A stretch of DNA of 64,000 nt. Source: Terriglobales bacterium (GTDB lineage Bacteria > Acidobacteriota > Terriglobia > Terriglobales > Acidobacteriaceae). Below are positions 1 to 64,000 of this stretch, in pieces. Under the pieces are notes generated by a model. That model did not search any database, was not told the origin of the DNA, and saw only the letters and a program-made list of their open reading frames with translations. The stretch lies in NCBI GenBank assembly GCA_035651655.1, contig DASRFG010000017.1, positions 1-64,000 on the forward strand, in the 5' to 3' direction. The position numbers were made by a program, and so were the translations under genes. The first letter of the stretch is position 1. Each line of letters begins with the position of its first letter.

Positions 1-223
1 GGGGCTTGCGGTCAACCAATCAGATGGGTCGCGGGTCTTACGACAGCGAGCAAGCAAGCCACTGTATGCTGGGAGGCGACGTCACGTGACACTGCCCGGA
101 TCCTTTACACAGGCCATGCGTCCCTACGGATCGACATCGTCCTGCTTAGAAGATGTAACTTACTGAAACCAAGGTGTGTTAAATTGCTCGAATGGTCCGA
201 ATTGTGTCCGCCGTGAGTACGAC
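1..223. other. no gene recognised (window edge)
   Basis: Only short open frames with no recognisable motif occur here. It lies 3' of the minus-strand sigma factor gene that ends at 224. I see no convincing terminator hairpin with a T tract. Confidence 0.4.
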
Positions 224-1270
224 CTAGGCCGCCTTCCGAACCTTCGTTTGCTCCAGGACCTGATCGACGTCGTCGACGCAGGTCGGCCCAGTACCTCTGA
301 TAATCGGTACGCGCCTTCGTAGAATCGCTCGCAACTCCTCCGTGAGCTGCTCTACATACCCTAATGGAAACCCGCTACACAGCAGTACAATGTCAAACTG
401 CTGCGACTTGGCTGCGGCCAACGCAGCGAAACGAGTAGCAGCACCCTGGACGTTATGCCCAAATCCGGCCAAGATGCGGCTGCAAGTTGCTACTGCATCA
501 GCGTCTGGTCCAATAGACAAGATTCTCGCCATCTTCGCGCTGCTTATCGCGGTCGGATTGACCTTGCAGTCTGGAATTTCCAACGGGTCGGTTACAACTC
601 CTTGCTTATCTCTTTTTGCACGGCAGATTGCATCGCGATTTCCTCTGGCGGATGTAGTGAAGTACGGTAACGATGCGCCTGCCATCCCTCCGTGTCGTTT
701 TAACAGGTTAGCTCGGATTCTGAGTCGGGCTTTGTGTAGCTGCGCCTTGCAATTTCCTTCGCTGAAGCCGAGCAGGTCGGCAATTTCGTGATGTTGGTAT
801 CCCTCTACATCGTGAAGGATGAATACCATTCTGTATCCGGGGGAGAGCCCCTCAATCGCCTGCTCAAGCATAACGCGGTCGATAGTGCCTGCCTGGATTC
901 GGTCGATAGAGCCAAGTTGTTTCGCAGCGACAATGTCCTCCTCTGCCTCGGAGTAAGTCTCCAGTGGCTCTGGTTCCGGTTTGAATTTTCGCTTTCGAAG
1001 CTTCATAAGCACTTCATTGACGGTCAAACGGTGCAGCCAAGTGCTGAAAGCTGCATCGCCCCTGAACGTGGAAATTTTTCTATAAACCTGCAGAAACACC
1101 TCTTGCATCGAGTCTTCGGCCTCGCTTGTGCTCCTCAGCATTCGGAAGCAAGTACCGTATACGATTCGCTTGTGTCGGTGATAGAGGCTCTCGAATGCCT
1201 GATGATCCCCCGCTTGTGCACCCCGGAGCATGGCGTCTACATCGGTACGAGAGACAACTTTTGTAGCCAT
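224..1270 (-). CDS. ECF sigma factor with C-terminal receiver-like domain
   Basis: A sigma-70 family, extracytoplasmic-function regulator of about 348 residues. The first ~200 residues hold sigma region 2 (with AEDSMQEVFLQVYRK and FSTWLHRLTVNEVLMKLR) and region 4 (LSPGYRMVFILHDVEGYQ, then HEIADLLGFSEGNCKAQLHK, the promoter -35 binding helix-turn-helix). After a linker of ~50 residues, the last ~100 residues begin MARILSIGPDADAVATCSRI and continue with FDIVLLCSGFPLGY. This follows the fold pattern of a response-regulator receiver, but the phosphoacceptor Asp and the acidic pair are not preserved. I chose the ATG at 1268-1270 because GGAGAG lies just upstream; the frame stays open to 1297. No anti-sigma gene is adjacent. 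The sigma part is secure; the receiver assignment is inference. Confidence 0.85.
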   Translation of the reverse strand: MATKVVSRTDVDAMLRGAQAGDHQAFESLYHRHKRIVYGTCFRMLRSTSEAEDSMQEVFLQVYRKISTFRGDAAFSTWLHRLTVNEVLMKLRKRKFKPEPEPLETYSEAEEDIVAAKQLGSIDRIQAGTIDRVMLEQAIEGLSPGYRMVFILHDVEGYQHHEIADLLGFSEGNCKAQLHKARLRIRANLLKRHGGMAGASLPYFTTSARGNRDAICRAKRDKQGVVTDPLEIPDCKVNPTAISSAKMARILSIGPDADAVATCSRILAGFGHNVQGAATRFAALAAAKSQQFDIVLLCSGFPLGYVEQLTEELRAILRRRVPIIRGTGPTCVDDVDQVLEQTKVRKAA

Positions 1271-1401
1271 AGCGTGCTCTCCATGGATTTCAATCACCGC
1301 GACAAGGGATTGAATGCTGCTGGCGCGGTAAGCTCTAACCTTTCAAAAGGGTGAGAGCAGAATGGTTGGTGACGACATTTCAGCGTCCCACCCTCCAATC
1401 C

Positions 1402-1929
1402 CTAGGCAGCTTTAACTCCGACTGCTGTCTTCTTGTCCGGGTTAACTTTTGCCAAGGTGACTTCCAGCACATCGTTCTTAATAGTCGCCGTCATATTCTT
1501 TGGATCTACCTCTTGCGGTAACTCCAGAAAGCGGAACATCTCATTGGACATTTTTCCCTGGAACGCCGTTCTTCCCTTCTCTTGTTCCACGGTTTCCTGC
1601 TTCTTGGCGCGGATGATCAGGCGCCTCGGCTCGGCCAGAACCTCCGCGTCTTTGCCTATAAAGCCGGGGACTTCGGCTGTGACTGTAAACCCTCCGCCGG
1701 TGTCGACCACTGTCGCCGGGATTGGAGTCAGCAACTCAGATTCGGCGCGAAACCAGTCTTCACCGTCATGTCCGTGCTCAGAGCCGCGGGCTTCGAACAG
1801 TTCGTAGGCGCGACGGGCGATCGCTGCGGAGATCTGTTGCGTTCGTTGGACCAAGGTGCCACTTGCTGTAAGTTTGAAGATGGCAGGTTGAGTGGTAGGG
1901 CGTGCGTTTGTTGCCATTGTGCGCTTCAT
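1402..1929 (-). CDS. Hsp20/alpha-crystallin family small heat-shock protein
   Basis: A 175-residue ATP-independent holdase chaperone. The alpha-crystallin domain covers roughly residues 65-170: PATVVDTGGGFTVTAEVPGF is the start of the beta-sandwich, followed by RRLIIRAKK, a strand with FRFLELPQEVDPKNMTATI, and the closing NDVLEVTLAK, which is the family's conserved segment. The N-terminal arm is variable, as expected. GGAG precedes the ATG. It lies 131 bp upstream of the sigma gene on the same strand and could be under stress control, but I see no CIRCE or sigma-32 type element that proves it. Confidence 0.9.
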   Translation of the reverse strand: MKRTMATNARPTTQPAIFKLTASGTLVQRTQQISAAIARRAYELFEARGSEHGHDGEDWFRAESELLTPIPATVVDTGGGFTVTAEVPGFIGKDAEVLAEPRRLIIRAKKQETVEQEKGRTAFQGKMSNEMFRFLELPQEVDPKNMTATIKNDVLEVTLAKVNPDKKTAVGVKAA

Positions 1930-1948
1930 GACATTTTCTCCATTTCTC

Positions 1949-3031
1949 TTAATTCATGCCTGTTTCATATGTATTCATGCTCTGTGATGAGAATGTTTTC
2001 AGATCCCTTCCTGCAGGGTGCGAATGTGAACTCCTGGCTGGTGCCGCGCGCCGAGCGTCAGGAGAACAGAGCCATCCCGCATTCTCTATGCGAGCCAACA
2101 ACAGATGGAAATAAACGAAACCCGCATAGGGTTGCCATCCGGCAACGGTCCTGCGTACCGCGTCGTAGTCCAGAGCTTTTTTCTCACGCAAGAATTGAGC
2201 TAGCTTATTGCGGGCGCCAACGTCATCTCCTGGAAAAATGTCCAATCGCCCGAGCCCCCGGAGTAAGACGTATTCTGCAGTCCAGCGGCCCACCCCTTTC
2301 AGATTTACTAATCTTTCAAGCGCCCCTTGGTTGTCGAGCTTGACGAACGACTCCGGGTTCAGGCGCCGATCGCGAATCGCCGAACTGATCTCCAGTAACG
2401 CTCGCGATTTGTTGGCGCTGAATCCCAGAGATTTCAAAGACTGCACCTTCACCCCTGAAAAGTCTGTCGGATCGGGGAAGGCGTGCGGTGCATGCTCCGA
2501 GTCCGCGGATATGAGGCCAAATTTTTGCGCCAAGCGGGTGAGCAGCAGAATTCCTACCAACAGCGAGAGTTGCTGGCATGCAATGCCATTGATCACGGCC
2601 TCAAATACGGTAGGAAATTGGGGTGGCTTGAGCCCGCGGAATTTGTCGACTAAGGGCTGCAGTCTTGGATCGCCCGTTGCCAGCCTATAAAAGCGGTTCA
2701 AGTCCTTATGCACTCCAAGCATGCGTTCGAGCAACGCTCTTGCCGTATCTCTTTGCTGCACCGTTAGGCGAGGGCCGGTCAAATCGACTTCCAGTTGTGG
2801 CTCCTCTGGACCGCCACTCTGGCGTACGGCCACTTCCACTGCCAGACTGTCGATCATCAAAACACGCCGGTAGGTCCTTCCATCCCAGCGGTCGATTGCA
2901 TTCTCCGGACGTCGACGAAGTGCCCAAACCGTGAAATCCAACCGAAAGGGTGGTACGGGCGTGATCGAAAATGACCTTTGCCTCACTGCTCTGGCCTCCA
3001 GCTGTTTACAAATGCGCTCTCGCATAACCAC
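1949..3031 (-). CDS. DNA-3-methyladenine glycosylase II family (AlkA-like)
   Basis: Base-excision repair glycosylase of the HhH-GPD superfamily that removes alkylated purines. At 360 residues it is somewhat longer than E. coli AlkA. Visible parts are an N-terminal AlkA_N-type beta domain (~20-140), a helical segment with FPTVFEAVINGIACQQLSL, and the helix-hairpin-helix LVNLKGVGRWTAEYVLLRGL. This is followed by the GPD loop with the catalytic aspartate in RLDIFPGDDVG. The C-terminal ~35 residues (Ala/Arg/Ser rich) are an extension of unknown role. It ends 19 bp upstream of the Hsp20 start and may be co-transcribed with it. The first Met or the third residue (MVMRER) could be the start. Confidence 0.85.
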   Translation of the reverse strand: MVMRERICKQLEARAVRQRSFSITPVPPFRLDFTVWALRRRPENAIDRWDGRTYRRVLMIDSLAVEVAVRQSGGPEEPQLEVDLTGPRLTVQQRDTARALLERMLGVHKDLNRFYRLATGDPRLQPLVDKFRGLKPPQFPTVFEAVINGIACQQLSLLVGILLLTRLAQKFGLISADSEHAPHAFPDPTDFSGVKVQSLKSLGFSANKSRALLEISSAIRDRRLNPESFVKLDNQGALERLVNLKGVGRWTAEYVLLRGLGRLDIFPGDDVGARNKLAQFLREKKALDYDAVRRTVAGWQPYAGFVYFHLLLARIENAGWLCSPDARRAAPARSSHSHPAGRDLKTFSSQSMNTYETGMN

Positions 3032-3863
3032 CGCAGACGTGCGGCGTTTGCGCGGCCTCGACGCTCCCGTTTGGACATCCCGCTCGCCATAAGTTCATGC
3101 TGAGCCCGATGCTTGCTTCGTGCAATGCTACGTTCGTTTCAATTGGCATTATGATTGTCACGAACTAGAAGACAGAGAACCCGACGGACTCTCTAGGGCG
3201 AGCGGTTGTCGTGGTGAACCAAATGACCTGCTTTCCTCGATGGTGTCGGCCCACTAAGAAACGCGCTGGGGTCACCGGTGGCTACGTAGTCAGCCTGCAC
3301 CGCCGCCTTCACCCGCTTCACAACACTAGACCGAATCGCGCCCGTCTGCACTGAGCTACTTCGCTGAACCTACATCCTCGACCGCTGATGAGAGGCCCGC
3401 CCGTACTTTCTGGCCGGAGGATGCGTGTCAGAGAGTTGGCGATCATGAAGTCACGCATCAGAATGGTGGGTTCGAGTGCTCACGCCTCAGTCGGCCACTG
3501 GACTTCGTGCTTCCGCCGGATGCCTACAAGGTAATTGTGTCCCTCCCAACGATTGCTACTGTCCAGAAGAAAGTGAATTCGACAGGAGCACTCTGATTGC
3601 CGTGGATGGCAATATTGGCGTATTCAATTCCGAGTTTTGGCGTAAACGATTGGCTCAGGCCACAGTACAAACGGTCTATTGCAGGCTGCCGTTGAGACGA
3701 GTAGAAGCTCATCGGATGTGCCGGAAGTCCCACGAACTGGTGGAATGCGAATGGGGCGTTTACAGCTCTTTCATTCTCGGCTGTGGGTGATTCTCTGGTG
3801 ATGCTCTGACCCCACAGAGGAGCGCTCGATACCTCGACGGCGAAAGGAAGGAAGGTCTGAGTC
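3032..3863. other. 832-bp intergenic region, no supported gene
   Basis: This lies between the divergent alkA-like gene and the formate dehydrogenase operon. A 104-codon plus-strand frame at 3476-3790 has no recognisable domain or ribosome binding site and probably is not a gene. The region should carry the promoter of the fdn operon, but I cannot assign a box with confidence. Confidence 0.5.
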
Positions 3864-6800
3864 ATGGATGCAACCAGAAGAGACTTCCTCAAAGTTGCGA
3901 CTCTGGGCGGCGTGGCAGCTTCGGTCTTCGGTTTTGATCTGGCGCCAGCGTATGCGCAACTGCGGGAACTCAAAATCGCGCGTGCCACGGAGACCCGGTC
4001 CACCTGCCCTTATTGCGCGGTGAGCTGCGGCGTCATCATCTACACTTCGGGCGATAAGGCCAAGAACGTGACTCCACAGGTGATCCATGTGGAGGGGGAT
4101 CCGGATCATCCCATCAATCGCGGCACGTTGTGCCCTAAGGGCGCTTCCCTCGAGCAGGAAATCTCGAACCCGCGACGCCTCACCAAGCCTCAGGTTCGCC
4201 GGCCCGGTGGAACCGAATGGCAAGACATTTCCTGGGACGATGCGATCAATGAGATCGCCGGATTGGTCAAGAAATCGCGCGACGAGACGTTTGTGACCAA
4301 AGACCCGCAGGGGCACACCGTGAACCGCTGTGAAGGGATTGCGTTTATCGGTGGCTGCACCGACACGAACGAAATGAACTATCTCGTCGTAAAGAGTATG
4401 CGCAGCATGGGGGTCTGCTACATCGAAAACCAGGCGCGGGTTTGACACGGACCCACGGTCTCAAGTTTGGGACCAACATTCGGGCGCGGGGCCATGACGA
4501 ATGGTTATACCGACATCAAGAATAGCGACATGATCTTGATCATGGGTGGCAATCCTGCCGAGAACCACCCATGCGGATTCAAGTGGGCCATCGAAGCCAA
4601 GAGAACTCGTAACGCCAAGATGATCGTGGTGGATCCACGCTTCACCCGCACAGCTGCCACGTCCGATCTATTCCTGCAGATCCGAGCTGGATCCGATATC
4701 GCGTTCCTGGGCGGAGTTATCCGCTACGCAATCGAAAATAACCGCATCGCGCATGAATACCTGACGAACTTTACCAATGCCGCCTTCATCGTAAAGCAGG
4801 GTTTCAAGCTGCCAGAAGACGGCTTGTATTCGGGTTTCGATCCAGCCACACAGATCTACGACAAATCCACTTGGAATTACGAGCAGGGTGGCGATTTGAG
4901 TGGCACAGCCGTCCCGGCCGCAGCAGCCATGGCCGGTCACGGCGCGGCGATGGTTAGCCACGATAGAGACAGCTCCTCGGCTGCGCACGCTGGCGGAAGT
5001 GGAGCCCAGAGCGGGCCTGAGAAGCCGGGTGGCGAGGGGCAGAGCTATCAGGCAGCGAGCCCGACAGGCGCGAAGGCGACTGAGTCATCCAAGCCCACCC
5101 CCATGCTTCCTCCAACCGTAGCTTATGACCTAACTTTGCAGCATCCGCGTTGCGTTTTTCAGTTACTGAAACAGCAGTATTCGCGCTACACCCCGGAAAT
5201 GGTGGAGCGCATCACTGGCATACCAAAAGATCAGTTCTTGAAGGCCGCCGACCTTTTTACTTCGGTTCGTAAAGATGGAGACATGAAGCGGGTTGCCACC
5301 ATCATGTACGCGGTGGGTTGGACGCAGCACACATTCGGGACGCAGATCATCCGCGCTGCAGCAATGTTGCAACTGCTACTCGGAAACGTGGGGAGAGCGG
5401 GCGGGGGTGTCAATGCACTTCGTGGACACTCCAATATTCAGGGCGCGACCGACATGGGCGGCGTGTTTGACATTTGGCCTGGCTATTTGAAGACTCCGAG
5501 TCCTGCGGATATAAACCTGAGTGTCTACCTGAAGCGTACTACGCCCACTGCGTCCAAACCCGCTCCCTGGGATTCATACAATTATTGGACGAACACCTCG
5601 AAGTTTGCGGTCTCGTTGCTTAAAGCCTTCTACGGGGACGCTGCCACCAAGCAAAACGACTGGGCCTTTCACTATATGCCAAAGGCGGACCGCAACTACT
5701 CGTGGACCCAGATTTGGGACAACATGTACCGCGGGTCGGTAAAGGGAATGTTTGCCTTCGGCATGAACGGCGTCGCCATTGGGCCCGACTCACAGAAAAA
5801 TATTGACGCCCTCAAAAAAGCCGATTGGCTCGTTGTAGGCGAGATTTATCCCGATGAGACCAGCGAATTCTGGAGGTCGCCGGGAATCTCGCCGGAAGAA
5901 ATGAAGACCATCAACACCACGGTCTATCGCCTGCCCTGCGCTGGGTTCGCTGAGAAAGATGGATCGATGACGAATTCCTCTCGCTGGCTGCAATGGAAGA
6001 ACGTCGCCCTCCCGCCACCGGGGGAAGCCCGCCTGGACCAGGACATCGTCGCGCAGATCTTCCTCAAGGTCCGCGAACTGTATAAGAAAGAAGGTGGCAA
6101 GTTCCCGGATCCCATCCTGAACCTGACATGGTCCTACACAGATCCTCAGCATCCGTCTCTGGCGGAGTTAGCGAAAGAGATCAACGGCAAAGCCCTCGCG
6201 GACCTTACGGATCCAAAGACCCAGCAGATCATCAAGAAGGGGCAGCAACTGCCGGGCTTCGCATGGTTAAAAGATGACGGTACTACTTCCTGCGGCAATT
6301 GGATTTATTCCGGATGCTGGACTGAAGCGGGACCGCAACTCGCACGCCGCGGCACCGAAGATCCAACTGGCCTTGGCATTTACCAGAACTGGGCCTGGTC
6401 CTGGCCGGCGAACCGCCGCGTTCTCTACAACCGCGCGTCCTGCGACACGTCGGGAAAACCCTGGGATCCGGAACGGAAACAGGTCTGGTGGAATGAGTCG
6501 GCAAACCTCTGGACCGGAAATGACGTACCGGATTTCAAGGCAGACTCACCCCCCAAAGAACACATGGGACCATTCATCATGAACCCGGAAGGGGTCGGGC
6601 GAATCTTTGGGCCTTTGGCGTCTTTCGCTGACGGTCCATTCCCGGAGCATTACGAACCGTTTGAGAGTCCCGTTCAGAACGCGCTGCATCCGAACCACTC
6701 AAACAACCCGGTGGTCAAGAAATTCTCCACGCCGGCGGACAAGTACGGCACCACCAGCGAAGGCTTCAACATCATCTGCACCACTTATCGGCTCACCGAG

Positions 6801-7166
6801 CATTACCACTACTGGACCAAAAACAATCAGATGAACGTGCAGCTCATACCGGAGCCATTCGTTGAGATCCCGGTTGAGTTGGCGCAGGAATTAGGAATCA
6901 AGGGTAACGATAAGGTGAAGGTGACCAGCGCGAGGAGCTATTACATCGCAAAGGCTTTCGTCACCAAGCGTATCAAGCCCATGAGCATTGACGGCAAGAA
7001 GATTTATCAGATCGGGATTCCGATCCACCAGGGTTATCGCGGCATTCAGGAGGACGCAGGCAAGGACGCGAGGACCATCGCCAACCGGCTCACTCCGACG
7101 GTGACCGATCCCAACGCGTACACGCCGGAGTTCAAGGGCTTTCTGGTCAAACTGGAAAAGGCATAG
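3864..7166 (+). CDS. fdnG: formate dehydrogenase-N type alpha subunit, selenoprotein
   Basis: Catalytic subunit of the membrane-bound respiratory formate dehydrogenase, which oxidises formate to CO2 at a molybdenum or tungsten bis-MGD centre. It is 1,100 residues if the in-frame TGA at 4443-4445 is read as selenocysteine (residue 194). The context NQARV-Sec-HGPTV is the FdnG active-site sequence, and homology continues without a break on both sides. The N-terminus carries a twin-arginine signal (TRRDFLK, then a hydrophobic stretch to AYAQ), so the folded enzyme is exported. The Fe4S4 ligands are in STCPYCAVSCG and GTLCPKGAS. An Ala/Gly/Ser/Pro-rich insertion occupies about residues 342-412. 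The C-terminal molybdopterin dinucleotide domain includes TTYRLTEHYHYWTK. It is followed 9 bp later by the beta subunit. A conventional caller would split it into two genes. Confidence 0.95.
4443..4474 (+). promoter_or_regulatory. UGA(Sec) codon and SECIS-like hairpin
   Basis: Directly after the TGA (4443-4445), GGTCTC (4457-4462) can pair with GGGACC (4469-4474), including one G-U pair. This leaves the six-base loop AAGTTT (4463-4468). Bacterial SECIS elements bound by SelB lie within the coding sequence at this distance and carry G and U in the apical loop, which fits. Neither selA, selB nor selC is in this window, so they must lie elsewhere. Confidence 0.8.
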
Positions 7167-7175
7167 CGTGAACTG

Positions 7176-8063
7176 ATGAGCCAGGCAACATTGCAAATCA
7201 ATAGAATCTCCGGCCATCCCGGACCGGTGCCTGGGGCGGGAGTGGAGCGCGCCGAACAAGTCTGCAAGCTGGTGGATACCACCACGTGCATCGGCTGCAA
7301 AGCCTGCGAAGTGGCCTGTCTCGAATGGAACGGTTACACATTCACCGAGACCGTGTTCGACAACAGTTACCAGACGATGCCGGAGACGACGTGGAATTAC
7401 TGGAATCTCATCAAATTCAACGAGCACGAGAACGCAGACGGCTCTATAAGTTTGCTCATGCGCAAGGACCAGTGCATGCACTGCGCCGAGCCGGGCTGTC
7501 TGGCGGCGTGCCCGGCGGACGGCGCCATCGTTCAATATACGAACGGTATCGTTGATTTTCAGCAGGAGCACTGCATCGGCTGCGGCTATTGCGTCAGCGG
7601 GTGCCCGTTCAATATTCCCAAGTTCAATCAGCAGACTAAAAAGATGTTCAAATGCACCCTTTGTTCCGACCGCGTCTCACAGGGGCTGGAGCCTGCCTGC
7701 ATTAAGGCCTGTCCTACGGGCTGTCTGCACTTCGGAACGAAAGACGATATGCGAGGCCTTGCTGAGGCCCGGGCGCAGCAACTTCGCGGGAACGGTCTGG
7801 AGAAAGCTGGAGTGTATGATCCGCCGGGCGTCGGGGGAACCGGCGTCATCTATGTTCTCCATGATGTTTCTAATCCGGAGGCGTATGGCGGATTACCCAA
7901 GGACCCTCGTATTCCATGGGTTGTCCGTTTTTGGAAAGGGCCGGCTAAGTGGATTGGAAACTTCGCAATCTGGTTTGGGGTTGTGGGCGTGACCCTGCAT
8001 TATCTGCGATTCGGTCCCAAGGAAATTGAGAGCGATAAGGACAGGAAAAGAGGACAGCCGTGA
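7176..8063 (+). CDS. fdnH: formate dehydrogenase-N type beta subunit
   Basis: A 295-residue iron-sulfur electron-transfer subunit that passes electrons from the alpha subunit to the cytochrome b subunit. Cysteine clusters for four Fe4S4 centres are visible: CIGCKACEVAC, CMHCAEPGCLAAC, CIGCGYCVSGC and CTLC...CIKACPTGC. One hydrophobic helix near the C-terminus (WIGNFAIWFGVVGVTLHYL) anchors it to the membrane, as in FdnH. The start is 9 bp after the alpha-subunit stop, and the stop overlaps the gamma-subunit GTG start. Confidence 0.95.
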   Translation: MSQATLQINRISGHPGPVPGAGVERAEQVCKLVDTTTCIGCKACEVACLEWNGYTFTETVFDNSYQTMPETTWNYWNLIKFNEHENADGSISLLMRKDQCMHCAEPGCLAACPADGAIVQYTNGIVDFQQEHCIGCGYCVSGCPFNIPKFNQQTKKMFKCTLCSDRVSQGLEPACIKACPTGCLHFGTKDDMRGLAEARAQQLRGNGLEKAGVYDPPGVGGTGVIYVLHDVSNPEAYGGLPKDPRIPWVVRFWKGPAKWIGNFAIWFGVVGVTLHYLRFGPKEIESDKDRKRGQP

Positions 8064-8740
8064 GCACTTCGCGAGTCTTTTCGCCTGCGCAAAGCAGTGG
8101 CCATTCAGGCGACCGGGTTGTCCGGTACACACTTACCGAGCGCGTCAACCACTGGATCGCTACGTTCTCCTACGTCTATTGCCTGCTGACGGGTTTGGCT
8201 TTTTGGTCACCTTACATGTATTGGCTGGCCGCCGTGGTCGGCAGCGGGCCGACTGCCCGCTTCTGGCATCCCTGGGTTGGCCTGATCTTTACCATATCGA
8301 CGCTATGGATGTACGAGATGTGGCGGCGTGACATGCGCACAACCGACGCTGACCGCCGTTGGTCGAAACTGATCCCTTATTACGTCCGGAATGAGGACGA
8401 GAGACTTCCGCCGATTGGCCGTTTTAACTATGGCCAGAAATTATTGTTCTGGCTAATGTTTTATGGCGCCATTTTACTGGTGCTTTCCGGTTTTGGATTG
8501 TGGTTCGTCGAATCCATCCCCTGGAGCCTGCGCTGGCTGCGCTATCTAGCGATCACCGTACACGTCACGGCAGCGCTGGCGACCATCGGCGGCTTCATCA
8601 TTCACGTTTACATGAGCACAGCCTTTGTGCGCGGGAGTTTCACTTCGATGGTTCGTGGTGAAGTCTCGTCCATCTGGGCTAAAACGCATCACCGGCTCTG
8701 GTATGAGCAGGTCACCAAGGGGACGTCGGCCGAGAAATGA
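8060..8740 (+). CDS. fdnI: formate dehydrogenase gamma subunit, cytochrome b556
   Basis: A 226-residue integral membrane diheme cytochrome b that reduces quinone with electrons from FdnH. About four transmembrane helices are visible (including TFSYVYCLLTGLAFW, LLFWLMFYGAILLVLSGFGL and AALATIGGFIIHVYM). Histidines in TERVNHWIA, ITVHVTAAL and FIIHVYM suit heme ligation. It starts at GTG in a GTGA overlap with the fdnH stop, behind AGAGGA, and its own stop overlaps the next ATG (ATGA). Translation of the operon is therefore tightly coupled. Confidence 0.93.
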   Translation: MSTSRVFSPAQSSGHSGDRVVRYTLTERVNHWIATFSYVYCLLTGLAFWSPYMYWLAAVVGSGPTARFWHPWVGLIFTISTLWMYEMWRRDMRTTDADRRWSKLIPYYVRNEDERLPPIGRFNYGQKLLFWLMFYGAILLVLSGFGLWFVESIPWSLRWLRYLAITVHVTAALATIGGFIIHVYMSTAFVRGSFTSMVRGEVSSIWAKTHHRLWYEQVTKGTSAEK

Positions 8741-9543
8741 AGCGATCCAAGTGGGACGAGCGGATGCGGCGTGCTGATCAGTTGGCGAGGGCGCATCCCT
8801 TTGCAGCTGAAGTGTTGCAGTTTTACACGCGTATCACTAGCTTTCAGCAAGCCCTTTACGCCGACCTTGAGTCCTCCTGCGGGGATGCGAAGAGGGCCCG
8901 CACGGAGGGCGTGCTGCGCGACGAACTGGATTTATTTATTCTCCTTCCGAAGTTTCCTCAGTTCCTTGCACTGGTTGAGACAATCGCCCCTGCGCCCCTG
9001 GCTCACTCCGCTGCGGAACTGATTGCTCAAGGCGCTCAGCGTTGGCAAGAGTTGCTGCAGGCCTGCTGGGCAGATAGCGAATCGCAACCGAGCAGTGCCG
9101 AAGCTGTGCTCTCTCGACTATTTCTACAGCCTTATGCGGAATTTCTTGCCGATTACACTCAGAAACCCACATCCGGACGCGTTCAGCCGCTGTGCCCGGT
9201 TTGTGGAAGTAGGCCGCAGGCGGGAATCCTTCGGCCCGAGGGAGATGGAGGAAAGCGTTCGCTCATTTGCAGTCTTTGTGCGAACGAATGGGAGTTCCGG
9301 CGATTGTTATGCCCCTCGTGCGGAGAAGAAAACGTCGAGAAGCTTGTAATTTACACTGCTGACCAGTTCCAGCACGTTCGGATTGAAGCCTGCGATAGCT
9401 GCCACCATTACATCAAGACCATCGATTTGACGAAGAATGGCAACGCAGTTCCGGTAGTAGACGAATTGGCGGCGATCCCGTTGAGCCTTTGGGCGGAAGA
9501 GCATGGGTACTCGAAATTGCAGACGAACTTGTTGGGGATCTAG
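8737..9543 (+). CDS. fdhE: formate dehydrogenase accessory protein FdhE
   Basis: A 268-residue cytoplasmic maturation factor required for formate dehydrogenase activity; it contacts the catalytic subunit before export. The C-terminal half has the diagnostic rubredoxin-like cysteine pairs CPVCG, CSLCANEW, CPSCGEE and CDSCHHYIK, and near the end the FdhE-type stretch VPVVDELAAIPLSLWAEEHG. The start overlaps the fdnI stop by 4 bp. Confidence 0.93.
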   Translation: MKRSKWDERMRRADQLARAHPFAAEVLQFYTRITSFQQALYADLESSCGDAKRARTEGVLRDELDLFILLPKFPQFLALVETIAPAPLAHSAAELIAQGAQRWQELLQACWADSESQPSSAEAVLSRLFLQPYAEFLADYTQKPTSGRVQPLCPVCGSRPQAGILRPEGDGGKRSLICSLCANEWEFRRLLCPSCGEENVEKLVIYTADQFQHVRIEACDSCHHYIKTIDLTKNGNAVPVVDELAAIPLSLWAEEHGYSKLQTNLLGI

Positions 9544-9599
9544 CGTCATCGGCCAGGGATGCGGTTGGTTCTATAGCTGCCTGGTGTTCTGAGGTTCTG

Positions 9600-10538
9600 A
9601 TGGAGAAAGAGACCATCCCGCCGATCTCCGGCCCTGGCGACTCCCATCGCCTGGCGACTTCCCACGATCGCAGCCGAAGCATATTGCCCGTACCGGTTGA
9701 AACGGCCGAGGGTCCTGTCTTAAGTCGCAGGCAAGACTTAGTTGCTGTCGAAGAGCCACTGCAGATCAGACTCAGCTATGAACGGGAAGGCGAGCGCGTC
9801 GAGAAAGACCTCGCGATCACGATGCGCACTCCCGGTCATGACCCAGAGCTGGCCGCAGGTTTTCTCTTCTCCGAAGGAATTCTCCACAGTGCCGACCAAA
9901 TCCTTAGCATTGGCGACACCGATCCAGTGTCCAGCACACCGGGGAATCGCAACGGCGTCACCATCGAGTTACGGCCGGGAGTTGATTATGACTTCGGGCG
10001 GCTGGAACGAAACTTCTACGTCTCTTCCAGCTGTGGTGTTTGCGGGAAAGCGTCAATTGAAGCGGTACGGTCGCAAATCTGCTTTCCATTGCCCTTTGAC
10101 ACGCCCCTCATAGAAGTATCTCTGATACCGGGCCTGCCCGACTCTCTTCGCAAGGCCCAATCCGTTTTTGATCGAACTGGGGGATTGCACGCAGCCGGAC
10201 TTTTCGACACTTCTGGTCGCTTGTTGAGCCTGCGAGAAGATGTGGGCCGGCATAACGCTGTGGACAAGTTAATCGGATACGAATTTCTGCAGGGGGCACT
10301 CCCACTTCGCGAGAGCGTGATTCTGGTCAGCGGGCGTGCCAGTTTCGAGTTGGTCCAGAAAGCCCTGATGGCCGGCATTCCGATCATGATTGCGGTTGGA
10401 GCTCCATCGAGTCTCGCAGTCGAGATGGCCCTGAGATTCCGGATGACTCTGGTTGGCTTTCTACGCGGAGAACGCTTCAACGTATATTCCGGGACATATC
10501 GCCTTCGCGGTCCGGCAAAACAAGAGAAAGAGGCATGA
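9600..10538 (+). CDS. fdhD: formate dehydrogenase accessory sulfurtransferase FdhD
   Basis: Transfers sulfur from the cysteine desulfurase IscS to the molybdenum cofactor of formate dehydrogenase, a step needed for its activity. About 312 residues from the chosen ATG. The catalytic cysteines are in the loop SSSCGVCGKAS. Other family segments are PGHDPELAAGFLFSEGIL, REDVGRHNAVDKLIG and GRASFELVQKALMAGIPI. The frame is open back to 9489 inside fdhE, but the ATG at 9600 has GAGG about seven bases upstream and gives the usual length. It is the last gene of the five-gene formate dehydrogenase operon. Confidence 0.93.
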   Translation: MEKETIPPISGPGDSHRLATSHDRSRSILPVPVETAEGPVLSRRQDLVAVEEPLQIRLSYEREGERVEKDLAITMRTPGHDPELAAGFLFSEGILHSADQILSIGDTDPVSSTPGNRNGVTIELRPGVDYDFGRLERNFYVSSSCGVCGKASIEAVRSQICFPLPFDTPLIEVSLIPGLPDSLRKAQSVFDRTGGLHAAGLFDTSGRLLSLREDVGRHNAVDKLIGYEFLQGALPLRESVILVSGRASFELVQKALMAGIPIMIAVGAPSSLAVEMALRFRMTLVGFLRGERFNVYSGTYRLRGPAKQEKEA

Positions 10539-10747
10539 GCGCGCAACCTCTATAAATCGCGTCGCTGCGCAGTAGCGAAATATTAATTCTCGCTCCGCCG
10601 AGCGTGCTCGAGCACACAGTAGAGCCGGTAGATTGCCATGGATGAAGCACGCAAGCCCGACAGCATAATGATGGAGAAGAGCAAGCAGGGGCAAGTCGAT
10701 CGCCCTGTCACAAGCTCAACTCAACGTCCGCCGCCGTCGGGCAAAGG

Positions 10748-11344
10748 TTATACCCTCAGCGCTCCCCGGAACCCTCTGACAGCATAGTAGGATTCCGCAC
10801 CGTTGTGATACACGAAAACTGTATCGTAGCGGCGATCACAAAAGATGGCGCCGCCGAGTTTCCTGATAGCGGAAGGTGTTTTCACCCAACTCGAGGTTTT
10901 GGTATCGAATTCTCCCAGTTTCTGCAAGTCTCGATATTGTTCTTCTGTTAAAAGCTCAATATCCATGGCATCTGCCATATTAATGGCGCTATCGGCAGGT
11001 TTATGTTCTTTCCTTGACTCCAGCGCTTCACGGTCGTAGCAGACACTTCTGCGGCCTTTGGGACTTTCCGCTGAACAATCATAAAAAATGTATTCGCCGG
11101 TCTTTTTATCATGACCAACAACGTCCGGTTCACCGCCAGTTCGTTCCATCTCACCGAGTGACCACAGTTTTTCGGTATCAGCTTCCAGCTTTGCTTTTAC
11201 GTCGGCCCACGCGAGACCTTGATGGCGGTTCGTGTTTTTCTCAAAACGGGCTTTTAACACTCTGAGTAGTTCTTCGCGTTGTTGTACTGACAACTCCTTT
11301 TTGTTGCTACTCGTGTTCCGCCCTTTTGTTCCTCTCATAGTCAT
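10748..11344 (-). CDS. DUF4256 family protein
   Basis: A 198-residue soluble protein of unknown function. It matches the DUF4256 pattern as I remember it: LLRVLKARFEKNTNRHQGLAW near the N-terminus, GGEPDVVGHDKKTGEYIFYDCSAESPKGRRSVCYD in the middle (listed as linked motifs GGEPDVVG, YIFYDCS and RRSVCYD), and FCDRRYDTVFVYHNGAESYY near the end. There is no signal peptide or membrane helix. It faces the formate dehydrogenase operon convergently and has no functional neighbour. Confidence 0.7.
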   Translation of the reverse strand: MTMRGTKGRNTSSNKKELSVQQREELLRVLKARFEKNTNRHQGLAWADVKAKLEADTEKLWSLGEMERTGGEPDVVGHDKKTGEYIFYDCSAESPKGRRSVCYDREALESRKEHKPADSAINMADAMDIELLTEEQYRDLQKLGEFDTKTSSWVKTPSAIRKLGGAIFCDRRYDTVFVYHNGAESYYAVRGFRGALRV

Positions 11345-11496
11345 CGCTTTACCGAGCGCTACGGACGGCTACCTGGAACACGCGGTAGAGTGGTTCTGGT
11401 CCAAGCGGTACCCCCTTCTATTTGAAAGAGTGGGTCCCCTTTTTCCCGAGACCCTGATCCTTATTCTTCGAGAGCTCTGATCCGCTCTGCCTCGTG

Positions 11497-12378
11497 TCAC
11501 CAGTTACCGGGTTCTTTATCGTGTTCAAGCCAGTTCGCTACCAGGTCGTGGATTTTGTTTACTACTATTTGCACTAACTTTTCTCCTTTGTCGCGAGAGA
11601 TCTCGCTGAGCTTGCCGGAGTAGGCCTGCCACCCGGGTGCGCCGCTTTTGTCCATGTAGTAAGGAAATTCCCGGCCTACGCCCTCGCTGCCGGGGAGGTC
11701 AGGTGCTCGCCCCGGTTGCACGCTATTCGGAGCAAAAACTGCGGTGGCAGACAATTCCAAAGGACCACCGTGCCCATGCCCGCCATTTCCCGAAGTAAAT
11801 AGATGGAGGCGATCAAGCACTTCGGGAGTTAACGTCTCCCACCAATTGACCACGATCATCTGTGTACCGACATGCTGTTGAGTCACCTCCGCTACCGCAG
11901 CGCGTGCCGGCCCAACGTTGCCGCTGTGAGCATTCAGAACAAGCACCTTCTGAAAACCGTTGGCGACGATTCCGCGAAGAATATCGGTATACAACATGGT
12001 CATCACTTCTGGCCGTATTGAAATGCTGCCGTGGAACCCGGCGGTATTTGCCGGACACTGCGCATAGCTCACCACTGGAAAAACCGCAGCGGGCAGGCGC
12101 TGGGCAACCCGCGAGGCAATACCTTCAGCTAGGATGGTATCGGCCACGGCAGGTCCACTCGGACCGTGAAACTCGACTGAACCCAGCGGCAAGATGGCTA
12201 GCTTGGAACGATGGATAAGATCGTCAATATCGTATCCCACTACGTCGCCCCAATTGTGGCTGCTCGCCGGCACAGAAGCCTCTCCTATGGCGGGCAGCTT
12301 GAGCGCGGCTACAACGGGAATGGCAGCAACTTGGGCTAGAAAACGCCGACGGGAAGATTGCTGAGCTGAATTGTTCAT
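11497..12378 (-). CDS. exported creatininase (creatinine amidohydrolase) family protein
   Basis: A 293-residue metal-dependent amidohydrolase-like protein. The N-terminus has a twin-arginine signal (SRRRFLAQ, then a hydrophobic stretch), so export is predicted; cytoplasmic creatininases lack this. Metal-site motifs are LPLGSVEFHGPSGP, ADTILAEGIA, NAHSGNVGPARAA and GGHGHGGPLELSA. The substrate cannot be told from sequence; many family members act on small amides or in cofactor pathways rather than on creatinine. No clear Shine-Dalgarno precedes the ATG, and the T tract of the upstream terminator lies immediately before the gene. Confidence 0.85.
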   Translation of the reverse strand: MNNSAQQSSRRRFLAQVAAIPVVAALKLPAIGEASVPASSHNWGDVVGYDIDDLIHRSKLAILPLGSVEFHGPSGPAVADTILAEGIASRVAQRLPAAVFPVVSYAQCPANTAGFHGSISIRPEVMTMLYTDILRGIVANGFQKVLVLNAHSGNVGPARAAVAEVTQQHVGTQMIVVNWWETLTPEVLDRLHLFTSGNGGHGHGGPLELSATAVFAPNSVQPGRAPDLPGSEGVGREFPYYMDKSGAPGWQAYSGKLSEISRDKGEKLVQIVVNKIHDLVANWLEHDKEPGNW

Positions 12379-12390
12379 AGATTTGAGAAA

Positions 12391-12428
12391 AACAAAAAAA
12401 GGCCAACGGGTTGACTTCCCCGTTGGCC
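12391..12428 (-). terminator. Rho-independent terminator of the TonB-receptor gene
   Basis: On the minus strand a ten-base stem (12419-12428 with 12401-12410, GGCCAACGGG and its complement) closes a short loop and is followed by a run of seven T residues. It lies 12 bp past the stop of the TonB receptor and directly upstream of the creatininase-like gene, so that gene probably depends on read-through or its own promoter. Confidence 0.85.
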
Positions 12429-12440
12429 AGCTTCGTGTAA

Positions 12441-15400
12441 TTACCAGTACATCTTCAAGCCAAACTGGATCACGCGCGCAGGTTTGTCCGGATCCGCCGT
12501 TTGCGTAATTTGACCAAAGGTAGGGCTCAGGACGAAATTGTCTGGCGGATCGAATTGCGCATGGTTGAAGGCGTTGAAGAGCTCTGTGCGAAACTCAAAA
12601 TTGATTCGTTCTGTCACAGGTATTTTTTTGAACAGAGAGAGGTCCCAGTTATTGTGTGAGGGCCCGCTGAGGACGCCTACCCGGGAATTGCCAAAGGTAA
12701 ACGGCGCGGGATCCGAAAATGCTGCGGTGTTAAACCAGTGGTCAACGCTCTGGCTGAACCCGGATGGGAGCGGATCGCCAATCTGGTTTGCACGAGAATT
12801 GAACGAAACTGTGTTGCTGTGGTCAGGGGCACCAATGGTCACAGGGACGCCGGTGCTGTAGCTGTAAATGCCATTGAACTGCCAGCCACCGAGGATTTTG
12901 GATACAGCTCCGTTGGATAACCGGTCCTTGCCCGGTCCGAATGGCAACTCATAGACCCAGTTCACGACCCAACGGTGCCGCTGATCAAAATTGAGGCGGC
13001 CATAGTCAGCCCGAAGGTCGTTAATGTTCTGCGGATATTCCTGCGAGCTGGTGGTACCGGTTGAGAGGTTGTCGGTTACGTCGCCCAGCGCTTTCGACCA
13101 TGTATAGCTCAGGTTAAAAGCAAATCCTTTTGCCATGCGCTTGCGCACCTGCGCCTGGAATGCGTTGTAGTTGCTCCTCCCATTGGTGCGGATATATTCG
13201 ATAGCGGGGTTGAAGTCGGGATAGGGGAACACTACAGAATTGCCACCTACGATGCTGCCTTGATTGAGATTGTAGAGCTTACGCAGTTTGTGGGTTTGCT
13301 GGCCAACGTAGGCTAGGTCAACCGCAATGTCCCTTGCGAGCTGGACTTCAGGCCCGATGCTCCATTGCTCGGAATAGGGAGCGCGCTCGTTCGGGTCGCG
13401 ACCCTCCAGGAAAATCTTTGTGGGATCGAAAGCAGTCGGCAAAGTCGGGAATGGATCCCGCAGAAAATGTTTTGGGGGATCAGACGACGACGTGGCACGC
13501 GCAAAGTTGAAGTTGATGTCCTGCGGTGGATTCAATTGGATCAGTCCGGAGCTACCTTGCCGATCCAGGGCCTGGTAGAAAATGCCAAATCCGCCGCGCA
13601 CCACAACTCGCTCCGCAGCTTGGTATGCAAAGCCCACCCGGGGTGCGAAGTTATTACGGTCGGGGTTGATCAGCGTGCGATCGTAAAGTGAGTCCCCGGT
13701 AACCTGGATGAGGCAGTTGAAACTGCAAGTGGGGGTCGGAAACGGCCCTCGAAAGGCGGTCAGGAGCGCACCTTGCCCATTGTTCGCGGTAGGAGAGAAG
13801 TTTGAGGTCTTGCGGTCGCGTTCGATGAGCGGAGTGAAGTACTCATACCGAATCCCGTAATTCACCGTCAGTTTGGGTGTGATACGGAAGCTGTCCTGAC
13901 CGTAGAGCATCCAGCCGTTCACGTAATTGTGTGGAACGATGGGCGTGGTCGCGGCCACGTCAGACACCAATCCCAGCAATAAGTCGGCAACACCGTCCCC
14001 GGTGTAAGTGTTGTTCAGATTGATTTGCCCATTGGGGGCCATGATGTCCAAGAAGTTGTTAAGCATGTGCTTGTACTCAAAGCCAAACTTCATTGAGTGG
14101 TTCCCGCGGAGATAGGACAAGCTGTCGAGGAATTGGTACACCTGCGAGGTCTGTGTTTGCGGGCGCCACTCCGAAGTTCCCAACTTGGAGTACCCGGCTA
14201 CGTTGATGGGAGGTAGCCCGGCGGGAAAGAACGCTGGCAAATTGGTCAGGCCGAACTGTGGCCCGAGATTTTTGTTGCCGGGCAATGGGTTCTCGATGCT
14301 GAAGACACGATTGAAGCCAGCCCGAAAATCATTCAACAGGTTGGGACGAAAGGTGTGCGTCCAGCCGGCGGACGCGAGTTGCCCACGAGCATGGAAATTG
14401 GCGCTAAAGCCGCCAGTTGCCAGGGGGTTGGGAAATGGACCGCGTTGGTCCACGCCGTCGTTTTGGTAGTAATCGTAGGTAAAAGTGAGATTGTCACGCG
14501 AGCTCAGCCTGTGGTCAACGCGAGCGTCTAACGAATCCTGATTGTTGGGTACAAGCGGCGAACCAGTAAATGTGAACTCGCCAGAATTCGGATCGGGATA
14601 AAGCTGGGCTAATGCGATGCCAGCGGGATCGCCGCAAGGTTTACCGTCTGTACGCAACGCTGTGAGGTTGATGACGTTCCTGGCGGTGTCAACGCAGCCG
14701 GCAATTAGCGGAATAACGCCGGAGGGGTCGGTCAACGGCCGGTCCCCTGGGAAGATACCCTGCTTCATACCAGCTGTGGGGACGGTGCCCGTGGCCACCT
14801 GACCTTTAAACGAGTGGGTGTGCTCGTAATCGAAGAACCAGAATGTACGATCCTTGAGGATGGGCCCGCCGACCGTGAATCCATATTGATTGCGCAACTC
14901 GCGTGGTTTGATAACTGGTGTGACTCGCTTGGCAAAGTAGTCGATCGCATCAAGATGGTCGTTGCGGTTAAAGAACCAGCCGCTGCCATGAAATTGATTG
15001 GAGCCAGACTTGATTTCCGCATTGACCACGGCACCCATGGCCCAACCAAAGTCGGCTGTATAGGTGCGCGTCTGGACCTTAAACTCCTGAATCGCGTCCG
15101 GTACGGGACGCACAGCCTGTGGGCTCTTGTCCTGGGCGTTCTCGCTGAACGTATTGTTATCAACGCCGTTCAATACGAAATTGTTTTGCAACGAGAGATT
15201 ACCGTCTATGTTGAAGCGTCCTTCCCGAGGGTTGCTACGGAGGCCGGCAGCCTGCACCGCGCCAGGGGCCAGCAACATTAAATCAATGTAACGCCGGCCG
15301 TCGAGCGGGAGGTCTTGAACGGTACGGGCTTCGACCACTTGTCCTACATCAGCGGACTGCGTATCAATGATCGGTGACTGCGTCGTAACCTCAACCACCT

Positions 15401-15758
15401 CGTTGGAGCCGCCCGCTACAAGCGTGAAGTCCAGCCCCAGGTGTTCATTCACGTGCAAGAGGACATTCTTACGGACACTGCTGCGGAATCCTGCTCCCTG
15501 TACTTGAATGTCATAGGAGCCGATTGCGAGCGAGGGAGCAACGTACGCTCCAACGTCATTAGTTTGGAGTCGCTCGGATGTTTGCTGGGCCGTATTGGTA
15601 ATGGTGACCTGGGCATTCGGAACCATCGCGCCTGACGAATCCTTCACGGTTCCGGAAATCGTGCCGGTGTTTGTCTGCGCCCATAATATGGTGTTTAGGA
15701 GCGCCCATAAGATAACTGCCACAATCGAGCTTGCCACTCGGCTGCCGTTAGGTTGCAT
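12441..15758 (-). CDS. TonB-dependent receptor, Oar-like, with carboxypeptidase-regulatory domain
   Basis: An outer-membrane beta-barrel protein of 1,105 residues. A signal peptide (ending ILWAQ) is followed by a carboxypeptidase-regulatory-like Ig fold (TGTISGTVKDSSGAMVPNAQ to about residue 110). Next comes a plug domain (VVEARTVQDLPLDGRRYIDL, NGVDNNTFSENAQ), then a long barrel rich in aromatic and Asn/Thr residues. The C-terminus ends in an aromatic residue (LKMYW), as outer-membrane barrels do. Such Oar-type receptors are numerous in Acidobacteria and are thought to import polymers or oligosaccharides; the ligand here is unknown. A short hairpin sits in its 5' leader. Confidence 0.93.
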   Translation of the reverse strand: MQPNGSRVASSIVAVILWALLNTILWAQTNTGTISGTVKDSSGAMVPNAQVTITNTAQQTSERLQTNDVGAYVAPSLAIGSYDIQVQGAGFRSSVRKNVLLHVNEHLGLDFTLVAGGSNEVVEVTTQSPIIDTQSADVGQVVEARTVQDLPLDGRRYIDLMLLAPGAVQAAGLRSNPREGRFNIDGNLSLQNNFVLNGVDNNTFSENAQDKSPQAVRPVPDAIQEFKVQTRTYTADFGWAMGAVVNAEIKSGSNQFHGSGWFFNRNDHLDAIDYFAKRVTPVIKPRELRNQYGFTVGGPILKDRTFWFFDYEHTHSFKGQVATGTVPTAGMKQGIFPGDRPLTDPSGVIPLIAGCVDTARNVINLTALRTDGKPCGDPAGIALAQLYPDPNSGEFTFTGSPLVPNNQDSLDARVDHRLSSRDNLTFTYDYYQNDGVDQRGPFPNPLATGGFSANFHARGQLASAGWTHTFRPNLLNDFRAGFNRVFSIENPLPGNKNLGPQFGLTNLPAFFPAGLPPINVAGYSKLGTSEWRPQTQTSQVYQFLDSLSYLRGNHSMKFGFEYKHMLNNFLDIMAPNGQINLNNTYTGDGVADLLLGLVSDVAATTPIVPHNYVNGWMLYGQDSFRITPKLTVNYGIRYEYFTPLIERDRKTSNFSPTANNGQGALLTAFRGPFPTPTCSFNCLIQVTGDSLYDRTLINPDRNNFAPRVGFAYQAAERVVVRGGFGIFYQALDRQGSSGLIQLNPPQDINFNFARATSSSDPPKHFLRDPFPTLPTAFDPTKIFLEGRDPNERAPYSEQWSIGPEVQLARDIAVDLAYVGQQTHKLRKLYNLNQGSIVGGNSVVFPYPDFNPAIEYIRTNGRSNYNAFQAQVRKRMAKGFAFNLSYTWSKALGDVTDNLSTGTTSSQEYPQNINDLRADYGRLNFDQRHRWVVNWVYELPFGPGKDRLSNGAVSKILGGWQFNGIYSYSTGVPVTIGAPDHSNTVSFNSRANQIGDPLPSGFSQSVDHWFNTAAFSDPAPFTFGNSRVGVLSGPSHNNWDLSLFKKIPVTERINFEFRTELFNAFNHAQFDPPDNFVLSPTFGQITQTADPDKPARVIQFGLKMYW

Positions 15759-16097
15759 CTGCCACCCCCGTTTGCTGGGGCGCCTGATGAGATAGGCGCT
15801 TAGATGTAATGGCCCATTTAGCAGAGCAGCTGCGGCCCTGTCAAGACTAAAACGCTCGCATGTCGATCCCGAGGGGTGGTGAGGCTCGCAGCCGCCGGAA
15901 CCGCCCGCGCGTAAGCGCTACGTCGCTCTTCGAATCGCGGCGATAATCTGGTTTTGCCGCATGCAAGGAACAGCAGCGCGCCTGGAATCTGTTTGCTTGA
16001 CTTGGCCTAAGCGCTTTGGTAAACCGGCTCCGCTGAATATGGATAATACCTGCGCTTGCTAATTTGGCAATCGCAGAACGCCAACCAGGAGAAGGCG
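15759..16097. other. divergent intergenic region, promoters expected
   Basis: 339 bp between the divergent TonB-receptor and PIG-L genes. Apart from the hairpin next to the receptor gene I see no gene and no box that I could assign. Confidence 0.5.
15780..15799 (-). promoter_or_regulatory. small hairpin in the leader of the TonB-receptor gene
   Basis: GCGCCT (15780-15785) and AGGCGC (15794-15799) can pair around an eight-base loop, about 21 bp upstream of the receptor's ATG on the minus strand. It would form in the mRNA leader close to the ribosome binding site. A role in translation is only a guess. Confidence 0.35.
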
Positions 16098-18845
16098 ATG
16101 AAGCGGCATGGCACTGTCCTGTGTTTGATGGTTGTACTGCTCACTGTCGGACTTCGAGCATCACGCGCTGAGAAAATTCCTGAAGATCGCGGCGCGGCTG
16201 GTCTGTGGCGGGAACTGTTGCAGCTGCGAACTACGGCAAGTGCAATGCACGTTACCGCGCATCCCGACGATGAGGATGGCCCCATGCTGGCCATGCTTTC
16301 GCGCGGACAGGGAGCGCATGTTTCACTCCTCACGCTCAACCGTGGCGAAGGCGGTGCCGACCTAATCGGGCCATACTTCTTCGACTATCTGGGGGTGCTG
16401 CGCACGCTCGAACTGATGCAGGCCGACCGCTACTACGGAGCGGATCAGTACTTTACGCATGTAGTGGATTACGGCTTTTCGAAGACACTACAAGAGTCTT
16501 TGGACAAGTGGGGCGGCAAGGAAAACCTGCTGCGAGACGTTGTTTATGCCGTCCGACGTGACCGTCCGGACGTAATTATTGCGCGTTTCCGCGGAGATCA
16601 GCGCGACGGGCATGGGAATCATCAGGCGTCAGGCGTAATGGCGCAGCTTGTAATTGAGGCTGCCGGCGATCCCAACCGCTTCCCCGAGCAGATCAAAGCC
16701 GGGCTGAAACCATGGCAACCGAAGAAGGTCTATCACGACAACATCTGGCCGGAGTTTCGCCCCGAGGACAAAGGAGATTGCACCCTACCTATAGATACGG
16801 GACAGTATGATCCTGTTCTCGGACGCTCCTACGCGCAGATTTCCAGCGAAGGTTTAAGCTTCCAACGATCGCAAGGCACAGGAGGCGGGCGTCCTATCCC
16901 GCCAGGCGAGTTCAAAAGTTGTTACAAGCTTTTTAAGAGCGCGATTTCCGGTTACAGCCCCGAGCACGAGCAATCTTTCTTTGACGGGATAGATACAACG
17001 ATTACCGGGATGGCGAAAAGCGCAGGCTCAAATCCGCCGGAGTTCCTGGTGGCCGGATTGAAAACAATTACCGAGTCGATTGAGGTGGCGTCCCAGTCCT
17101 ACACTCCTACGCAGCCGGAAAAGACTGTGCCGCCCCTTGCACAAGGGCTGGAGGCCACCCGCAAATTGTTGGCCCAGGTGAGATCCGCGAACATTGAACT
17201 AGCGGGCAAAGAACACATCGAATTCTTGCTAAGTCGAAAAGAGCAGCAGTTCCAGGATGCGATCGCAGATGCTCTCGCGATCGATATGGAAGCAACCGTG
17301 TTACCGGACGAGATTCCCACCGGTCCCTTCGCAATGTTTATGAACCCTGCCACTTTCAATCAGGCCATTCCTGGGCAGACATTCTCCAGCGAAGTGCGGC
17401 TGGTGAATCGCAGCAGCGTCTCCGTAACCCCGGTCTCGGTGGCAATTCTCGCTCCGCAGGGATGGAAAGTCGAGACCGCCAAGGGGGATTTGAAAACGCT
17501 GGCAAGTAATCAGCCGGCGGCATCAACTTTTCGTATCACGGTGGCGGAAGATGCACAACCCAGTGAGCCCTACTGGCACCGCGATTCCATTGAAGAATCG
17601 GAGTACAAGGTGGATGTGCCGAGCGATCTCGGAATGGCTTTTCCCGATCCGCCCGCTTGGGGACAAGCAAAACTGCAGGTAGCCGGCACCACTATCGAAC
17701 TGCGTGAGCCGCTCACCGTGACCGTGCACGATCCGCAGTTCGGAACCATTCGTCCACCCCTTAGCGTGGCGCCCGCGATTACGGTGCGTTTTCCAATCGA
17801 GCGGGGAATTATTCCGGTCGGCCGCAATCAGTACAAGGTTTCAGTGGTCGTGCACAGTTCCGCGAAAGGCCCAGCTCAAGGCACACTGAAATTGGATTTG
17901 CCCTCTGGCTGGAAAAGCAGGCCAGCGGCAACACCATTCTCGCTGGCCAAAGAAGATGAAGAAGCAAACTACGATTTCGCGATCACGGTGCCCACCCAGG
18001 TCAAGCAGCAGGATTATCAGGTCCGCGCGGTGGCGTCCTACAAAGGTCGTGAGTACAGCAATGGGTATCGCACGGTGACAGCTCGCGATCTCGGCCGCGC
18101 CAACTTATACCGTCCTGCGGTTCATCATGTCCGCGCCGTGGATGTGAAGGTTGCCTCAAACCTGAAGCTCGGATATGTGATGGGTTCAGGCGATGATATC
18201 CCGCAGGCGCTCGGCTTGCTAGGAATACACCCCGAGATGCTGGGAGCGTCAGACTTGGCCAACGCAGAGTTGTCGATATACGACGCGATTGTATTGGGTG
18301 TGCGAGCTTATGCCGTGCGTGGAGATTTAAAGACTTATAACGGCCGCTTGCTGGATTACGTAAAGCATGGCGGGGTGTTGATCGTTCAGTATCAAACGCC
18401 TGAGTTCGACAACAACTTTGGACCATATCCCTACAAAATGACTAACAATCCGGAAGAGGTGAGCGAAGAAGACTCGGAACTCGCGATTCTCGATGCCAAA
18501 AATCCGGTGTTCAATTCTCCTAACCGCATCACCATGGCCGACTTCGGTGGGTGGGTGGAAGAGCGTGGTTCCAAGTTCCTGAAGACCTGGGACTCACATT
18601 ACGAGCCGCTCTTGGAATCACATGACAAGGGACAGGAAGCGCAAAAGGGTGGAATGATGTATGCGCCTTACGGCAAAGGGGTATACATCTATAGCGCCTA
18701 CGCGTGGTACCGGCAACTGCCCGAAGCGGTCCCTGGCGCATGGCGCATCTACGCCAATATGATCTCGCTGCGCAGGACCCTGTTGGCGGGCTCGCGTCCG
18801 ACCGGCAAGTCCGTGGCCAACGCCGAACAGAAGTTGAAAAAATAA
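16098..18845 (+). CDS. secreted PIG-L family deacetylase with C-terminal beta-rich and GATase-like parts
   Basis: A protein of about 915 residues that starts with a signal peptide (MKRHGTVLCLMVVLLTVGL, cleavage after SRA). Residues ~45-260 are the PIG-L/LmbE zinc deacetylase fold: AHPDDEDGP holds the His-Pro-Asp-Asp zinc site and DGHGNHQASG the second histidine motif. Family members remove acetyl groups from N-acetylglucosamine conjugates. The middle part contains Ig-like or NPCBM/NEW3-type segments (RLVNRSSVSVTPVSVAILAPQGW, TLKLDLPSGWKSRP). The last ~220 residues (YDAIVLGVRAYAVRG, HGGVLIVQYQTPEF) resemble a class I glutamine-amidotransferase-like fold. AGGAG precedes the ATG at 16098; the frame is open back to 16056. 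Confidence 0.85.
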   Translation: MKRHGTVLCLMVVLLTVGLRASRAEKIPEDRGAAGLWRELLQLRTTASAMHVTAHPDDEDGPMLAMLSRGQGAHVSLLTLNRGEGGADLIGPYFFDYLGVLRTLELMQADRYYGADQYFTHVVDYGFSKTLQESLDKWGGKENLLRDVVYAVRRDRPDVIIARFRGDQRDGHGNHQASGVMAQLVIEAAGDPNRFPEQIKAGLKPWQPKKVYHDNIWPEFRPEDKGDCTLPIDTGQYDPVLGRSYAQISSEGLSFQRSQGTGGGRPIPPGEFKSCYKLFKSAISGYSPEHEQSFFDGIDTTITGMAKSAGSNPPEFLVAGLKTITESIEVASQSYTPTQPEKTVPPLAQGLEATRKLLAQVRSANIELAGKEHIEFLLSRKEQQFQDAIADALAIDMEATVLPDEIPTGPFAMFMNPATFNQAIPGQTFSSEVRLVNRSSVSVTPVSVAILAPQGWKVETAKGDLKTLASNQPAASTFRITVAEDAQPSEPYWHRDSIEESEYKVDVPSDLGMAFPDPPAWGQAKLQVAGTTIELREPLTVTVHDPQFGTIRPPLSVAPAITVRFPIERGIIPVGRNQYKVSVVVHSSAKGPAQGTLKLDLPSGWKSRPAATPFSLAKEDEEANYDFAITVPTQVKQQDYQVRAVASYKGREYSNGYRTVTARDLGRANLYRPAVHHVRAVDVKVASNLKLGYVMGSGDDIPQALGLLGIHPEMLGASDLANAELSIYDAIVLGVRAYAVRGDLKTYNGRLLDYVKHGGVLIVQYQTPEFDNNFGPYPYKMTNNPEEVSEEDSELAILDAKNPVFNSPNRITMADFGGWVEERGSKFLKTWDSHYEPLLESHDKGQEAQKGGMMYAPYGKGVYIYSAYAWYRQLPEAVPGAWRIYANMISLRRTLLAGSRPTGKSVANAEQKLKK

Positions 18846-18848
18846 GGC

Positions 18849-20528
18849 CTACTTTTCAAGGTGGTAGATAAACTTCGCGGTCTGTGATTGGCGGCGATCA
18901 GTCTCAGACTGCCACTGCTGCTGCAGTTTGCGATGTTCCGCAAGGGCGGTGGCCGCTTTTGCCGGGTCACCGGAGCGCTGGTAAGCCTGGCCTAGGCGAT
19001 AATACGCCTCCACATAATTAGGATTGAGTTTCACTGCCCTTTCTAGCAGCGGAACGGCGGCGCGCCAATTGTGGTCACCGAACAACAACAATCCAAGCTC
19101 GTAATGAAACTGAGCGACGTCAGGCTTAAGCGCGATCGCTTGCCGCAGCAATTGCATGGCCTTTAAGCGTTGTTCCTGAGTTGCAGGTTGGTCGGGACTG
19201 TGTAATAACGCCATCGCATAAAAATAGTTTGGCCAGGCATTGTTTCTACTGGTGCGCTGCAACTCGGACAAGCGTTTTCGCACTACATTCGTTCGGTCAT
19301 GCGAGGAAGGAAAAGCGCTGATCAACAGTTGGTTTGCGATTTCGCTTTGCTCTTGATGGCTCGGAAACGCCAGCAGTGTGTCTATCACTTTGTCGTAATC
19401 TGACATCCCGTAGTAGGCAGTGGCCAAGCCCACACGCAGGCGAAGAGAATCGGGCGTGAGATCCAGACCTCGCCGAAACACCTCCCCGGCAGCGTCCCAG
19501 CTCCAGTGCGCCAAAAATTCGTAACCGAGATCGTAAAGATTAGGTTCCGTGGGCGCCATTTCTGCCGCCCGTTGGAACTCCTTGACGGCAGTTACATAGT
19601 TCCCGAGGGCCTCCTCGATTTCGCCAGAGAGATGATGCAGATCAGGCGTCTCGAAGGTCTCAAGGGCCGCTCGCAGCAAGCCGCGCGCTTTATCATTCTG
19701 TCCGGAACGATGATACAGAGCGGCGAGGGTATAGGCGAGGTCATATGAATTAGGATTCTGTGCGCGGGCTGCTTCCAGGACCGGCACCAGTTTCCCGCTA
19801 GTTGCTGCATCCGGATTCATCGCAATTAACCTCGCGAAAACGTCCGGAGCGGAAGGCAACTCTGCTAACTTTCGAAATGCAGTTTGTGATTCGGCCTCTT
19901 TGCCTAGAGCGTGAGATGTGAGCCCCCGGAGAAGATACAAACCAGCCTGGCCTCCCGCCGGCGGGACCAGCGCGTCGAGCAACTTGTCCGCTTCGACGAA
20001 GTCGCGGACCAGAAAGTAGCAAAGAGCGAGCTGGTATGAGCTCTCAAAATCATCAGGGCGGAGCTGGTGAGAGTGGAGGAGATGCGGCAAAGCAGAATCA
20101 AATCTCCGCAATCCCATGTAGGTCACACCGAGATTGAACTCAATGTTAGCGTCCGCCGGGCGAAGCTTGAGGGCAGTCTCGAACTCGGGCTGAGCGTCCG
20201 CCAGTTTGCCGCGACGAAACAAGTTAGCGCCCAAATTCAGGTGAGCCCGCGCAGAGTGCGGCTCCAGGCGTGCGGCTTGCTGGAAATGTGAAGTGGCCTC
20301 CTCCAGCTTGCCCTCAATGTCCAGTGCGGCGGCGAGTGTCTCTTGTACTTCCGCTGATTTTGGAAATCGCTCCGCGAGACGCTTCAACGTTTCTTCGGCT
20401 TCTGAAACGTTATTCTCGTGCAAAAGCTCCGTGGCACGCCGCAATTGGACTGACGCATCAGGCGAGAGCGACTGGCAATACCCAAAGGCAGCAAAAAGGA
20501 CAAAGATCAGAGGCACGAATCGCCGCAT
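18849..20528 (-). CDS. secreted tetratricopeptide-repeat protein
   Basis: 559 residues with an N-terminal signal peptide (FVPLIFVLFAAFGYC). The rest is built of TPR helices; recurring units include HSARAHLNLGANLFRRGKLA, ADANIEFNLGVTYMGLRRFD and NYVEAYYRLGQAYQRSGDPA. It is probably a periplasmic or lipoprotein-like scaffold. The Cys after FGY could be a lipobox (AFGYC). It converges on the PIG-L gene with only 3 bp between the stops. No enzymatic motif is visible. Confidence 0.85.
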   Translation of the reverse strand: MRRFVPLIFVLFAAFGYCQSLSPDASVQLRRATELLHENNVSEAEETLKRLAERFPKSAEVQETLAAALDIEGKLEEATSHFQQAARLEPHSARAHLNLGANLFRRGKLADAQPEFETALKLRPADANIEFNLGVTYMGLRRFDSALPHLLHSHQLRPDDFESSYQLALCYFLVRDFVEADKLLDALVPPAGGQAGLYLLRGLTSHALGKEAESQTAFRKLAELPSAPDVFARLIAMNPDAATSGKLVPVLEAARAQNPNSYDLAYTLAALYHRSGQNDKARGLLRAALETFETPDLHHLSGEIEEALGNYVTAVKEFQRAAEMAPTEPNLYDLGYEFLAHWSWDAAGEVFRRGLDLTPDSLRLRVGLATAYYGMSDYDKVIDTLLAFPSHQEQSEIANQLLISAFPSSHDRTNVVRKRLSELQRTSRNNAWPNYFYAMALLHSPDQPATQEQRLKAMQLLRQAIALKPDVAQFHYELGLLLFGDHNWRAAVPLLERAVKLNPNYVEAYYRLGQAYQRSGDPAKAATALAEHRKLQQQWQSETDRRQSQTAKFIYHLEK

Positions 20529-20655
20529 AATTGCTGGCAGAGGACAGACCCCGAGAGAGAAGAATATCTATCCGCGGTTCCCCTAGGCTATGACAACTTC
20601 AGTGTATGTGCAACATCCATTGCACACCTCGCTGTGTTCGGTCAGTACGTCGCTC

Positions 20656-21423
20656 TTACGCAACTTTCGCAACTTGTGCTGCGGGCTGAGTCAGCCAGGT
20701 TTCGAAACGGGTCTGGCCGAGTCGTGCGTTACTGCCCGGAACCAATGTTTTCTCGCTGAGTTTCGCTCCGGAGTAAAGCGCATTTGGATCCGCGACCACT
20801 TCGCGGGGATCTTTGAGCGAGGCCAAGCGCCGCCGGACTAATTCACCCACGCGAAATTGTTCCGGGCCGCCGATTTCGACACTGCCATTTATCGGTGGTT
20901 CTACGGCGACTCTGCCTACGGCAGTCGCGACATCATCGGCAGACATCGGCTGGAAGAGTACAGGAGGCAGACGTACCTTGCCGTCAACCATGGAAATGTC
21001 GGCTAAGCCCTTGAGGAATTCGAAAAACTGCGTGGCATGCACGATCGAATAGGGGATGGAAGATCGTTCAATCAGCTTCTCCTGCGCGATTTTGGCGCGC
21101 ATGTAGCCGCTTTCTGACATGCGATCGGTTCCCACAACCGATAATGCGACGTGATGCTTCACCCCTGCGGTGGCTTCGTAGCTGAGCAGGTTACGAGTTG
21201 ATGTTTCGAAGAAATTTAGCACTGCTGCGTCCTCCCAGTTGGGGGAATTTGATACATCAACGACTACCGACGCACCTTGGAGAACTTCGGTCAGACCTTC
21301 ACCTGTGAGAGTGTTGACGCCTGTATTAGGCGCTGCGGGTACAGCTTCATGCCCGTGCCCGCGTAACTTGTTGACAAGCTTTGATCCGATAAGACCGGTA
21401 CCGCCGATAACTACGATTTTCAT
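20656..21423 (-). CDS. NAD(P)-binding SDR protein, NmrA-like/atypical
   Basis: 255 residues with the Rossmann nucleotide site VVIGGTGLIGSKLVNKLRG at the extreme N-terminus. It has VVVDVSNSPNWEDAAVLNFF, then HHVALSVVGTDRM and an atypical active-site region without the classical YxxxK. It belongs to the extended or atypical SDRs related to NmrA or NADH-quinone-reductase-like proteins. AAGGAG precedes the ATG. It is followed upstream by a medium-chain reductase on the same strand, a pairing that suggests a role in handling reactive carbonyls or quinones; the substrate is unknown. Confidence 0.85.
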   Translation of the reverse strand: MKIVVIGGTGLIGSKLVNKLRGHGHEAVPAAPNTGVNTLTGEGLTEVLQGASVVVDVSNSPNWEDAAVLNFFETSTRNLLSYEATAGVKHHVALSVVGTDRMSESGYMRAKIAQEKLIERSSIPYSIVHATQFFEFLKGLADISMVDGKVRLPPVLFQPMSADDVATAVGRVAVEPPINGSVEIGGPEQFRVGELVRRRLASLKDPREVVADPNALYSGAKLSEKTLVPGSNARLGQTRFETWLTQPAAQVAKVA

Positions 21424-21566
21424 AAATTATCTCCTTAACCCTCGATCAAGACGTTGCAGGCTCGGCTGGCCTTGTTGCAATCCCTAAGACAAAATTAGTG
21501 GCACTTTGTGACACCATCCTCGCTCGACCTGGTTCGTTGCTATTCAGTTGGAATGGCTCGAGGGCC

Positions 21567-22517
21567 CTATGCTTTCGCGAACTCGGCGGCAGCCACTTGC
21601 AACACAATTTTTCCGCGCTTGTGGCCGGCTGATGCTTGCTCAAAAGCTTCTCGCGCTCTTGCAAGCGGAAGCACAGCTCCGACGACGACGCGGAGTGCAC
21701 CTTGGTCGATGAGGTGACCCAGCTGGATAAGTTGCGCGCGGTTCGGCGCAACGATGAAGAATACGGCTCGAAGGCCGAGCGAAGCCGCCTTCTCGGCCGC
21801 CACCGGGCTCACAATGCTGATAAGAATGCCGCCGCGACGCAACACGCTCCACGACCGCTGCCACGTTTCCCCGCCGACGGTGTCGAGCACCACATCCACA
21901 TCTTCCACTTTTTCCTCGAAATGCTCGTGGGTGTAATCGATTACTTCCGAGACGCCGAGCTCGCCGAGGAAATTGTGGTCCTTGTGTGAAGCCGTGGCGA
22001 TCACCTCGGCACACTTCCACTTCGCAAGCTGGACCGCGTATGTCCCCACGCCGCCCGCCGCGCCGTGGATCAGGATCCGCTGTCCCTTTTCAATTTGCGC
22101 ATAATCAAAAAGGGCTTGCCACGCGGTAAGGCCTGCAAGCGGAACCGCGGCCGCCTGCTCGAAGTTCAGCGAATGCGGCTTGGGCGCGAGGTCCGCTGCA
22201 CGGATCGCGATGTATTCGGCAGCGCTGCCATTGCGGCAAAACGACGAAAGTGCATACACAGCATCGCCCACGCGCACCCCCGCAGCCTGCGGGGCCAAGG
22301 CGTCTACAATCCCCGCGAATTCGTGTCCCGGAATGGTGGGAATCCGCGGCCGGCCATCGCAATCTGTATAGGTTTCGTCCCAGGTTAATTCTGTCTTCGT
22401 TATCGACGTATCGATGACGCGGACGAGTGCATCTCCGGGCTGGAGATCCGGTTTCGGAGCGTCTTCGTAGGCTAGCAATTCAGGGCCGCCTCGCATATGC
22501 ATGCGAATTGCTTTCAT
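21567..22517 (-). CDS. medium-chain NADP-dependent oxidoreductase (quinone oxidoreductase-like)
   Basis: A zinc-free-type MDR of about 316 residues. It has a GroES-like N-terminal part (PGDALVRVIDTSITKTELTW, PTIPGHEFAGIVDALAPQA) and a Rossmann part (KGQRILIHGAAGGVGTYAVQ, the AAGGVG loop that binds NADPH). It ends with ALPLARAREAFEQASAGHKRGKIV, typical of this family. It reduces quinones or enones in relatives. I chose Met at 22517 (MKAIRMHMRGG) because it opens the conserved first strand and has GGGAG upstream; the frame extends to 22610. Confidence 0.88.
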   Translation of the reverse strand: MKAIRMHMRGGPELLAYEDAPKPDLQPGDALVRVIDTSITKTELTWDETYTDCDGRPRIPTIPGHEFAGIVDALAPQAAGVRVGDAVYALSSFCRNGSAAEYIAIRAADLAPKPHSLNFEQAAAVPLAGLTAWQALFDYAQIEKGQRILIHGAAGGVGTYAVQLAKWKCAEVIATASHKDHNFLGELGVSEVIDYTHEHFEEKVEDVDVVLDTVGGETWQRSWSVLRRGGILISIVSPVAAEKAASLGLRAVFFIVAPNRAQLIQLGHLIDQGALRVVVGAVLPLARAREAFEQASAGHKRGKIVLQVAAAEFAKA

Positions 22518-22565
22518 TCGATCGGACTCCCGGCTTGGCCAAGGCTCGATTTTACACCGCGGCCA

Positions 22566-22973
22566 ATGCGACATATCCTGAGTCAATGCACCGTCGTATG
22601 GTGCGTTCATCAGCTAAGCGAGATTCAGGTGCTCTCCGACAAGAAAGCCGCGCACTTCAGGGAGTTGTTGGAAGGACGTATTGCGGAACTCAACCGCGTG
22701 CTTGCCGACGCGCATCAGGAAACCCAAACCCTAAGCACAAGAAGCGCCGATCCGGCTGACCAAGCCGCGAGCGAGTACGAGCGGCAGATGCTAGCTCACA
22801 AGATCGCTTCCACACAGCAAATGGTGAAAACACTTACGCAAGCGCTGCAACGAATTCAGCGGGAGACATTCGGAGAATGTGCGCACTGCGGAGGCGATAT
22901 CAGCGTCAAGCGATTGGAAGCGCTACCTTGGGCACGCTACTGCGTCACCTGTCAGGAACTGATAGGACAATGA
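22566..22973 (+). CDS. DksA/TraR-type C4 zinc-finger protein
   Basis: A small protein (about 135 residues from this ATG). A coiled-coil helix pair (LEGRIAELNRVLADAHQET and MLAHKIASTQQMVKTLTQAL) is followed by the four-cysteine finger FGECAHCGGDISVKRLEALP...YCVTCQE, the DksA/TraR signature. DksA relatives bind the RNA polymerase secondary channel and tune promoters with ppGpp. The start is uncertain: the frame is open to 22497, no good Shine-Dalgarno is visible, and a GTG at 22629 would give a shorter protein. It is divergent from the MDR gene with only ~50 bp between them. Confidence 0.8.
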   Translation: MRHILSQCTVVWCVHQLSEIQVLSDKKAAHFRELLEGRIAELNRVLADAHQETQTLSTRSADPADQAASEYERQMLAHKIASTQQMVKTLTQALQRIQRETFGECAHCGGDISVKRLEALPWARYCVTCQELIGQ

Positions 22974-23333
22974 TGAATACCTGGGACGGAGATGTTCCCC
23001 ACCTAAGTAGAAGCGCTAATTCAGGAATTAATGCTTCCGGCCGAGGCCCGCAATATGGAACGCTTAAGAAATTCGACTTCATTGTGGTGCGTGCCTATCC
23101 ACGGAACGCCGCCTGAGAGGTCCTGGGCCGCATTTCCGATTCTCACCGCTAGCTACTGAAACACATCGTAAAGCGAACGGCCGCCGATAACAACGCTTTC
23201 TAAAACGCCCTATGTTACTGCGAGGTTAAAGTGATGTAAACGGCGTGTAAATTTATGGTCAAAGGTTACCAAAGGCATTCTCTTGCCCGCCGAAATTAAT
23301 TTTGGTGTAACAGTAGTTACGTATAAGAGAAGC
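22974..23333. other. 360-bp region, no firm gene
   Basis: An ATG overlapping the DksA-like stop (ATGATGA at 22970) opens a 48-codon frame to 23116. It has no motif and is listed only as a possibility. Near the end, GTAAC and GTTAC (around 23310-23323) form a small inverted repeat about 10 bp upstream of the phosphoesterase ATG, which could be an operator. Confidence 0.35.
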
Positions 23334-24143
23334 ATGGGAGCGTCTGGTTTCGACACGTTGATCTTGTCGGACCTGCACCTCGGGTCGGACATAAGCCGCG
23401 CGAATGCAGCGCTAAAGGTCCTGAAAGAGAACTCTTTTCGACGTCTCATCCTCCTCGGGGACATTTTTTGCGATCTGAATTTTCGACGCCTCACGAAAGA
23501 ACACTGGCGTTTTTTGTCTTACATACGAAAACTCTCTAATCCCAAGCGCAACATTGAAATTGTCTGGGTCGAAGGAAACCACGACCAGGGGCTCACAGAA
23601 GTTATGTCGCACCTGGTTGGAATCAGGGTTTACCAGGAATATGAGTGGGACTTCGACGGCGAACGCCATCTGGCGATTCATGGCCACCAGTTTGACGGTT
23701 TCTCAGTGAACACCATCGCCTTGGGCAGGCTGCTGACTACATTCTATTTGCGCATGCAAAAGCTGGATACGCGGCACAAGTACATTGTGCGATTGCTCGA
23801 GCGCCTGGATACGAAATGGCTACGGCTAACCAGCAAGGTTTCCGAGGGGGCCATCGCGTATGCCCGCGAGCGTGGCGTACAGCGGATCTTCTGCGGTCAT
23901 ACGCATGAGGTAATCCAGATGCAGAAGGATGGAATTGAGTACTTCAATACAGGCTGCTGGACTCAGCCTGCTGCTACTTACATCACCATTGACAGTGAGG
24001 GGGTAAACACACATGAGGTCCGCGAACGAACTGACGATTATTATCCCAGCGAAGAACGAGGCCAAGCTGATTGGGACTCTGCTGAATTCGCTAGTTCGGC
24101 AGGATTACCCGCTGATGCCGAATACGAAGGTGTACCTGGCTGA
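23334..24143 (+). CDS. metallophosphoesterase, UDP-2,3-diacylglucosamine pyrophosphatase-like
   Basis: About 269 residues of the calcineurin-like phosphoesterase fold. The metal-site motifs occur in order: LILSDLHLGSD, LLGDIFCDL, WVEGNHDQGL, AIHGHQFDGF and IFCGHTHE. This pattern resembles LpxH-like enzymes that act on lipid A or other nucleotide-lipid precursors. The ATG at 23334 has AGAGAAG upstream; the frame opens at 23283. The last ~44 codons overlap the next gene by 131 bp in a different frame, and that C-terminal stretch (acidic, YYPSEERGQ and beyond) has no family match. Confidence 0.85.
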   Translation: MGASGFDTLILSDLHLGSDISRANAALKVLKENSFRRLILLGDIFCDLNFRRLTKEHWRFLSYIRKLSNPKRNIEIVWVEGNHDQGLTEVMSHLVGIRVYQEYEWDFDGERHLAIHGHQFDGFSVNTIALGRLLTTFYLRMQKLDTRHKYIVRLLERLDTKWLRLTSKVSEGAIAYARERGVQRIFCGHTHEVIQMQKDGIEYFNTGCWTQPAATYITIDSEGVNTHEVRERTDDYYPSEERGQADWDSAEFASSAGLPADAEYEGVPG

Positions 24144-24738
24144 TGCCGGATCAACTGACAGTACGGTGCAAATTGCGCTCGGGTTTGCTGACCGCCTCAA
24201 CCTTGAAGTGATCCCAGGAGGGTTGCCGGCCGTAGGACGCAACAACGGGGCCCATCGTGCGGGAACTTCTTATCTCCTGTTTATTGACGCCGATATTGAG
24301 GTCGCAGATCCCACACTGGTTAGCCGTGCGGTCCACCTGATGAAGCAGAAAGAACTTCACTGTGTTACGACGAATATCCGCTGCTCAGGCGGGAGCTTTA
24401 TGGACCGACTGCTCTATGCCGGCAACGACTTTATGCAGCAACTGTCGCGCCTGTTCAAGCCGTTTAGTACGGGAATGTTCATGCTTTTCGCCAGGAAGCG
24501 CTTCATAGAGCTGGGCGGATTTCACGAGCAGGCGCTATTTGCCGAGGATTATATGCTCAGCAAACATGTTGCGCGAAACAAGTTCGGAATAGTGCCGGGT
24601 TACGTGCTGACGACCAATCGCAGATTCAAAAAAATGGGGCACTTCCCGTTGGTTCGGCTGTTCCTTCGCACTGCGCTGAACTCGTGGAATGATAGCTTCT
24701 TCCTACGCGACCACAAATATTGGGAGTCGGGAGCTTAG
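24013..24738 (+). CDS. family 2 glycosyltransferase
   Basis: 241 residues with the GT-A fold. ELTIIIPAKNEAKLIGTLL is the nucleotide-sugar entry strand, ADAGSTDSTVQIA the second motif, and LLFIDADIEVADP the DxD-type metal site. LFAEDYMLSKHVARNKFG holds the acceptor ED motif. GAGGGGG stands upstream of the ATG, inside the phosphoesterase gene. The conserved N-terminus begins at residue 6, so the 131-bp overlap with the upstream gene cannot be removed by choosing a later start. The pairing suggests a cell-envelope lipid or glycan role. Confidence 0.88.
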   Translation: MRSANELTIIIPAKNEAKLIGTLLNSLVRQDYPLMPNTKVYLADAGSTDSTVQIALGFADRLNLEVIPGGLPAVGRNNGAHRAGTSYLLFIDADIEVADPTLVSRAVHLMKQKELHCVTTNIRCSGGSFMDRLLYAGNDFMQQLSRLFKPFSTGMFMLFARKRFIELGGFHEQALFAEDYMLSKHVARNKFGIVPGYVLTTNRRFKKMGHFPLVRLFLRTALNSWNDSFFLRDHKYWESGA

Positions 24739-26114
24739 GAATTGCGCGTCGCGTGGGCTAGCGGGTGTTCATACTCTCGCGCGAGATCAGGTGAAAGGCC
24801 GTTCTGCTGGACGATCCGTTTGTAGAGTTCCGCACTCCTTCTCGGTTTGCGTTCCTGGGTCGTTGGATCCAGTGAAAACAACCCAAAACGCAGCCCCCAA
24901 CCCTCGCTCCACTCGAAATTGTCCGTCAATGTCCAATGGAAGTAGCCGCGCAGATCGTGGTTTTCTGCAACTAAGGAATGTATCTCACGGAGTACGTTCA
25001 TTAACAACCAGGGACGAATGCGGTCCGCAGCGTCGGGGACACCGTTTTCAAGGATATAGATCGGCTTGCCCAACGGGGCGACACGTTCCACCGCCGCTCG
25101 GATCGCCGCAGGGTACACTTCGCCATATGGATTTTCGACGCCTTTATCGCCTTGCGGCGCATCTTCGGAAACGAAAATCCGGGCGAAAAGTTGTGAGGCG
25201 AAGTTCAGATCGAAAGCCACGCGGAACCGGCTGTACACATTGAGACCGACGAAGTCATACGTCCCCTGAACGTTACCGGTGTCGCCATCGAGAAGATGAA
25301 GCGGAAAAGCCAGACTTCCGCGGTCAACCAGCCTTAGAAAACTTTCATTGAAGAGTTCGTGTACCAATCGAACGATGCCGCGGTCCAGCTTGGAATCAGC
25401 AGCCGGATGAAATACCACGTAGTTGTGCGCCCATCCCACCTGTGCCGAGGGCTGCAGCTCATGAATGGCGCGGTATGCCAGGGCGTGGGCGCGCCCCATG
25501 CCGCTTAGCGCACGGATCGCAGAGACAAAATCGCCTCGCTTTCCAGGGGGGAACTCACCCACAACATAGCCGAGAGCAGCATAGACATTGGGCTCGTTGA
25601 ACGTCACCCAGTCTTCGCATAAGTCGCCGAACTCGGATATTACGCGGCGAGTGAAACGCTCAAAAAGTTGCGGGGCTTCGAAATCGAGAAACGCTCCCTT
25701 GTGTTCGAACCAGAGCGGATTAGTGAAGTGGTGGAGAGTAACAAATGGCCGTATTCCTCGTTCCCGAAGCCCCTGCAGCATTTGCCGGTAACGATGGATA
25801 GCTGCTGTGTCCCAAACATTTTGCCGCGGCTCGATTCGACTCCATTCGAGCGAAAGGCGCATGGCGTTTAAACCGAGATCGCGAGCCAGATCGAAATCGC
25901 GCTCCGCCTGCAGCCACCAGTTGCATGCGTTGCCGCAACAGTCTTTCGATTTTACTCGTCCCGCGGCTTCCCACGCCCACCACTGGTTGTTGAGGTTCCC
26001 GCCCTCCACTTGGTGGGCCGCGGTCGAAACACCCCAAAGAAATCGCGCAGGCAGCTTCACCTCAGTTTGCGAGCCGGATGTAAGAACACTATGGTCGGAG
26101 GTGATGGGTGGCAT
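24735..26114 (-). CDS. glycoside hydrolase family 1 (beta-glucosidase/beta-glycosidase)
   Basis: A 459-residue TIM-barrel retaining glycosidase. The N-terminus has FLWGVSTAAHQVEGGNLNNQ, a GH1 signature. The acid/base glutamate is in WVTFNEPNVYAALGY and the nucleophile in PIYILENGVPDA. The substrate-binding tail FEWSEGWGLRFGLFSLD is also conserved. No signal peptide, so it is cytoplasmic and cleaves imported beta-glycosides. It converges on the glycosyltransferase gene with a 4-bp overlap of the stops. Confidence 0.93.
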   Translation of the reverse strand: MPPITSDHSVLTSGSQTEVKLPARFLWGVSTAAHQVEGGNLNNQWWAWEAAGRVKSKDCCGNACNWWLQAERDFDLARDLGLNAMRLSLEWSRIEPRQNVWDTAAIHRYRQMLQGLRERGIRPFVTLHHFTNPLWFEHKGAFLDFEAPQLFERFTRRVISEFGDLCEDWVTFNEPNVYAALGYVVGEFPPGKRGDFVSAIRALSGMGRAHALAYRAIHELQPSAQVGWAHNYVVFHPAADSKLDRGIVRLVHELFNESFLRLVDRGSLAFPLHLLDGDTGNVQGTYDFVGLNVYSRFRVAFDLNFASQLFARIFVSEDAPQGDKGVENPYGEVYPAAIRAAVERVAPLGKPIYILENGVPDAADRIRPWLLMNVLREIHSLVAENHDLRGYFHWTLTDNFEWSEGWGLRFGLFSLDPTTQERKPRRSAELYKRIVQQNGLSPDLAREYEHPLAHATRNS

Positions 26115-26135
26115 TACGCTGGCATTGTAACTCGT

Positions 26136-26858
26136 TCATTCGGATACATCGAAGCGATAGCCGGCGCCATGAACCGTTTTTAGATACCGTGGCTGCTCTG
26201 GTTCTGTTTCAATTTTCTTACGGATACGCCGTACATATACATCAATCGAACGAGAAATCACGTGCGAGCTTTCACCCCAAACTGCATCAAGAAGCTGGTC
26301 GCGGGTGAAAACGCGGCCAGTATTGCGAACCAAATAGTCGAGAAGCTGAAACTCTCTTGCGGTGGTGGCAATCTTTTGTCCGTGAACTTTGACAGACATT
26401 GCAGGCGAGTCGATTTCTAAGTGCCCGATAGTCAGTACGGATGGTCCTGACTCCTGTCCGCGTCTAAGAAGGGCCCTGACGCGAGCCACCAGTTCCCTCG
26501 GGCTGAAGGGTTTGCTTATATAGTCATCGGCTCCGGATTCGAGACCGTGTACGCGCTCTGATTCTGTCCCTTTTGCAGTAAGAAATACAACTAGAGCATT
26601 CCGCAATATTTCATTGCGGCGGATCTGGCGGCACAAATCAAGGCCATTCGGCCCCGGAATCATGATGTCGAGCAGGAAAAGACGGGGACGCTCGCGGCGT
26701 GCCTCCTCAATCACATATATTCCACTACCAAATAACCTGACCGCGTATCCGCCCTGCTCGAGATGATGCTGAACCAGGCGGGCGATATCGTTATCGTCCT
26801 CCACCACATAAAGCAGTTCTGGTCCGCCGGGGGGCACCCTCGGTGAAACACTGGCCAT
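26136..26858 (-). CDS. OmpR/PhoB-type response regulator (orphan)
   Basis: 240 residues. The receiver domain (17-135) has the acidic pair VVEDDND, the phosphoacceptor Asp in LFLLDIMIPGPNG, Thr in VVFLTAKG and Lys in YISKPFSPRELVARV. The winged-helix DNA-binding domain (145-240) has LTAREFQLLDYLVRNTGRVF-type sequence (seen as TAREFQLLDYL), DQLLDAVWG and DVYVRRIRKKIE. No histidine kinase gene adjoins it. It lies between GH1 and the transglutaminase gene on the same strand. Confidence 0.92.
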   Translation of the reverse strand: MASVSPRVPPGGPELLYVVEDDNDIARLVQHHLEQGGYAVRLFGSGIYVIEEARRERPRLFLLDIMIPGPNGLDLCRQIRRNEILRNALVVFLTAKGTESERVHGLESGADDYISKPFSPRELVARVRALLRRGQESGPSVLTIGHLEIDSPAMSVKVHGQKIATTAREFQLLDYLVRNTGRVFTRDQLLDAVWGESSHVISRSIDVYVRRIRKKIETEPEQPRYLKTVHGAGYRFDVSE

Positions 26859-27027
26859 GTGAGCGGCACTTCCTTCTTTTGTGCAGCATACAAAGGCTTT
26901 GTTACAGTAATGTTGCGCGGTAGTGAATTTTCGTTAAAAGCAGCGCCGGTTGAGGGATCAAAATGGATGACGCCCGACTTAAGCAGGAAAGTCCCATGAA
27001 CGCTGTGCAGCACATCGTGCAGGGTGA

Positions 27028-28020
27028 CTAGTTGTGCGTTGCCGCAATACTGCGTGTCCCGACCTCTGTGAAGGAGAACTGGTTCGAGACATTTTCCCAT
27101 TTTTTTCCGTCCACTTCCACGTATGGATAGACGAAGTAGTTGAGCGACCCGCCCCTCTGCGGTGGGTTCAGAATAAGATCCCGGCCCAACGAGAACTGCA
27201 CTCGGTTTACGTCATGCGCGCCGAAAAAATAGTCTTTTTTGCCTTGGTCCTTCCAGGCTTCCGAGATATCGACCGGCACCCACCCAAACTGGGGGTCGTA
27301 GAACTCTGCCCAGCAGTGGTAACCAGGAATTTCACCCGAACTCTTGTCAGCGGGCAGAGGAAATCCAATCTCAAAACGCGCCGGAATGTGCTGTGATCGC
27401 GCCATTGAGATGAACACCGAGTGGAAGTCGGTGCAGTTGCCGCGTTTGGAGTCACACGCCCACTCTGCGTCGCCGCGTCCCCAGCCGGTACCGGACTTGT
27501 CATATCGCATGGTGTGCAGCACGTAATCGTATAAAGCTCGCGCACGGTCCACCGTACCGGTCCGACCCTGGACCTGCGTTTCCGCGATGCTGGCCAGCTT
27601 GCCTGTGATCGGCACCAGTTTGTCAGGACCCAGGTATTCGTCTGCTTCCTTCGATGAAACTTTCACTAGATGCGGTTTTACGCCCGCAGGCGGCAATCCT
27701 ATCCGTTCCCGGCGGACCACATCGTACGTCGCGTCGAATTCATACTCACTCTTCGTCGCTCTTCCCGTGAAGGCGTGAAACATGGTGTTGCCGTATTTCG
27801 ATTCATGCGTTTTCTTCACCGGCAGGTCGCCGATCGCAGAAAGGATTTTTACGCTCTGGAATTGGTCGGAATGCGCCCGCGGGAACCAAGCCTCGATTGC
27901 TTGGCCCGGCTCGATGTTTCGCACCGTAAAAGCATAGTGGAAAGTGAAGTGCCGACTCTGCTGCGCGGCAGCGGACCAAGACAACAGCACGAGAAAGATG
28001 AAGACGTAAAACCTGCGCAT
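27028..28020 (-). CDS. exported transglutaminase-like protein
   Basis: 330 residues with a signal peptide (FYVFIFLVLLSWSAAAQQ). The transglutaminase core has the catalytic Cys in KRGNCTDFHSVFISMARS, the His in IPGYHCWAEFYD and the Asp in GWVPVDISEAW. This is the Cys-His-Asp triad of bacterial transglutaminase-like proteases or peptidases. The N-terminal ~150 residues form a beta-rich domain (HYAFTVRNIEPGQAIEAWFP). It is likely periplasmic. The response regulator gene follows 169 bp downstream on the same strand. Confidence 0.9.
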   Translation of the reverse strand: MRRFYVFIFLVLLSWSAAAQQSRHFTFHYAFTVRNIEPGQAIEAWFPRAHSDQFQSVKILSAIGDLPVKKTHESKYGNTMFHAFTGRATKSEYEFDATYDVVRRERIGLPPAGVKPHLVKVSSKEADEYLGPDKLVPITGKLASIAETQVQGRTGTVDRARALYDYVLHTMRYDKSGTGWGRGDAEWACDSKRGNCTDFHSVFISMARSQHIPARFEIGFPLPADKSSGEIPGYHCWAEFYDPQFGWVPVDISEAWKDQGKKDYFFGAHDVNRVQFSLGRDLILNPPQRGGSLNYFVYPYVEVDGKKWENVSNQFSFTEVGTRSIAATHN

Positions 28021-28297
28021 GTTCGCGACTCCTTGTTTGGGGTTCGGGAAAGGATCGACCCGGTGCTTCAGGCAGGGCTATCGTCAGGTGACGCCCAGAT
28101 GACGAGACATAAAATTAAAAATACAACGCGCTGAATGATACAGGATTCATGCGGAACTCCGCGAATTGACCAGCCTTACCGCGGCAGGCCGACAGAGCAT
28201 CGCTCCCAAGCTCGTCCCCTGCGATTCATTGTTTCGGTTTATTAGTCAGTAGGAAGTTCTTCTTGACCTTCGCCAACAATCTGGTCAAGCTGTGCCC

Positions 28298-29839
28298 ATG
28301 ATTGCGCCAGAAGCTCCTTTTTTTGAGGCTCTGAAACGCCGCTGGCTGCCCGCAGAGATGACGGTCGCGCCCACCCTTCCAGAGATTAAAGAGACGATTC
28401 CCTTAGAGCCGTACTATGCGCTGCTCATCAACCCCTTCTATCGCAAGGACCCAGCTGCTAGCTTTGGGAAACACGCTCTTACACCAAGTCTGGCCTTGAC
28501 CAGCTTCGCCGCCACCACGCCGGATCACTGGAGAATCCGGCACTGGGACGAAAATCTGTTGGACGGTCCTCCGCCATGCAGGCCGATTCCGCAGGTTGTC
28601 GGCATCACCGTTCATCTCACCTTTGCAGCTCGAGCTTACCAGGTGGCAGCTTGGTATCGGCAGCGGGGAGCAAAAGTCATTCTAGGGGGCTTACACGTTC
28701 TCTCCTGTCCGGAAGAATGCGCGCCTCATGCTGATGCCCTGGCGCTTGGCGACGGCGTGCAACTCTGGCCGCGCATTCTCGAGGATGCGGAACGTGGACA
28801 GCTACGGTCACGCTACTTTGCAGGATATGACAACGACTATTCTGAAGATCCACTACCACGCCGCTCCATTCTGCCGCGGCACAGCTTCTTAACGACCACC
28901 AGCCTCATCGCTACTCGCGGGTGCCACAATCGCTGCGGGTTTTGTTATCTGGCGACGGACGGTCTGCGCATGCCTTATCGCGTACGTGACCCAAAGCTCG
29001 TGGTGGACGAGTTCGTGTCTGACAACCAGCCATATGCTGTATTCATTGACAACAATCTCGGTTCCCGCAGGGACTACTTGCGATCTCTCTGCCACGCCCT
29101 ACGTCCGCTGAAGAAAATATGGAGCGCAGCAGTCTCAATCGACGTTACTGATGATCCCGATCTCATTCGCGACATGGCCTTGGGTGGCTGTACCGGGGTC
29201 TTCATTGGCTTCGAATCACTCTCCGACGACAATCTAGCCGAAGCTCGAAAGAAAACTCCGAAGACGTCAGATTACGCGCGCCGTGTCCGCCTTCTTCACG
29301 ATTACGGGATACAGGTAAACGGATCTTTTGTCTTGGGATTTGATCACGATCGTAAAGATGTTTTTGCGCAGACCGCGCAATGGATTGAGGAGAACCGTCT
29401 GGAGTGTGCCACGTTCCATATTCTTACACCTTATCCGGCGACGCCATTGTTCCGCCAGATGGAAGCAGAGGGACGTTTGCTGCACCGCGACTGGAGTCTG
29501 TATGACACGGCCCATGCGGTCTTCCAGCCCCGCCACATGTCCGCAGAAGAATTGGAGCACGGGTACGCTTGGGTTTATCAGCGCCTCTTCTCTCACCAAT
29601 CCATCTGGCGTCGGCGTCCAGAAGATCTGCACGCCGTGCCTCTCTATTTAGCTATGTCTTATCTGTACAAGCGATCGAACCGCTTTTGGCATCTGCTGAT
29701 CAAACATGACCTCGTGCATGCTGTATGGTCGCCGCTGGTCGAGCTGACACGTCGGCGACACGTGCGCTATCGAGAACGCCTTCTGCGAACCAATAAAACG
29801 CCGTTGATGACGGGTTCGGTTGTATCGGCAGGGGTGTAG
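28298..29839 (+). CDS. B12-binding domain radical SAM protein
   Basis: About 513 residues (an in-frame GTG at 28292 is an alternative start). Residues ~40-190 form a cobalamin-binding-like Rossmann domain (VGITVHLTFAARAYQVAAWY, VILGGLHVLSCPEE, DALALGDG). The radical SAM domain has the Fe4S4 motif TRGCHNRCGFCYLATDG and the strands VFIDNNLGSRRDYL and GVFIGFESLSDDNL. The relatives include methyltransferases and ring-forming enzymes acting on lipids or tetrapyrroles; the substrate cannot be predicted. No cofactor-independent partner is adjacent; the neighbour downstream is convergent. Confidence 0.88.
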   Translation: MIAPEAPFFEALKRRWLPAEMTVAPTLPEIKETIPLEPYYALLINPFYRKDPAASFGKHALTPSLALTSFAATTPDHWRIRHWDENLLDGPPPCRPIPQVVGITVHLTFAARAYQVAAWYRQRGAKVILGGLHVLSCPEECAPHADALALGDGVQLWPRILEDAERGQLRSRYFAGYDNDYSEDPLPRRSILPRHSFLTTTSLIATRGCHNRCGFCYLATDGLRMPYRVRDPKLVVDEFVSDNQPYAVFIDNNLGSRRDYLRSLCHALRPLKKIWSAAVSIDVTDDPDLIRDMALGGCTGVFIGFESLSDDNLAEARKKTPKTSDYARRVRLLHDYGIQVNGSFVLGFDHDRKDVFAQTAQWIEENRLECATFHILTPYPATPLFRQMEAEGRLLHRDWSLYDTAHAVFQPRHMSAEELEHGYAWVYQRLFSHQSIWRRRPEDLHAVPLYLAMSYLYKRSNRFWHLLIKHDLVHAVWSPLVELTRRRHVRYRERLLRTNKTPLMTGSVVSAGV

Positions 29840-29931
29840 TTGGCAGCCGAGGTGTTGGGATGTGAGACGCCCGTGAGTTGCCGCCATTTTCAATCTCGCC
29901 GTGTACAAACTGGCGCCTCGGGAGTCGCTTC

Positions 29932-31320
29932 TTATTGAATCGATGTTTCGGAGAGCGGGAGCCAGACCTTAAAAAGGGTGTCACCGGGTTTGGAAGTAAC
30001 CTCAATATTTCCACGGTGCTGCTTCACAATTCTCTGTACTGTGTCCAGGCCTAGCCCTGTACCTTCCCCGACCCCTTTAGTGGTGTAAAAAGGTTCAAAG
30101 ATGTGGGGCTGCACCTCGCGTGAAATTCCTGGGCCGTTGTCGCCGATCTCAACCACTACGCAGCTATCCTCGCGATAGGTTCGGACTCGAAGCTCGCCTT
30201 TGCCGTGCATGGCGTCAATGGCGTTATCAATAAGGTTAGTCCAGACCTGGTTGAGCTCGCTTCCAAACGAATTTACCAGCAGGGGAACGCGCTGATAGTC
30301 GCGCTGTACAACCACCCCCTGTTTCAGCTTGTGATTCATGATCGTGAGCGTGGTCTCCAGGCTCTTCACGATGTCCACGTTTTGTACCGCCGCCTGGTCC
30401 ATGTAGGTGTATTCCTTGATCGCACGCACCAAATCCGAAATCCGCGACGTGCTGCTCTCGATTTCGTGCAACAAGCTCGCAACTTCCACGGAAGCCGCGA
30501 TCCTCACCAGAGCGGCTCGAGCTGTATCTGCGTCGAGGTTTGCGAACAAAGATTCAAGCACCTCCGGCTTGATATTCTTCCCCGCTAGGGCGGCCGCCAG
30601 TTGCCACAAGTCGTTCTGTCCATGGCTGCGCAACAGAGAGTCGATCTGGTCTTCCAGATCGCTTGCAGTCAGGGCATCGGGTGGAGGTATCTCCTGCTGG
30701 GTGAACGAGGCTTCCAATTTTTCAATCTCGGATTTCTGTGCCGCCGTGAGATCGCGTCTTCCCAGCTCGAGACTCGCATCCCTGATCTTCTTGAGTATGT
30801 CTCGCAATTGGCCGGTCGCGCGCTTGGCTGCCGAGGCAGGATTGTTGAGTTCATGAGCAAGGCCGGCGGAAAGTTTCCCCAGAGACGCCAATCGGTCACG
30901 TTGTTGTTCAATCCGAGTGGTCTCACGGATTCGGTCTGACATCAAGCCCACCAGGCGCGTGGTTAACTCCGGCATTTTGTGCACGAGTTCGGGAAAAAGC
31001 GAAGTTGGGAATTTAAGAAGTCGTCCGGCGGTAACAGCTCGACCGGTTACGGCAAATTGCTTCATCCTGGAAAAGGGCAGGACCCCGGTCACGTCGCCTG
31101 GCTTGCCGGAAAGCACAACGGTTTCACCACCAAATTCGCCTCGCCACTGGAACTGGCCATCGAGAATTACGAACATCGTATCCGCCGGATCACCTTGACG
31201 GACATAGATGTCTCCTGCCTTCACAAGCACCTCTTGCGACTGGCTCAGGAACCAGGCGATCTGGTCGTCCGGTAAATCCGCGAATGCGGGGACGCGAAGT
31301 AGTTCTGATTTGTCGGCCAT
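29932..31320 (-). CDS. sensor histidine kinase with N-terminal cyclic nucleotide-binding domain
   Basis: 462 residues, soluble, no membrane helix. Residues ~10-120 are a CRP-type cNMP-binding domain (VRQGDPADTMFVILDGQFQW). The dimerisation and phosphoacceptor His lies in LASLGKLSAGLAHELNNPAS, and the HATPase domain has LNQVWTNLIDNAIDAMHGKG, EIGDNGPGI and GEGTGLGLDTVQRIVKQHRG. It follows the flavoprotein-response regulator gene with zero spacing: TAA of that gene is immediately followed by this ATG. The two probably form one signalling unit. Confidence 0.92.
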   Translation of the reverse strand: MADKSELLRVPAFADLPDDQIAWFLSQSQEVLVKAGDIYVRQGDPADTMFVILDGQFQWRGEFGGETVVLSGKPGDVTGVLPFSRMKQFAVTGRAVTAGRLLKFPTSLFPELVHKMPELTTRLVGLMSDRIRETTRIEQQRDRLASLGKLSAGLAHELNNPASAAKRATGQLRDILKKIRDASLELGRRDLTAAQKSEIEKLEASFTQQEIPPPDALTASDLEDQIDSLLRSHGQNDLWQLAAALAGKNIKPEVLESLFANLDADTARAALVRIAASVEVASLLHEIESSTSRISDLVRAIKEYTYMDQAAVQNVDIVKSLETTLTIMNHKLKQGVVVQRDYQRVPLLVNSFGSELNQVWTNLIDNAIDAMHGKGELRVRTYREDSCVVVEIGDNGPGISREVQPHIFEPFYTTKGVGEGTGLGLDTVQRIVKQHRGNIEVTSKPGDTLFKVWLPLSETSIQ

Positions 31321-32988
31321 TTAGACTTTGCTCAGGTACTGATGGATGAACTGGACCGCCACCGATCCTTCACCGACTCCAGAGGCCACACGTTTTATGG
31401 AACCGTGTCGCACATCACCAACCGCAAAAATGCCGGGAACATTGGTTTCAAGCAAGAATGGATCCCGGTCGAGTGCCCATCCCCTCGGGCGCTGCCCGTC
31501 ACGGATAAGATCAGGACCGGTCAATATAAAGCCGCGATCGTCGCGCTCAACTTCATTGGCCAGCCAATCCGTCCGTGGCGACGCGCCAATAAAGATAAAC
31601 ATCGCGCTGGCGGGGACACGCTCAACTTTGTTGGTATCGGTACAAAGGACTGAAATCTCTTCCAGGTGGGTGTCGCCATGCCCCTCGGCGACGCTGGCAT
31701 GAGTCCAGATCTGGATATTGGAGGTCTCTTGAATCTGGTCTATCAAGTATTGCGACATAGTGCTGGAAAGCGACTCACCGCGCACGAGGATAACGACGCG
31801 TGCCGCGTATCGGGCAAAGTTCATTGCCGCCTGCCCGGCCGAGTTTGCACCGCCCACCACATACACGATCTCGCCTTTGCAAGAGAGTGCCTCAGTAGCA
31901 CCTCCACCGTAGTAGATTCCGGCGCCCTGCAACCTGTCTATTCCCGGCGCGGCGAGGCGGCGCCACTGCACTCCAGACGCGATCATCAGAGCGTGGCATG
32001 AGATCTCGTTTCCGTCCGCCATCTTGATGATCCGGTATGGCCCTTCCGTCCGGACAGCCACCGCCTCCTGCGTTAGAATTTCCACTCCGAAACGCTGGGC
32101 CTGTACGACAGCACGCCGCGCCAGATCGGCGCCACTGAGCCCGGCGGGAAATCCTAGATAGTTCTCAATACGAGAGCTCATCCCGGCTTGGCCGCCAGGA
32201 GCTTCCCGCTCAATGATGACTGTGTGGAGACCCTCAGAGGCGCCATAAACGGCAGCCGCCAAGCCAGCCGGTCCGCCGCCAACGATCGCCAAGTCATAGA
32301 AGTCGGTCTGTGCGCGTGTCCGCAATCCGACCTTTTGTGCGATATCTGCCGGTACACTCTCCAGAAGCTTCGTCCCATCGGGGAAGAGCACCACAGGAAG
32401 GTTAGCCACCTCCGGGCCAAGAGCCTCGAGCAGGCGCTTGGTCTCCGGATCATTGGCAGAATGCTCTACGTCTATCCACTGATATGGAACGTGGTTCCGC
32501 GCCAGGAAATCCCGGAGTTCATAGGACCGTGGCGACCAGCGAGTGCCCAGCACACGGATGCCCTGAAACGTTGGGTGATAGGAAGCTCGCCAATCATCAA
32601 GCAGATCGTCCAATTGCGGATACAAGTGCTCCGCGGGAGGGTCCCACGGTTTCAAAAAGAAATAGTTGATGCTGGCATGATTAATGGCGCTGATCGCGGC
32701 GTTTGTATCGGCGTATGCAGTAAGCAGCGCGCGTTTTGCTCCCGGGAAGATTTCCATTGCCTTTTGTAGAAATTCCACCCCGTCCATACGCGGCATGCGC
32801 TGGTCGGCAAGCAGCAAGGCGACACTGTCGTTGCGAACTTTCAGTTGCTTCAGCAGATCGAGAGCGCCCTCAGGAGAATCACTTCCGATCACGCGATATT
32901 CAGCGCCGTAGTAGGAGCGAAGATCGCGTTCGATCGCGCGCAAAACATCCGAGTCGTCATCGACACTCACGAGAATTGGTTTTGCCAT
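31321..32988 (-). CDS. fused response regulator / thioredoxin reductase-like flavoprotein
   Basis: 555 residues in three parts. Residues 1-125 are a receiver (VSVDDDSDVLRAIE, phospho-Asp in LLLADQRMPRMDG, LLTAYADT, FLKPWDPP). Residues ~140-230 are glutaredoxin/thioredoxin-like, but WSPRSYELRDF occupies the place of the CxxC. Residues ~240-555 are a TrxR-like FAD/NAD(P) reductase (VGGGPAGLAAAVYGASEG, EAPGGQAGMSSRIENYLGFP, VYVVGGANSAGQAAMNFARY, FAVGDVRHGS). The usual TrxR CxxC is replaced by GIYYGGGATEA. It therefore keeps flavin and pyridine nucleotide sites without redox cysteines, which suggests a sensor or a reductase of another partner. It is the first gene of a two-gene operon with the histidine kinase. 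Confidence 0.9.
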   Translation of the reverse strand: MAKPILVSVDDDSDVLRAIERDLRSYYGAEYRVIGSDSPEGALDLLKQLKVRNDSVALLLADQRMPRMDGVEFLQKAMEIFPGAKRALLTAYADTNAAISAINHASINYFFLKPWDPPAEHLYPQLDDLLDDWRASYHPTFQGIRVLGTRWSPRSYELRDFLARNHVPYQWIDVEHSANDPETKRLLEALGPEVANLPVVLFPDGTKLLESVPADIAQKVGLRTRAQTDFYDLAIVGGGPAGLAAAVYGASEGLHTVIIEREAPGGQAGMSSRIENYLGFPAGLSGADLARRAVVQAQRFGVEILTQEAVAVRTEGPYRIIKMADGNEISCHALMIASGVQWRRLAAPGIDRLQGAGIYYGGGATEALSCKGEIVYVVGGANSAGQAAMNFARYAARVVILVRGESLSSTMSQYLIDQIQETSNIQIWTHASVAEGHGDTHLEEISVLCTDTNKVERVPASAMFIFIGASPRTDWLANEVERDDRGFILTGPDLIRDGQRPRGWALDRDPFLLETNVPGIFAVGDVRHGSIKRVASGVGEGSVAVQFIHQYLSKV

Positions 32989-33313
32989 GCTCGATCTCAG
33001 TTCTGGGCAAAGGCGTGATTACAAAGTGCACGACTGCATCAGACGATTCAATTAGATACAAAATACCCCATTCGGTCGCCTAATTAGCGGAGCACCAGGT
33101 GGAAAAGGGCGGAACCTCATAGCAGGGATCCGGGTGAGTCCCGAATCCCCGAGCCCCAGTCGAAATCCCACGATTGTCATCATCTTTATGATTCGCGGAC
33201 AGGTAAGACCGCCGCGCTGGTCCTATACAGATCAGGCTCCCGCTTTCCCGACGAGACAAGATTTCAGCTAACGAATACTAACCTGGTATAGCATCCATTG
33301 GACGAGGTTCACC
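32989..33313. other. divergent intergenic region
   Basis: 325 bp between the minus-strand flavoprotein gene and the plus-strand DoxX gene. I see no gene. The promoters of both operons should lie here, but I cannot assign -35/-10 boxes with confidence. Confidence 0.45.
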
Positions 33314-33820
33314 ATGACAACCAGCGCAACCTCAATGCGAAGTGACGCAACCGCCGTGACCCCGCAGCCCGAGGCAGCAAACGGTCTGGCCATCGTGCGC
33401 GTGACGATCGGGGCGATGTTCGTGTGGGTCTTTTTCGAGAATCTTGGGAAAGGCCTGTATACCGCGGCGGGTTACGCAGGTCTGATCAATTACTACCTAA
33501 AAGCGAGCCACTCCCCAGCTGCCTGGAAAGCGGTGATGGCCCAGGCGGCCAGCCATGCTGCCATTGCGGCTCCTCTGCAGGGTCTCACAGAAATCTCACT
33601 CGGAGTCCTGCTGGTCATCGGTCTGCTCACGCGCCCGGCTGCTTTCGTTGCGTTCCTGTATCTTGCGAGCCTTTGGGTATCGGAGTGGGGCACCTCGTGG
33701 ATATGGGAACTGCTGGTTCCGGTGCTCGCATCGCTCGGGCTGGCCATCGGACGTGCTGGCCGGAGATGGGGCGTTGACGCGTGGCTCGCGCAACGGTGGC
33801 CATCTTCTCCGTGGTGGTGA
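33314..33820 (+). CDS. DoxX/TQO-small-subunit-like membrane protein
   Basis: 168 residues with about four hydrophobic helices (LAIVRVTIGAMFVWVFFENL, EISLGVLLVIGLLTRPAAFV, LLVPVLASLGLAIGRAGRRW). The pattern matches DoxX/DoxD-type proteins, whose bacterial roles are poorly defined and often linked to oxidative stress or quinone chemistry. It is the first gene of a four-gene plus-strand operon; the next start abuts its TGA directly. Confidence 0.78.
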   Translation: MTTSATSMRSDATAVTPQPEAANGLAIVRVTIGAMFVWVFFENLGKGLYTAAGYAGLINYYLKASHSPAAWKAVMAQAASHAAIAAPLQGLTEISLGVLLVIGLLTRPAAFVAFLYLASLWVSEWGTSWIWELLVPVLASLGLAIGRAGRRWGVDAWLAQRWPSSPWW

Positions 33821-34543
33821 TTGGGCCAAGTCCACGTGCGAGTCTCCATCATCATTCCTACCCATAATGAAGCTCAGGCAATTGGCCGTGTGCTTGCCGA
33901 TCTGCCTTCCGATCTCGTCACCGAGGTCGTCGTTGTAGACAGCAACTCGAATGACGGGACTCCCAAGATCGCCGCAAGCATGGGAGCCCGTGTCATTCAG
34001 GAACCGCGCCACGGCTATGGGCGAGCTTGCCTTACCGGTCTGGCCGCGGCCAATTCTCCTGACGTGGTTGTGTTCCTGGATGGCGATTACAGCGATCGCC
34101 CCTCTGAGCTTCCGATTCTCTTAGCGCCAATTATTGAGGGACGCGCTGACATCACGCTCGGTTCGCGTCTGCAGAAAAGGCCTTCTGCGGGAGCGTTGCC
34201 TTGGCATCAGGTGTTTGGTAATCGTCTCGCCGCGAGCCTGATCAGGCTTCTCTATGGACTGGAAATCAGCGATCTCGGCCCGTTTCGCGCTGGCCGCGCC
34301 GATGTACTTCACGCGCTCGCCCTCGAAGAGACCACCTATGGCTGGGCGGTTGAGATGATTCTCAAAGGTACCCTCGCTGGCTTCCGCGTGGTTGAAGTCC
34401 CTGTGAGCTACCATCCGCGTATCGGAAGATCGAAGATCGGCGGCACGCTGAAGGGCACGGTCGGCGCCGGCTGGTTCATTCTCAGCTTGATAGCGCTGTA
34501 TTATTTCCGTCACCGCAGAGCCGCGACACCACGGCCAGCGTAG
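33821..34543 (+). CDS. family 2 glycosyltransferase, dolichyl-phosphate mannose synthase-like
   Basis: 240 residues. The GT-A fold has VSIIIPTHNEAQAIGRVLAD, VVVDSNSNDGTPKIA and VVFLDGDYSDRP (the DxD region), then SDLGPFRAGR, a motif of polyprenol-phosphate sugar transferases, and a C-terminal hydrophobic helix (FILSLIALYYF). It probably moves a sugar from a nucleotide onto a lipid carrier. The start is either TTG at 33821, abutting the upstream stop, or GTG at 33836, just before the conserved first strand. Confidence 0.85.
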   Translation: MGQVHVRVSIIIPTHNEAQAIGRVLADLPSDLVTEVVVVDSNSNDGTPKIAASMGARVIQEPRHGYGRACLTGLAAANSPDVVVFLDGDYSDRPSELPILLAPIIEGRADITLGSRLQKRPSAGALPWHQVFGNRLAASLIRLLYGLEISDLGPFRAGRADVLHALALEETTYGWAVEMILKGTLAGFRVVEVPVSYHPRIGRSKIGGTLKGTVGAGWFILSLIALYYFRHRRAATPRPA

Positions 34544-34560
34544 CTCCGCGTCAGAATTTT

Positions 34561-35289
34561 ATGAAATCTCCCGGCGACACCGCCGCGCGGTCAGGTAGTG
34601 ACCGTGTGCTGGTAATCATGGCGAAAGCGCCCAGGCCCGGCGAGGTTAAAACCCGCCTGGCTTCCAGTCTTTCTCCTGCGGCGGTGACCTCCTTCTATTG
34701 CTGTCTTCTACAGGACACGTTGGCGCTGACGCGGTCATTGGGCGATGTGGAAGTTGCCATCATGTGCCCGGAGTCGGACGTAGACGAGCTGGCGCAGTTG
34801 GCAGGCAAGCAAGCGAGCGTAGTTGCGCAGAAGGGCAAGGGTCTAGCTGCCGGCCTGACTTCCGTGTTCGCGCACTTCGCAGAAGGTCATCAGCGACGCA
34901 CCATCGCCTTCAACAGCGACAGCCCGCATCTGCCGCGTTCCGTTCTCGAAGAGGCCTTCGAAACCCTCGCGGCGCATGACGTAGCCGTCGGGCCAACGTA
35001 CGACGGTGGCTACTATCTGGTCGGAGCCAAAGTTTTTCATCCCACGCTTTTCGCACACGACGGAATGGGCACGAGTAGCGCGCTGGAGAGACTCCTATCG
35101 CGCGCACGAGCTCTCGAGCTCTCCGTAGGTTTCGCAGCTCCTTTTTACGATATTGATGTAGTTGACGACCTCACCCGATTGGCAGAGGAGTTGCGGTTGG
35201 TTCCGGCGAGAGCGCCGCGCACAGCGATGTGGCTTAAAGAGTGGGAGCTTGGGGCGGCAAAATTACGGACCGGCAGCGGAGAAATGTGA
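34561..35289 (+). CDS. DUF2064 (TIGR04282-type) glycosyltransferase-like protein
   Basis: 242 residues, related to GT-A nucleotidyl/glycosyl transferases. Diagnostic pieces are VMAKAPRPGEVKTRLASSLS at the N-terminus, IAFNSDSPHLPRSVLEEAFE with the SDSPHLP motif, and VAVGPTYDGGYYLVG. The family name in databases refers to arsenosugar biosynthesis, but nothing else in this window (no ArsM or ArsS) supports that role. Its position between a GT2 and a membrane glycosyltransferase favours a glycolipid pathway. The stop overlaps the next GTG start (GTGA). Confidence 0.85.
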   Translation: MKSPGDTAARSGSDRVLVIMAKAPRPGEVKTRLASSLSPAAVTSFYCCLLQDTLALTRSLGDVEVAIMCPESDVDELAQLAGKQASVVAQKGKGLAAGLTSVFAHFAEGHQRRTIAFNSDSPHLPRSVLEEAFETLAAHDVAVGPTYDGGYYLVGAKVFHPTLFAHDGMGTSSALERLLSRARALELSVGFAAPFYDIDVVDDLTRLAEELRLVPARAPRTAMWLKEWELGAAKLRTGSGEM

Positions 35290-36590
35290 AGATCACCCCC
35301 GCGTGGAGAGTGTACTTACTCGGCGCCATCTTGCTTGTGGCGCTGAGCATCTGCGCACGCAACTTCGGCGATAGAGGGGGGCCGTACTTCATGGCCTCTT
35401 TGACGCTTGCGGGCATGGTGTACCTCTTGGCGGTCCGCGAGTTTTTCGCTGCACCAAAGTTGTCCCGAGGCGTTGTCGTGGTTGGGCTGGTCCTGGCTGC
35501 GGCGTGGCACATTGAATTTCTTCGGCTGCCCTCGGGCGCCGATGACGATATTCATCGCTATGTCTGGGATGGCCGCTTGCAGAGGCTAGGCTACAATCCC
35601 TATCTTGTCCTTCCCAGCGATCCTGCGGTTAAGGGCCTGCATACGCCGGAAACCCGTAACTTGAACAACCCCGATCTGCCGAGCCCATATCCACCAGGAG
35701 CCCAGCTTTTTTTTCGCGCAGTGACCGCCATTCGCGAATCGACATTCGCGCTGAAAGTAGCATTCGTGGTTTGCGAGTTCGCAGTTGTCTTCGTTTTGCT
35801 CGATGTGCTGCGTTCTAACCAGAAGGCGGCGCACTTGGCTCTGGCGTTCTCCTGGAACCCATTGTTGGCCATTGAGGTGGCGGGAAGCGGCCACATTGAC
35901 ATTCTGGGCGCGCTGCTGTTGGTGATATCTGTCGCCGCGCTCGCGCGCAATTGGCGTGCGGCCGCAGCCCTGACGTTTGGCCTGGCTGTTGCGGTGAAAT
36001 TCCTGCCGATTGTACTGCTGCCCCTTTACTGGAAGCGGATTCGCATTCGCGACGCTGCGCTGGCGGCTGCCGTGGTCGCACTGCTGTATGTCCCGTTTCT
36101 TGATCACGGCCGCATTCCGGTCGGCTCGCTCGGTGCGTATCTGCGGGGCTTTCGCTTTAATGGTCCCGTGTTCGCGATTCTCGATAGAGTGGCGCCTCCG
36201 CCGTTGCTAGCCGGGCTGGCAGTGCTCGTCGGATTAGCGACTGCCAGCTGGCTAAGAAGACGCGCGGTGCCCAAGTCGTCTTCCGACGTATTTGTCTGGC
36301 CCATTTTTTCTTGGCCCATGGCAGCATCTCTTTTGTTCGCACCCGTCGTATTCCCCTGGTATCTTCTCTGGCTGCTGCCATTTCTGGTGTCGGCCTCGAC
36401 GCTGCCGATCATCATCTGGACCGTGAGCATTGCCCCCACTTACATCATGTGGCACTTGCGCGCACTTGGGCGTCCGTGGGGGGCGCTTCCCGGTTGGGTA
36501 ATGCTGCTGGAATACGGATGCGTTGCAATGGCGGGTGCAATTCTCTGGTTGCGCCGACTCAGACGAGCCCCTCGCGATTACCCTCGTTGA
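35286..36590 (+). CDS. multi-pass membrane glycosyltransferase (GT-C/GT87-like)
   Basis: About 434 residues with roughly ten hydrophobic helices. Residues after the first helices contain GADDDIHRYVWDGRLQRLGY, an Asp-rich first periplasmic loop typical of GT-C polyprenol-phosphate-dependent mannosyl or glucosyl transferases, followed by NPYLVLPSDP and NPLLAIEVAGSGHIDILGAL. The lipid-linked sugar made by the upstream GT2 would suit it as donor. The GTG start at 35286 overlaps the previous TGA and is preceded by GGAG; the frame opens at 35241. Confidence 0.82.
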   Translation: MKITPAWRVYLLGAILLVALSICARNFGDRGGPYFMASLTLAGMVYLLAVREFFAAPKLSRGVVVVGLVLAAAWHIEFLRLPSGADDDIHRYVWDGRLQRLGYNPYLVLPSDPAVKGLHTPETRNLNNPDLPSPYPPGAQLFFRAVTAIRESTFALKVAFVVCEFAVVFVLLDVLRSNQKAAHLALAFSWNPLLAIEVAGSGHIDILGALLLVISVAALARNWRAAAALTFGLAVAVKFLPIVLLPLYWKRIRIRDAALAAAVVALLYVPFLDHGRIPVGSLGAYLRGFRFNGPVFAILDRVAPPPLLAGLAVLVGLATASWLRRRAVPKSSSDVFVWPIFSWPMAASLLFAPVVFPWYLLWLLPFLVSASTLPIIIWTVSIAPTYIMWHLRALGRPWGALPGWVMLLEYGCVAMAGAILWLRRLRRAPRDYPR

Positions 36591-36729
36591 CCGGGTTGAG
36601 TGCAATCGCCCGTTAACAACACTTTACGAACTCGGGAGTACAATGTGCCCTCGAAAGACGGGAGGACGTGTACGCCGAATCTCCTCGATGTCAAATCAAA
36701 CATCCACAATTGCACGAAAGGAGGACACC

Positions 36730-37971
36730 ATGACTCAAACCATCGCTACACAGAAAGCCAGCGCGCAGACATCTGACCAGACTGCGATTCGTCCGTTCCA
36801 GGTGAATGTTCCGCAGGAGGAACTCACCGAATTGCGTAGGCGCATCAATGCTACAAAGTGGCCAGAACGGGAAACTGTCACGGATGAATCCCAAGGCGTT
36901 CAGTTAGCGACGATTCAGGCGCTCGCGCGCTACTGGGGAACGGAACACGATTGGCGTAAGTGCGAGGCAAGACTCAACGCCTTGCCGCAATTCATTACCG
37001 AGATTGATGGGCTCGACATCCATTTCATTCACGTTCGGTCGAAACATGAAAATGCGTTGCCGCTCATCGTAACCCACGGATGGCCGGGCTCGGTCATCGA
37101 GCAACTGAAGATTGTCGATCCACTCACCAATCCTACGGCACATGGCGCGAGCGCGGCTGATGCTTTCGATCTGGTGATTCCCTCCATGCCGGGCTACGGC
37201 TATTCAGGTAAGCCCACCGCTACCGGCTGGAGCCCCGAGCGCATAGCGCGTGCCTGGACCGTGTTGATGAAGCGCCTTGGGTACACGAAATTCGTGGCGC
37301 AAGGCGGCGATTGGGGTGCGCTTATTGTGGATATGATGGGCCTACAAGCGCCTCCGGAATTGCTCGGCATCCACACCAACATGGCTGGCGCGGTTCCCAC
37401 CGAAGTTGACACGGCGGCCTTTACCGGGGCTCCGCCGCCGCCCGGTCTTTCAACCGAAGAGCGCGAAGGGTATGACCGGCTTGCTTTCTTCTATAAGCAC
37501 GGCCTCGCCTATCTCCTGGAAATGGCGAATCACCCGCAAACGCTCTACGGGATTGCGGACTCACCCATCGGCCTTGCGGCGTGGATAATCGATCACGACG
37601 TGCGCAGCTACCAGCTGATCGCACGCGTCTTCGACGGAAAAACTGAAGGCCTCACGCGAGATGACATTCTCGACAACATCACACTCTATTGGCTAACCAA
37701 CACGGCGGTCTCTTCGGCTCGTCTTTACTGGGAAAACAAGTTGGGAATTTTCGCGCCTAAGGGCGTCCGCATCCCGGTTGCGGTGAGCGTCTTTGCGAAC
37801 GAGATCTATACCGTTTCACAGCGTTGGGCAGAGCAGGCGTATCCCAAACTCATCCATTACAATAGGCTCGACCAAGGCACGCACTTTGCTGCCTGGGAGC
37901 AGCCGCAACTCTTTTCAGAAGAGATGCGCGCGAGCTTCAGATCATTGCGCCAGCTGGCAAAAGCAGCCTAG
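36730..37971 (+). CDS. epoxide hydrolase, microsomal EH-like (EHN plus alpha/beta hydrolase)
   Basis: 413 residues. The N-terminal EHN segment (PFQVNVPQEELTELRRRINA, TKWPE) is followed by the alpha/beta hydrolase core: THGWPGSVIEQLKIVDPL (oxyanion region), the nucleophile Asp in VAQGGDWGALIVDMM, and the catalytic His in LDQGTHFAAWEQP. It hydrolyses epoxides to diols via an ester intermediate. The ATG at 36730 follows a near-perfect AAGGAGG at ideal distance, which excludes the longer frame starting at 36523. A clear terminator follows. Confidence 0.93.
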   Translation: MTQTIATQKASAQTSDQTAIRPFQVNVPQEELTELRRRINATKWPERETVTDESQGVQLATIQALARYWGTEHDWRKCEARLNALPQFITEIDGLDIHFIHVRSKHENALPLIVTHGWPGSVIEQLKIVDPLTNPTAHGASAADAFDLVIPSMPGYGYSGKPTATGWSPERIARAWTVLMKRLGYTKFVAQGGDWGALIVDMMGLQAPPELLGIHTNMAGAVPTEVDTAAFTGAPPPPGLSTEEREGYDRLAFFYKHGLAYLLEMANHPQTLYGIADSPIGLAAWIIDHDVRSYQLIARVFDGKTEGLTRDDILDNITLYWLTNTAVSSARLYWENKLGIFAPKGVRIPVAVSVFANEIYTVSQRWAEQAYPKLIHYNRLDQGTHFAAWEQPQLFSEEMRASFRSLRQLAKAA

Positions 37972-38004
37972 TCGCAGCTTAGCACGCAAATTGCGATAAG
38001 CCTT

Positions 38005-38035
38005 GTGCGGAGTGAATGGACTCCGCACTTTTTTT
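38005..38035 (+). terminator. Rho-independent terminator after the epoxide hydrolase gene
   Basis: A nine-base perfect stem (GTGCGGAGT 38005-38013 with ACTCCGCAC 38020-38028) closes a six-base loop and runs into seven T residues. It lies 34 bp after the epoxide hydrolase stop. Confidence 0.93.
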
Positions 38036-38132
38036 GCTCTGGAAAAACTAAACTGGAGGCACGTCGAGAAGGGCGAGGGCGAGTATCAGCCTGCGAACGC
38101 TTGACGGCCCAAAGCGTTTTCGGAGGGGCAAA

Positions 38133-38483
38133 ATGATTTCAGCCGCGCATATAGTTGTCTACAGCAAAAACGCCGAGGCGGACCGTACATTCTTCCGCGA
38201 CGTTCTTGGGTTCAAATCCGTGGATGCGGGTCATGGGTGGCTGGTCTTCGCGCTCCCGCCAGGAGAAGCTGCATTCCATCCCTCCGATAAGAATGGCGCT
38301 CACGAACTGTATTTCATTTGCGACGACCTGAAAGCCGAGATGGCTTGCCTGGCGAAGAAAGATGTTAAGTGCTCTGAAGTTCAGGAAGCGCGATGGGGTT
38401 CGATTACCAGGATGCGCCTTCCCGGTGGTGGCTTGGTTGGCCTGTACCAGCCAAAGCATCCCTTAGCTATAGGCTTGAAATGA
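38133..38483 (+). CDS. VOC/glyoxalase-bleomycin resistance superfamily protein
   Basis: 116 residues with the two-module beta-alpha-beta-beta-beta fold: ISAAHIVVYSKNAEADRTFF opens module one, FRDVLGFKSVDAGHGWLVFA follows, and GAHELYFICDDLKAEMACLA and LPGGGLVGLYQPKHP make up module two. His/Glu metal ligands are plausible (AAHIVV, HELYF, GLYQ) but not complete enough to name a reaction. GGAGGGG precedes the ATG. Confidence 0.88.
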   Translation: MISAAHIVVYSKNAEADRTFFRDVLGFKSVDAGHGWLVFALPPGEAAFHPSDKNGAHELYFICDDLKAEMACLAKKDVKCSEVQEARWGSITRMRLPGGGLVGLYQPKHPLAIGLK

Positions 38484-38679
38484 AACGTCCGTGTTCTGAA
38501 TTGCCCAGCGAGCATGGCACACTTTGGACTGATTGACTCCCGAATGTCGGCAACCCGGAAGTAATTCGGTTACTTTCTGCTTGCCCGTTATCGAGGAACA
38601 GTAACCTGGCCCGTCATCGGACCGACCACATTGGTGAGACAATGAAGAAAATCTCTTGCTCCGGGATAGGTAACATCGT

Positions 38680-39261
38680 ATGGATGCCCAAACAGCATGC
38701 CTGTTCGTCTTCGACGGCTTTGCGGATTGGGAACCCGCGTCCGTATTAGCCGAGCTGCGCCGAACCTTCGGATTCTCCGTCCAGGTTGTCGGGCTTACAA
38801 GAGATCCAGTAAAAAGTATGGGCGGGCTGAACATTCTTCCGGATCTTCCCATCGCCGACGCCCAGCCGGAATTTACAAATATTCTGATCCTTCCAGGCGG
38901 GGATGCCTGGATGCGCGGAGAAATGAAAGAGGTCACGGCCTTCATAAGGGCTGTTGCAGCGGCGGGCAGGCCAGTAGCGGCGATCTGTGGGGCGACGCTC
39001 TCTTTGGCACATGCGGGGCTTCTTGACCACCATCGTCATACGAGTAATGGGAATGGCTTTATCCCTAAACATGTACCGCAATATAAAGGTCATCAGCTTT
39101 ACCAGAAGATGCGCGCTGTGAGGGACGGCAACGTGATCACCGCAAACGGCCTTGCCCCCTTTGCGTTTGCAGCCGAAGTTTTTCGAACTGTAGCACCTGA
39201 TCGAGGTGACGACATAGCGACGTACGAGGGCCTTTATTCGCGTGGTCTGCTTGATGACTAA
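38680..39261 (+). CDS. DJ-1/PfpI family protein (class I glutamine amidotransferase-like)
   Basis: 193 residues. The N-terminus TACLFVFDGFADWEPASVLA and the elbow VAAICGATLSLAHAGLLDHH, which holds the nucleophilic Cys, place it in the DJ-1/PfpI group next to YdeA-like proteins. Relatives act as glyoxalase III, proteases or chaperones; the activity here is unknown. It ends just before the broken SDR gene. Confidence 0.88.
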   Translation: MDAQTACLFVFDGFADWEPASVLAELRRTFGFSVQVVGLTRDPVKSMGGLNILPDLPIADAQPEFTNILILPGGDAWMRGEMKEVTAFIRAVAAAGRPVAAICGATLSLAHAGLLDHHRHTSNGNGFIPKHVPQYKGHQLYQKMRAVRDGNVITANGLAPFAFAAEVFRTVAPDRGDDIATYEGLYSRGLLDD

Positions 39262-39379
39262 AAGCCACAATGTCTGGAATCTCCGATGAAAACGGGTCCG
39301 GGACAGTTCGTAGGCAAACAAGAAAGTGCCAACGATGGCTTCGGGATTGCCGTTATTCACGAGTAGCAAAGCTCTCAGC

Positions 39380-39615
39380 ACGAGTTGCGCTTCCGTGTAA
39401 TCAGCCGCATTCAGCACCAGTGGGGTGGACTCGACGTCTTAGTGAACAATGTCGGGGGATCAGATGCTCCGAACGGCGGATACAAAGCCCTCTCTGACGA
39501 CGACTGGCAAAAGGCGCTCTCAATACCTACAACAAAGGCCTTGCAAACGAAGTTGGGCCAAAGGGTGTCCGCGTCAACATGATCTCGCCCGGATTTCCTT
39601 CGCTTGAAACCTAGG
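39380..39615 (+). pseudogene. short-chain dehydrogenase remnant with internal deletion
   Basis: A piece around 39403-39510 encodes the SDR middle segment (HQWGGLDVLVNNVGG, then LSDDDWQKAL). A shifted frame from ~39520 encodes the downstream segment YNKGLANEVGPKGVRVNMIS, continuing PGF. In intact SDRs about 80 residues, including the Ser-Tyr-Lys catalytic residues, lie between these pieces; here they are missing and the frame is broken. The N-terminal nucleotide site is also not recognisable. The remnant runs straight into the last bases of a GIY-YIG gene and the L module of a repeat element. Confidence 0.8.
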
Positions 39616-39667
39616 TCCCTCGCTGCGCTCCTTCGCAAGCTCAGTCGCCCTACGCTCGGGATGACAT
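39609..39667 (+). repeat. 59-bp terminal module, L type (locus A)
   Basis: Starts with the palindrome ACCTAGGT and ends CGCTCGGGATGACAT. It is identical over its full length to the complement of 52608-52666 and differs from the R-type module only in two internal patches. The 10-odd bases just upstream (TCCTTCGCTT) also match the end of the intact GIY-YIG gene at the other locus. Confidence 0.9.
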
Positions 39668-39776
39668 TTATTTACGGGGAATGGCGAAATAGCTATTTAT
39701 GGGGAAATGGCGAAATAGCACAAAGGCCTAGCAGTCCTGACAAGCCTTCTGTCTCCACCAAATCCATCCCTTCCCA
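39668..39776 (+). repeat. 109-bp spacer between L and R modules (locus A)
   Basis: Nearly identical, in reverse orientation, to 52499-52607 and of the same length. It holds two direct copies of a ~24-bp unit (39670-39693 and 39695-39719, each ending in GGCGAAATAGC). No open frame of note. Confidence 0.88.
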
Positions 39777-39835
39777 ATGTCATCCCGAGCGTCGCAACGC
39801 TGAGCTTGCGAAGCGGCGCAGCGAGGGACCTAGGT
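39777..39835 (-). repeat. 59-bp terminal module, R type (locus A)
   Basis: An inverted relative of the L module, ending in ACCTAGGT at 39835. It is identical to the complement of 53013-53071. The core TCGCAA...TTGCGA can fold into a six-base-pair hairpin with an eight-base loop. Confidence 0.9.
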
Positions 39836-39860
39836 TTTTCTCTCCCCAGAAGGGACGCTT

Positions 39861-40022
39861 GTGTCCGGAGGGAAGTCCTACTACGTCTACATTGTCACCA
39901 ATCCTTCCCGTACGCTGTACACCGGAATTACCAATGACCTGTATCGCCGAGTCGCAGAGCACAAGCACAGAGAAATTCCCGGATTCTTGTATCCACAAAC
40001 CTTTGCCCATCATCTACACTGA
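39861..40022 (+). pseudogene. truncated GIY-YIG nuclease gene (locus A)
   Basis: Starts at GTG and encodes the first 42 residues of the intact protein at 52661-52987 with a single change (Val for Ile after LYRR). Homology then stops at about 39986 and a foreign tail of 11 residues runs to TGA. The catalytic Glu of the GIY-YIG fold is lost, so it cannot be active. The nucleotide sequence is almost unchanged over 126 bp, so the duplication is recent. Confidence 0.88.
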
Positions 40023-40052
40023 GTCCTTTCAATTCACCGAGGAGCCACCGCC

Positions 40053-40787
40053 ATGGCACATGTCCGCGCAAAGCTGATTTGTCTTGCGGGTTTTGTGGTA
40101 CTGATCCTTGCTGGAATGTCCTGGGCGCAACAGCGCCCGCCGATTCTCGAAAAGATTGCCAAGGCCTATGGCCTGGATTCGTATGGCCAAATTGATGCCA
40201 TCCGCTACACGTGGAATGGGGAGATTCCCGGAATCTTCAAACTGGCGCACGCGTGGGAATGGGAGCCCAAGACCGGCAAGATCTCCTTCGAGGGGAAGGA
40301 TAAAGACGGCAAGCCGGTCAAGGTCAGTTACATGAGCTCCCAGCTCGGCAGCCAGCCAGACAACATCAAGAATGAAGTCGAACCGGCTTTCGTCAACGAC
40401 AACTACTGGCTTCTGTTCCCCTTGCATGCTTATTGGGACACCAGCGCCACCGTGACCGATCAAGGAAGACATAAACTACCGATGAGCGCCGGCTCGGCCA
40501 CGCTGGTGTCTGTGAAATATCCTCAGGAGGCTGGAGGTTATACGCCTGGCGATACCTGGGATCTCTATGTGGGCAGAGACAACCGCGTTCAGCAAATGGT
40601 TTACCACCGCGGCGGCCCCAAGAAGCCGAGCCTCGTCACTGTCAACTGGACAGGCTACAAACAGGCAGGGCCTCTGCTGATTTCAACCGAGCACCGCGGC
40701 AAAGCCGATGGCAAGCCCCTGCACATCTTCCTTTCGGATGTGGCGGTCAAGGTCGCGGGCTCGGATACGTGGGTGAACGCGAAATAA
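40053..40787 (+). CDS. secreted protein of unknown function
   Basis: 244 residues with a clear signal peptide (LICLAGFVVLILAGMSWAQQ). The mature part is beta-rich with many aromatic residues (AIRYTWNGEIPGIFKLAHAW, NDNYWLLFPLHAYWD, GGYTPGDTWDLYVGRDNRVQ). It reminds me of periplasmic lipid-binding or LolA-like folds, but I do not recognise a family. GAGGAG stands before the ATG. It is the first intact gene after the repeat locus. Confidence 0.75.
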   Translation: MAHVRAKLICLAGFVVLILAGMSWAQQRPPILEKIAKAYGLDSYGQIDAIRYTWNGEIPGIFKLAHAWEWEPKTGKISFEGKDKDGKPVKVSYMSSQLGSQPDNIKNEVEPAFVNDNYWLLFPLHAYWDTSATVTDQGRHKLPMSAGSATLVSVKYPQEAGGYTPGDTWDLYVGRDNRVQQMVYHRGGPKKPSLVTVNWTGYKQAGPLLISTEHRGKADGKPLHIFLSDVAVKVAGSDTWVNAK

Positions 40788-40804
40788 GCGGCAGGCGAAT
40801 CAGA

Positions 40805-41860
40805 CTACCTGGCAATCACAACCGTGGTGCAGGAACTACTTATCTTGGGCAGATCGCGGTTAGCGGCCATGCGGATCTCGAGGCGTGGGCGCTCACCCCG
40901 AACGATCGGGCAATAAAAGTCAGGCTGTAGCAGTGCGCCTTGCAAGCGTCGCCGTCCGGCACATCCGCCGTGGCACGGCTCACGGAACTCGCAAGCCTCG
41001 CACGCTTGAGGAAGTGTCCGTGCGTGCTCGAAAGGCGTTGAGTTCAGGATGTTGTCCCCTGCAGAGATCAAGGCTGAAAGCGGCTCCCCTGAACCCGGCC
41101 AATAGACGCACGGTTGCGTCGTGCCTCGTGGTGTCACCCGTACGGTGCTCACGCCGCAACCGCCCCGGAGCGGTGGGAGTCCCACCATTGCGCGAACCAG
41201 CGGTTCGCCAATAGCAATCACGTCGGTCTCTTCGAAAAGGCGCCGAAACCCCTGCCAGTACTCTTCGTAGCTCAGAGCATAGACGTCCGATCGCACGGCT
41301 TGGTACACATTGATTCGCAAAGGCGCGTCAAACGGTTTGGCTACTCGTGCCACATCCGCTAAACGCAAGTAGTTTGACTTCATCATCACGGCAACGATGG
41401 TTACAGGAACATACAGCCGCAGACACCGTTCTGCCTGCGCATGGATAAGTGTCCAATTGCCCTCACCCCGCTGTTCATCCTGCTTGGCTTGCGTTGGGTA
41501 ATCGAGAGAGAATTCAATGTCATGGAAGGCGCGCAGTTCATCGTCTTCCAGAACAGCAACACTATGGCCGTTGGAAGTGATGGTGAGCTTCACCGGTTTC
41601 GTTTGCAGATAGGCCAGTATGGCCTTGAAGTCCGGATGCATGCCGTTCTCGCCGGTGCCGAGATTCACCGAGCGTATGGGCAAGCGTTCCATGACTGCCT
41701 TAACTTGATCCAGGGAGAGACGATCGGTGCGAGTCGGATCGCGGTAGCAAAACGAGCAGGCGAGATTACACTCGTTCGTAAGACCTAGCCCGAGTGCAAT
41801 ACCGGCCTCAGGCGTCATGCGAGTTCCGAAAGACGAATACTGGGCTGTGACGTTATGCAT
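40805..41860 (-). CDS. radical SAM/SPASM-type protein
   Basis: 351 residues. The SAM-cleaving Fe4S4 motif is in LTNECNLACSFCYRDPTRTD. The C-terminal half carries an auxiliary-cluster region with CGVSTVRVTPRGTTQPCVYW and ACEACEFREPCHGGCAGRRR, the SPASM pattern used by peptide-modifying and maturase enzymes. A tail of ~25 residues after the SPASM domain ends SSSCTTVVIAR. The methyltransferase gene ends 9 bp upstream on the same strand, so the two are probably co-expressed. The substrate is unknown; a ribosomal peptide or small metabolite is possible. Confidence 0.85.
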   Translation of the reverse strand: MHNVTAQYSSFGTRMTPEAGIALGLGLTNECNLACSFCYRDPTRTDRLSLDQVKAVMERLPIRSVNLGTGENGMHPDFKAILAYLQTKPVKLTITSNGHSVAVLEDDELRAFHDIEFSLDYPTQAKQDEQRGEGNWTLIHAQAERCLRLYVPVTIVAVMMKSNYLRLADVARVAKPFDAPLRINVYQAVRSDVYALSYEEYWQGFRRLFEETDVIAIGEPLVRAMVGLPPLRGGCGVSTVRVTPRGTTQPCVYWPGSGEPLSALISAGDNILNSTPFEHARTLPQACEACEFREPCHGGCAGRRRLQGALLQPDFYCPIVRGERPRLEIRMAANRDLPKISSSCTTVVIAR

Positions 41861-41869
41861 GCACGTCCT

Positions 41870-42670
41870 TCACGACGGGACGGTGCGATGTCCCAGGGAT
41901 TGCGTGTAGCGGGCGACGGCAACAAATTCCGGCCGCTTGCCCAGCTTGCGCTCCAGCTCAAAAATCCGCTCGTACTCATCATCTCGCGAAACGCTGGGCG
42001 GCAAGTAATCCGACAACACCCGTACGCCTCGTCGTGCAGTTACTGCAAGCGAGGATTTTAGCAGCATGGCTTGCAGGCCCTCTGCCGTAAACAGCCGCAC
42101 CCTTCCTCCGTACAGGGACTCATTTCCCCATTCAGCAGTGAGATTATGTTCGCTCGCCGCCAAGTCGCCATCTTGTATTGCGGCCTTTAACACCTCGCCC
42201 GCCTGGTTACGCGCCAATACTGACATTATGCTGGACGTATCTCGCAAGGCGCGGGCCGCACTGCGCAAAACAGCACATGGATCGTCAACATATTCCAGGA
42301 TGTTGTGGCAAAGAATCACATCAAACGAGTCGGCATGGAACAAGTCTGGCAATTGGTTGGCATCGCCATGCTTCAGCGCAATCCTCTCTGTTACTCCCGC
42401 CTCCTGCGCTGCACGTGTGGCTAAATCCAGCATTGGCATGGACGCATCCAGCACCGTGACGTGAAAACCGAGCCGGGCCAGGCGCACCGCGGTCGTGCCC
42501 GTACCGCCGCCAATATCTAAAGCGAGCAAAGACCGCGTGGCCGGCGGGAGAAACTCCTGTAAATTGGCGAAGCCGAGGTCGAGGCGCAATCTCCCCTCGG
42601 GCGTCTTGAGGTAGGCGGCGTACTTGTCCGCGCCACTCCGGAAGCGTTCGCCGTCGGAATCGGTAATCAT
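41870..42670 (-). CDS. class I SAM-dependent methyltransferase
   Basis: 266 residues. The SAM site is seen in LLALDIGGGTGTTAVRLARL, followed by VTVLDASMPMLDLATRAAQE and LKHGDANQLPDLFHADSFDV. HNILEYVDDPCAVLRSAARA is the substrate-side helix. It has the layout of UbiE/SmtA-like methyltransferases. Coupled with the downstream radical SAM gene; the methyl acceptor cannot be inferred. Confidence 0.9.
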   Translation of the reverse strand: MITDSDGERFRSGADKYAAYLKTPEGRLRLDLGFANLQEFLPPATRSLLALDIGGGTGTTAVRLARLGFHVTVLDASMPMLDLATRAAQEAGVTERIALKHGDANQLPDLFHADSFDVILCHNILEYVDDPCAVLRSAARALRDTSSIMSVLARNQAGEVLKAAIQDGDLAASEHNLTAEWGNESLYGGRVRLFTAEGLQAMLLKSSLAVTARRGVRVLSDYLPPSVSRDDEYERIFELERKLGKRPEFVAVARYTQSLGHRTVPS

Positions 42671-42703
42671 TTTCTTAAAATGCCACTGAGAATGGAGACG
42701 ATA

Positions 42704-42784
42704 CTATCGCAGGTACGGGATTGGGCATCCTTTGTTATCGCTCGCCGAGCGGAGCAACGGTATAAGTAGTTTCGGCGTTTTCAT
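42704..42784 (-). CDS. possible 26-residue peptide, coupled to the upstream phosphatase gene
   Basis: An ATG overlaps the phosphatase stop (ATGA) and opens 26 codons (MKTPKLLIPLLRSASDNKG, then CPIPYLR), ending 33 bp before the methyltransferase ATG. It could be a small coupled peptide of the methyltransferase/radical SAM unit, or chance. There is no Shine-Dalgarno of its own beyond the coupling. Reported because it is too short for ordinary gene calling. Confidence 0.25.
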   Translation of the reverse strand: MKTPKLLIPLLRSASDNKGCPIPYLR

Positions 42785-43914
42785 GTTCGTTTGACTATAA
42801 GCACAGTCTTGTCGTCAATCAACGCCTCGTCGCCGTTCGCTCGGAGTTCGTCATCTTGCTTGATCGCCTGATCCAGCAAAGCATTGCAGATGTCCTTAGC
42901 CGACTCTCGGTAATGCTCACGCAAAACCGCTTCAAGTTGCTCGCGTGCTTGCTTGTCGCTGCCGTCGTAAACTCCGTCAGTGTAGAGAACAAGAATGTCT
43001 CCCGGGCTCAATAGCGTGATCTCGGCGACATCGGAACGGTCGAACTCTTTGTGCCGGACGCTCACGGAGTAGTATTTCTTACGGTCCGGATGATCTGCCG
43101 GGATCTGCAGCCCGAGCGCAAGGAATTGCACCATGCGGCTTTCACCTATGTTCATGAATTTGCGATACTCCGCCGAGAACACCAGCGGCGGAGGATGCCC
43201 AAAATTCACGAAACGAAAATGGCCGCCAGGCCGTACTTCGCCATATAGCATGGTCGCGATTTCACGCGCATTTTCTTTTTCGGTCATTCCCAGTGCGTTA
43301 CGCGCGGTGACCGACTGCGCCAGCCGCAGATTGAGGTTTTCCAGAAGGTCCGGCGTGGTTCTTCCGTAGCGATCCAGTTCGGTGAGCATCAAAGCATGGA
43401 ATGTGTCGTGCACCGTAGACGCAATCTTGGCTGAGATGATTCCGTGTCCCTCCGCGTCCACAACCAGAACACCCGCCGTCGAGCAAAGCTCGCGCAAGTC
43501 CTCCGCCACTCGCAACTGCTCGGAGCTCCTGGCAAATCTATACTCGGCCTCTATCTCGGGCCTGTAGTCGGGGGTTTGTTTCAGCCATTGCACGTGATCG
43601 TCAACCGAATTGCGCACCGGGACGCCTGGCGGAAGCGGCTCGAGAAACTCCTTCGCTAGGCGTTGGGCCCGCTGAATACGCACCGTAATGTCGTAACGCT
43701 GTTGAAAATTGATGTACTCGAAAAGGTCGCCACCGACAGTTCCTGCAGGGATGGAATTGCCAAACATCTCGATGCCGCGAATGTGCGGAATCGCACCTTC
43801 GACGGGCATCAACCGCTCACGCAAGTATTCATCAATACTCGGAACGGTGTACGCCGTCGTCAAAACCGGTGGTTCTGAGTTCTGTCCTTTCAACACTCCT
43901 CCGATTCGTGGCAT
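42781..43914 (-). CDS. PP2C/SpoIIE-type serine phosphatase (RsbU-like)
   Basis: 377 residues. The phosphatase domain has the metal-binding motifs GTVGGDLFEY and VLVVDAEGHGIISAKIAS, then FRFVNFGHPPPLVF and LLSPGDILVLYTDGVYDGSD near the C-terminus. A helical insertion (~85-150: RIQRAQRLAKEFLEPLPPGV) separates the first two motifs. In partner-switching systems this type dephosphorylates anti-sigma-factor antagonists. No STAS or anti-sigma gene is adjacent. The start could also be the TTG eight codons later, which has GGAGG closely upstream. Confidence 0.9.
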   Translation of the reverse strand: MPRIGGVLKGQNSEPPVLTTAYTVPSIDEYLRERLMPVEGAIPHIRGIEMFGNSIPAGTVGGDLFEYINFQQRYDITVRIQRAQRLAKEFLEPLPPGVPVRNSVDDHVQWLKQTPDYRPEIEAEYRFARSSEQLRVAEDLRELCSTAGVLVVDAEGHGIISAKIASTVHDTFHALMLTELDRYGRTTPDLLENLNLRLAQSVTARNALGMTEKENAREIATMLYGEVRPGGHFRFVNFGHPPPLVFSAEYRKFMNIGESRMVQFLALGLQIPADHPDRKKYYSVSVRHKEFDRSDVAEITLLSPGDILVLYTDGVYDGSDKQAREQLEAVLREHYRESAKDICNALLDQAIKQDDELRANGDEALIDDKTVLIVKRT

Positions 43915-44059
43915 TCCCGATGGGATTTGGACCCGGTGTTACCGCCGTGAAGGGACTCAACCGATTGTAACGCGAGGGCCGCGATCGCTTTACCTCGGGT
44001 CGAATGCTGTGGTCTCCGCATGATGGCGCATGCCATCCCATCGGAGGTACCCTTCTGTA

Positions 44060-44617
44060 ATGCGACCCCTTCGGTATTCCATCAACGTCACTTTGGACGG
44101 GTGCTGCGATCATCGTGCAATTCCCGCAGACGAAGAGTTGCATCGTCACGCGGTCGAGAACCTCGAGCAAGCCGATGCCCTCCTCTTTGGGCGGGTGACT
44201 TACGAAATGATGGAGGCAGCGTTCCGGCTGCCGGCGCGGGCGGGAGCGAGGCCTGATTGGATGGAACCCTTCGCCCGGACGATAGACGCGGCAAAGAAGT
44301 ACGTCGTATCGAGCACCCTGGACCGGGTCGATTGGAACGCTGAGCTCGTGCGCGGGGATCTAGGGAAGGCCGTTCGGCAGCTCAAGCGGGAGTCGGGTAA
44401 GGGATTGCTCGTGGGAGGCGTGAAGCTCCCGCTGGCCTTGGCGGAGCTAGAATTGATCGATGAGTACGAGTTCGTAGTGCAGCCCAGGCTAGTGGGCCAG
44501 GGGCCGAGGTTGTTCGCGGGGCTATCGAAGCATATTGACTTGAGGCTCGTGGGCCGGCTGGAGTTCAGCTCGGGGGCGGTAGCTCTGCGGTATCGCTCTA
44601 CAAGCCGTTCGTACTGA
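44060..44617 (+). CDS. dihydrofolate reductase-like (RibD C-terminal) family protein
   Basis: About 185 residues. RPLRYSINVTLDGCCDHRAI, ALLFGRVTYEMMEAAF, KYVVSSTLDRVDW, GLLVGGVKLPLALAELELID and EYEFVVQPRLVGQGPRLFAG form the standard YyaP/YwjB-like pattern of NADPH-dependent reductases related to DHFR. The physiological substrate is unknown. GGAGGT about ten bases before the ATG at 44060 decides this start over the upstream Met at 44030. Confidence 0.88.
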   Translation: MRPLRYSINVTLDGCCDHRAIPADEELHRHAVENLEQADALLFGRVTYEMMEAAFRLPARAGARPDWMEPFARTIDAAKKYVVSSTLDRVDWNAELVRGDLGKAVRQLKRESGKGLLVGGVKLPLALAELELIDEYEFVVQPRLVGQGPRLFAGLSKHIDLRLVGRLEFSSGAVALRYRSTSRSY

Positions 44618-44782
44618 TCACCTGTTCAGCCTCACCCACACCGGGGTTCATCTTCCCCACTTTCCTAAACCATCCCATATCAAGCTCGACCACGAGTTCT
44701 TCGGATGGCTGCACGGGAGTTGGGTAGCGCAACCACGTGAAGCTCGCATTGATGAGAAATTGCCGGAAGTGATTGAGACAAT

Positions 44783-44859
44783 TGGTGGCGGCGGTTGGAC
44801 TCGAACCAACGGCCTAGGGATTATGAGACCCTCGCTCTAGCCACCTGAGCTACGCCGCC
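44783..44859 (-). tRNA. tRNA-Met (CAT), elongator type
   Basis: A 77-base cloverleaf on the minus strand: acceptor GGCGGCG pairs with CGCCGCC, followed by the encoded ACCA end. The D arm is GCTC...GAGC and the T arm GTTGG-TTCGAGT-CCAAC. The anticodon loop is CTCATAA. The acceptor starts with a G-C pair, so this is the elongator or Ile-lysidine type and not the initiator. The last anticodon-stem pair is a T-T mismatch, so the Met against Ile(k2C) choice is not certain. Confidence 0.9.
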
Positions 44860-44984
44860 CACTACGCCCCCAAAAATAGAGACGAGAATCAATTCTAACA
44901 TCCGGTTTTGGGGCACCCGCAGCCCTGCAGGATTCGTGCCCGCGGGTGGAATGGCTCGCGGACAATGTTACATTGACCTCTGCG

Positions 44985-45740
44985 ATGAAAGCCGTTGCCA
45001 TCATCCCGGCGCGTCTTGCTTCTACCCGCCTTACGCGCAAAGCATTGCGCACCATCGCGGGTGAGCCCATGCTGGTCCAGGTGTATCGCGCAGTGAGGGC
45101 CTGCGATCTCCTCGACGACGTGCTGGTGGCCACGGACTCGGAAGAAATCATGGCAGTGTGCCGGGAAAAGGATTTGCACGCGCGGATGACTTCCACGACT
45201 CACCGCAGTGGCACCGAGCGCGTGCACGAAGTTGCGGAATCATTGGCATCCGATGTTTACATAAATGTCCAGGGCGATGAGCCGATGGTGCGCCCGGAGC
45301 ACATTGCGTCGCTTTTGGAGCGCATGAAAGATCCGGCGGTGGAGGTGGGGACTTTGTGCACACCATGCGCGCCGGAAGATGTAAACAATCCTAACGCCGT
45401 CAAGGTTGTCGCCGATGCTAACCTGCGGGCACTCTATTTTTCGCGTGCCACCATTCCATTCGATCGAGACCACAGCGGCGCTTCGCGTTATTACAAGCAC
45501 TTGGGTTTTTATGCGTACCGCAAAGCGGCGCTCGACCGTTTCTGTTCGCTGCCTGAGTCCGCATTGGAACGCAGTGAGCGACTGGAGCAGTTGCGATTTC
45601 TGGAGAATGGAATTCCCATTTACGTTGCCGAAACACCTTACGACACCATCGGGGTGGACACGGAAGAGGATCTCGCCAGGGCCGAAGCGGCCCTGACCGC
45701 GCGCGCCGATCAGCGACGGGCCAGCACTCGAGTACGCTGA
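44985..45740 (+). CDS. kdsB: 3-deoxy-manno-octulosonate cytidylyltransferase
   Basis: 251 residues. Activates Kdo as CMP-Kdo for lipopolysaccharide inner core. The CTP-binding N-terminus is AVAIIPARLASTRLTRKALR. DDVLVATDSEEI, ERVHEVAESL, YINVQGDEPMVRPEHI, RATIPFDRD and YKHLGFYAYRKAALDRF are the KdsB signatures, and VAETPYDTIGVDTEEDLARA ends it. Met at 44985 opens the conserved strand; the frame opens 13 codons earlier. The stop overlaps the convergent M48 protease gene by 31 bp. Confidence 0.94.
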   Translation: MKAVAIIPARLASTRLTRKALRTIAGEPMLVQVYRAVRACDLLDDVLVATDSEEIMAVCREKDLHARMTSTTHRSGTERVHEVAESLASDVYINVQGDEPMVRPEHIASLLERMKDPAVEVGTLCTPCAPEDVNNPNAVKVVADANLRALYFSRATIPFDRDHSGASRYYKHLGFYAYRKAALDRFCSLPESALERSERLEQLRFLENGIPIYVAETPYDTIGVDTEEDLARAEAALTARADQRRASTRVR

Positions 45741-46864
45741 CCGTGAGCTTTGGCGGCGGTGATACGTTTCGAGATCGGCGGATGCGAATGGAACAAGAGT
45801 TCCACCCACTTTGAGGGGGTGCGCTCCGCCAGGTTCTGGTCAGCCAGCTTGTTCATGGACGAGATGAATGGTTCCACGCTGGCTATGGAGTTAAAAGCAT
45901 AGCGATCGGCTTCACGCTCGTTGTGCCGCGAATAGGCATTCAGCACCGGAACGAGCAACAATGAAAGTATGGTTGAGACCAATATCAGCAGCGGAAGATT
46001 GGCGAAATCCGACAGTCCAATGAACATTTGGCCGTGGCTCACCGCGTAACGCAGCACTTCATTTGCTGCCCAGAACCCCACAAAGGTTACTGCGACTTGT
46101 ATACCGATGCTTTTCAGGATATGGCGGTGAACGTGATGACCGAGCTCGTGGGCAAGCACCGCCTCAATTTCATCTTCAGAGTAGCCTTCAAGCAGCGTGT
46201 CGGCGAGGATGATGCGCCGCGTTTTGCCAAGTCCGGTCAGCGCCGCGTTCGCTTTCTTACTTTTCTCCGAGAGCTTCCATTCATAGACCCCGCGTACTCG
46301 CGTTCCGGCGCGCTCACTGAGCCGCAACAGACGGTCCTTTAGCGATTGGTTTTGCAGCGGCTTGAATTTGTAGAAGATTGGGAACAGTACCACCGGCGCG
46401 ATTTGCGCCATCAAGACAAAGAATCCGATAAATACCGCCCAAGCGATCAACCACCAGTACTGCTGCGAGGCGCGGATGATGTAGTAAACGATCTCCACCA
46501 GCACGACCGCCAGAACCAATCCCACAAGCCAGCCTTTGAATTCGTCCCAAAGCCAGGAACTAAAGCGCTGATTGGAGAGCTTGAAGCGGTGCTCCAGCCG
46601 GAAGCCGTAATAATCCAGGCCGAATCCGATAATTTTGCTGATCACCATCAACGCGGCCACATACAGAAATACTGCGAGCACGTAATTCTGGTGAGCGCCC
46701 TGATAGGCAATGTCGCGTAGGGTGCCCGTCCAGCCGGTAATCAATAACGCCAGCAGTACCCCCAGGCCGACTGCAACGTCGGCAATCCCCAAGTATCGGC
46801 GAATACGGTTGTAGCGCTGCGCTTCGGGTGTGTCGGTGGAATTCTGCAAATCTACGACTGTCAT
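45710..46864 (-). CDS. M48 family membrane zinc metalloprotease (Ste24/CAAX-type)
   Basis: 384 residues. Several N-terminal membrane helices (IADVAVGLGVLLALLITGW, AALMVISKIIGFGL) precede the zinc-binding site VLAHELGHHVHRHILKSIG. The third ligand and SRHNEREADRYAFNSI follow. This is the layout of Ste24-type peptidases acting on membrane or prenylated proteins. Last gene of the coaD-to-M48 minus-strand run. Confidence 0.92.
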   Translation of the reverse strand: MTVVDLQNSTDTPEAQRYNRIRRYLGIADVAVGLGVLLALLITGWTGTLRDIAYQGAHQNYVLAVFLYVAALMVISKIIGFGLDYYGFRLEHRFKLSNQRFSSWLWDEFKGWLVGLVLAVVLVEIVYYIIRASQQYWWLIAWAVFIGFFVLMAQIAPVVLFPIFYKFKPLQNQSLKDRLLRLSERAGTRVRGVYEWKLSEKSKKANAALTGLGKTRRIILADTLLEGYSEDEIEAVLAHELGHHVHRHILKSIGIQVAVTFVGFWAANEVLRYAVSHGQMFIGLSDFANLPLLILVSTILSLLLVPVLNAYSRHNEREADRYAFNSIASVEPFISSMNKLADQNLAERTPSKWVELLFHSHPPISKRITAAKAHGQRTRVLARR

Positions 46865-46895
46865 TCGATAAGTAGGGGCCAGAGAATCAGATTAA

Positions 46896-48320
46896 CTAAG
46901 CCGCCGACCGCTGCAATACGAACGCCTCACCATTGCCCAACATCTCCTTTACCAGCTCGGGGGAGGCGCCCTCGGCGTAAAGCCGCAAAAGCGGCTCGGT
47001 GCCGGAAGCGCGGAACAAGATCCAGGCTTCCGCGCCCTGGCCATTGGTCGGCGCGTCTAGAAATAACTTTACTCCATCCAGGCCTTCTTTGCGGAGCACC
47101 GGGTAGCGGCCAAGGCGGTTGAGATCGCCTCGTGCTCGCACGATGGCGGCTTGCTTCACGTCATCGGGAATGTGCAGGTCGAGACGGCCGTAGTAATGTT
47201 CCCCGAAATCCTTCTGTAGGTCGGCGACCAATTGGCCCAGGGTTTTGTCTTCATCGGCCATCACGTTCGCCAGCAGCAGCGAATTCAGAATTCCGTCGCG
47301 TTCTGGCAGGTGGCGGGAGAATCCGATCCCGCCGGACTCCTCACCCCCGATGAGGACCTCGCTCGCCAGCATAATGTCAGCAATGTACTTGAAGCCGATG
47401 CTGGTCTCATGCAGCTTGCGGCCGTGGCGAGCGGCGATGCGGTCCAGCATGCGGGTAGTATTAAACGCGCGCACCACGTCCCCTGGCCATTTCTTACGCT
47501 CGAGTAGCCAGCGCAGCAAGATGGAAAAGATTTTGTGCGAATCCACGAAGCTGCCATCTTCGGCGACTGCGCCAATTCGATCCGCGTCACCGTCCGTAGC
47601 CAGACCGGCGTGGCAGCCCTCGCGCACTACGGTTTCCTGAAGCATCGCGGTGTGCGGCTCAATGGGTTCGGGATTGATGCCGGGAAAAAGCGGGTTGACC
47701 TCATCCCGGATGGCGATGTAACGCACGCCGGCGGAATCGAAGGCGCGGGCCAATACGCCGCGACCCGAGCCGTACATGGTGTCAATCACCAGCTTGAAAT
47801 TGGCTTTGGCAATTTTCTGCAAGTCGGCGAATTTGCAGATGGCTGAAAGATACGCATCCTTCAGGTCGGTTCGCTCAATGCGGGCGGGAACCGCCGCCTT
47901 GGGCCTCGCGCCGGAGTGCAATTCTGCTTCTACTAACTTCATGATCGCGGGCGTTGCCGAGCCACCAAACTTGGCTTTGAACTTCACTCCGTTCCAGTTG
48001 AAAGGATTGTGGCTGGAGGTGACTACCACTCCGCCGGCTGCGCCTCGCTGCCGAACTGCAAAAGATACCGCCGGGGTAGGAGTGTAGTCGTTGGCCAGCG
48101 TGACTGGCACCCCCGCGCCGGCCAGCACTTCGGAGACAACCTCGGCTGCGCGTGGTGATGCAAAACGAGTGTCATAGCCGACCACGACACCGCGTTGGGC
48201 ATCCTCGTGTTTCAGCACGTAGGAGGCGATCGCACCGGCGACACGGCGAACGTTGTCGAAGGTGAAGTCGTCGGCAATCAGGCCGCGCCATCCATCGGTG
48301 CCGAATTTAATCTCAGCCAT
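46896..48320 (-). CDS. phosphoglucomutase/phosphomannomutase family protein
   Basis: About 474 residues, alpha-D-phosphohexomutase superfamily. KFGTDGWRGLIADDFTF opens it, the phosphoserine loop is TSSHNPFNWNGVKFKAKFGG, the metal loop TDGDADRIGAVAEDG and the sugar loop GGEESGGIGF. The phosphate-binding end is LFRASGTEPLLRLYAE. With manA and manC next to it, it likely interconverts Man-6-P and Man-1-P. The ATG at 48320 has AGGA upstream; a GTG four codons earlier is less well placed. Confidence 0.92.
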   Translation of the reverse strand: MAEIKFGTDGWRGLIADDFTFDNVRRVAGAIASYVLKHEDAQRGVVVGYDTRFASPRAAEVVSEVLAGAGVPVTLANDYTPTPAVSFAVRQRGAAGGVVVTSSHNPFNWNGVKFKAKFGGSATPAIMKLVEAELHSGARPKAAVPARIERTDLKDAYLSAICKFADLQKIAKANFKLVIDTMYGSGRGVLARAFDSAGVRYIAIRDEVNPLFPGINPEPIEPHTAMLQETVVREGCHAGLATDGDADRIGAVAEDGSFVDSHKIFSILLRWLLERKKWPGDVVRAFNTTRMLDRIAARHGRKLHETSIGFKYIADIMLASEVLIGGEESGGIGFSRHLPERDGILNSLLLANVMADEDKTLGQLVADLQKDFGEHYYGRLDLHIPDDVKQAAIVRARGDLNRLGRYPVLRKEGLDGVKLFLDAPTNGQGAEAWILFRASGTEPLLRLYAEGASPELVKEMLGNGEAFVLQRSAA

Positions 48321-48347
48321 ATATTTGTTCACTTCCTGATCGTCGGC

Positions 48348-49454
48348 TCATACCAGATTCGCCATTTTCTTGTCGTCCAGATATTTCACTATTTTTCCCA
48401 CATCCTGGGAGTGCTCACGGGTGGTGATGAGCAAAGCGTCGTCGGTTTCCACGACCACCAGGTCGCTCACTCCGACCGTGGCCACGAACTTGCCGGGGGC
48501 GTGCACAAAGTTGCCCCGCGCATTCAAAGCGAAGCCGCCCGCAGCATCAACTACATTCGTTTCTGTGCGTGACCGGTTGGGCGCTCGGAACTCGTAGAGC
48601 GCCGCCCAGGAGCCCAGATCATTCCATCCCACCTCGACCGGAATGCAAAAAAGATTGGATGCATGTTCCCCCTTGGCAGAGCGGGGTTCGAGCACGGCAT
48701 AGTCAATGCTGATGTTTTCGCATTTCGGATAGAGCCGCCGGAATGTGCTCGCAAACTTGGAGGTACCGAAGGTTGCGGCAATCTCTTCCAGATAGGGCGC
48801 GGTTTCGGAGAGGTGCTCCCTCAGAGCCCGGGCGAGAGTGCTGGCCCGCCATAAGAACATGCCGCTATTCCAGAAGTAATTCCCCGCTGCCAGGAATTCC
48901 TCAGCGCGCTGCAGATTCGGTTTTTCGGTAAAGCGCCGGACGTGGTACACGTCGGGCGAAACACGCTGCCCAGTTTCGATGTAGCCATACCCGGTCTCCG
49001 CCCGGGTGGGCTTGATGCCCATCACCACAATGTTGTCACCCGCGGCCGCGAGTTCAACCCCCTTGGCAAGGACAGCACGAAAGCGGCTTTCGTCCGCAAC
49101 TACATGATCGGAAGGAAACATTCCGATCACGCCCTGAGGATCGCGACGTAGCAGGATAAATGCTGCCAGCCCAATGGCTGGCGCCGTATTGCGGCCTACA
49201 GGTTCGGGGATGGTTTGTTTTCGGTCAATGCCAGGGAGTTGGCGGTTAATTTCACGATACAGGTCCTGGTTAGTGATGATCCAAAAATGTCGCGGGCCGA
49301 CCAGAGGACGCAGCCTTGCCACGGTCTGCTGGATCATGCTCCGCTTCCCGTCGAGGGAGAGCAATTGCTTGGCGCGACGTTTGCGGCTGAGCGGCCAGAA
49401 ACGCGTGCCGCGGCCTCCCGCCAGGATTACAGGATAGAAATTGTTTTTTTTCAC
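48348..49454 (-). CDS. manC: mannose-1-phosphate guanylyltransferase
   Basis: 368 residues, GDP-mannose pyrophosphorylase. PVILAGGRGTRFWPLSRKRR is the nucleotide-binding signature, and FPSDHVVADE, GYGYIETGQ and RFTEKPNLQRAEEFL follow. EVGWNDLGSWAALYE completes it. It is the single-domain form: the isomerase half found in bifunctional ManC is absent and manA is separate, upstream. GTG start. Confidence 0.92.
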   Translation of the reverse strand: MKKNNFYPVILAGGRGTRFWPLSRKRRAKQLLSLDGKRSMIQQTVARLRPLVGPRHFWIITNQDLYREINRQLPGIDRKQTIPEPVGRNTAPAIGLAAFILLRRDPQGVIGMFPSDHVVADESRFRAVLAKGVELAAAGDNIVVMGIKPTRAETGYGYIETGQRVSPDVYHVRRFTEKPNLQRAEEFLAAGNYFWNSGMFLWRASTLARALREHLSETAPYLEEIAATFGTSKFASTFRRLYPKCENISIDYAVLEPRSAKGEHASNLFCIPVEVGWNDLGSWAALYEFRAPNRSRTETNVVDAAGGFALNARGNFVHAPGKFVATVGVSDLVVVETDDALLITTREHSQDVGKIVKYLDDKKMANLV

Positions 49455-49510
49455 GTGTGTTGGCGCCGAATCACGGCTGCTGACGACTCATGCGAAGCGA
49501 CCATCGTAAA

Positions 49511-50515
49511 TCAAATCCTGGTTACAGGCTCGGGAAGCGGCCCCGAAGGCACGCGGGCCCGCAAAAACTCAAGCGTCCACTGCGGCCGCACGCGGTAGTC
49601 GTCAATGGATGCTGGTATGACGACCGCATCACCGCGAGCAAACGTCACCGGTTCCGTGCCCTCGGCTTCCACCACGCCGCAGCCCTCCAAGGCAACCAGA
49701 ATCTGCACCGAAGCGTGGTCTACTCCGCCATGTGCCGAGAATTCTTTCGGCTCCTTCAGCGCAAATTTATCCACCACAAAGTAAGGCGACGTAATGAGCT
49801 CTGAGGAGTTCCCATTGTTGCTTGTCCTGAGAGTGTCCTCTGACGAGCGCACCACTTTGCCTGATCCAGTGCGTTCCTTCACGGCGTTCAGCCCCTGATC
49901 CAGATGCAGAGGACGCGGCCTTCCGTAGTCATATAAACGATAGGTGGTATCGGAACTTTGCTGCGTCTCCACCAGGATGGATCCCGGCGAAATCGCGTGC
50001 ACCGTGCCCCCGGCCACATAGATCATCTCGCCCTCATGGATGTCAATCCAGTTGAGCAATTCCTCGGCACGGGTCTGCTCGATGGCCTCGCGCAATTGGT
50101 TCCGCGTGGTTCCCGGCTTTAGTCCTAAGGCTACCTGGGCCCTCGGCTCCGCAGCCAGCACATACCAACATTCAGTTTTTCCCCAAGGCTGACCCACGCG
50201 TTGGGCGCACTCATCGTCCGGGTGGACCTGAACAGAAAGCTTGTCGTGTGGGAATAAGAACTTCAGGAGCAGAGGGAACTGATTCGCGTCTCGCGCCGAC
50301 TTGCCGACCAGGTCGCGCCCGTACCTCGCGGAGACGTCAGCCAAGCGCTGTCCCGCTAGGGGGCCGTTCGCCACCCGACATTCGTCCCCGGTCAGCCAGG
50401 CCTCGCCAATCTTCTCTGTGAACTTGCGGCCGCTGTAGATAGGAGAAAGGTCGAGCGCACCCCACGGACGGGGGCTGAACTCAGGCAATAATAGAAGTGG
50501 ATATAGTTCCGCCAT
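49511..50515 (-). CDS. manA: type I mannose-6-phosphate isomerase
   Basis: 334 residues, cupin-fold zinc isomerase converting fructose-6-P to mannose-6-P. PRPWGALDLSPIYSGRKFTE, IGEAWLTGDEC, the zinc motif VQVHPDDECAQRVGQPWGKT and GEMIYVAGGTVHAISPG with VETQQSSDTTYRLYDYGRPR are the class I signatures. It supplies the mannose branch encoded just downstream. Confidence 0.92.
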   Translation of the reverse strand: MAELYPLLLLPEFSPRPWGALDLSPIYSGRKFTEKIGEAWLTGDECRVANGPLAGQRLADVSARYGRDLVGKSARDANQFPLLLKFLFPHDKLSVQVHPDDECAQRVGQPWGKTECWYVLAAEPRAQVALGLKPGTTRNQLREAIEQTRAEELLNWIDIHEGEMIYVAGGTVHAISPGSILVETQQSSDTTYRLYDYGRPRPLHLDQGLNAVKERTGSGKVVRSSEDTLRTSNNGNSSELITSPYFVVDKFALKEPKEFSAHGGVDHASVQILVALEGCGVVEAEGTEPVTFARGDAVVIPASIDDYRVRPQWTLEFLRARVPSGPLPEPVTRI

Positions 50516-50613
50516 TAGGGATAAGAGACACGGCTGGCCTTAGCGCAGGCCTGTCCACTAAGTATAGAAGCTCAATCCAAGCAGAGTAGTTGCCGCAGGA
50601 TCAGCATTCTTGG

Positions 50614-51816
50614 CTATAAGGAGGCAAAGAACTTACGTATCCGCTCCAACCCTCGGTCAATTTCGGCTGCCGAGGTGGCGTAGGAGACGCGAACATGCTC
50701 TCGGGTCCCAAAGCCTTCGCCTGGGACGGTTACCACGTGGGCTTCGCGAAGCAGGCGGTTGGCCACCTGGGAAGCAGAATCGAGTCCGCCCCGGCCAAAA
50801 AATGCCGAAATATTCGGATAGGCATAAAAGGCTCCCTCCGGTTTGGCACAGCCAATTCCCGGAATACCACGCAGTCCCGCCACCACGTGATCGCGTAGCC
50901 TGATGTACTCCGCCCGCATCTCTTCCACACACTGCTGCGGCCCTTTGAGCCCCGCGACTGCCGCCTTCTGCACTATAGAAGTCGGGTTAGAAGTGGACTG
51001 ACTTTGCAGCTTCTGCATGGCGCTGACCACCGCTGCCGGCCCCAATGAATAGCCGAGTCGCCAGCCGGTCATGGCGTAAGTCTTAGAGAGCGAGCCGATT
51101 ATGACCATGTTGTCGCGGAATTCGCGTAACGCTCCTACGGAAAATCTCTTGCCGGTGAAGTTCAAATAGACGTAGCACTCGTCGGAGATTACCCAAATGC
51201 CTCGCTGGGCAGCCATGCGGACGATGGCCGTCATGTCTTCCGGACTCAGAACCGCCCCCGAAGGATTGGACGGTGAATTAAGGATGATCACCTTGGTGCG
51301 CGGGGTGATGGCGCGCTCGATCATCTCCGCAGTAAGCGCGAAGTCCTTACGTTCGTCGGTCTCGACATAAACCGGTTTGCCGCCGGCATAGCGAACGATG
51401 TCTTTGAACGACACCCAGTACGGAACCGGGATAATGACTTCGTCCCCGTGGTCCACCAGCACCTGAACGGCATTGAACAGCGCGTGCTTGCCGCCCACCG
51501 ATGCCATGACCTCCTCGCGGCGATACCCCGAATTGAAATCCGCCGCGTGGCGGGCCACGATTGCGTCACGCAGCTCGGCCGTGCCCCCGACCGGCGTGTA
51601 CTTGCTGAAGTTCGCCTGAATGGCGGCAATGGCAGCTTCTTTAATATGCTGCGGGGTGGAGAAATGGGGCTCGCCGGCGCCAAAGTCCACCAAATCAATG
51701 CCCTGGGCGCGCAGCTTATCAGCCTCGCTGACCACGGCCATGGTGGCGGAGACTTCGATCCTGCCGATCCGTTCTGTGAAGGTAGTCACCGGTCGCGCTT
51801 CCGTCGTGGATGCCAT
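50614..51816 (-). CDS. class I PLP-dependent aminotransferase (aspartate aminotransferase-like)
   Basis: 400 residues. LVDFGAGEPHFSTPQHIKEA and YTPVGGTAELRDAI mark the N-terminus. The PLP-binding pieces are VIILNSPSNPSGAVLS, WVISDECYVYLNF and IIGSLSKTYAMTGWRLGYS, where the internal Lys forms the Schiff base. It probably transaminates aspartate/glutamate-type substrates. It starts two bases after the coaD stop. Confidence 0.92.
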   Translation of the reverse strand: MASTTEARPVTTFTERIGRIEVSATMAVVSEADKLRAQGIDLVDFGAGEPHFSTPQHIKEAAIAAIQANFSKYTPVGGTAELRDAIVARHAADFNSGYRREEVMASVGGKHALFNAVQVLVDHGDEVIIPVPYWVSFKDIVRYAGGKPVYVETDERKDFALTAEMIERAITPRTKVIILNSPSNPSGAVLSPEDMTAIVRMAAQRGIWVISDECYVYLNFTGKRFSVGALREFRDNMVIIGSLSKTYAMTGWRLGYSLGPAAVVSAMQKLQSQSTSNPTSIVQKAAVAGLKGPQQCVEEMRAEYIRLRDHVVAGLRGIPGIGCAKPEGAFYAYPNISAFFGRGGLDSASQVANRLLREAHVVTVPGEGFGTREHVRVSYATSAAEIDRGLERIRKFFASL

Positions 51817-51817
51817 G

Positions 51818-52342
51818 TCATCTCCCCGTTTTCTGTCTGCGTTCCCGCCGTTTGATGGCGGGGTGCAACTTCTTGCGTAATTTCTCTTCCACCATGTTGG
51901 GTACCAGGCCGCTTACGGAGCCACCCAAGGTCGCAATTTCCCTTACCAGGCGCGAGCTTAAGTAAGAATAAGCTTCGGCAGGCATCATGAACACAGTTTC
52001 CAACCGCGGCTCCAGCTTGCGGTTCATGAGTGCCATCTGCAGCTCGTATTCGTAGTCGCTTATCGCCCGGATGCCACGCAGTACGGCGCTGGCGTTCACC
52101 CTCATCGCGTAGTCAACCATCAGGCCGTCAAAGCTATCCACCCGGATATTAGCGTGACCCTTGGTCATTGCCCGGAGCATCTCCAGGCGCTCATCCAGAC
52201 TGAACAGGGCCTCCTTTTCCGGATTGCGCAGGATGGCCACGATCAACTCGTCGAAAATCTTGCTGCCCCGCTCGATGAGATCCAGATGCCCGTTCGTGAG
52301 CGGGTCAAAAGAGCCCGGATAGATAGCAATGACCGGCTTCAA
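51818..52342 (-). CDS. coaD: pantetheine-phosphate adenylyltransferase
   Basis: 174 residues, penultimate step of coenzyme A synthesis. AIYPGSFDPLTNGHLDLIER carries the T/HxGH nucleotidyltransferase motif; RGIRAISDYEYELQMALMNR, ETVFMMPAEAYSYLSSRLVR and EIATLGGSVSGLVPNMVEEK are the CoaD signatures. It is the first gene of the minus-strand run that continues into the aminotransferase and the mannose genes. Confidence 0.94.
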   Translation of the reverse strand: MKPVIAIYPGSFDPLTNGHLDLIERGSKIFDELIVAILRNPEKEALFSLDERLEMLRAMTKGHANIRVDSFDGLMVDYAMRVNASAVLRGIRAISDYEYELQMALMNRKLEPRLETVFMMPAEAYSYLSSRLVREIATLGGSVSGLVPNMVEEKLRKKLHPAIKRRERRQKTGR

Positions 52343-52439
52343 TCGGCCTCAGCGAAGAAATTTCGTGAAAGTGGATTCTAAACTGAGCGGCGCGTAGCAG
52401 CAAAGCGAATTGGGTGGCCGCACTTGTAGAACGAACAAG

Positions 52440-52498
52440 ACCTGGGTCCCTCGCTGCGCCGCTTCGCAGGCTCAGCGGTGCGACGCTCGGGATGACAT
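52440..52498 (+). repeat. 59-bp terminal module, R type, outer copy (locus B)
   Basis: Same length and patch pattern as the R module at 53013-53071, with three substitutions. The flank beyond it (GTCTTGTTCG on the complement) no longer matches the GIY-YIG upstream region, so this is where the second unit ends. Confidence 0.85.
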
Positions 52499-52607
52499 TG
52501 GGAAGGGACGGATTTGGGAGACAGAAGGCTTGTCAGGACTGCTAGGCCTTTTGTGCTATTTCGCCATTCCCCCATAAATAGCTATTTCGCCATTTCCCCA
52601 TAAATAA
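52499..52607 (-). repeat. 109-bp spacer (locus B)
   Basis: Reverse-orientation counterpart of 39668-39776, of equal length with a few substitutions, and holding the same two ~24-bp direct units. Confidence 0.88.
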
Positions 52608-52666
52608 ATGTCATCCCGAGCGTAGGGCGACTGAGCTTGCGAAGGAGCGCAGCGAGGGACCTAGGT
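52608..52666 (-). repeat. 59-bp terminal module, L type (locus B)
   Basis: Abuts the 3' end of the GIY-YIG gene, whose TAG stop lies inside the ACCTAGGT at its inner edge. Same length as the R module at 53013-53071, matching it at 51 of 59 positions in inverted orientation. Confidence 0.9.
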
Positions 52667-52987
52667 TTTAAGCGAAGGACTGTAAACGTGCCCCACCTCC
52701 CATTCGCGGCTGAGGTCATCCCACCTTGGATTCATTGACTCCACTAGCGCAACGCGCTTGGCTCGAGTCCACGCTTTGATTTGCTTCTCTCGATCTATGG
52801 CCTTGCGGACATCAAGAAAAATCTCGTAGTACGCCAACCGGGAGATGTGGTACTTCGCGGTAAATCCGGGAATTTCTCTGTGCTTGTGCTCTGCGATTCG
52901 GCGATACAGGTCATTGGTAATTCCGGTGTACAGCGTACGGGAAGGATTGGTGACAATGTAGACGTAGTAGGACTTCCCTCCGGACAC
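52661..52987 (-). CDS. GIY-YIG nuclease domain protein within an inverted-repeat element
   Basis: 108 residues from GTG; small solo GIY-YIG (UPF0213-like). YYVYIVT and LYTGITNDLYRR contain the GIY and YIG strands and the catalytic Arg; AIDREKQIKAW (about residues 63-73) holds the metal-binding Glu. An AGAAGGG stretch precedes the start. The gene sits between the R and L modules; its TAG stop is formed by the L module itself. Solo GIY-YIG proteins are usually of unknown role; here the surrounding repeat suggests a link with mobility. A truncated copy lies at 39861-40022. Confidence 0.88.
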   Translation of the reverse strand: MSGGKSYYVYIVTNPSRTLYTGITNDLYRRIAEHKHREIPGFTAKYHISRLAYYEIFLDVRKAIDREKQIKAWTRAKRVALVESMNPRWDDLSREWEVGHVYSPSLKT

Positions 52988-53012
52988 AAGCGTCCCTTCT
53001 GGGGAGAGAAAG

Positions 53013-53071
53013 ACCTAGGTCCCTCGCTGCGCCGCTTCGCAAGCTCAGCGTTGCGACGCTCGGGATGACAT
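53013..53071 (+). repeat. 59-bp terminal module, R type (locus B)
   Basis: Lies 25 bp upstream of the GIY-YIG start, inverted relative to the L module. Inner edge ACCTAGGT, outer edge CGGGATGACAT. It can form a hairpin with TCGCAA and TTGCGA. Confidence 0.9.
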
Positions 53072-53080
53072 TTTTTCCAA

Positions 53081-53099
53081 CCCTACGCTCGGGATGACA
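53081..53099 (+). repeat. fragment of an L-type module
   Basis: Nineteen bases identical to the outer part of the L module (CCCTACGCTCGGGATGACA). It lies 9 bp beyond the R module and 9 bp from the recA stop. It is probably the remnant of a further unit. Confidence 0.7.
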
Positions 53100-53107
53100 A
53101 CCCTAAG

Positions 53108-54214
<1,107 letters not shown>

Positions 54215-54593
54215 GATTGCTGCTCCTTGTGAGGTGGTGATTTAGGCGCATTATAAATCTGCTGCACAGCGAATAAAAAGCGAAATATGCATTCCGGCCA
54301 TTGTTATTTTTGGCCCACTTTGGCACGGTTTGTGGAAAAGGGGGTCACCACCGAGACACAAAGGCAGGAGAATCGCGATCTTTTGGTGGTGACCTTTGGC
54401 ATCGACTGACTAAGCCAGTTATACGGCCTTCACGGACTTGGCATGCTGGAAAGGGTTTTGAGGATAATCCATCTCTGGTGGAAACTCCGTAAGTCGCGGG
54501 CAGTCAGAGCCCCCTATTCGTGAGTTCGAGCTGATTCCGTGCGGGATTGTTCGGCCAATATTGAAGAGACTTGATCACTCAACTTGCTGCCGC
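54215..54593. other. recA upstream region with an inverted repeat
   Basis: No gene. GGTCACCACC (54343-54352) and GGTGGTGACC (54385-54394) are perfect inverted repeats 32 bp apart. The left arm begins a longer motif, TCACCACCGAGACACAAAGG, which has an inverted relative at 57703-57723. Otherwise I see nothing. Confidence 0.55.
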
Positions 54594-55349
54594 TCACCGA
54601 ACGTAAAGGCACCCATTCTGCCTTAACCACTTTGCAGGTTGAGAAGGCAAGAATTGGATGATGCTGACGGGAAGGCCTATAAATTGTGGGTCGTTCCTGG
54701 CACCAACTTCCATTAACGAATCAATAACCTTTACGCCGTCCATGTTAAAAAGCTCGTCATGAGACCGAACATAGGTTGCGGCGGCAGCTGACCCCATGAC
54801 TCGTATGCACCACTCTCCCTGTTCACAAATACGCTCGACAGGTTTAGCGGTAACCTTCGTCCCGACAAAAGGAAAGTCCAAACTGTACACAGCAAATGTG
54901 GTGCTTGGGTAAGGCACAATTACAAGAGTCAGGATGCTTCTGTCATGTAAGAGGTAGTTGTAAAGCGCTCGGTCTTTACGTTTGATGAATGCCGCTTCTC
55001 TCTGCAGGGGGGCGATAAGTCGCGCACGAAGAGATTGTAGCAACTGCTCTGGTGTGCCGCTGTTGTTCGCGAGAGCTTTTTCCACAATTCTTTCGACATT
55101 GAAGCCGCTTATGTTGTCGCTATAGAGGCCCGTCGATGCAAAAAAAAGATTGTGGGACTGGTGGATTTTGCACGCTAGCTCGGCTCCGGGATTTTGCCCG
55201 ATCCTGGAGTATCTACTATCTGCTCCAATGAGAATCATGTTGGGCGCAGAGAGCACAACAAGCTCCGTTGCGCTACCGCCGCAAGCCAACAGTACCAACA
55301 GTAAGGAGGCCTTAACCCTCGTCTTGATCATCTCAACGCAGGGTAGCAT
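54594..55349 (-). CDS. exported Ntn-hydrolase-like protein (proteasome-subunit-like pattern)
   Basis: 251 residues with a signal peptide (ASLLLVLLACGGSATELV). The mature start ELVVLSAPNMILIGADSRYS, then KIHQSHNLFFASTGLY, resembles the N-terminal strands of proteasome beta-type or peptidase T1-like Ntn hydrolases (xxVVxxADSRxT, KIxxIxxxxxxAxxGxx). I see no obvious catalytic Thr, Ser or Cys at the mature N-terminus, so activity is doubtful. Start at either of two Met codons six residues apart. It lies alone and divergent from the next two genes, in a less GC-rich segment. Confidence 0.5.
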   Translation of the reverse strand: MLPCVEMIKTRVKASLLLVLLACGGSATELVVLSAPNMILIGADSRYSRIGQNPGAELACKIHQSHNLFFASTGLYSDNISGFNVERIVEKALANNSGTPEQLLQSLRARLIAPLQREAAFIKRKDRALYNYLLHDRSILTLVIVPYPSTTFAVYSLDFPFVGTKVTAKPVERICEQGEWCIRVMGSAAAATYVRSHDELFNMDGVKVIDSLMEVGARNDPQFIGLPVSIIQFLPSQPAKWLRQNGCLYVR

Positions 55350-55504
55350 TCTCCTCCAAGGGCAACGCCAAGAATAGCAATTTTTGTTGGGGTGGGAATT
55401 ACAAATTTAGAAGTAGCTGATGCAAGCAACTCGTTGAGTAGCAATCTCTTGCAGTAGAATGCCTAGCGCAAATTTTTCCACTATAATCATTGTTCCCGAA
55501 GAAC

Positions 55505-55855
55505 ATGCGCAAGGCGACAATAATTGCGGCCATCATAACGTCCGTTGCCCTGATTGTGGCGGCGCTGATAGGAATCTTTCCCTCCTTCCGGGATCACAAG
55601 ATGATACCCGAATCCGTCGTTGTCGCTGGAATTGTGGTTAATCAAGATACGAATCAAGGTATAGGTCAAGCCATAATTACAATAGCAGGCCGAACCGAGC
55701 AGTACGTAACGGAGGACTCGGGGAACTTCAGGATTGATCTGCGCACAGCGTCAAAGCCTCTTCGCCTGCACGTCACTAAGAGCGGTTTTAAACCGGCTGA
55801 CACCAGCGTAAACCCTCCCGCCGAAAGTCTAGTGCTACAGCTTCAGAAACAATGA
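55505..55855 (+). CDS. membrane-anchored carboxypeptidase-regulatory-like protein
   Basis: 116 residues. One N-terminal transmembrane helix (IIAAIITSVALIVAALIGIF) is followed by an Ig-like domain of the carboxypeptidase-regulatory type (VVAGIVVNQDTNQGIGQAII, then YVTEDSGNFRIDLRTASKPL). GAAGAA precedes the ATG. The stop overlaps the next gene's ATG (ATGA), so the two form a unit. Function unknown. Confidence 0.7.
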   Translation: MRKATIIAAIITSVALIVAALIGIFPSFRDHKMIPESVVVAGIVVNQDTNQGIGQAIITIAGRTEQYVTEDSGNFRIDLRTASKPLRLHVTKSGFKPADTSVNPPAESLVLQLQKQ

Positions 55856-57504
55856 GAAAGTATTCCCGAGCAGCGGTTGTGCTGTTTACCCTGGTGCTCC
55901 TAGTCTTTGCCGACGCTCAGGTGCAAAAGAGGCTGACAATGTCCGGCGTTGTCAGCGATCAGCAGTCCCACGCCCCAGTTGAGGGTGCTGCAATTACCCT
56001 TGTTGGAAATCAAGCCAATCTGGGTACGACCGATCGAGAAGGTTCCTTTGTCCTGAACCTATCTGTAGGGGTACAGGAAGGCAGCTCCGTTCGCATTCGC
56101 GTGGAAAAGGCCGGTTATAAGGTGTACGACAAGTGGGTAGCCGTCTCCACCACCATTCCACTTCAGGTTCCATTGGAGCCGCTATCACCGCGGGCCCCTG
56201 TCAAGCACACGGATAGCGCTCATTTCGGTGAAGTTAATATCAAGATGCCGAGAGATGGATGGATGGCTGAGTGGGGTGCCAAACCACCGAATGTAGTGCG
56301 CGTCGTGGCGAGAGCAGAGCCATTCCTTCCATATAGAGGGGCTGTCCATCTAATGTTGATATGCCGAGTAGTTGATAACACAATTGACGAGATGCAGGAC
56401 ACAGCAATTGAAAAGAGTGTCTTATTTTCTCCGACACAAGCGCAGTTTGAAATGGAGATGACGCTAAGTCAGTCTTTTCTACAGCGGGCCTCGACGCATG
56501 CCCCTCAGATGGCACATGTCTCTTTGGTCTTTCTGCCGAGAAATGCTAATCCGGCCAATATCCTGAAATTGGCCGATGTTGAACGTGTTGGCGGCTCGAT
56601 CCTAATAACAAATGGTTTTGGTCTGGCATTGGCATCCCAAATCGAAAGGACAGGAAACATCAATCAGAGCGGAGGCGGAAACAATGCGGTAATCGGCAAT
56701 GGCAATGTGGTTGGGAATACGCTAAATCTGCCTGGGCCCGTCGCTCCGAACGACCCTATTTTCCCCAACAGCATCGACTTGCAGGTGGCCGAATGGATGA
56801 TTCAAGAAACAAAGAAGATAAACGATAAGGAGCACGAATGCCAGTACACACGGCGTCGGGAACTTGACGCAGGTGCCAGCGGGGAGGGCGCTAAATTTTC
56901 CTTTTGGAGCGAGATAAGGGAATGCTGTGCCGCAGAGACTCAAAAGTTACATGACTCGATCTTGAATCGCCTTCCGTCTGCGAAGGAAGGTGAGGGTGAG
57001 TTCAGTTATGAGCAGCACTTCAAAAGGAATCTCCGTCCCGACCAAACACCGAGTGAGTGTGGCGTAGCACTGTGGGTGACAGAGTATCTGGAAAGAATGG
57101 GAAAAAAACTAAAACTACAAGTCGCTCCACGGCCCGACCCGAAAGAACTTCGATTCTCGGAAGGACAAGTACCTGCCAATGACAAAGGCCTTTCCTATGC
57201 GATGGTGGCTACGATTCAGACTGATACGAGGTTGCCACCCGGGTACATTGTCGTGGAACTTGACACTATGGAGGACCTCGCGAGTACAGGATGTGACCTA
57301 TGCGAGAGGGAACCGTTTATTCCCAACAATCGAGACCCGGATAATACAGAACTCACAGAGTACATCGCACAGTTGTCGCAACGCCGGGTATTGGGAGGAG
57401 TTTGGAAACTGCAAAAGAGTTTTACGCCTGACAACCCATTTCATTTTGGTGCTGAGGGGAGTAAGCCAGTTCACGTGAAGAAAGTGATGTTCTTTGCAGA
57501 ATAG
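55852..57504 (+). CDS. exported carboxypeptidase-regulatory domain protein with unrecognised C-terminal part
   Basis: 550 residues. Signal peptide (AAVVLFTLVLLVFADAQ), then a CarboxypepD_reg-like domain (~20-105: TMSGVVSDQQSHAPVEGAAI, TTDREGSFVL). A beta-rich middle part follows. A short Asn/Gly-rich stretch (GNINQSGGGNNAVIGNGNVV) separates it from a C-terminal ~270-residue region with several Cys (CCAAET, CDLCER) that I do not recognise. It is preceded by an ATGA overlap with the membrane protein gene. Confidence 0.72.
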   Translation: MRKYSRAAVVLFTLVLLVFADAQVQKRLTMSGVVSDQQSHAPVEGAAITLVGNQANLGTTDREGSFVLNLSVGVQEGSSVRIRVEKAGYKVYDKWVAVSTTIPLQVPLEPLSPRAPVKHTDSAHFGEVNIKMPRDGWMAEWGAKPPNVVRVVARAEPFLPYRGAVHLMLICRVVDNTIDEMQDTAIEKSVLFSPTQAQFEMEMTLSQSFLQRASTHAPQMAHVSLVFLPRNANPANILKLADVERVGGSILITNGFGLALASQIERTGNINQSGGGNNAVIGNGNVVGNTLNLPGPVAPNDPIFPNSIDLQVAEWMIQETKKINDKEHECQYTRRRELDAGASGEGAKFSFWSEIRECCAAETQKLHDSILNRLPSAKEGEGEFSYEQHFKRNLRPDQTPSECGVALWVTEYLERMGKKLKLQVAPRPDPKELRFSEGQVPANDKGLSYAMVATIQTDTRLPPGYIVVELDTMEDLASTGCDLCEREPFIPNNRDPDNTELTEYIAQLSQRRVLGGVWKLQKSFTPDNPFHFGAEGSKPVHVKKVMFFAE

Positions 57505-57702
57505 CCACTAATCCGTTCGCAATTGCTTCGCCATACAATGACAGCAATCCCAGGAGCGGGTGCATTCCGCGTTCTAAAGACTATATTCTTTGATCCCGTA
57601 CGTATTTGGGCCCGAGAAACAACGCGCTCACCCTCCCGAACATTTTCCTCTGAAAACTCAAATTTCAAATTTCCAGCGGGCGGTACATAGAATATCTCGA
57701 AT

Positions 57703-57723
57703 TTCTCTGTGACTCTGTGGTGA
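57703..57723 (-). repeat. inverted relative of the 54345 motif
   Basis: On the complement TCACCACAGAGTCACAGAGAA, an imperfect match to TCACCACCGAGACACAAAGG at 54345-54364. The two arms point inward and enclose the three-gene segment. Motifs of this kind are dispersed in many environmental genomes. Confidence 0.55.
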
Positions 57724-57730
57724 ATTCGGT

Positions 57731-59323
57731 TTAGCGCTTGAGCAAATCCACGGGCTCTTGAACATCTTTCACGCGGAAGTATTTCGTTAGCGCGGGGTAT
57801 TTACTCGCAACTTCCTCGAACATGGCGTAAGCCACTTTGCGATAGGAGACGTGGCCGGCAGGTGTGGTACGCAATTCTGCAATGTACAGCGCTTCCGCAA
57901 AATCCATCTTGAACAACGTCCGTTTACGGTAGGCCAACGGGACCAGGTATTCCGCCTCCGGCGATTCCGCCACCCCGTTGCCACTTGCCTTGGACATCAC
58001 AGACGTGATCTGGCCGGCGGCATCGGTCACGTTTTTCATAACCCCCTGGTAGCGGCCAGTAAGGCCTGCGGCCTCAATTTCCGGTGGCATGTCGAAACCA
58101 TGGGCAAAGGTAAAGCCTTGCATGATCTGGACGCAGCGGCGGTGACGATGCATGTCACGGAACCCGCCAATATCCATAAGGATGTCGAAGCGGAACCGCT
58201 GTCCCGCGGCAAACGGGCGCAGCAGCTCGTCATGCGGCCCACGGTGCCGCAGGCCTAGATCAATCAGCTCCTGGCGCCTCGCCCCACTTAGCGGCTCTAC
58301 TTGAGCGCGAATTTGCCGGTAAGGATAGTTGCAATACTCATATAGGAGGGTTGTAGCCAGTTCGACTTCCAGGGGATCGTCGTCGAGTAATTCGACCGAG
58401 CGCACCGGATCAACCGGTGCGTTCCTCATCAACTCGACTGCCGCCTTACGAAGCTCGCGACGGGTTTCAACCTCATAGTTATTTGGGTCAGCGTACTTCA
58501 CCAAGGTGGGCGCCACGCGTACCGGCTTGAGTAGCTCCGCAGCAGCACGATCGCCAAGCTCCGAATCAAGGGAGCGGATTTGCTCCACCAGCGCCCTCCA
58601 CGTCTCCTGGTTGACGTTGTAAGCCGGATTCAATGCCGCCTCTTTCAGCAACCCGCCAAGCCGCCGCACCTCAGGGTGCGTATGCGAGAGCAGGCGCGCA
58701 ACCTGCGACTCCAGAGTGCGGGCATTCACGATCTCGCCCAACGACGTGTTGGTCGCCAATGGCAGCAGATACCGTGACACATCGAAAGCGCGGGCACGCA
58801 GGGTGCGCTCGTATGCCTCGGGCTTCATCTCCGGGGGGCGAGGAGTTATATCGCGAAGGTGTTCAAAGGTCTGGTTGGAAAAAAAGTCGTACTCCGCGAA
58901 AAGCTTGTCCATGGCCTCACGGTACAGCCGCACCGCTTCCGCATTGCCACCAAATTCGGGGACGTAGTAGCCGCTCTTGCGAAAATCCTGATAACGGGTG
59001 GAGCGCTCCTGCCCGTCCCATCGTTGCTCGTCAACCAGCGCGATCGCCGCCAGAATGGAAAGCCGTTCAACCGCCAAAGCGATATGGGCCAGATCGGCAA
59101 TGGACCGGTGCCCATACTGGAAGTAAAAGGTGTTGAGGAATTTTTCTGCCTTCTGCTGGCTGATCTCGCGCAGCGACTCCTTCATGGAAAGCGCGGAGCG
59201 CGAGTATTTGGCCATCGCATAGGCCTGCACTTCGGGCTCGGCGCCATGCACCGCATAAACTTCGGTGGAAGTTGCGGGCTCCGGACGAGGAACTTCCGGG
59301 GATGGTTTAGCGGGCTCAGACAT
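57731..59323 (-). CDS. thyX: FAD-dependent thymidylate synthase, double-length form
   Basis: 530 residues, about twice a normal ThyX. The first half holds QYGHRSIADLAHIALAVERL and QRWDGQERSTRYQDFRKSGY, a ThyX-like RxRS-type nucleotide site. The second half holds RFDILMDIGGFRDMHRHRRC and LYIAELRTTPAGHVSYRKVA, the typical C-terminal half of ThyX. It converts dUMP to dTMP with FAD, NADPH and methylene-tetrahydrofolate. Which half is catalytic cannot be told here. Tandem ThyX of this kind occurs in Acidobacteria and the Deinococcus-Thermus group, as I recall. Confidence 0.8.
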   Translation of the reverse strand: MSEPAKPSPEVPRPEPATSTEVYAVHGAEPEVQAYAMAKYSRSALSMKESLREISQQKAEKFLNTFYFQYGHRSIADLAHIALAVERLSILAAIALVDEQRWDGQERSTRYQDFRKSGYYVPEFGGNAEAVRLYREAMDKLFAEYDFFSNQTFEHLRDITPRPPEMKPEAYERTLRARAFDVSRYLLPLATNTSLGEIVNARTLESQVARLLSHTHPEVRRLGGLLKEAALNPAYNVNQETWRALVEQIRSLDSELGDRAAAELLKPVRVAPTLVKYADPNNYEVETRRELRKAAVELMRNAPVDPVRSVELLDDDPLEVELATTLLYEYCNYPYRQIRAQVEPLSGARRQELIDLGLRHRGPHDELLRPFAAGQRFRFDILMDIGGFRDMHRHRRCVQIMQGFTFAHGFDMPPEIEAAGLTGRYQGVMKNVTDAAGQITSVMSKASGNGVAESPEAEYLVPLAYRKRTLFKMDFAEALYIAELRTTPAGHVSYRKVAYAMFEEVASKYPALTKYFRVKDVQEPVDLLKR

Positions 59324-59600
59324 GGGGAAATCGAATACTACTTCGGCCTGAGCGTGGGCGCAAATGTTCGGGTGTACACCTTTATAAGAAATTCAAAGGT
59401 CCACCGCCCACAACTGCGCCAGCGATGCCTGCAGCGCCGCCGCCTCCCGACGGCAGCGATCTCTGATTTTTTCCTGGCAGCAATATAAATCCGCCTGCAC
59501 CCAACCAGTGCCGGCGGATTTTTTGGGACTAGCTGCACCTGCGTGTGCTGCCAGCTGGGCGTGCGACTAATTAGTCCTTATATATAATGCGTTCCTCTTG
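59324..59600. other. divergent region upstream of thyX and the membrane protein gene
   Basis: Carries a strong hairpin with a T tract on the plus strand (see next entry). TATAAT at 59583-59588 lies about 12 bp before the ATG at 59601; it could be a -10 element, but I see no -35 partner. Confidence 0.4.
59488..59524 (+). terminator. Rho-independent terminator without an upstream gene
   Basis: AATCCGCC (59488-59495) pairs with GGCGGATT (59513-59520); an inner GCAC/GTGC pairing extends it, and six T residues end it (59519-59524). No plus-strand gene lies between the thyX start (59323) and this site, so it may end a small transcript or an antisense RNA from the thyX 5' end. Confidence 0.75.
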
Positions 59601-61223
59601 ATGGCGTCTCACAAGGGAAACCAACCTCAGGCTGTCAGATTAGGACTCGTCTTCCTGGGCGCGTTTCTGATCTTTTCAGTAGCTTTGTGGCTGACCCGAC
59701 CAGATAACCGTTGGAACCTGGTTCAGAACTTCGCGATGCTGTTCTTCGTGACCGTTCTGTTGTCCCAACTGCTTTTCCGAGAACAAGCTGCTCAAGAAAT
59801 TTCGTCTTCAGAGGGGAACGACAAGCCCGGATTGCTTTTGGCATTGGGAATGGGCGCTCTCGTCTATCTCCCGGCGTTGTCCGTGTATTTCGTCAGTGAC
59901 GATTTCGTCCACCTGCAAAAAGCCAGCGCGCCCTTGCTGCGCATTATCCGGGAGCAGTTTACGCAAGGTCAGGTTGAACCCTCCGGTTATCACCTGTTCT
60001 TTCGCCCGCTCGGGTTCGCGAGTTTAGCATTGGACTACCGGCTGTGGCACACCTGGGCGCCGGGGCATCATCTGGTCAACATTCTTTTACATCTCTGCGT
60101 CATCGCTGGCATTTTTTTCTTTTGCCGCGCGCTGGAGCTTCCCACAAGCTTCGCTACCACGGCGGCTTTGCTGTTCGCTGTTTTGCCGATCAATGTTCAG
60201 GCAGTCACATATATTGCGGCCCGTTTCGACATGCTGGCGACCGCCCTCACAGTCTGGGCACTGGTGTTCTACGCGCGATTTCGGATACGCGGCCTGAAAA
60301 CCGCCTATGGCTTCGCCCTGGGATTGTTCCTGCTTGCCACTTGCGCGAAGGAAAGCGCCTATGTGCTTCCTTTCCTGCTTCTATTGGTTGAATTTTTCTT
60401 GCTGCGGCGATTACACCTAAAACCAGTTTTGGGATTCGTAGCCGTGGCCGCATTGAGCTTTCTTTATCGCCTTCACACCTTGCAAGGGATTGGCGGATAC
60501 CAGATGGCTGGCGGCTCCACCGCCGCATTGACGATCGGACGCAAGACCTTGACCGCATTGTTCGTGCGCGCGCCGAGCGAGGCTTTGCTGGGCTACAACT
60601 GGTTCGCGCCCAGCGCAAATCGATTTGTGCTGCTGGCGGCTGCTACCACAGCTTTGCTCTTCGCCATGGCAACCACGGTCAAGGTGCCCGCGGACATGCG
60701 CCGCTACATTTGGTTCAGCCTGTGCTGGCTCATAATTACGCCGTTGCCGGCGCATTCGCTGCTGTGGAACCGAGATGAATCCCTGCTGCTTTCGCGGGTC
60801 ATTTACCTGCCGGCGATTGGAGTGGCCTTGTTGCTGGCCACAATGCTGCAGGGGATTTCAGAGCGCCGCCTGCGCCAAGTCTTAACCGGTGCGCTCACAG
60901 TGCTCTTCATATTGGGACTGTCACATAACCTCTCAGCCTGGCGCGCCAATTCGCGCATTACTAGAGAACTCCTCGCCGATCTCAAGAGGATCGATCCCTC
61001 TCCGCCTGCAGGCGCCGAGTTTGTAATACTGGGCCTGCCAGACCAAGTTTACGGAGTTCGTTTCTTCTACAACGGCCTCACCGACGCGGTGCAACTCGAC
61101 TATGGCCGTAGCGATTTGACAGCGCGCCGCTCCGCGACGATTGCTCCGTCTTCCGCCCGGCCGGTCATCAACCTGCAATGGTCCGGCGGAAACGAGGGTC
61201 GACTGCTTCGAGCAAGTCCGTAA
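59601..61223 (+). CDS. multi-pass membrane protein, GT-C/O-mannosyltransferase-like
   Basis: About 540 residues with ten or more hydrophobic helices. YFVSDDFVHLQKASAPLLRI is an Asp-rich first loop, followed by PLGFASLALDYRLWHTWAPG, HHLVNILLHL, then LPINVQAVTYIAARFDMLAT. This resembles the PMT_2/TMTC-type GT-C membrane proteins that use lipid-linked sugars, with a soluble C-terminal ~90 residues. TTG at 59598 is an alternative start. Confidence 0.75.
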   Translation: MASHKGNQPQAVRLGLVFLGAFLIFSVALWLTRPDNRWNLVQNFAMLFFVTVLLSQLLFREQAAQEISSSEGNDKPGLLLALGMGALVYLPALSVYFVSDDFVHLQKASAPLLRIIREQFTQGQVEPSGYHLFFRPLGFASLALDYRLWHTWAPGHHLVNILLHLCVIAGIFFFCRALELPTSFATTAALLFAVLPINVQAVTYIAARFDMLATALTVWALVFYARFRIRGLKTAYGFALGLFLLATCAKESAYVLPFLLLLVEFFLLRRLHLKPVLGFVAVAALSFLYRLHTLQGIGGYQMAGGSTAALTIGRKTLTALFVRAPSEALLGYNWFAPSANRFVLLAAATTALLFAMATTVKVPADMRRYIWFSLCWLIITPLPAHSLLWNRDESLLLSRVIYLPAIGVALLLATMLQGISERRLRQVLTGALTVLFILGLSHNLSAWRANSRITRELLADLKRIDPSPPAGAEFVILGLPDQVYGVRFFYNGLTDAVQLDYGRSDLTARRSATIAPSSARPVINLQWSGGNEGRLLRASP

Positions 61224-61317
61224 CGGCGTAATCCGCGCCGATTGCAAACCGTCTGGTGACACTAGCGCGCCCCACTGGTTCGACGCCCGCAACCCACTTA
61301 TGGGAATATCTCTGCCT

Positions 61318-62079
61318 ATGCGATTGGCGGGCAAGGTAGTGCTTATTACCGGCGGAACTTCCGGCATGGGCCGGGCCACAGCATTGCTTTTCGCGCGCGA
61401 GGGAGCACAGGTGTCAATCACCGGCCGCAACCAGGAGCGCGGACGCGATGTGGTGGATGAAATCTGCAAGCTTGGCGGGCAAGCATCGTTCACGCTCTGT
61501 GACGTGCGTTTTGCCGCCCAGTGCCGAAGGGCGATAGTTGAAACCCTGCGGGTCTTCGGCAGAATTGACGTGCTGTTCAACAATGCCGGCGTCTACTACC
61601 CAAACACTGCTTTGGAGTGCAGCGAAGAAGAATGGGACCTCACCATGGACATCAACCTGAAAGGCGCATTCCTGATGTCAAAGTTTGTTTTGCCGGGCAT
61701 GATCGCCCAGGGCAGCGGCGTCATCATCAATAACAGCTCGGGGTGGGGCTTGGTGGGCGGCGACAGAGCCGTCTCTTACTGCGCATCCAAAGGGGGCATG
61801 GTTCTCATGACGAAAGCCATGGCGGTTGACCATGGCCGGCAGGGAATTCGGGTGAATTGCATTTGTCCTGGTGATGTGGAAACGCCCATGCTCCCGGAAG
61901 ACGCCAGGCAGCGCGGAATGCGGCTGGAAGATTACATGGCGGGCGCCGCCAACCGCCCCATGGGAAGAGTAGGCACTGCCGACGAAATCGCTAAAGCCGC
62001 CCTCTTCCTGGCTTCTGACGATTCCTCTTTTATGACCGGAGCCACACTGGTAGTAGACGGCGGCGGCACCGCCGACTAA
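61318..62079 (+). CDS. short-chain dehydrogenase/reductase
   Basis: 253 residues, classical SDR. The nucleotide site is VVLITGGTSGMGRATALLFA, then DVLFNNAGVYYPN (NNAG), INNSSGWGLVGGDRAVSYCA with SYCASKG (catalytic Ser, Tyr and Lys) and IRVNCICPGDVETPML. A C-terminal GATLVVDGGGTAD closes it. The Met at 61318 opens the conserved strand; Met at 61300 or further upstream frames are also possible. A 15-bp hairpin follows. Confidence 0.92.
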   Translation: MRLAGKVVLITGGTSGMGRATALLFAREGAQVSITGRNQERGRDVVDEICKLGGQASFTLCDVRFAAQCRRAIVETLRVFGRIDVLFNNAGVYYPNTALECSEEEWDLTMDINLKGAFLMSKFVLPGMIAQGSGVIINNSSGWGLVGGDRAVSYCASKGGMVLMTKAMAVDHGRQGIRVNCICPGDVETPMLPEDARQRGMRLEDYMAGAANRPMGRVGTADEIAKAALFLASDDSSFMTGATLVVDGGGTAD

Positions 62080-62108
62080 ATAGTCTAGCTATCCCCATTC
62101 CTGTAACG

Positions 62109-62150
62109 GAGTGGTCCGGCCTTCCGGAAAAGTGAAAGGCCGGGCCACTC
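62109..62150. terminator. long hairpin between convergent genes
   Basis: A stem of 15 base pairs, one of them G-U (GAGTGGTCCGGCCTT 62109-62123 with 62136-62150), closes a 12-base loop. It lies between the SDR stop (62079) and the hydrolase stop (62155) and could end transcription from both sides, although no long T tract follows. Confidence 0.6.
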
Positions 62151-62154
62151 GTCA

Positions 62155-62997
62155 TTACGCGGCTACTCTCGCTTCAGCTTTGAGAAACGCGAGCAGGTCG
62201 GTGTTAATCGTGGCGGCCTCAGTCGTGGGCATGCCGTGAGGAAAGCCCTTGTAGGTTTTCAATGTGCTATTCCTCAGCAACTTTGCCGACAACGGTGCGG
62301 AATCGGCATAAGGCACGATCTGATCGTCATCGCCATGCATTACCAGGACTGGAACTGTGATCTTCTTTAGATCTTCGGTGAAGTCCGTTTGGGAGAAGGC
62401 GACAATGCCGTCATAGTGCGCCTTGGCTCCTCCCATCATTCCCTGACGCCACCAATTCCAGATCACCGCCTGGGATGGTTTCGCGCCAGGCCGGTTGTAG
62501 CCATAGAACGGTCCCGCCGGCAAATCGTAGTAGAACTGAGCCCTGTTGGCGGCGAGTTGTGCCTGGAGGTCGTCAAACACGGCCTTAGGCAGCCCGCCTG
62601 GATTGGCCGCAGTCTTCACCATTAACGGTGGGACCGCGCTGAGGATCGCCGCTTTTGCGACGCGGTCTTGTCCGTGTCGCGCTATGTAGTGCACAACTTC
62701 ACCACCGCCAGTCGAGTGGCCGACGTGGATCGCGTCCTTGAGGTCAAGATGTGCGGTCAGCGCCGCCAGATCGTCGGCGTAATGGTCCATGTCATGGCCC
62801 TCAGCGGTTTGCGAGGAGCGGCCATGTCCGCGCCGGTCGTGGGCTATAACGCGATAGCCGTGCTTGAGGAAGAACAACATTTGCGTGTCCCAATCGTCGG
62901 CTGAAAGCGGCCAGCCATGTGAGAAAACAATCGGCTGCCCGGATCCCCAGTCTTTGTAGTAAATCGTGGTGCCATCTTTGACTGTAATCGTGCTCAT
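62155..62997 (-). CDS. alpha/beta hydrolase, non-heme chloroperoxidase-like
   Basis: 280 residues. [20 protein letters not shown] is the oxyanion region, the nucleophile elbow is [18 protein letters not shown], the acid Asp in [12 protein letters not shown] and the His in [11 protein letters not shown]. It is of the group often annotated as non-heme haloperoxidases or esterases. Met at 62997 has AAGGAG in front; the frame is open to 63054. Confidence 0.92.
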
Positions 62998-63057
62998 ATA
63001 TTTTCTCCTTTTGTCTTGGAGATGTTGAAGAGAATCTCCGAGGTTTAGACGCAACGC

Positions 63058-64000
63058 TCATTTGCTGGGAGGAACTGCTTTCATCAGCAACGCAAGAGAC
63101 TTCTTGAAGCTCTTCTCGCCTTCTTCCGCGCCTTTGAAGTGCCCTAGCCGCACCACGACGAGGTCGTGAGAGGGAATAATCATAGTCGTCTGCCCGCCAG
63201 CGCCTGACATGAAGTAAGCGCTCCTCGGCACCGGGTATGAGAGGTCGCCGTTGATCCAGAAGAAGCCGCCGTAGACCGGGTTATGGTCGGCGACCCAGGC
63301 CGGCGCCAGCGTGCTGACGAACTTCACGAATCCTTCGGGCAGGATTCGCTCTCCCTTCCAGACTCCGTCCTCAAGATACAGATTCCCCAGACGCGCCCAA
63401 TCGCGTGCCGACGCGAACTCATATCCCTGCATGAGAAAGTTGCCGAATGGGTCGGTCTCCACGACCATAGTGCGCATGCCGAGCTTGTCGAATAATGCAC
63501 GCCGAGGGAATGAAAGATACTGCTCGCCACGCTTCTCCACTGCCAGCCGGATCAGATAGTTGGTCAAGACCGGGTCAGTGTTGCGATAACGCCCCACTTT
63601 CCCCGGCAGCCATTGCAGCGGCCGGGTGGCCGCGTAGTGGAACGAGTCCACGCCGCCCGTGTAAAGATACAAGTGGTCGGCATACGTGCCGTTGGGATCA
63701 TAATCGGGATCCAGGGGCGCTTTGATGCGAAGTCCGCTCGACATGTGCAGCAGATCAGCAATCCGGATCTCAGAGCGCAGGTCATTCCCTTCTTGCCACT
63801 CCGGGATGGGCGCCGGCTGCCACAGTTCGTAGGCGCCCTGCTGGATCAGCACACCCATCAGCGTGGCAGTGACGCTCTTGCCCATAGACCAACTCTCGAG
63901 CGGCGTCTGTGGCGTGATCCCCGGCGCGTATCGCTCGGCAATCAGCCGTCCCCGCCAAGTCACCACATAGGCCGCCGTCTTCGCCTCCGGCGGCGCGAAA
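63058..64000 (-). CDS. beta-lactamase (class C)/serine hydrolase family protein, cut by the window edge
   Basis: At least 314 residues visible; the 5' end lies beyond 64000. The SxxK motif is in PLESWSMGKSVTATLM and the YxN motif in GKVGRYRNTDPVLTNYLIRL. GGFFWINGDLSYPVPRSAYF and MSGAGGQTTMIIPSHDLVVV end the fold. The codons before the first in-frame Met (APPEAKTAAYVVTWRGR) continue the homology, so the true start is outside the window. Relatives include esterases and 6-aminohexanoate-dimer hydrolase. Confidence 0.88.
   Translation of the reverse strand, partial: FAPPEAKTAAYVVTWRGRLIAERYAPGITPQTPLESWSMGKSVTATLMGVLIQQGAYELWQPAPIPEWQEGNDLRSEIRIADLLHMSSGLRIKAPLDPDYDPNGTYADHLYLYTGGVDSFHYAATRPLQWLPGKVGRYRNTDPVLTNYLIRLAVEKRGEQYLSFPRRALFDKLGMRTMVVETDPFGNFLMQGYEFASARDWARLGNLYLEDGVWKGERILPEGFVKFVSTLAPAWVADHNPVYGGFFWINGDLSYPVPRSAYFMSGAGGQTTMIIPSHDLVVVRLGHFKGAEEGEKSFKKSLALLMKAVPPSK

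Follow-up and report, generated by a model that had tools for sequence, protein, structure and literature searches.

The window that we analyzed is a 64,000-nucleotide stretch of a Terriglobales bacterium contig (DASRFG010000017.1). Between two genes that we take, from their sequences, to be recA and coaD, it carries a single small GIY-YIG nuclease gene enclosed by two inverted 59-bp modules, L and R, whose inner edges lie 346 bp apart (Table 1). Realignment confirmed this arrangement as described in the initial annotation: L and the reverse complement of R are the same at 51 of 59 positions, with mismatches at positions 17, 19-23 and 38-39. Both modules have ACCTAGGT as their inner edge and TGTC as their outer end, and the TAG within ACCTAGGT of L is the stop codon of the gene, again as annotated. 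The extra R-type module and the fragment of an L-type module had also been recognized correctly. On the gene strand, the order is recA, half-module, R, gene, L, 109-bp spacer, second R and coaD, and the half-module starts 8 bases past the recA stop codon. When up to three mismatches were allowed, the 20-mer GCGCAGCGAGGGACCTAGGT was found at five places, compared with a mean of 0.00 in 100 shuffles. The two tandem units in the spacer are 96% alike. Stem pairing in the window is reduced to CCC/GGG, and the 59-nt modules folded no better than shuffled sequences (z of -0.8 for R, +0.4 for L and -0.8 for the extra R), so that a stable stem is not supported for these modules. A known RNA family was rejected, given that positions 52300-53200 had no Rfam match above the gathering scores.

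Table 1. Positions of the GIY-YIG gene, the modules and the second copy in the window
Feature	Position	Strand
GIY-YIG nuclease gene, 108 aa from GTG, TAG stop inside module L	52661-52987	-
Module R (59 bp), located upstream of the gene with its TGTC tag facing outward	53013-53071	-
Module L (59 bp), in inverse orientation to R and containing the TAG of the gene	52608-52666	+
Extra R-type module, 56/59 to R	52440-52498	-
109-bp spacer from L to extra R, with 26-bp tandem units at 52555-52606; recurs in copy 2	52499-52607	
Half-module (19 nt), the TGTC end of an L-type module	53081-53099	-
Copy 2, 3' remnant of the GIY-YIG gene, with a presumed short-chain dehydrogenase fragment fused to its left side	39596-39608	+
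Copy 2, L module, 59/59 to L	39609-39667	-
Copy 2, spacer	39668-39776	
Copy 2, R module, 59/59 to R	39777-39835	+
Copy 2, truncated GIY-YIG gene (5' part)	39861-39985	+

A second copy, truncated and permuted, lies at 39596-39985 and is absent from the initial annotation. It consists of a 3' remnant of the GIY-YIG gene, followed by L, the spacer and R, and then the beginning of the gene. Its L-spacer-R segment shows 95% identity to the first copy over 245 bp, and the segment comprising R and the gene part shows 99% identity over 210 bp. The sequence CCCGGATT is present at both of its outer ends, once in a dehydrogenase fragment and once in the gene. The fragment to the left, which we assign to the short-chain dehydrogenases by its motif, runs into the GIY-YIG remnant (39596-39611) and stops at the TAG of the L module of this copy. 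In a search for an empty site of this copy, the protein of the adjoining gene was matched in only two of 41 genomes, its own included.

The window protein is a 108-residue GIY-YIG domain, and the family assignment made in the initial annotation was borne out by a match to Pfam PF01541 (52.8 bits; cut-off, 22.6) and by an AlphaFold2 model with a mean pLDDT of 88.8, for which the best match in the PDB was 1zg2, a UPF0213 protein. UPF0213 proteins (1zg2, 1ywl) resemble the window protein in being small stand-alone GIY-YIG folds and provide the best structural match, although their sequence match is weak (E = 0.00097). Residues Y10, Y20, R30, H34 and E67, which presumably have catalytic roles, are invariant or almost invariant among relatives, so that the conserved Tyr, Arg and Glu that define the GIY-YIG endonuclease superfamily are all found in the domain.

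Next, we examined how widely the gene and the modules occur together. The window protein was matched in 32 of 61 genomes, its own included, with at most eight matches per genome, some of which are fragments of one broken gene. Flanking sequences from genomes of the same family show about 80% identity to named Acidobacteria, which agrees with placement in Acidobacteriota. In a scan of named genomes, we used the best 80 of 578 loci encoding a relative; these show 48-64% identity to the window protein and span Acidobacteria, Chloroflexi, Planctomycetota, Verrucomicrobia, Firmicutes, Bacteroidetes, Cyanobacteria, Proteobacteria, Patescibacteria and others. The matches fetched were part of those found in the 61 genomes, and only genes matched over most of the query were used; of the 62 matches in 54 loci of relatives, 49 passed this filter, as did 89 of the 90 others. 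A self-complementary module was present within 300 bp of the gene in 115 of 128 non-viral relatives (46 of 49 among relatives and 69 of 79 among named genomes) and in two of 10 viral contigs, whereas only three of 221 distant 330-bp control windows contained one. These module counts are not all independent, because adjacent tandem genes share modules. A second control using recA loci gave a module in two of 30, exactly the two that bear the GIY-YIG gene. By the strict definition, no module was found near 13 of the 128 non-viral genes, including L149 and L160 at contig ends, or near eight of the 10 viral genes, two of which have another GTCAT hairpin. Two viral contigs that are 96% identical differ by about 300 bp of repeat array beside the gene (1188-1590 of L221 and 1720-1887 of L222), and their hairpins read GTCATCCCCGCG... 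instead of GTCAT-N3-GA.

Outward-facing tags on both sides were seen for 57 of 87 genes, and the gene may occupy either spacer of a module array. The initial annotation had described the element as having a built-in stop codon. Such a stop is indeed common, given that 41 of the 104 genes with a right-hand module end inside it or at most 8 nt away; another 52 stop short of it and 11 continue through, and we therefore rejected the stop codon as a defining part.

The modules have the general form GTCAT-N3-GA...N3'-AT-C, in which N3 is CCT, CCC, TCT, TCC, TTC, GCT, CTC, TGC or one of several rarer triplets. The complementary N3' followed by AT was present in 304 of 492 motif matches, compared with 71 +/- 7.7 when N3 was shuffled (largest of 200 shuffles, 95). 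The left and right modules of one gene shared the same N3 in 61 of 87 cases, one of them viral, compared with an expectation of 16 +/- 3.3 (largest of 1000, 28). In the other 26 of 87, N3 was unequal between the two sides, and therefore the pairing of N3 seems to matter more than the letters themselves. On the protein tree, which is poorly resolved, N3 is clustered yet changes often: CCC required 15 changes compared with 25.5 when shuffled, and TTC and TCC were hardly better than shuffled. A fixed residue-to-base recognition code was rejected; residues 15-17 and 32 are weakly linked to N3 (z of about 3-4, with kinship ignored). Half-modules, in which a GTCATNNNGA start without a right arm lies 16-45 bp ahead of the next one in the same direction, occur in 26 of 136 related loci. 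There are 71 distinct cases of GTCATNNNGA without an arm and eight with one, a contrast that is partly built in because short spacings are too tight for an arm; the commonest spacing is 21 bp.

The modules also occur singly by the dozen, without the gene. The sequence TGTCATNNNGAGCG gave 29 matches in the 39-contig genome to which the window belongs, and its reversed control gave none. In the family of the window, the median number of motif copies was 49 in the 27 genomes with the gene and 16 in the 10 without it, although one of these 10, the one-contig genome G031, carries 180 motif copies with no GIY-YIG match even in a profile search. When 13 genomes were searched with the profile (the 10 matchless genomes of the family and three others), only weak or broken matches appeared, in four of them. 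The existence of module-rich genomes without the gene indicates that the repeats outlive or outnumber it. The 14 genomes of the sister family contain zero to two motif copies. Among 65 listed matches of the 124 in another genome (G027), all 14 neighbors less than 300 bp apart were arranged plus then minus, and 12 of these were 58-69 bp apart. Gene-less module pairs thus look like REP dimers.

We then compared orthologous sites with and without the gene. Of 16 matched Azospirillum records, 12 of those listed cover both flanks, and among these only Azospirillum lipoferum 4B carries a dimer-gene-dimer unit between sufB and sufC. At the four of the 11 unit-less sites that were examined, no GTC-tagged REP was found, and strain B510 has another inverted repeat there. 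For Sphingobium, 11 records covered at least 80% of the query, seven at full length and four shorter. The short site of TomTYG64 contains a single symmetric palindrome that joins the left half of one module to the right half of its partner, and that of TomTYG74 an imperfect palindrome; the two other short records have none, and nor do the four Azospirillum sites. The filled site of TomTYG73 contains an unannotated gene with a one-base gap, that is, a decaying copy. In Sinorhizobium, three strains lack the gene, and the one examined, C101, has an imperfect palindrome at the place of the gene in S. meliloti. The palindromes at gene-less sites could be products of collapse between the stem repeats or, conversely, targets into which a unit inserted. 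The empty allele of a free-standing homing endonuclease gene would be expected to keep an intact target site, and a palindrome was seen at some of the gene-less sites examined and not at others.

The home site of the window unit also varies. coaD lies downstream of recA in eight of 30 recA loci, and in a comparison between more distant genomes the gene is present there in its own genome and in G007, whose modules are different; it is absent, leaving a short gap, in G013, G010 and G018, and no gene match was found in the longer gap of G009, G022 and G002. Thus, the empty and filled sites that the initial annotation hoped would be informative do differ by presence or absence of the gene in Azospirillum, Sphingobium, Sinorhizobium and at recA-coaD. 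The target duplication that it envisaged was not seen by eye at the Azospirillum and Sphingobium junctions, although the intergenic sequence beside the units is too diverged to make this absence firm, and a simple transposon with target duplication was considered improbable. The GIY-YIG gene was also found in six Acidobacterial loci between two genes that, from their sequence, we take to be carA and carB. The modules there are diverged, and the pattern looks like long residence rather than movement. Divergence was too high to define a junction at carA-carB, as it was at another site (L064 compared with L089 and L103).

These features introduce questions concerning the relationship to known repeats. 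In RAYT/REPtron systems, an enzyme gene is flanked by its own repeats, and gene-less inverted pairs (REPINs) are dispersed in the genome. The GIY-YIG units share both features; however, RAYTs are Y1 HUH transposases with a GTAG tag, whereas the window unit has a GIY-YIG fold according to Pfam and a TGTC tag, and it therefore falls outside that class. A homologue in Neisseria gonorrhoeae (40% identity; E = 4e-15) is surrounded by 11 paired GTCATTCCC-type repeats, five before the gene and six after, which fit the dRS3 pattern ATTCCC(N8)GGGAAT. This homologue may be the published Ssn. GIY-YIG nucleases of this name, which would cut only single-stranded DNA and do so at specific sites, with a cognate Neisseria NTS repeat and thousands of homologues, were reportedly described in 2025, and the Neisseria enzyme is said to be tied to natural transformation. 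No publication on the present gene-repeat pairing was found among the matches listed in our literature search.

As described in the portions of PMC3898611 on which we draw, dRS3 (NIME) repeats are 20 bp long, have the stem ATTCCC(N8)GGGAAT and number almost 700 copies in N. meningitidis. They resemble the GIY-YIG units in having the same stem, here preceded by GTC, in forming spacer arrays and in enclosing a homologue of the window protein, but the window modules are longer and the protein identity is only 40%. Another class, the CGTC REPs, was reported to be without associated transposase genes and apparently to have no dedicated transposase (Di Nocera et al. 2013, PMC3733652, in the portions cited here). 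The repeats linked to GIY-YIG genes resemble these REPs in the CGTC/TGTC tag, the stem starting with AT, the CC tail and the occurrence of dimers. The 8-9-bp stem and 4-5-nt loop described for CGTC REPs are found in the proteobacterial relatives, whereas the window modules, at 59 bp and with a weak and diverged stem, lack them, and the five phyla named in the results of PMC3733652 exclude Acidobacteria.

To investigate these repeats further, we searched a plasmid collection with the protein; 37 records were matched, some apparently chromosomes judging by size, and 17 loci (L231-L247) were examined. A GTC-tagged perfect hairpin was present within 300 bp on at least one side at 12 of 16 loci (leaving out L237, a near-copy of L234; L235 and L246 represent one Sphingobium site), compared with one of 32 far windows. 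Clear CGTC-type hairpins adjoin the GIY-YIG genes of Azospirillum, Novosphingobium, Shinella, Neorhizobium, Rhizobium CIAT894, Sphingobium, Aeromonas and S. meliloti, so that GTC-tagged hairpins flank the gene in most proteobacterial relatives examined. No such hairpin was found at L232, L245 and L247 (Spirosoma, Sphingomonas parapaucimobilis and a second Sinorhizobium gene), and L236 of Planktothrix has GTCAT-N3-GA modules in its place. On this Planktothrix plasmid, the homologue, which shows 66% identity, has a type IIL restriction enzyme on one side and DISARM drmA on the other. The hairpins at the plasmid-set loci fit the CGTC REPs as described in the cited portions of PMC3733652. The trait that these REPs have no dedicated enzyme gene, stated there for transposases, does not hold at the 12 loci.

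The repeats themselves are therefore already published, as dRS3/NIME arrays and CGTC REPs, and the initial annotation went too far in calling the element unfamiliar; a gene-repeat pairing of the Ssn type has also reportedly been described. Its reading of the modules as terminal repeats was less apt: they are not the simple terminal repeats of a transposon but REP-like sites that also occur alone, the gene may lie in either spacer and target duplication was not seen. The annotation's overall interpretation thus stands in part, without terminal repeats, a defining stop or unfamiliarity. The part that stands, a REP-like family with a GIY-YIG enzyme instead of a Y1 enzyme, is well supported by the pairing in 115 of 128 relatives, by the REP-dimer-like pairs and by the sites with and without the gene. 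By the annotation's own criterion, widespread modules that never adjoin a GIY-YIG gene would have spoken against it, whereas copies accompanied by such a gene were found.

The gene with its modules, their association across the family, the covariation, the duplication within the genome and the presence or absence at orthologous sites were all observed, and we consider it likely that the window unit belongs to a very widespread selfish class of compact units, each consisting of a GIY-YIG endonuclease gene and its cognate REP-like sites. The cognate site would be a GTC tag followed by a short stem, in which three inner bases may vary while remaining complementary. Most commonly, the gene lies between two such sites with their tags outward, and this pair plus gene would be the autonomous form; a gene-less site pair would be the non-autonomous form, comparable to RAYT and REPIN for GTAG REPs. 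Judging from the GIY-YIG fold and the reported Ssn work, the enzyme may nick its site in folded single-stranded DNA, and repair from a donor with gene and sites could then copy the unit into other sites or genomes in a homing-like manner. The unit may be lost by collapse between short direct repeats that the two stems contain, with a single symmetric palindrome as the expected remnant. More tentatively, we raise the possibility that the CGTC-type REPs and their many GTCAT-N3 cousins across phyla form a single system that depends on a dedicated GIY-YIG nuclease, in which gene-less dimers would be non-autonomous and the nuclease would home into REP sites by reading a paired three-base element that is free to drift while it stays paired.

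We also considered the possibility that the enzyme acts as a single-strand nuclease in housekeeping or in uptake, that the repeats are fixed genomic sites or RNA hairpins and that movement occurs by host recombination and horizontal transfer, with no active homing. The residence at carA-carB in six loci, the plentiful repeats without the gene, the fact that collapse at short direct repeats requires no enzyme and the reported tie of the Neisseria enzyme to natural transformation all agree with this notion. However, the gene is patchy and multi-copy, with 48-64% identity to the window protein across phyla, an entire unit has been gained in one Azospirillum, and the gene almost always adjoins its own sites; we therefore regard this explanation as unlikely. 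Less probable still is that the modules are mobilized in trans by a transposase elsewhere in the genome and that the GIY-YIG gene is cargo. In favor of this reading, the gene is bounded by inverted modules, and PMC3733652 (in the portions cited) suggests that CGTC REPs may be mobilized by a broad spectrum of transposases; against this, a single gene family adjoins the modules in many phyla, as seen in the neighbors surveyed at GIY-YIG loci, and the junctions examined had no visible target duplication. Although both full copies are on one contig, 13 kb apart, and no further match in the 39-contig genome to a 67-base module query exceeds 23 bases, the equal anatomy in the relatives and the existence of empty orthologous sites make it very improbable that the window pair arose when an immobile intergenic repeat region was duplicated locally, with symmetry being incidental.

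REP repeats reach high copy numbers in many bacteria, and of their two large classes the CGTC REPs had no named dedicated enzyme in 2013, according to the portions of PMC3733652 on which we draw. With a gene adjoining such sites across phyla, the question of what spreads REPs becomes directly testable, and the many natural nuclease-site pairs would allow site selection by a small GIY-YIG enzyme to be studied. If the CGTC-type REPs and their cousins do form one system, the enzyme behind this REP system would be one that cuts DNA but does not itself join it.
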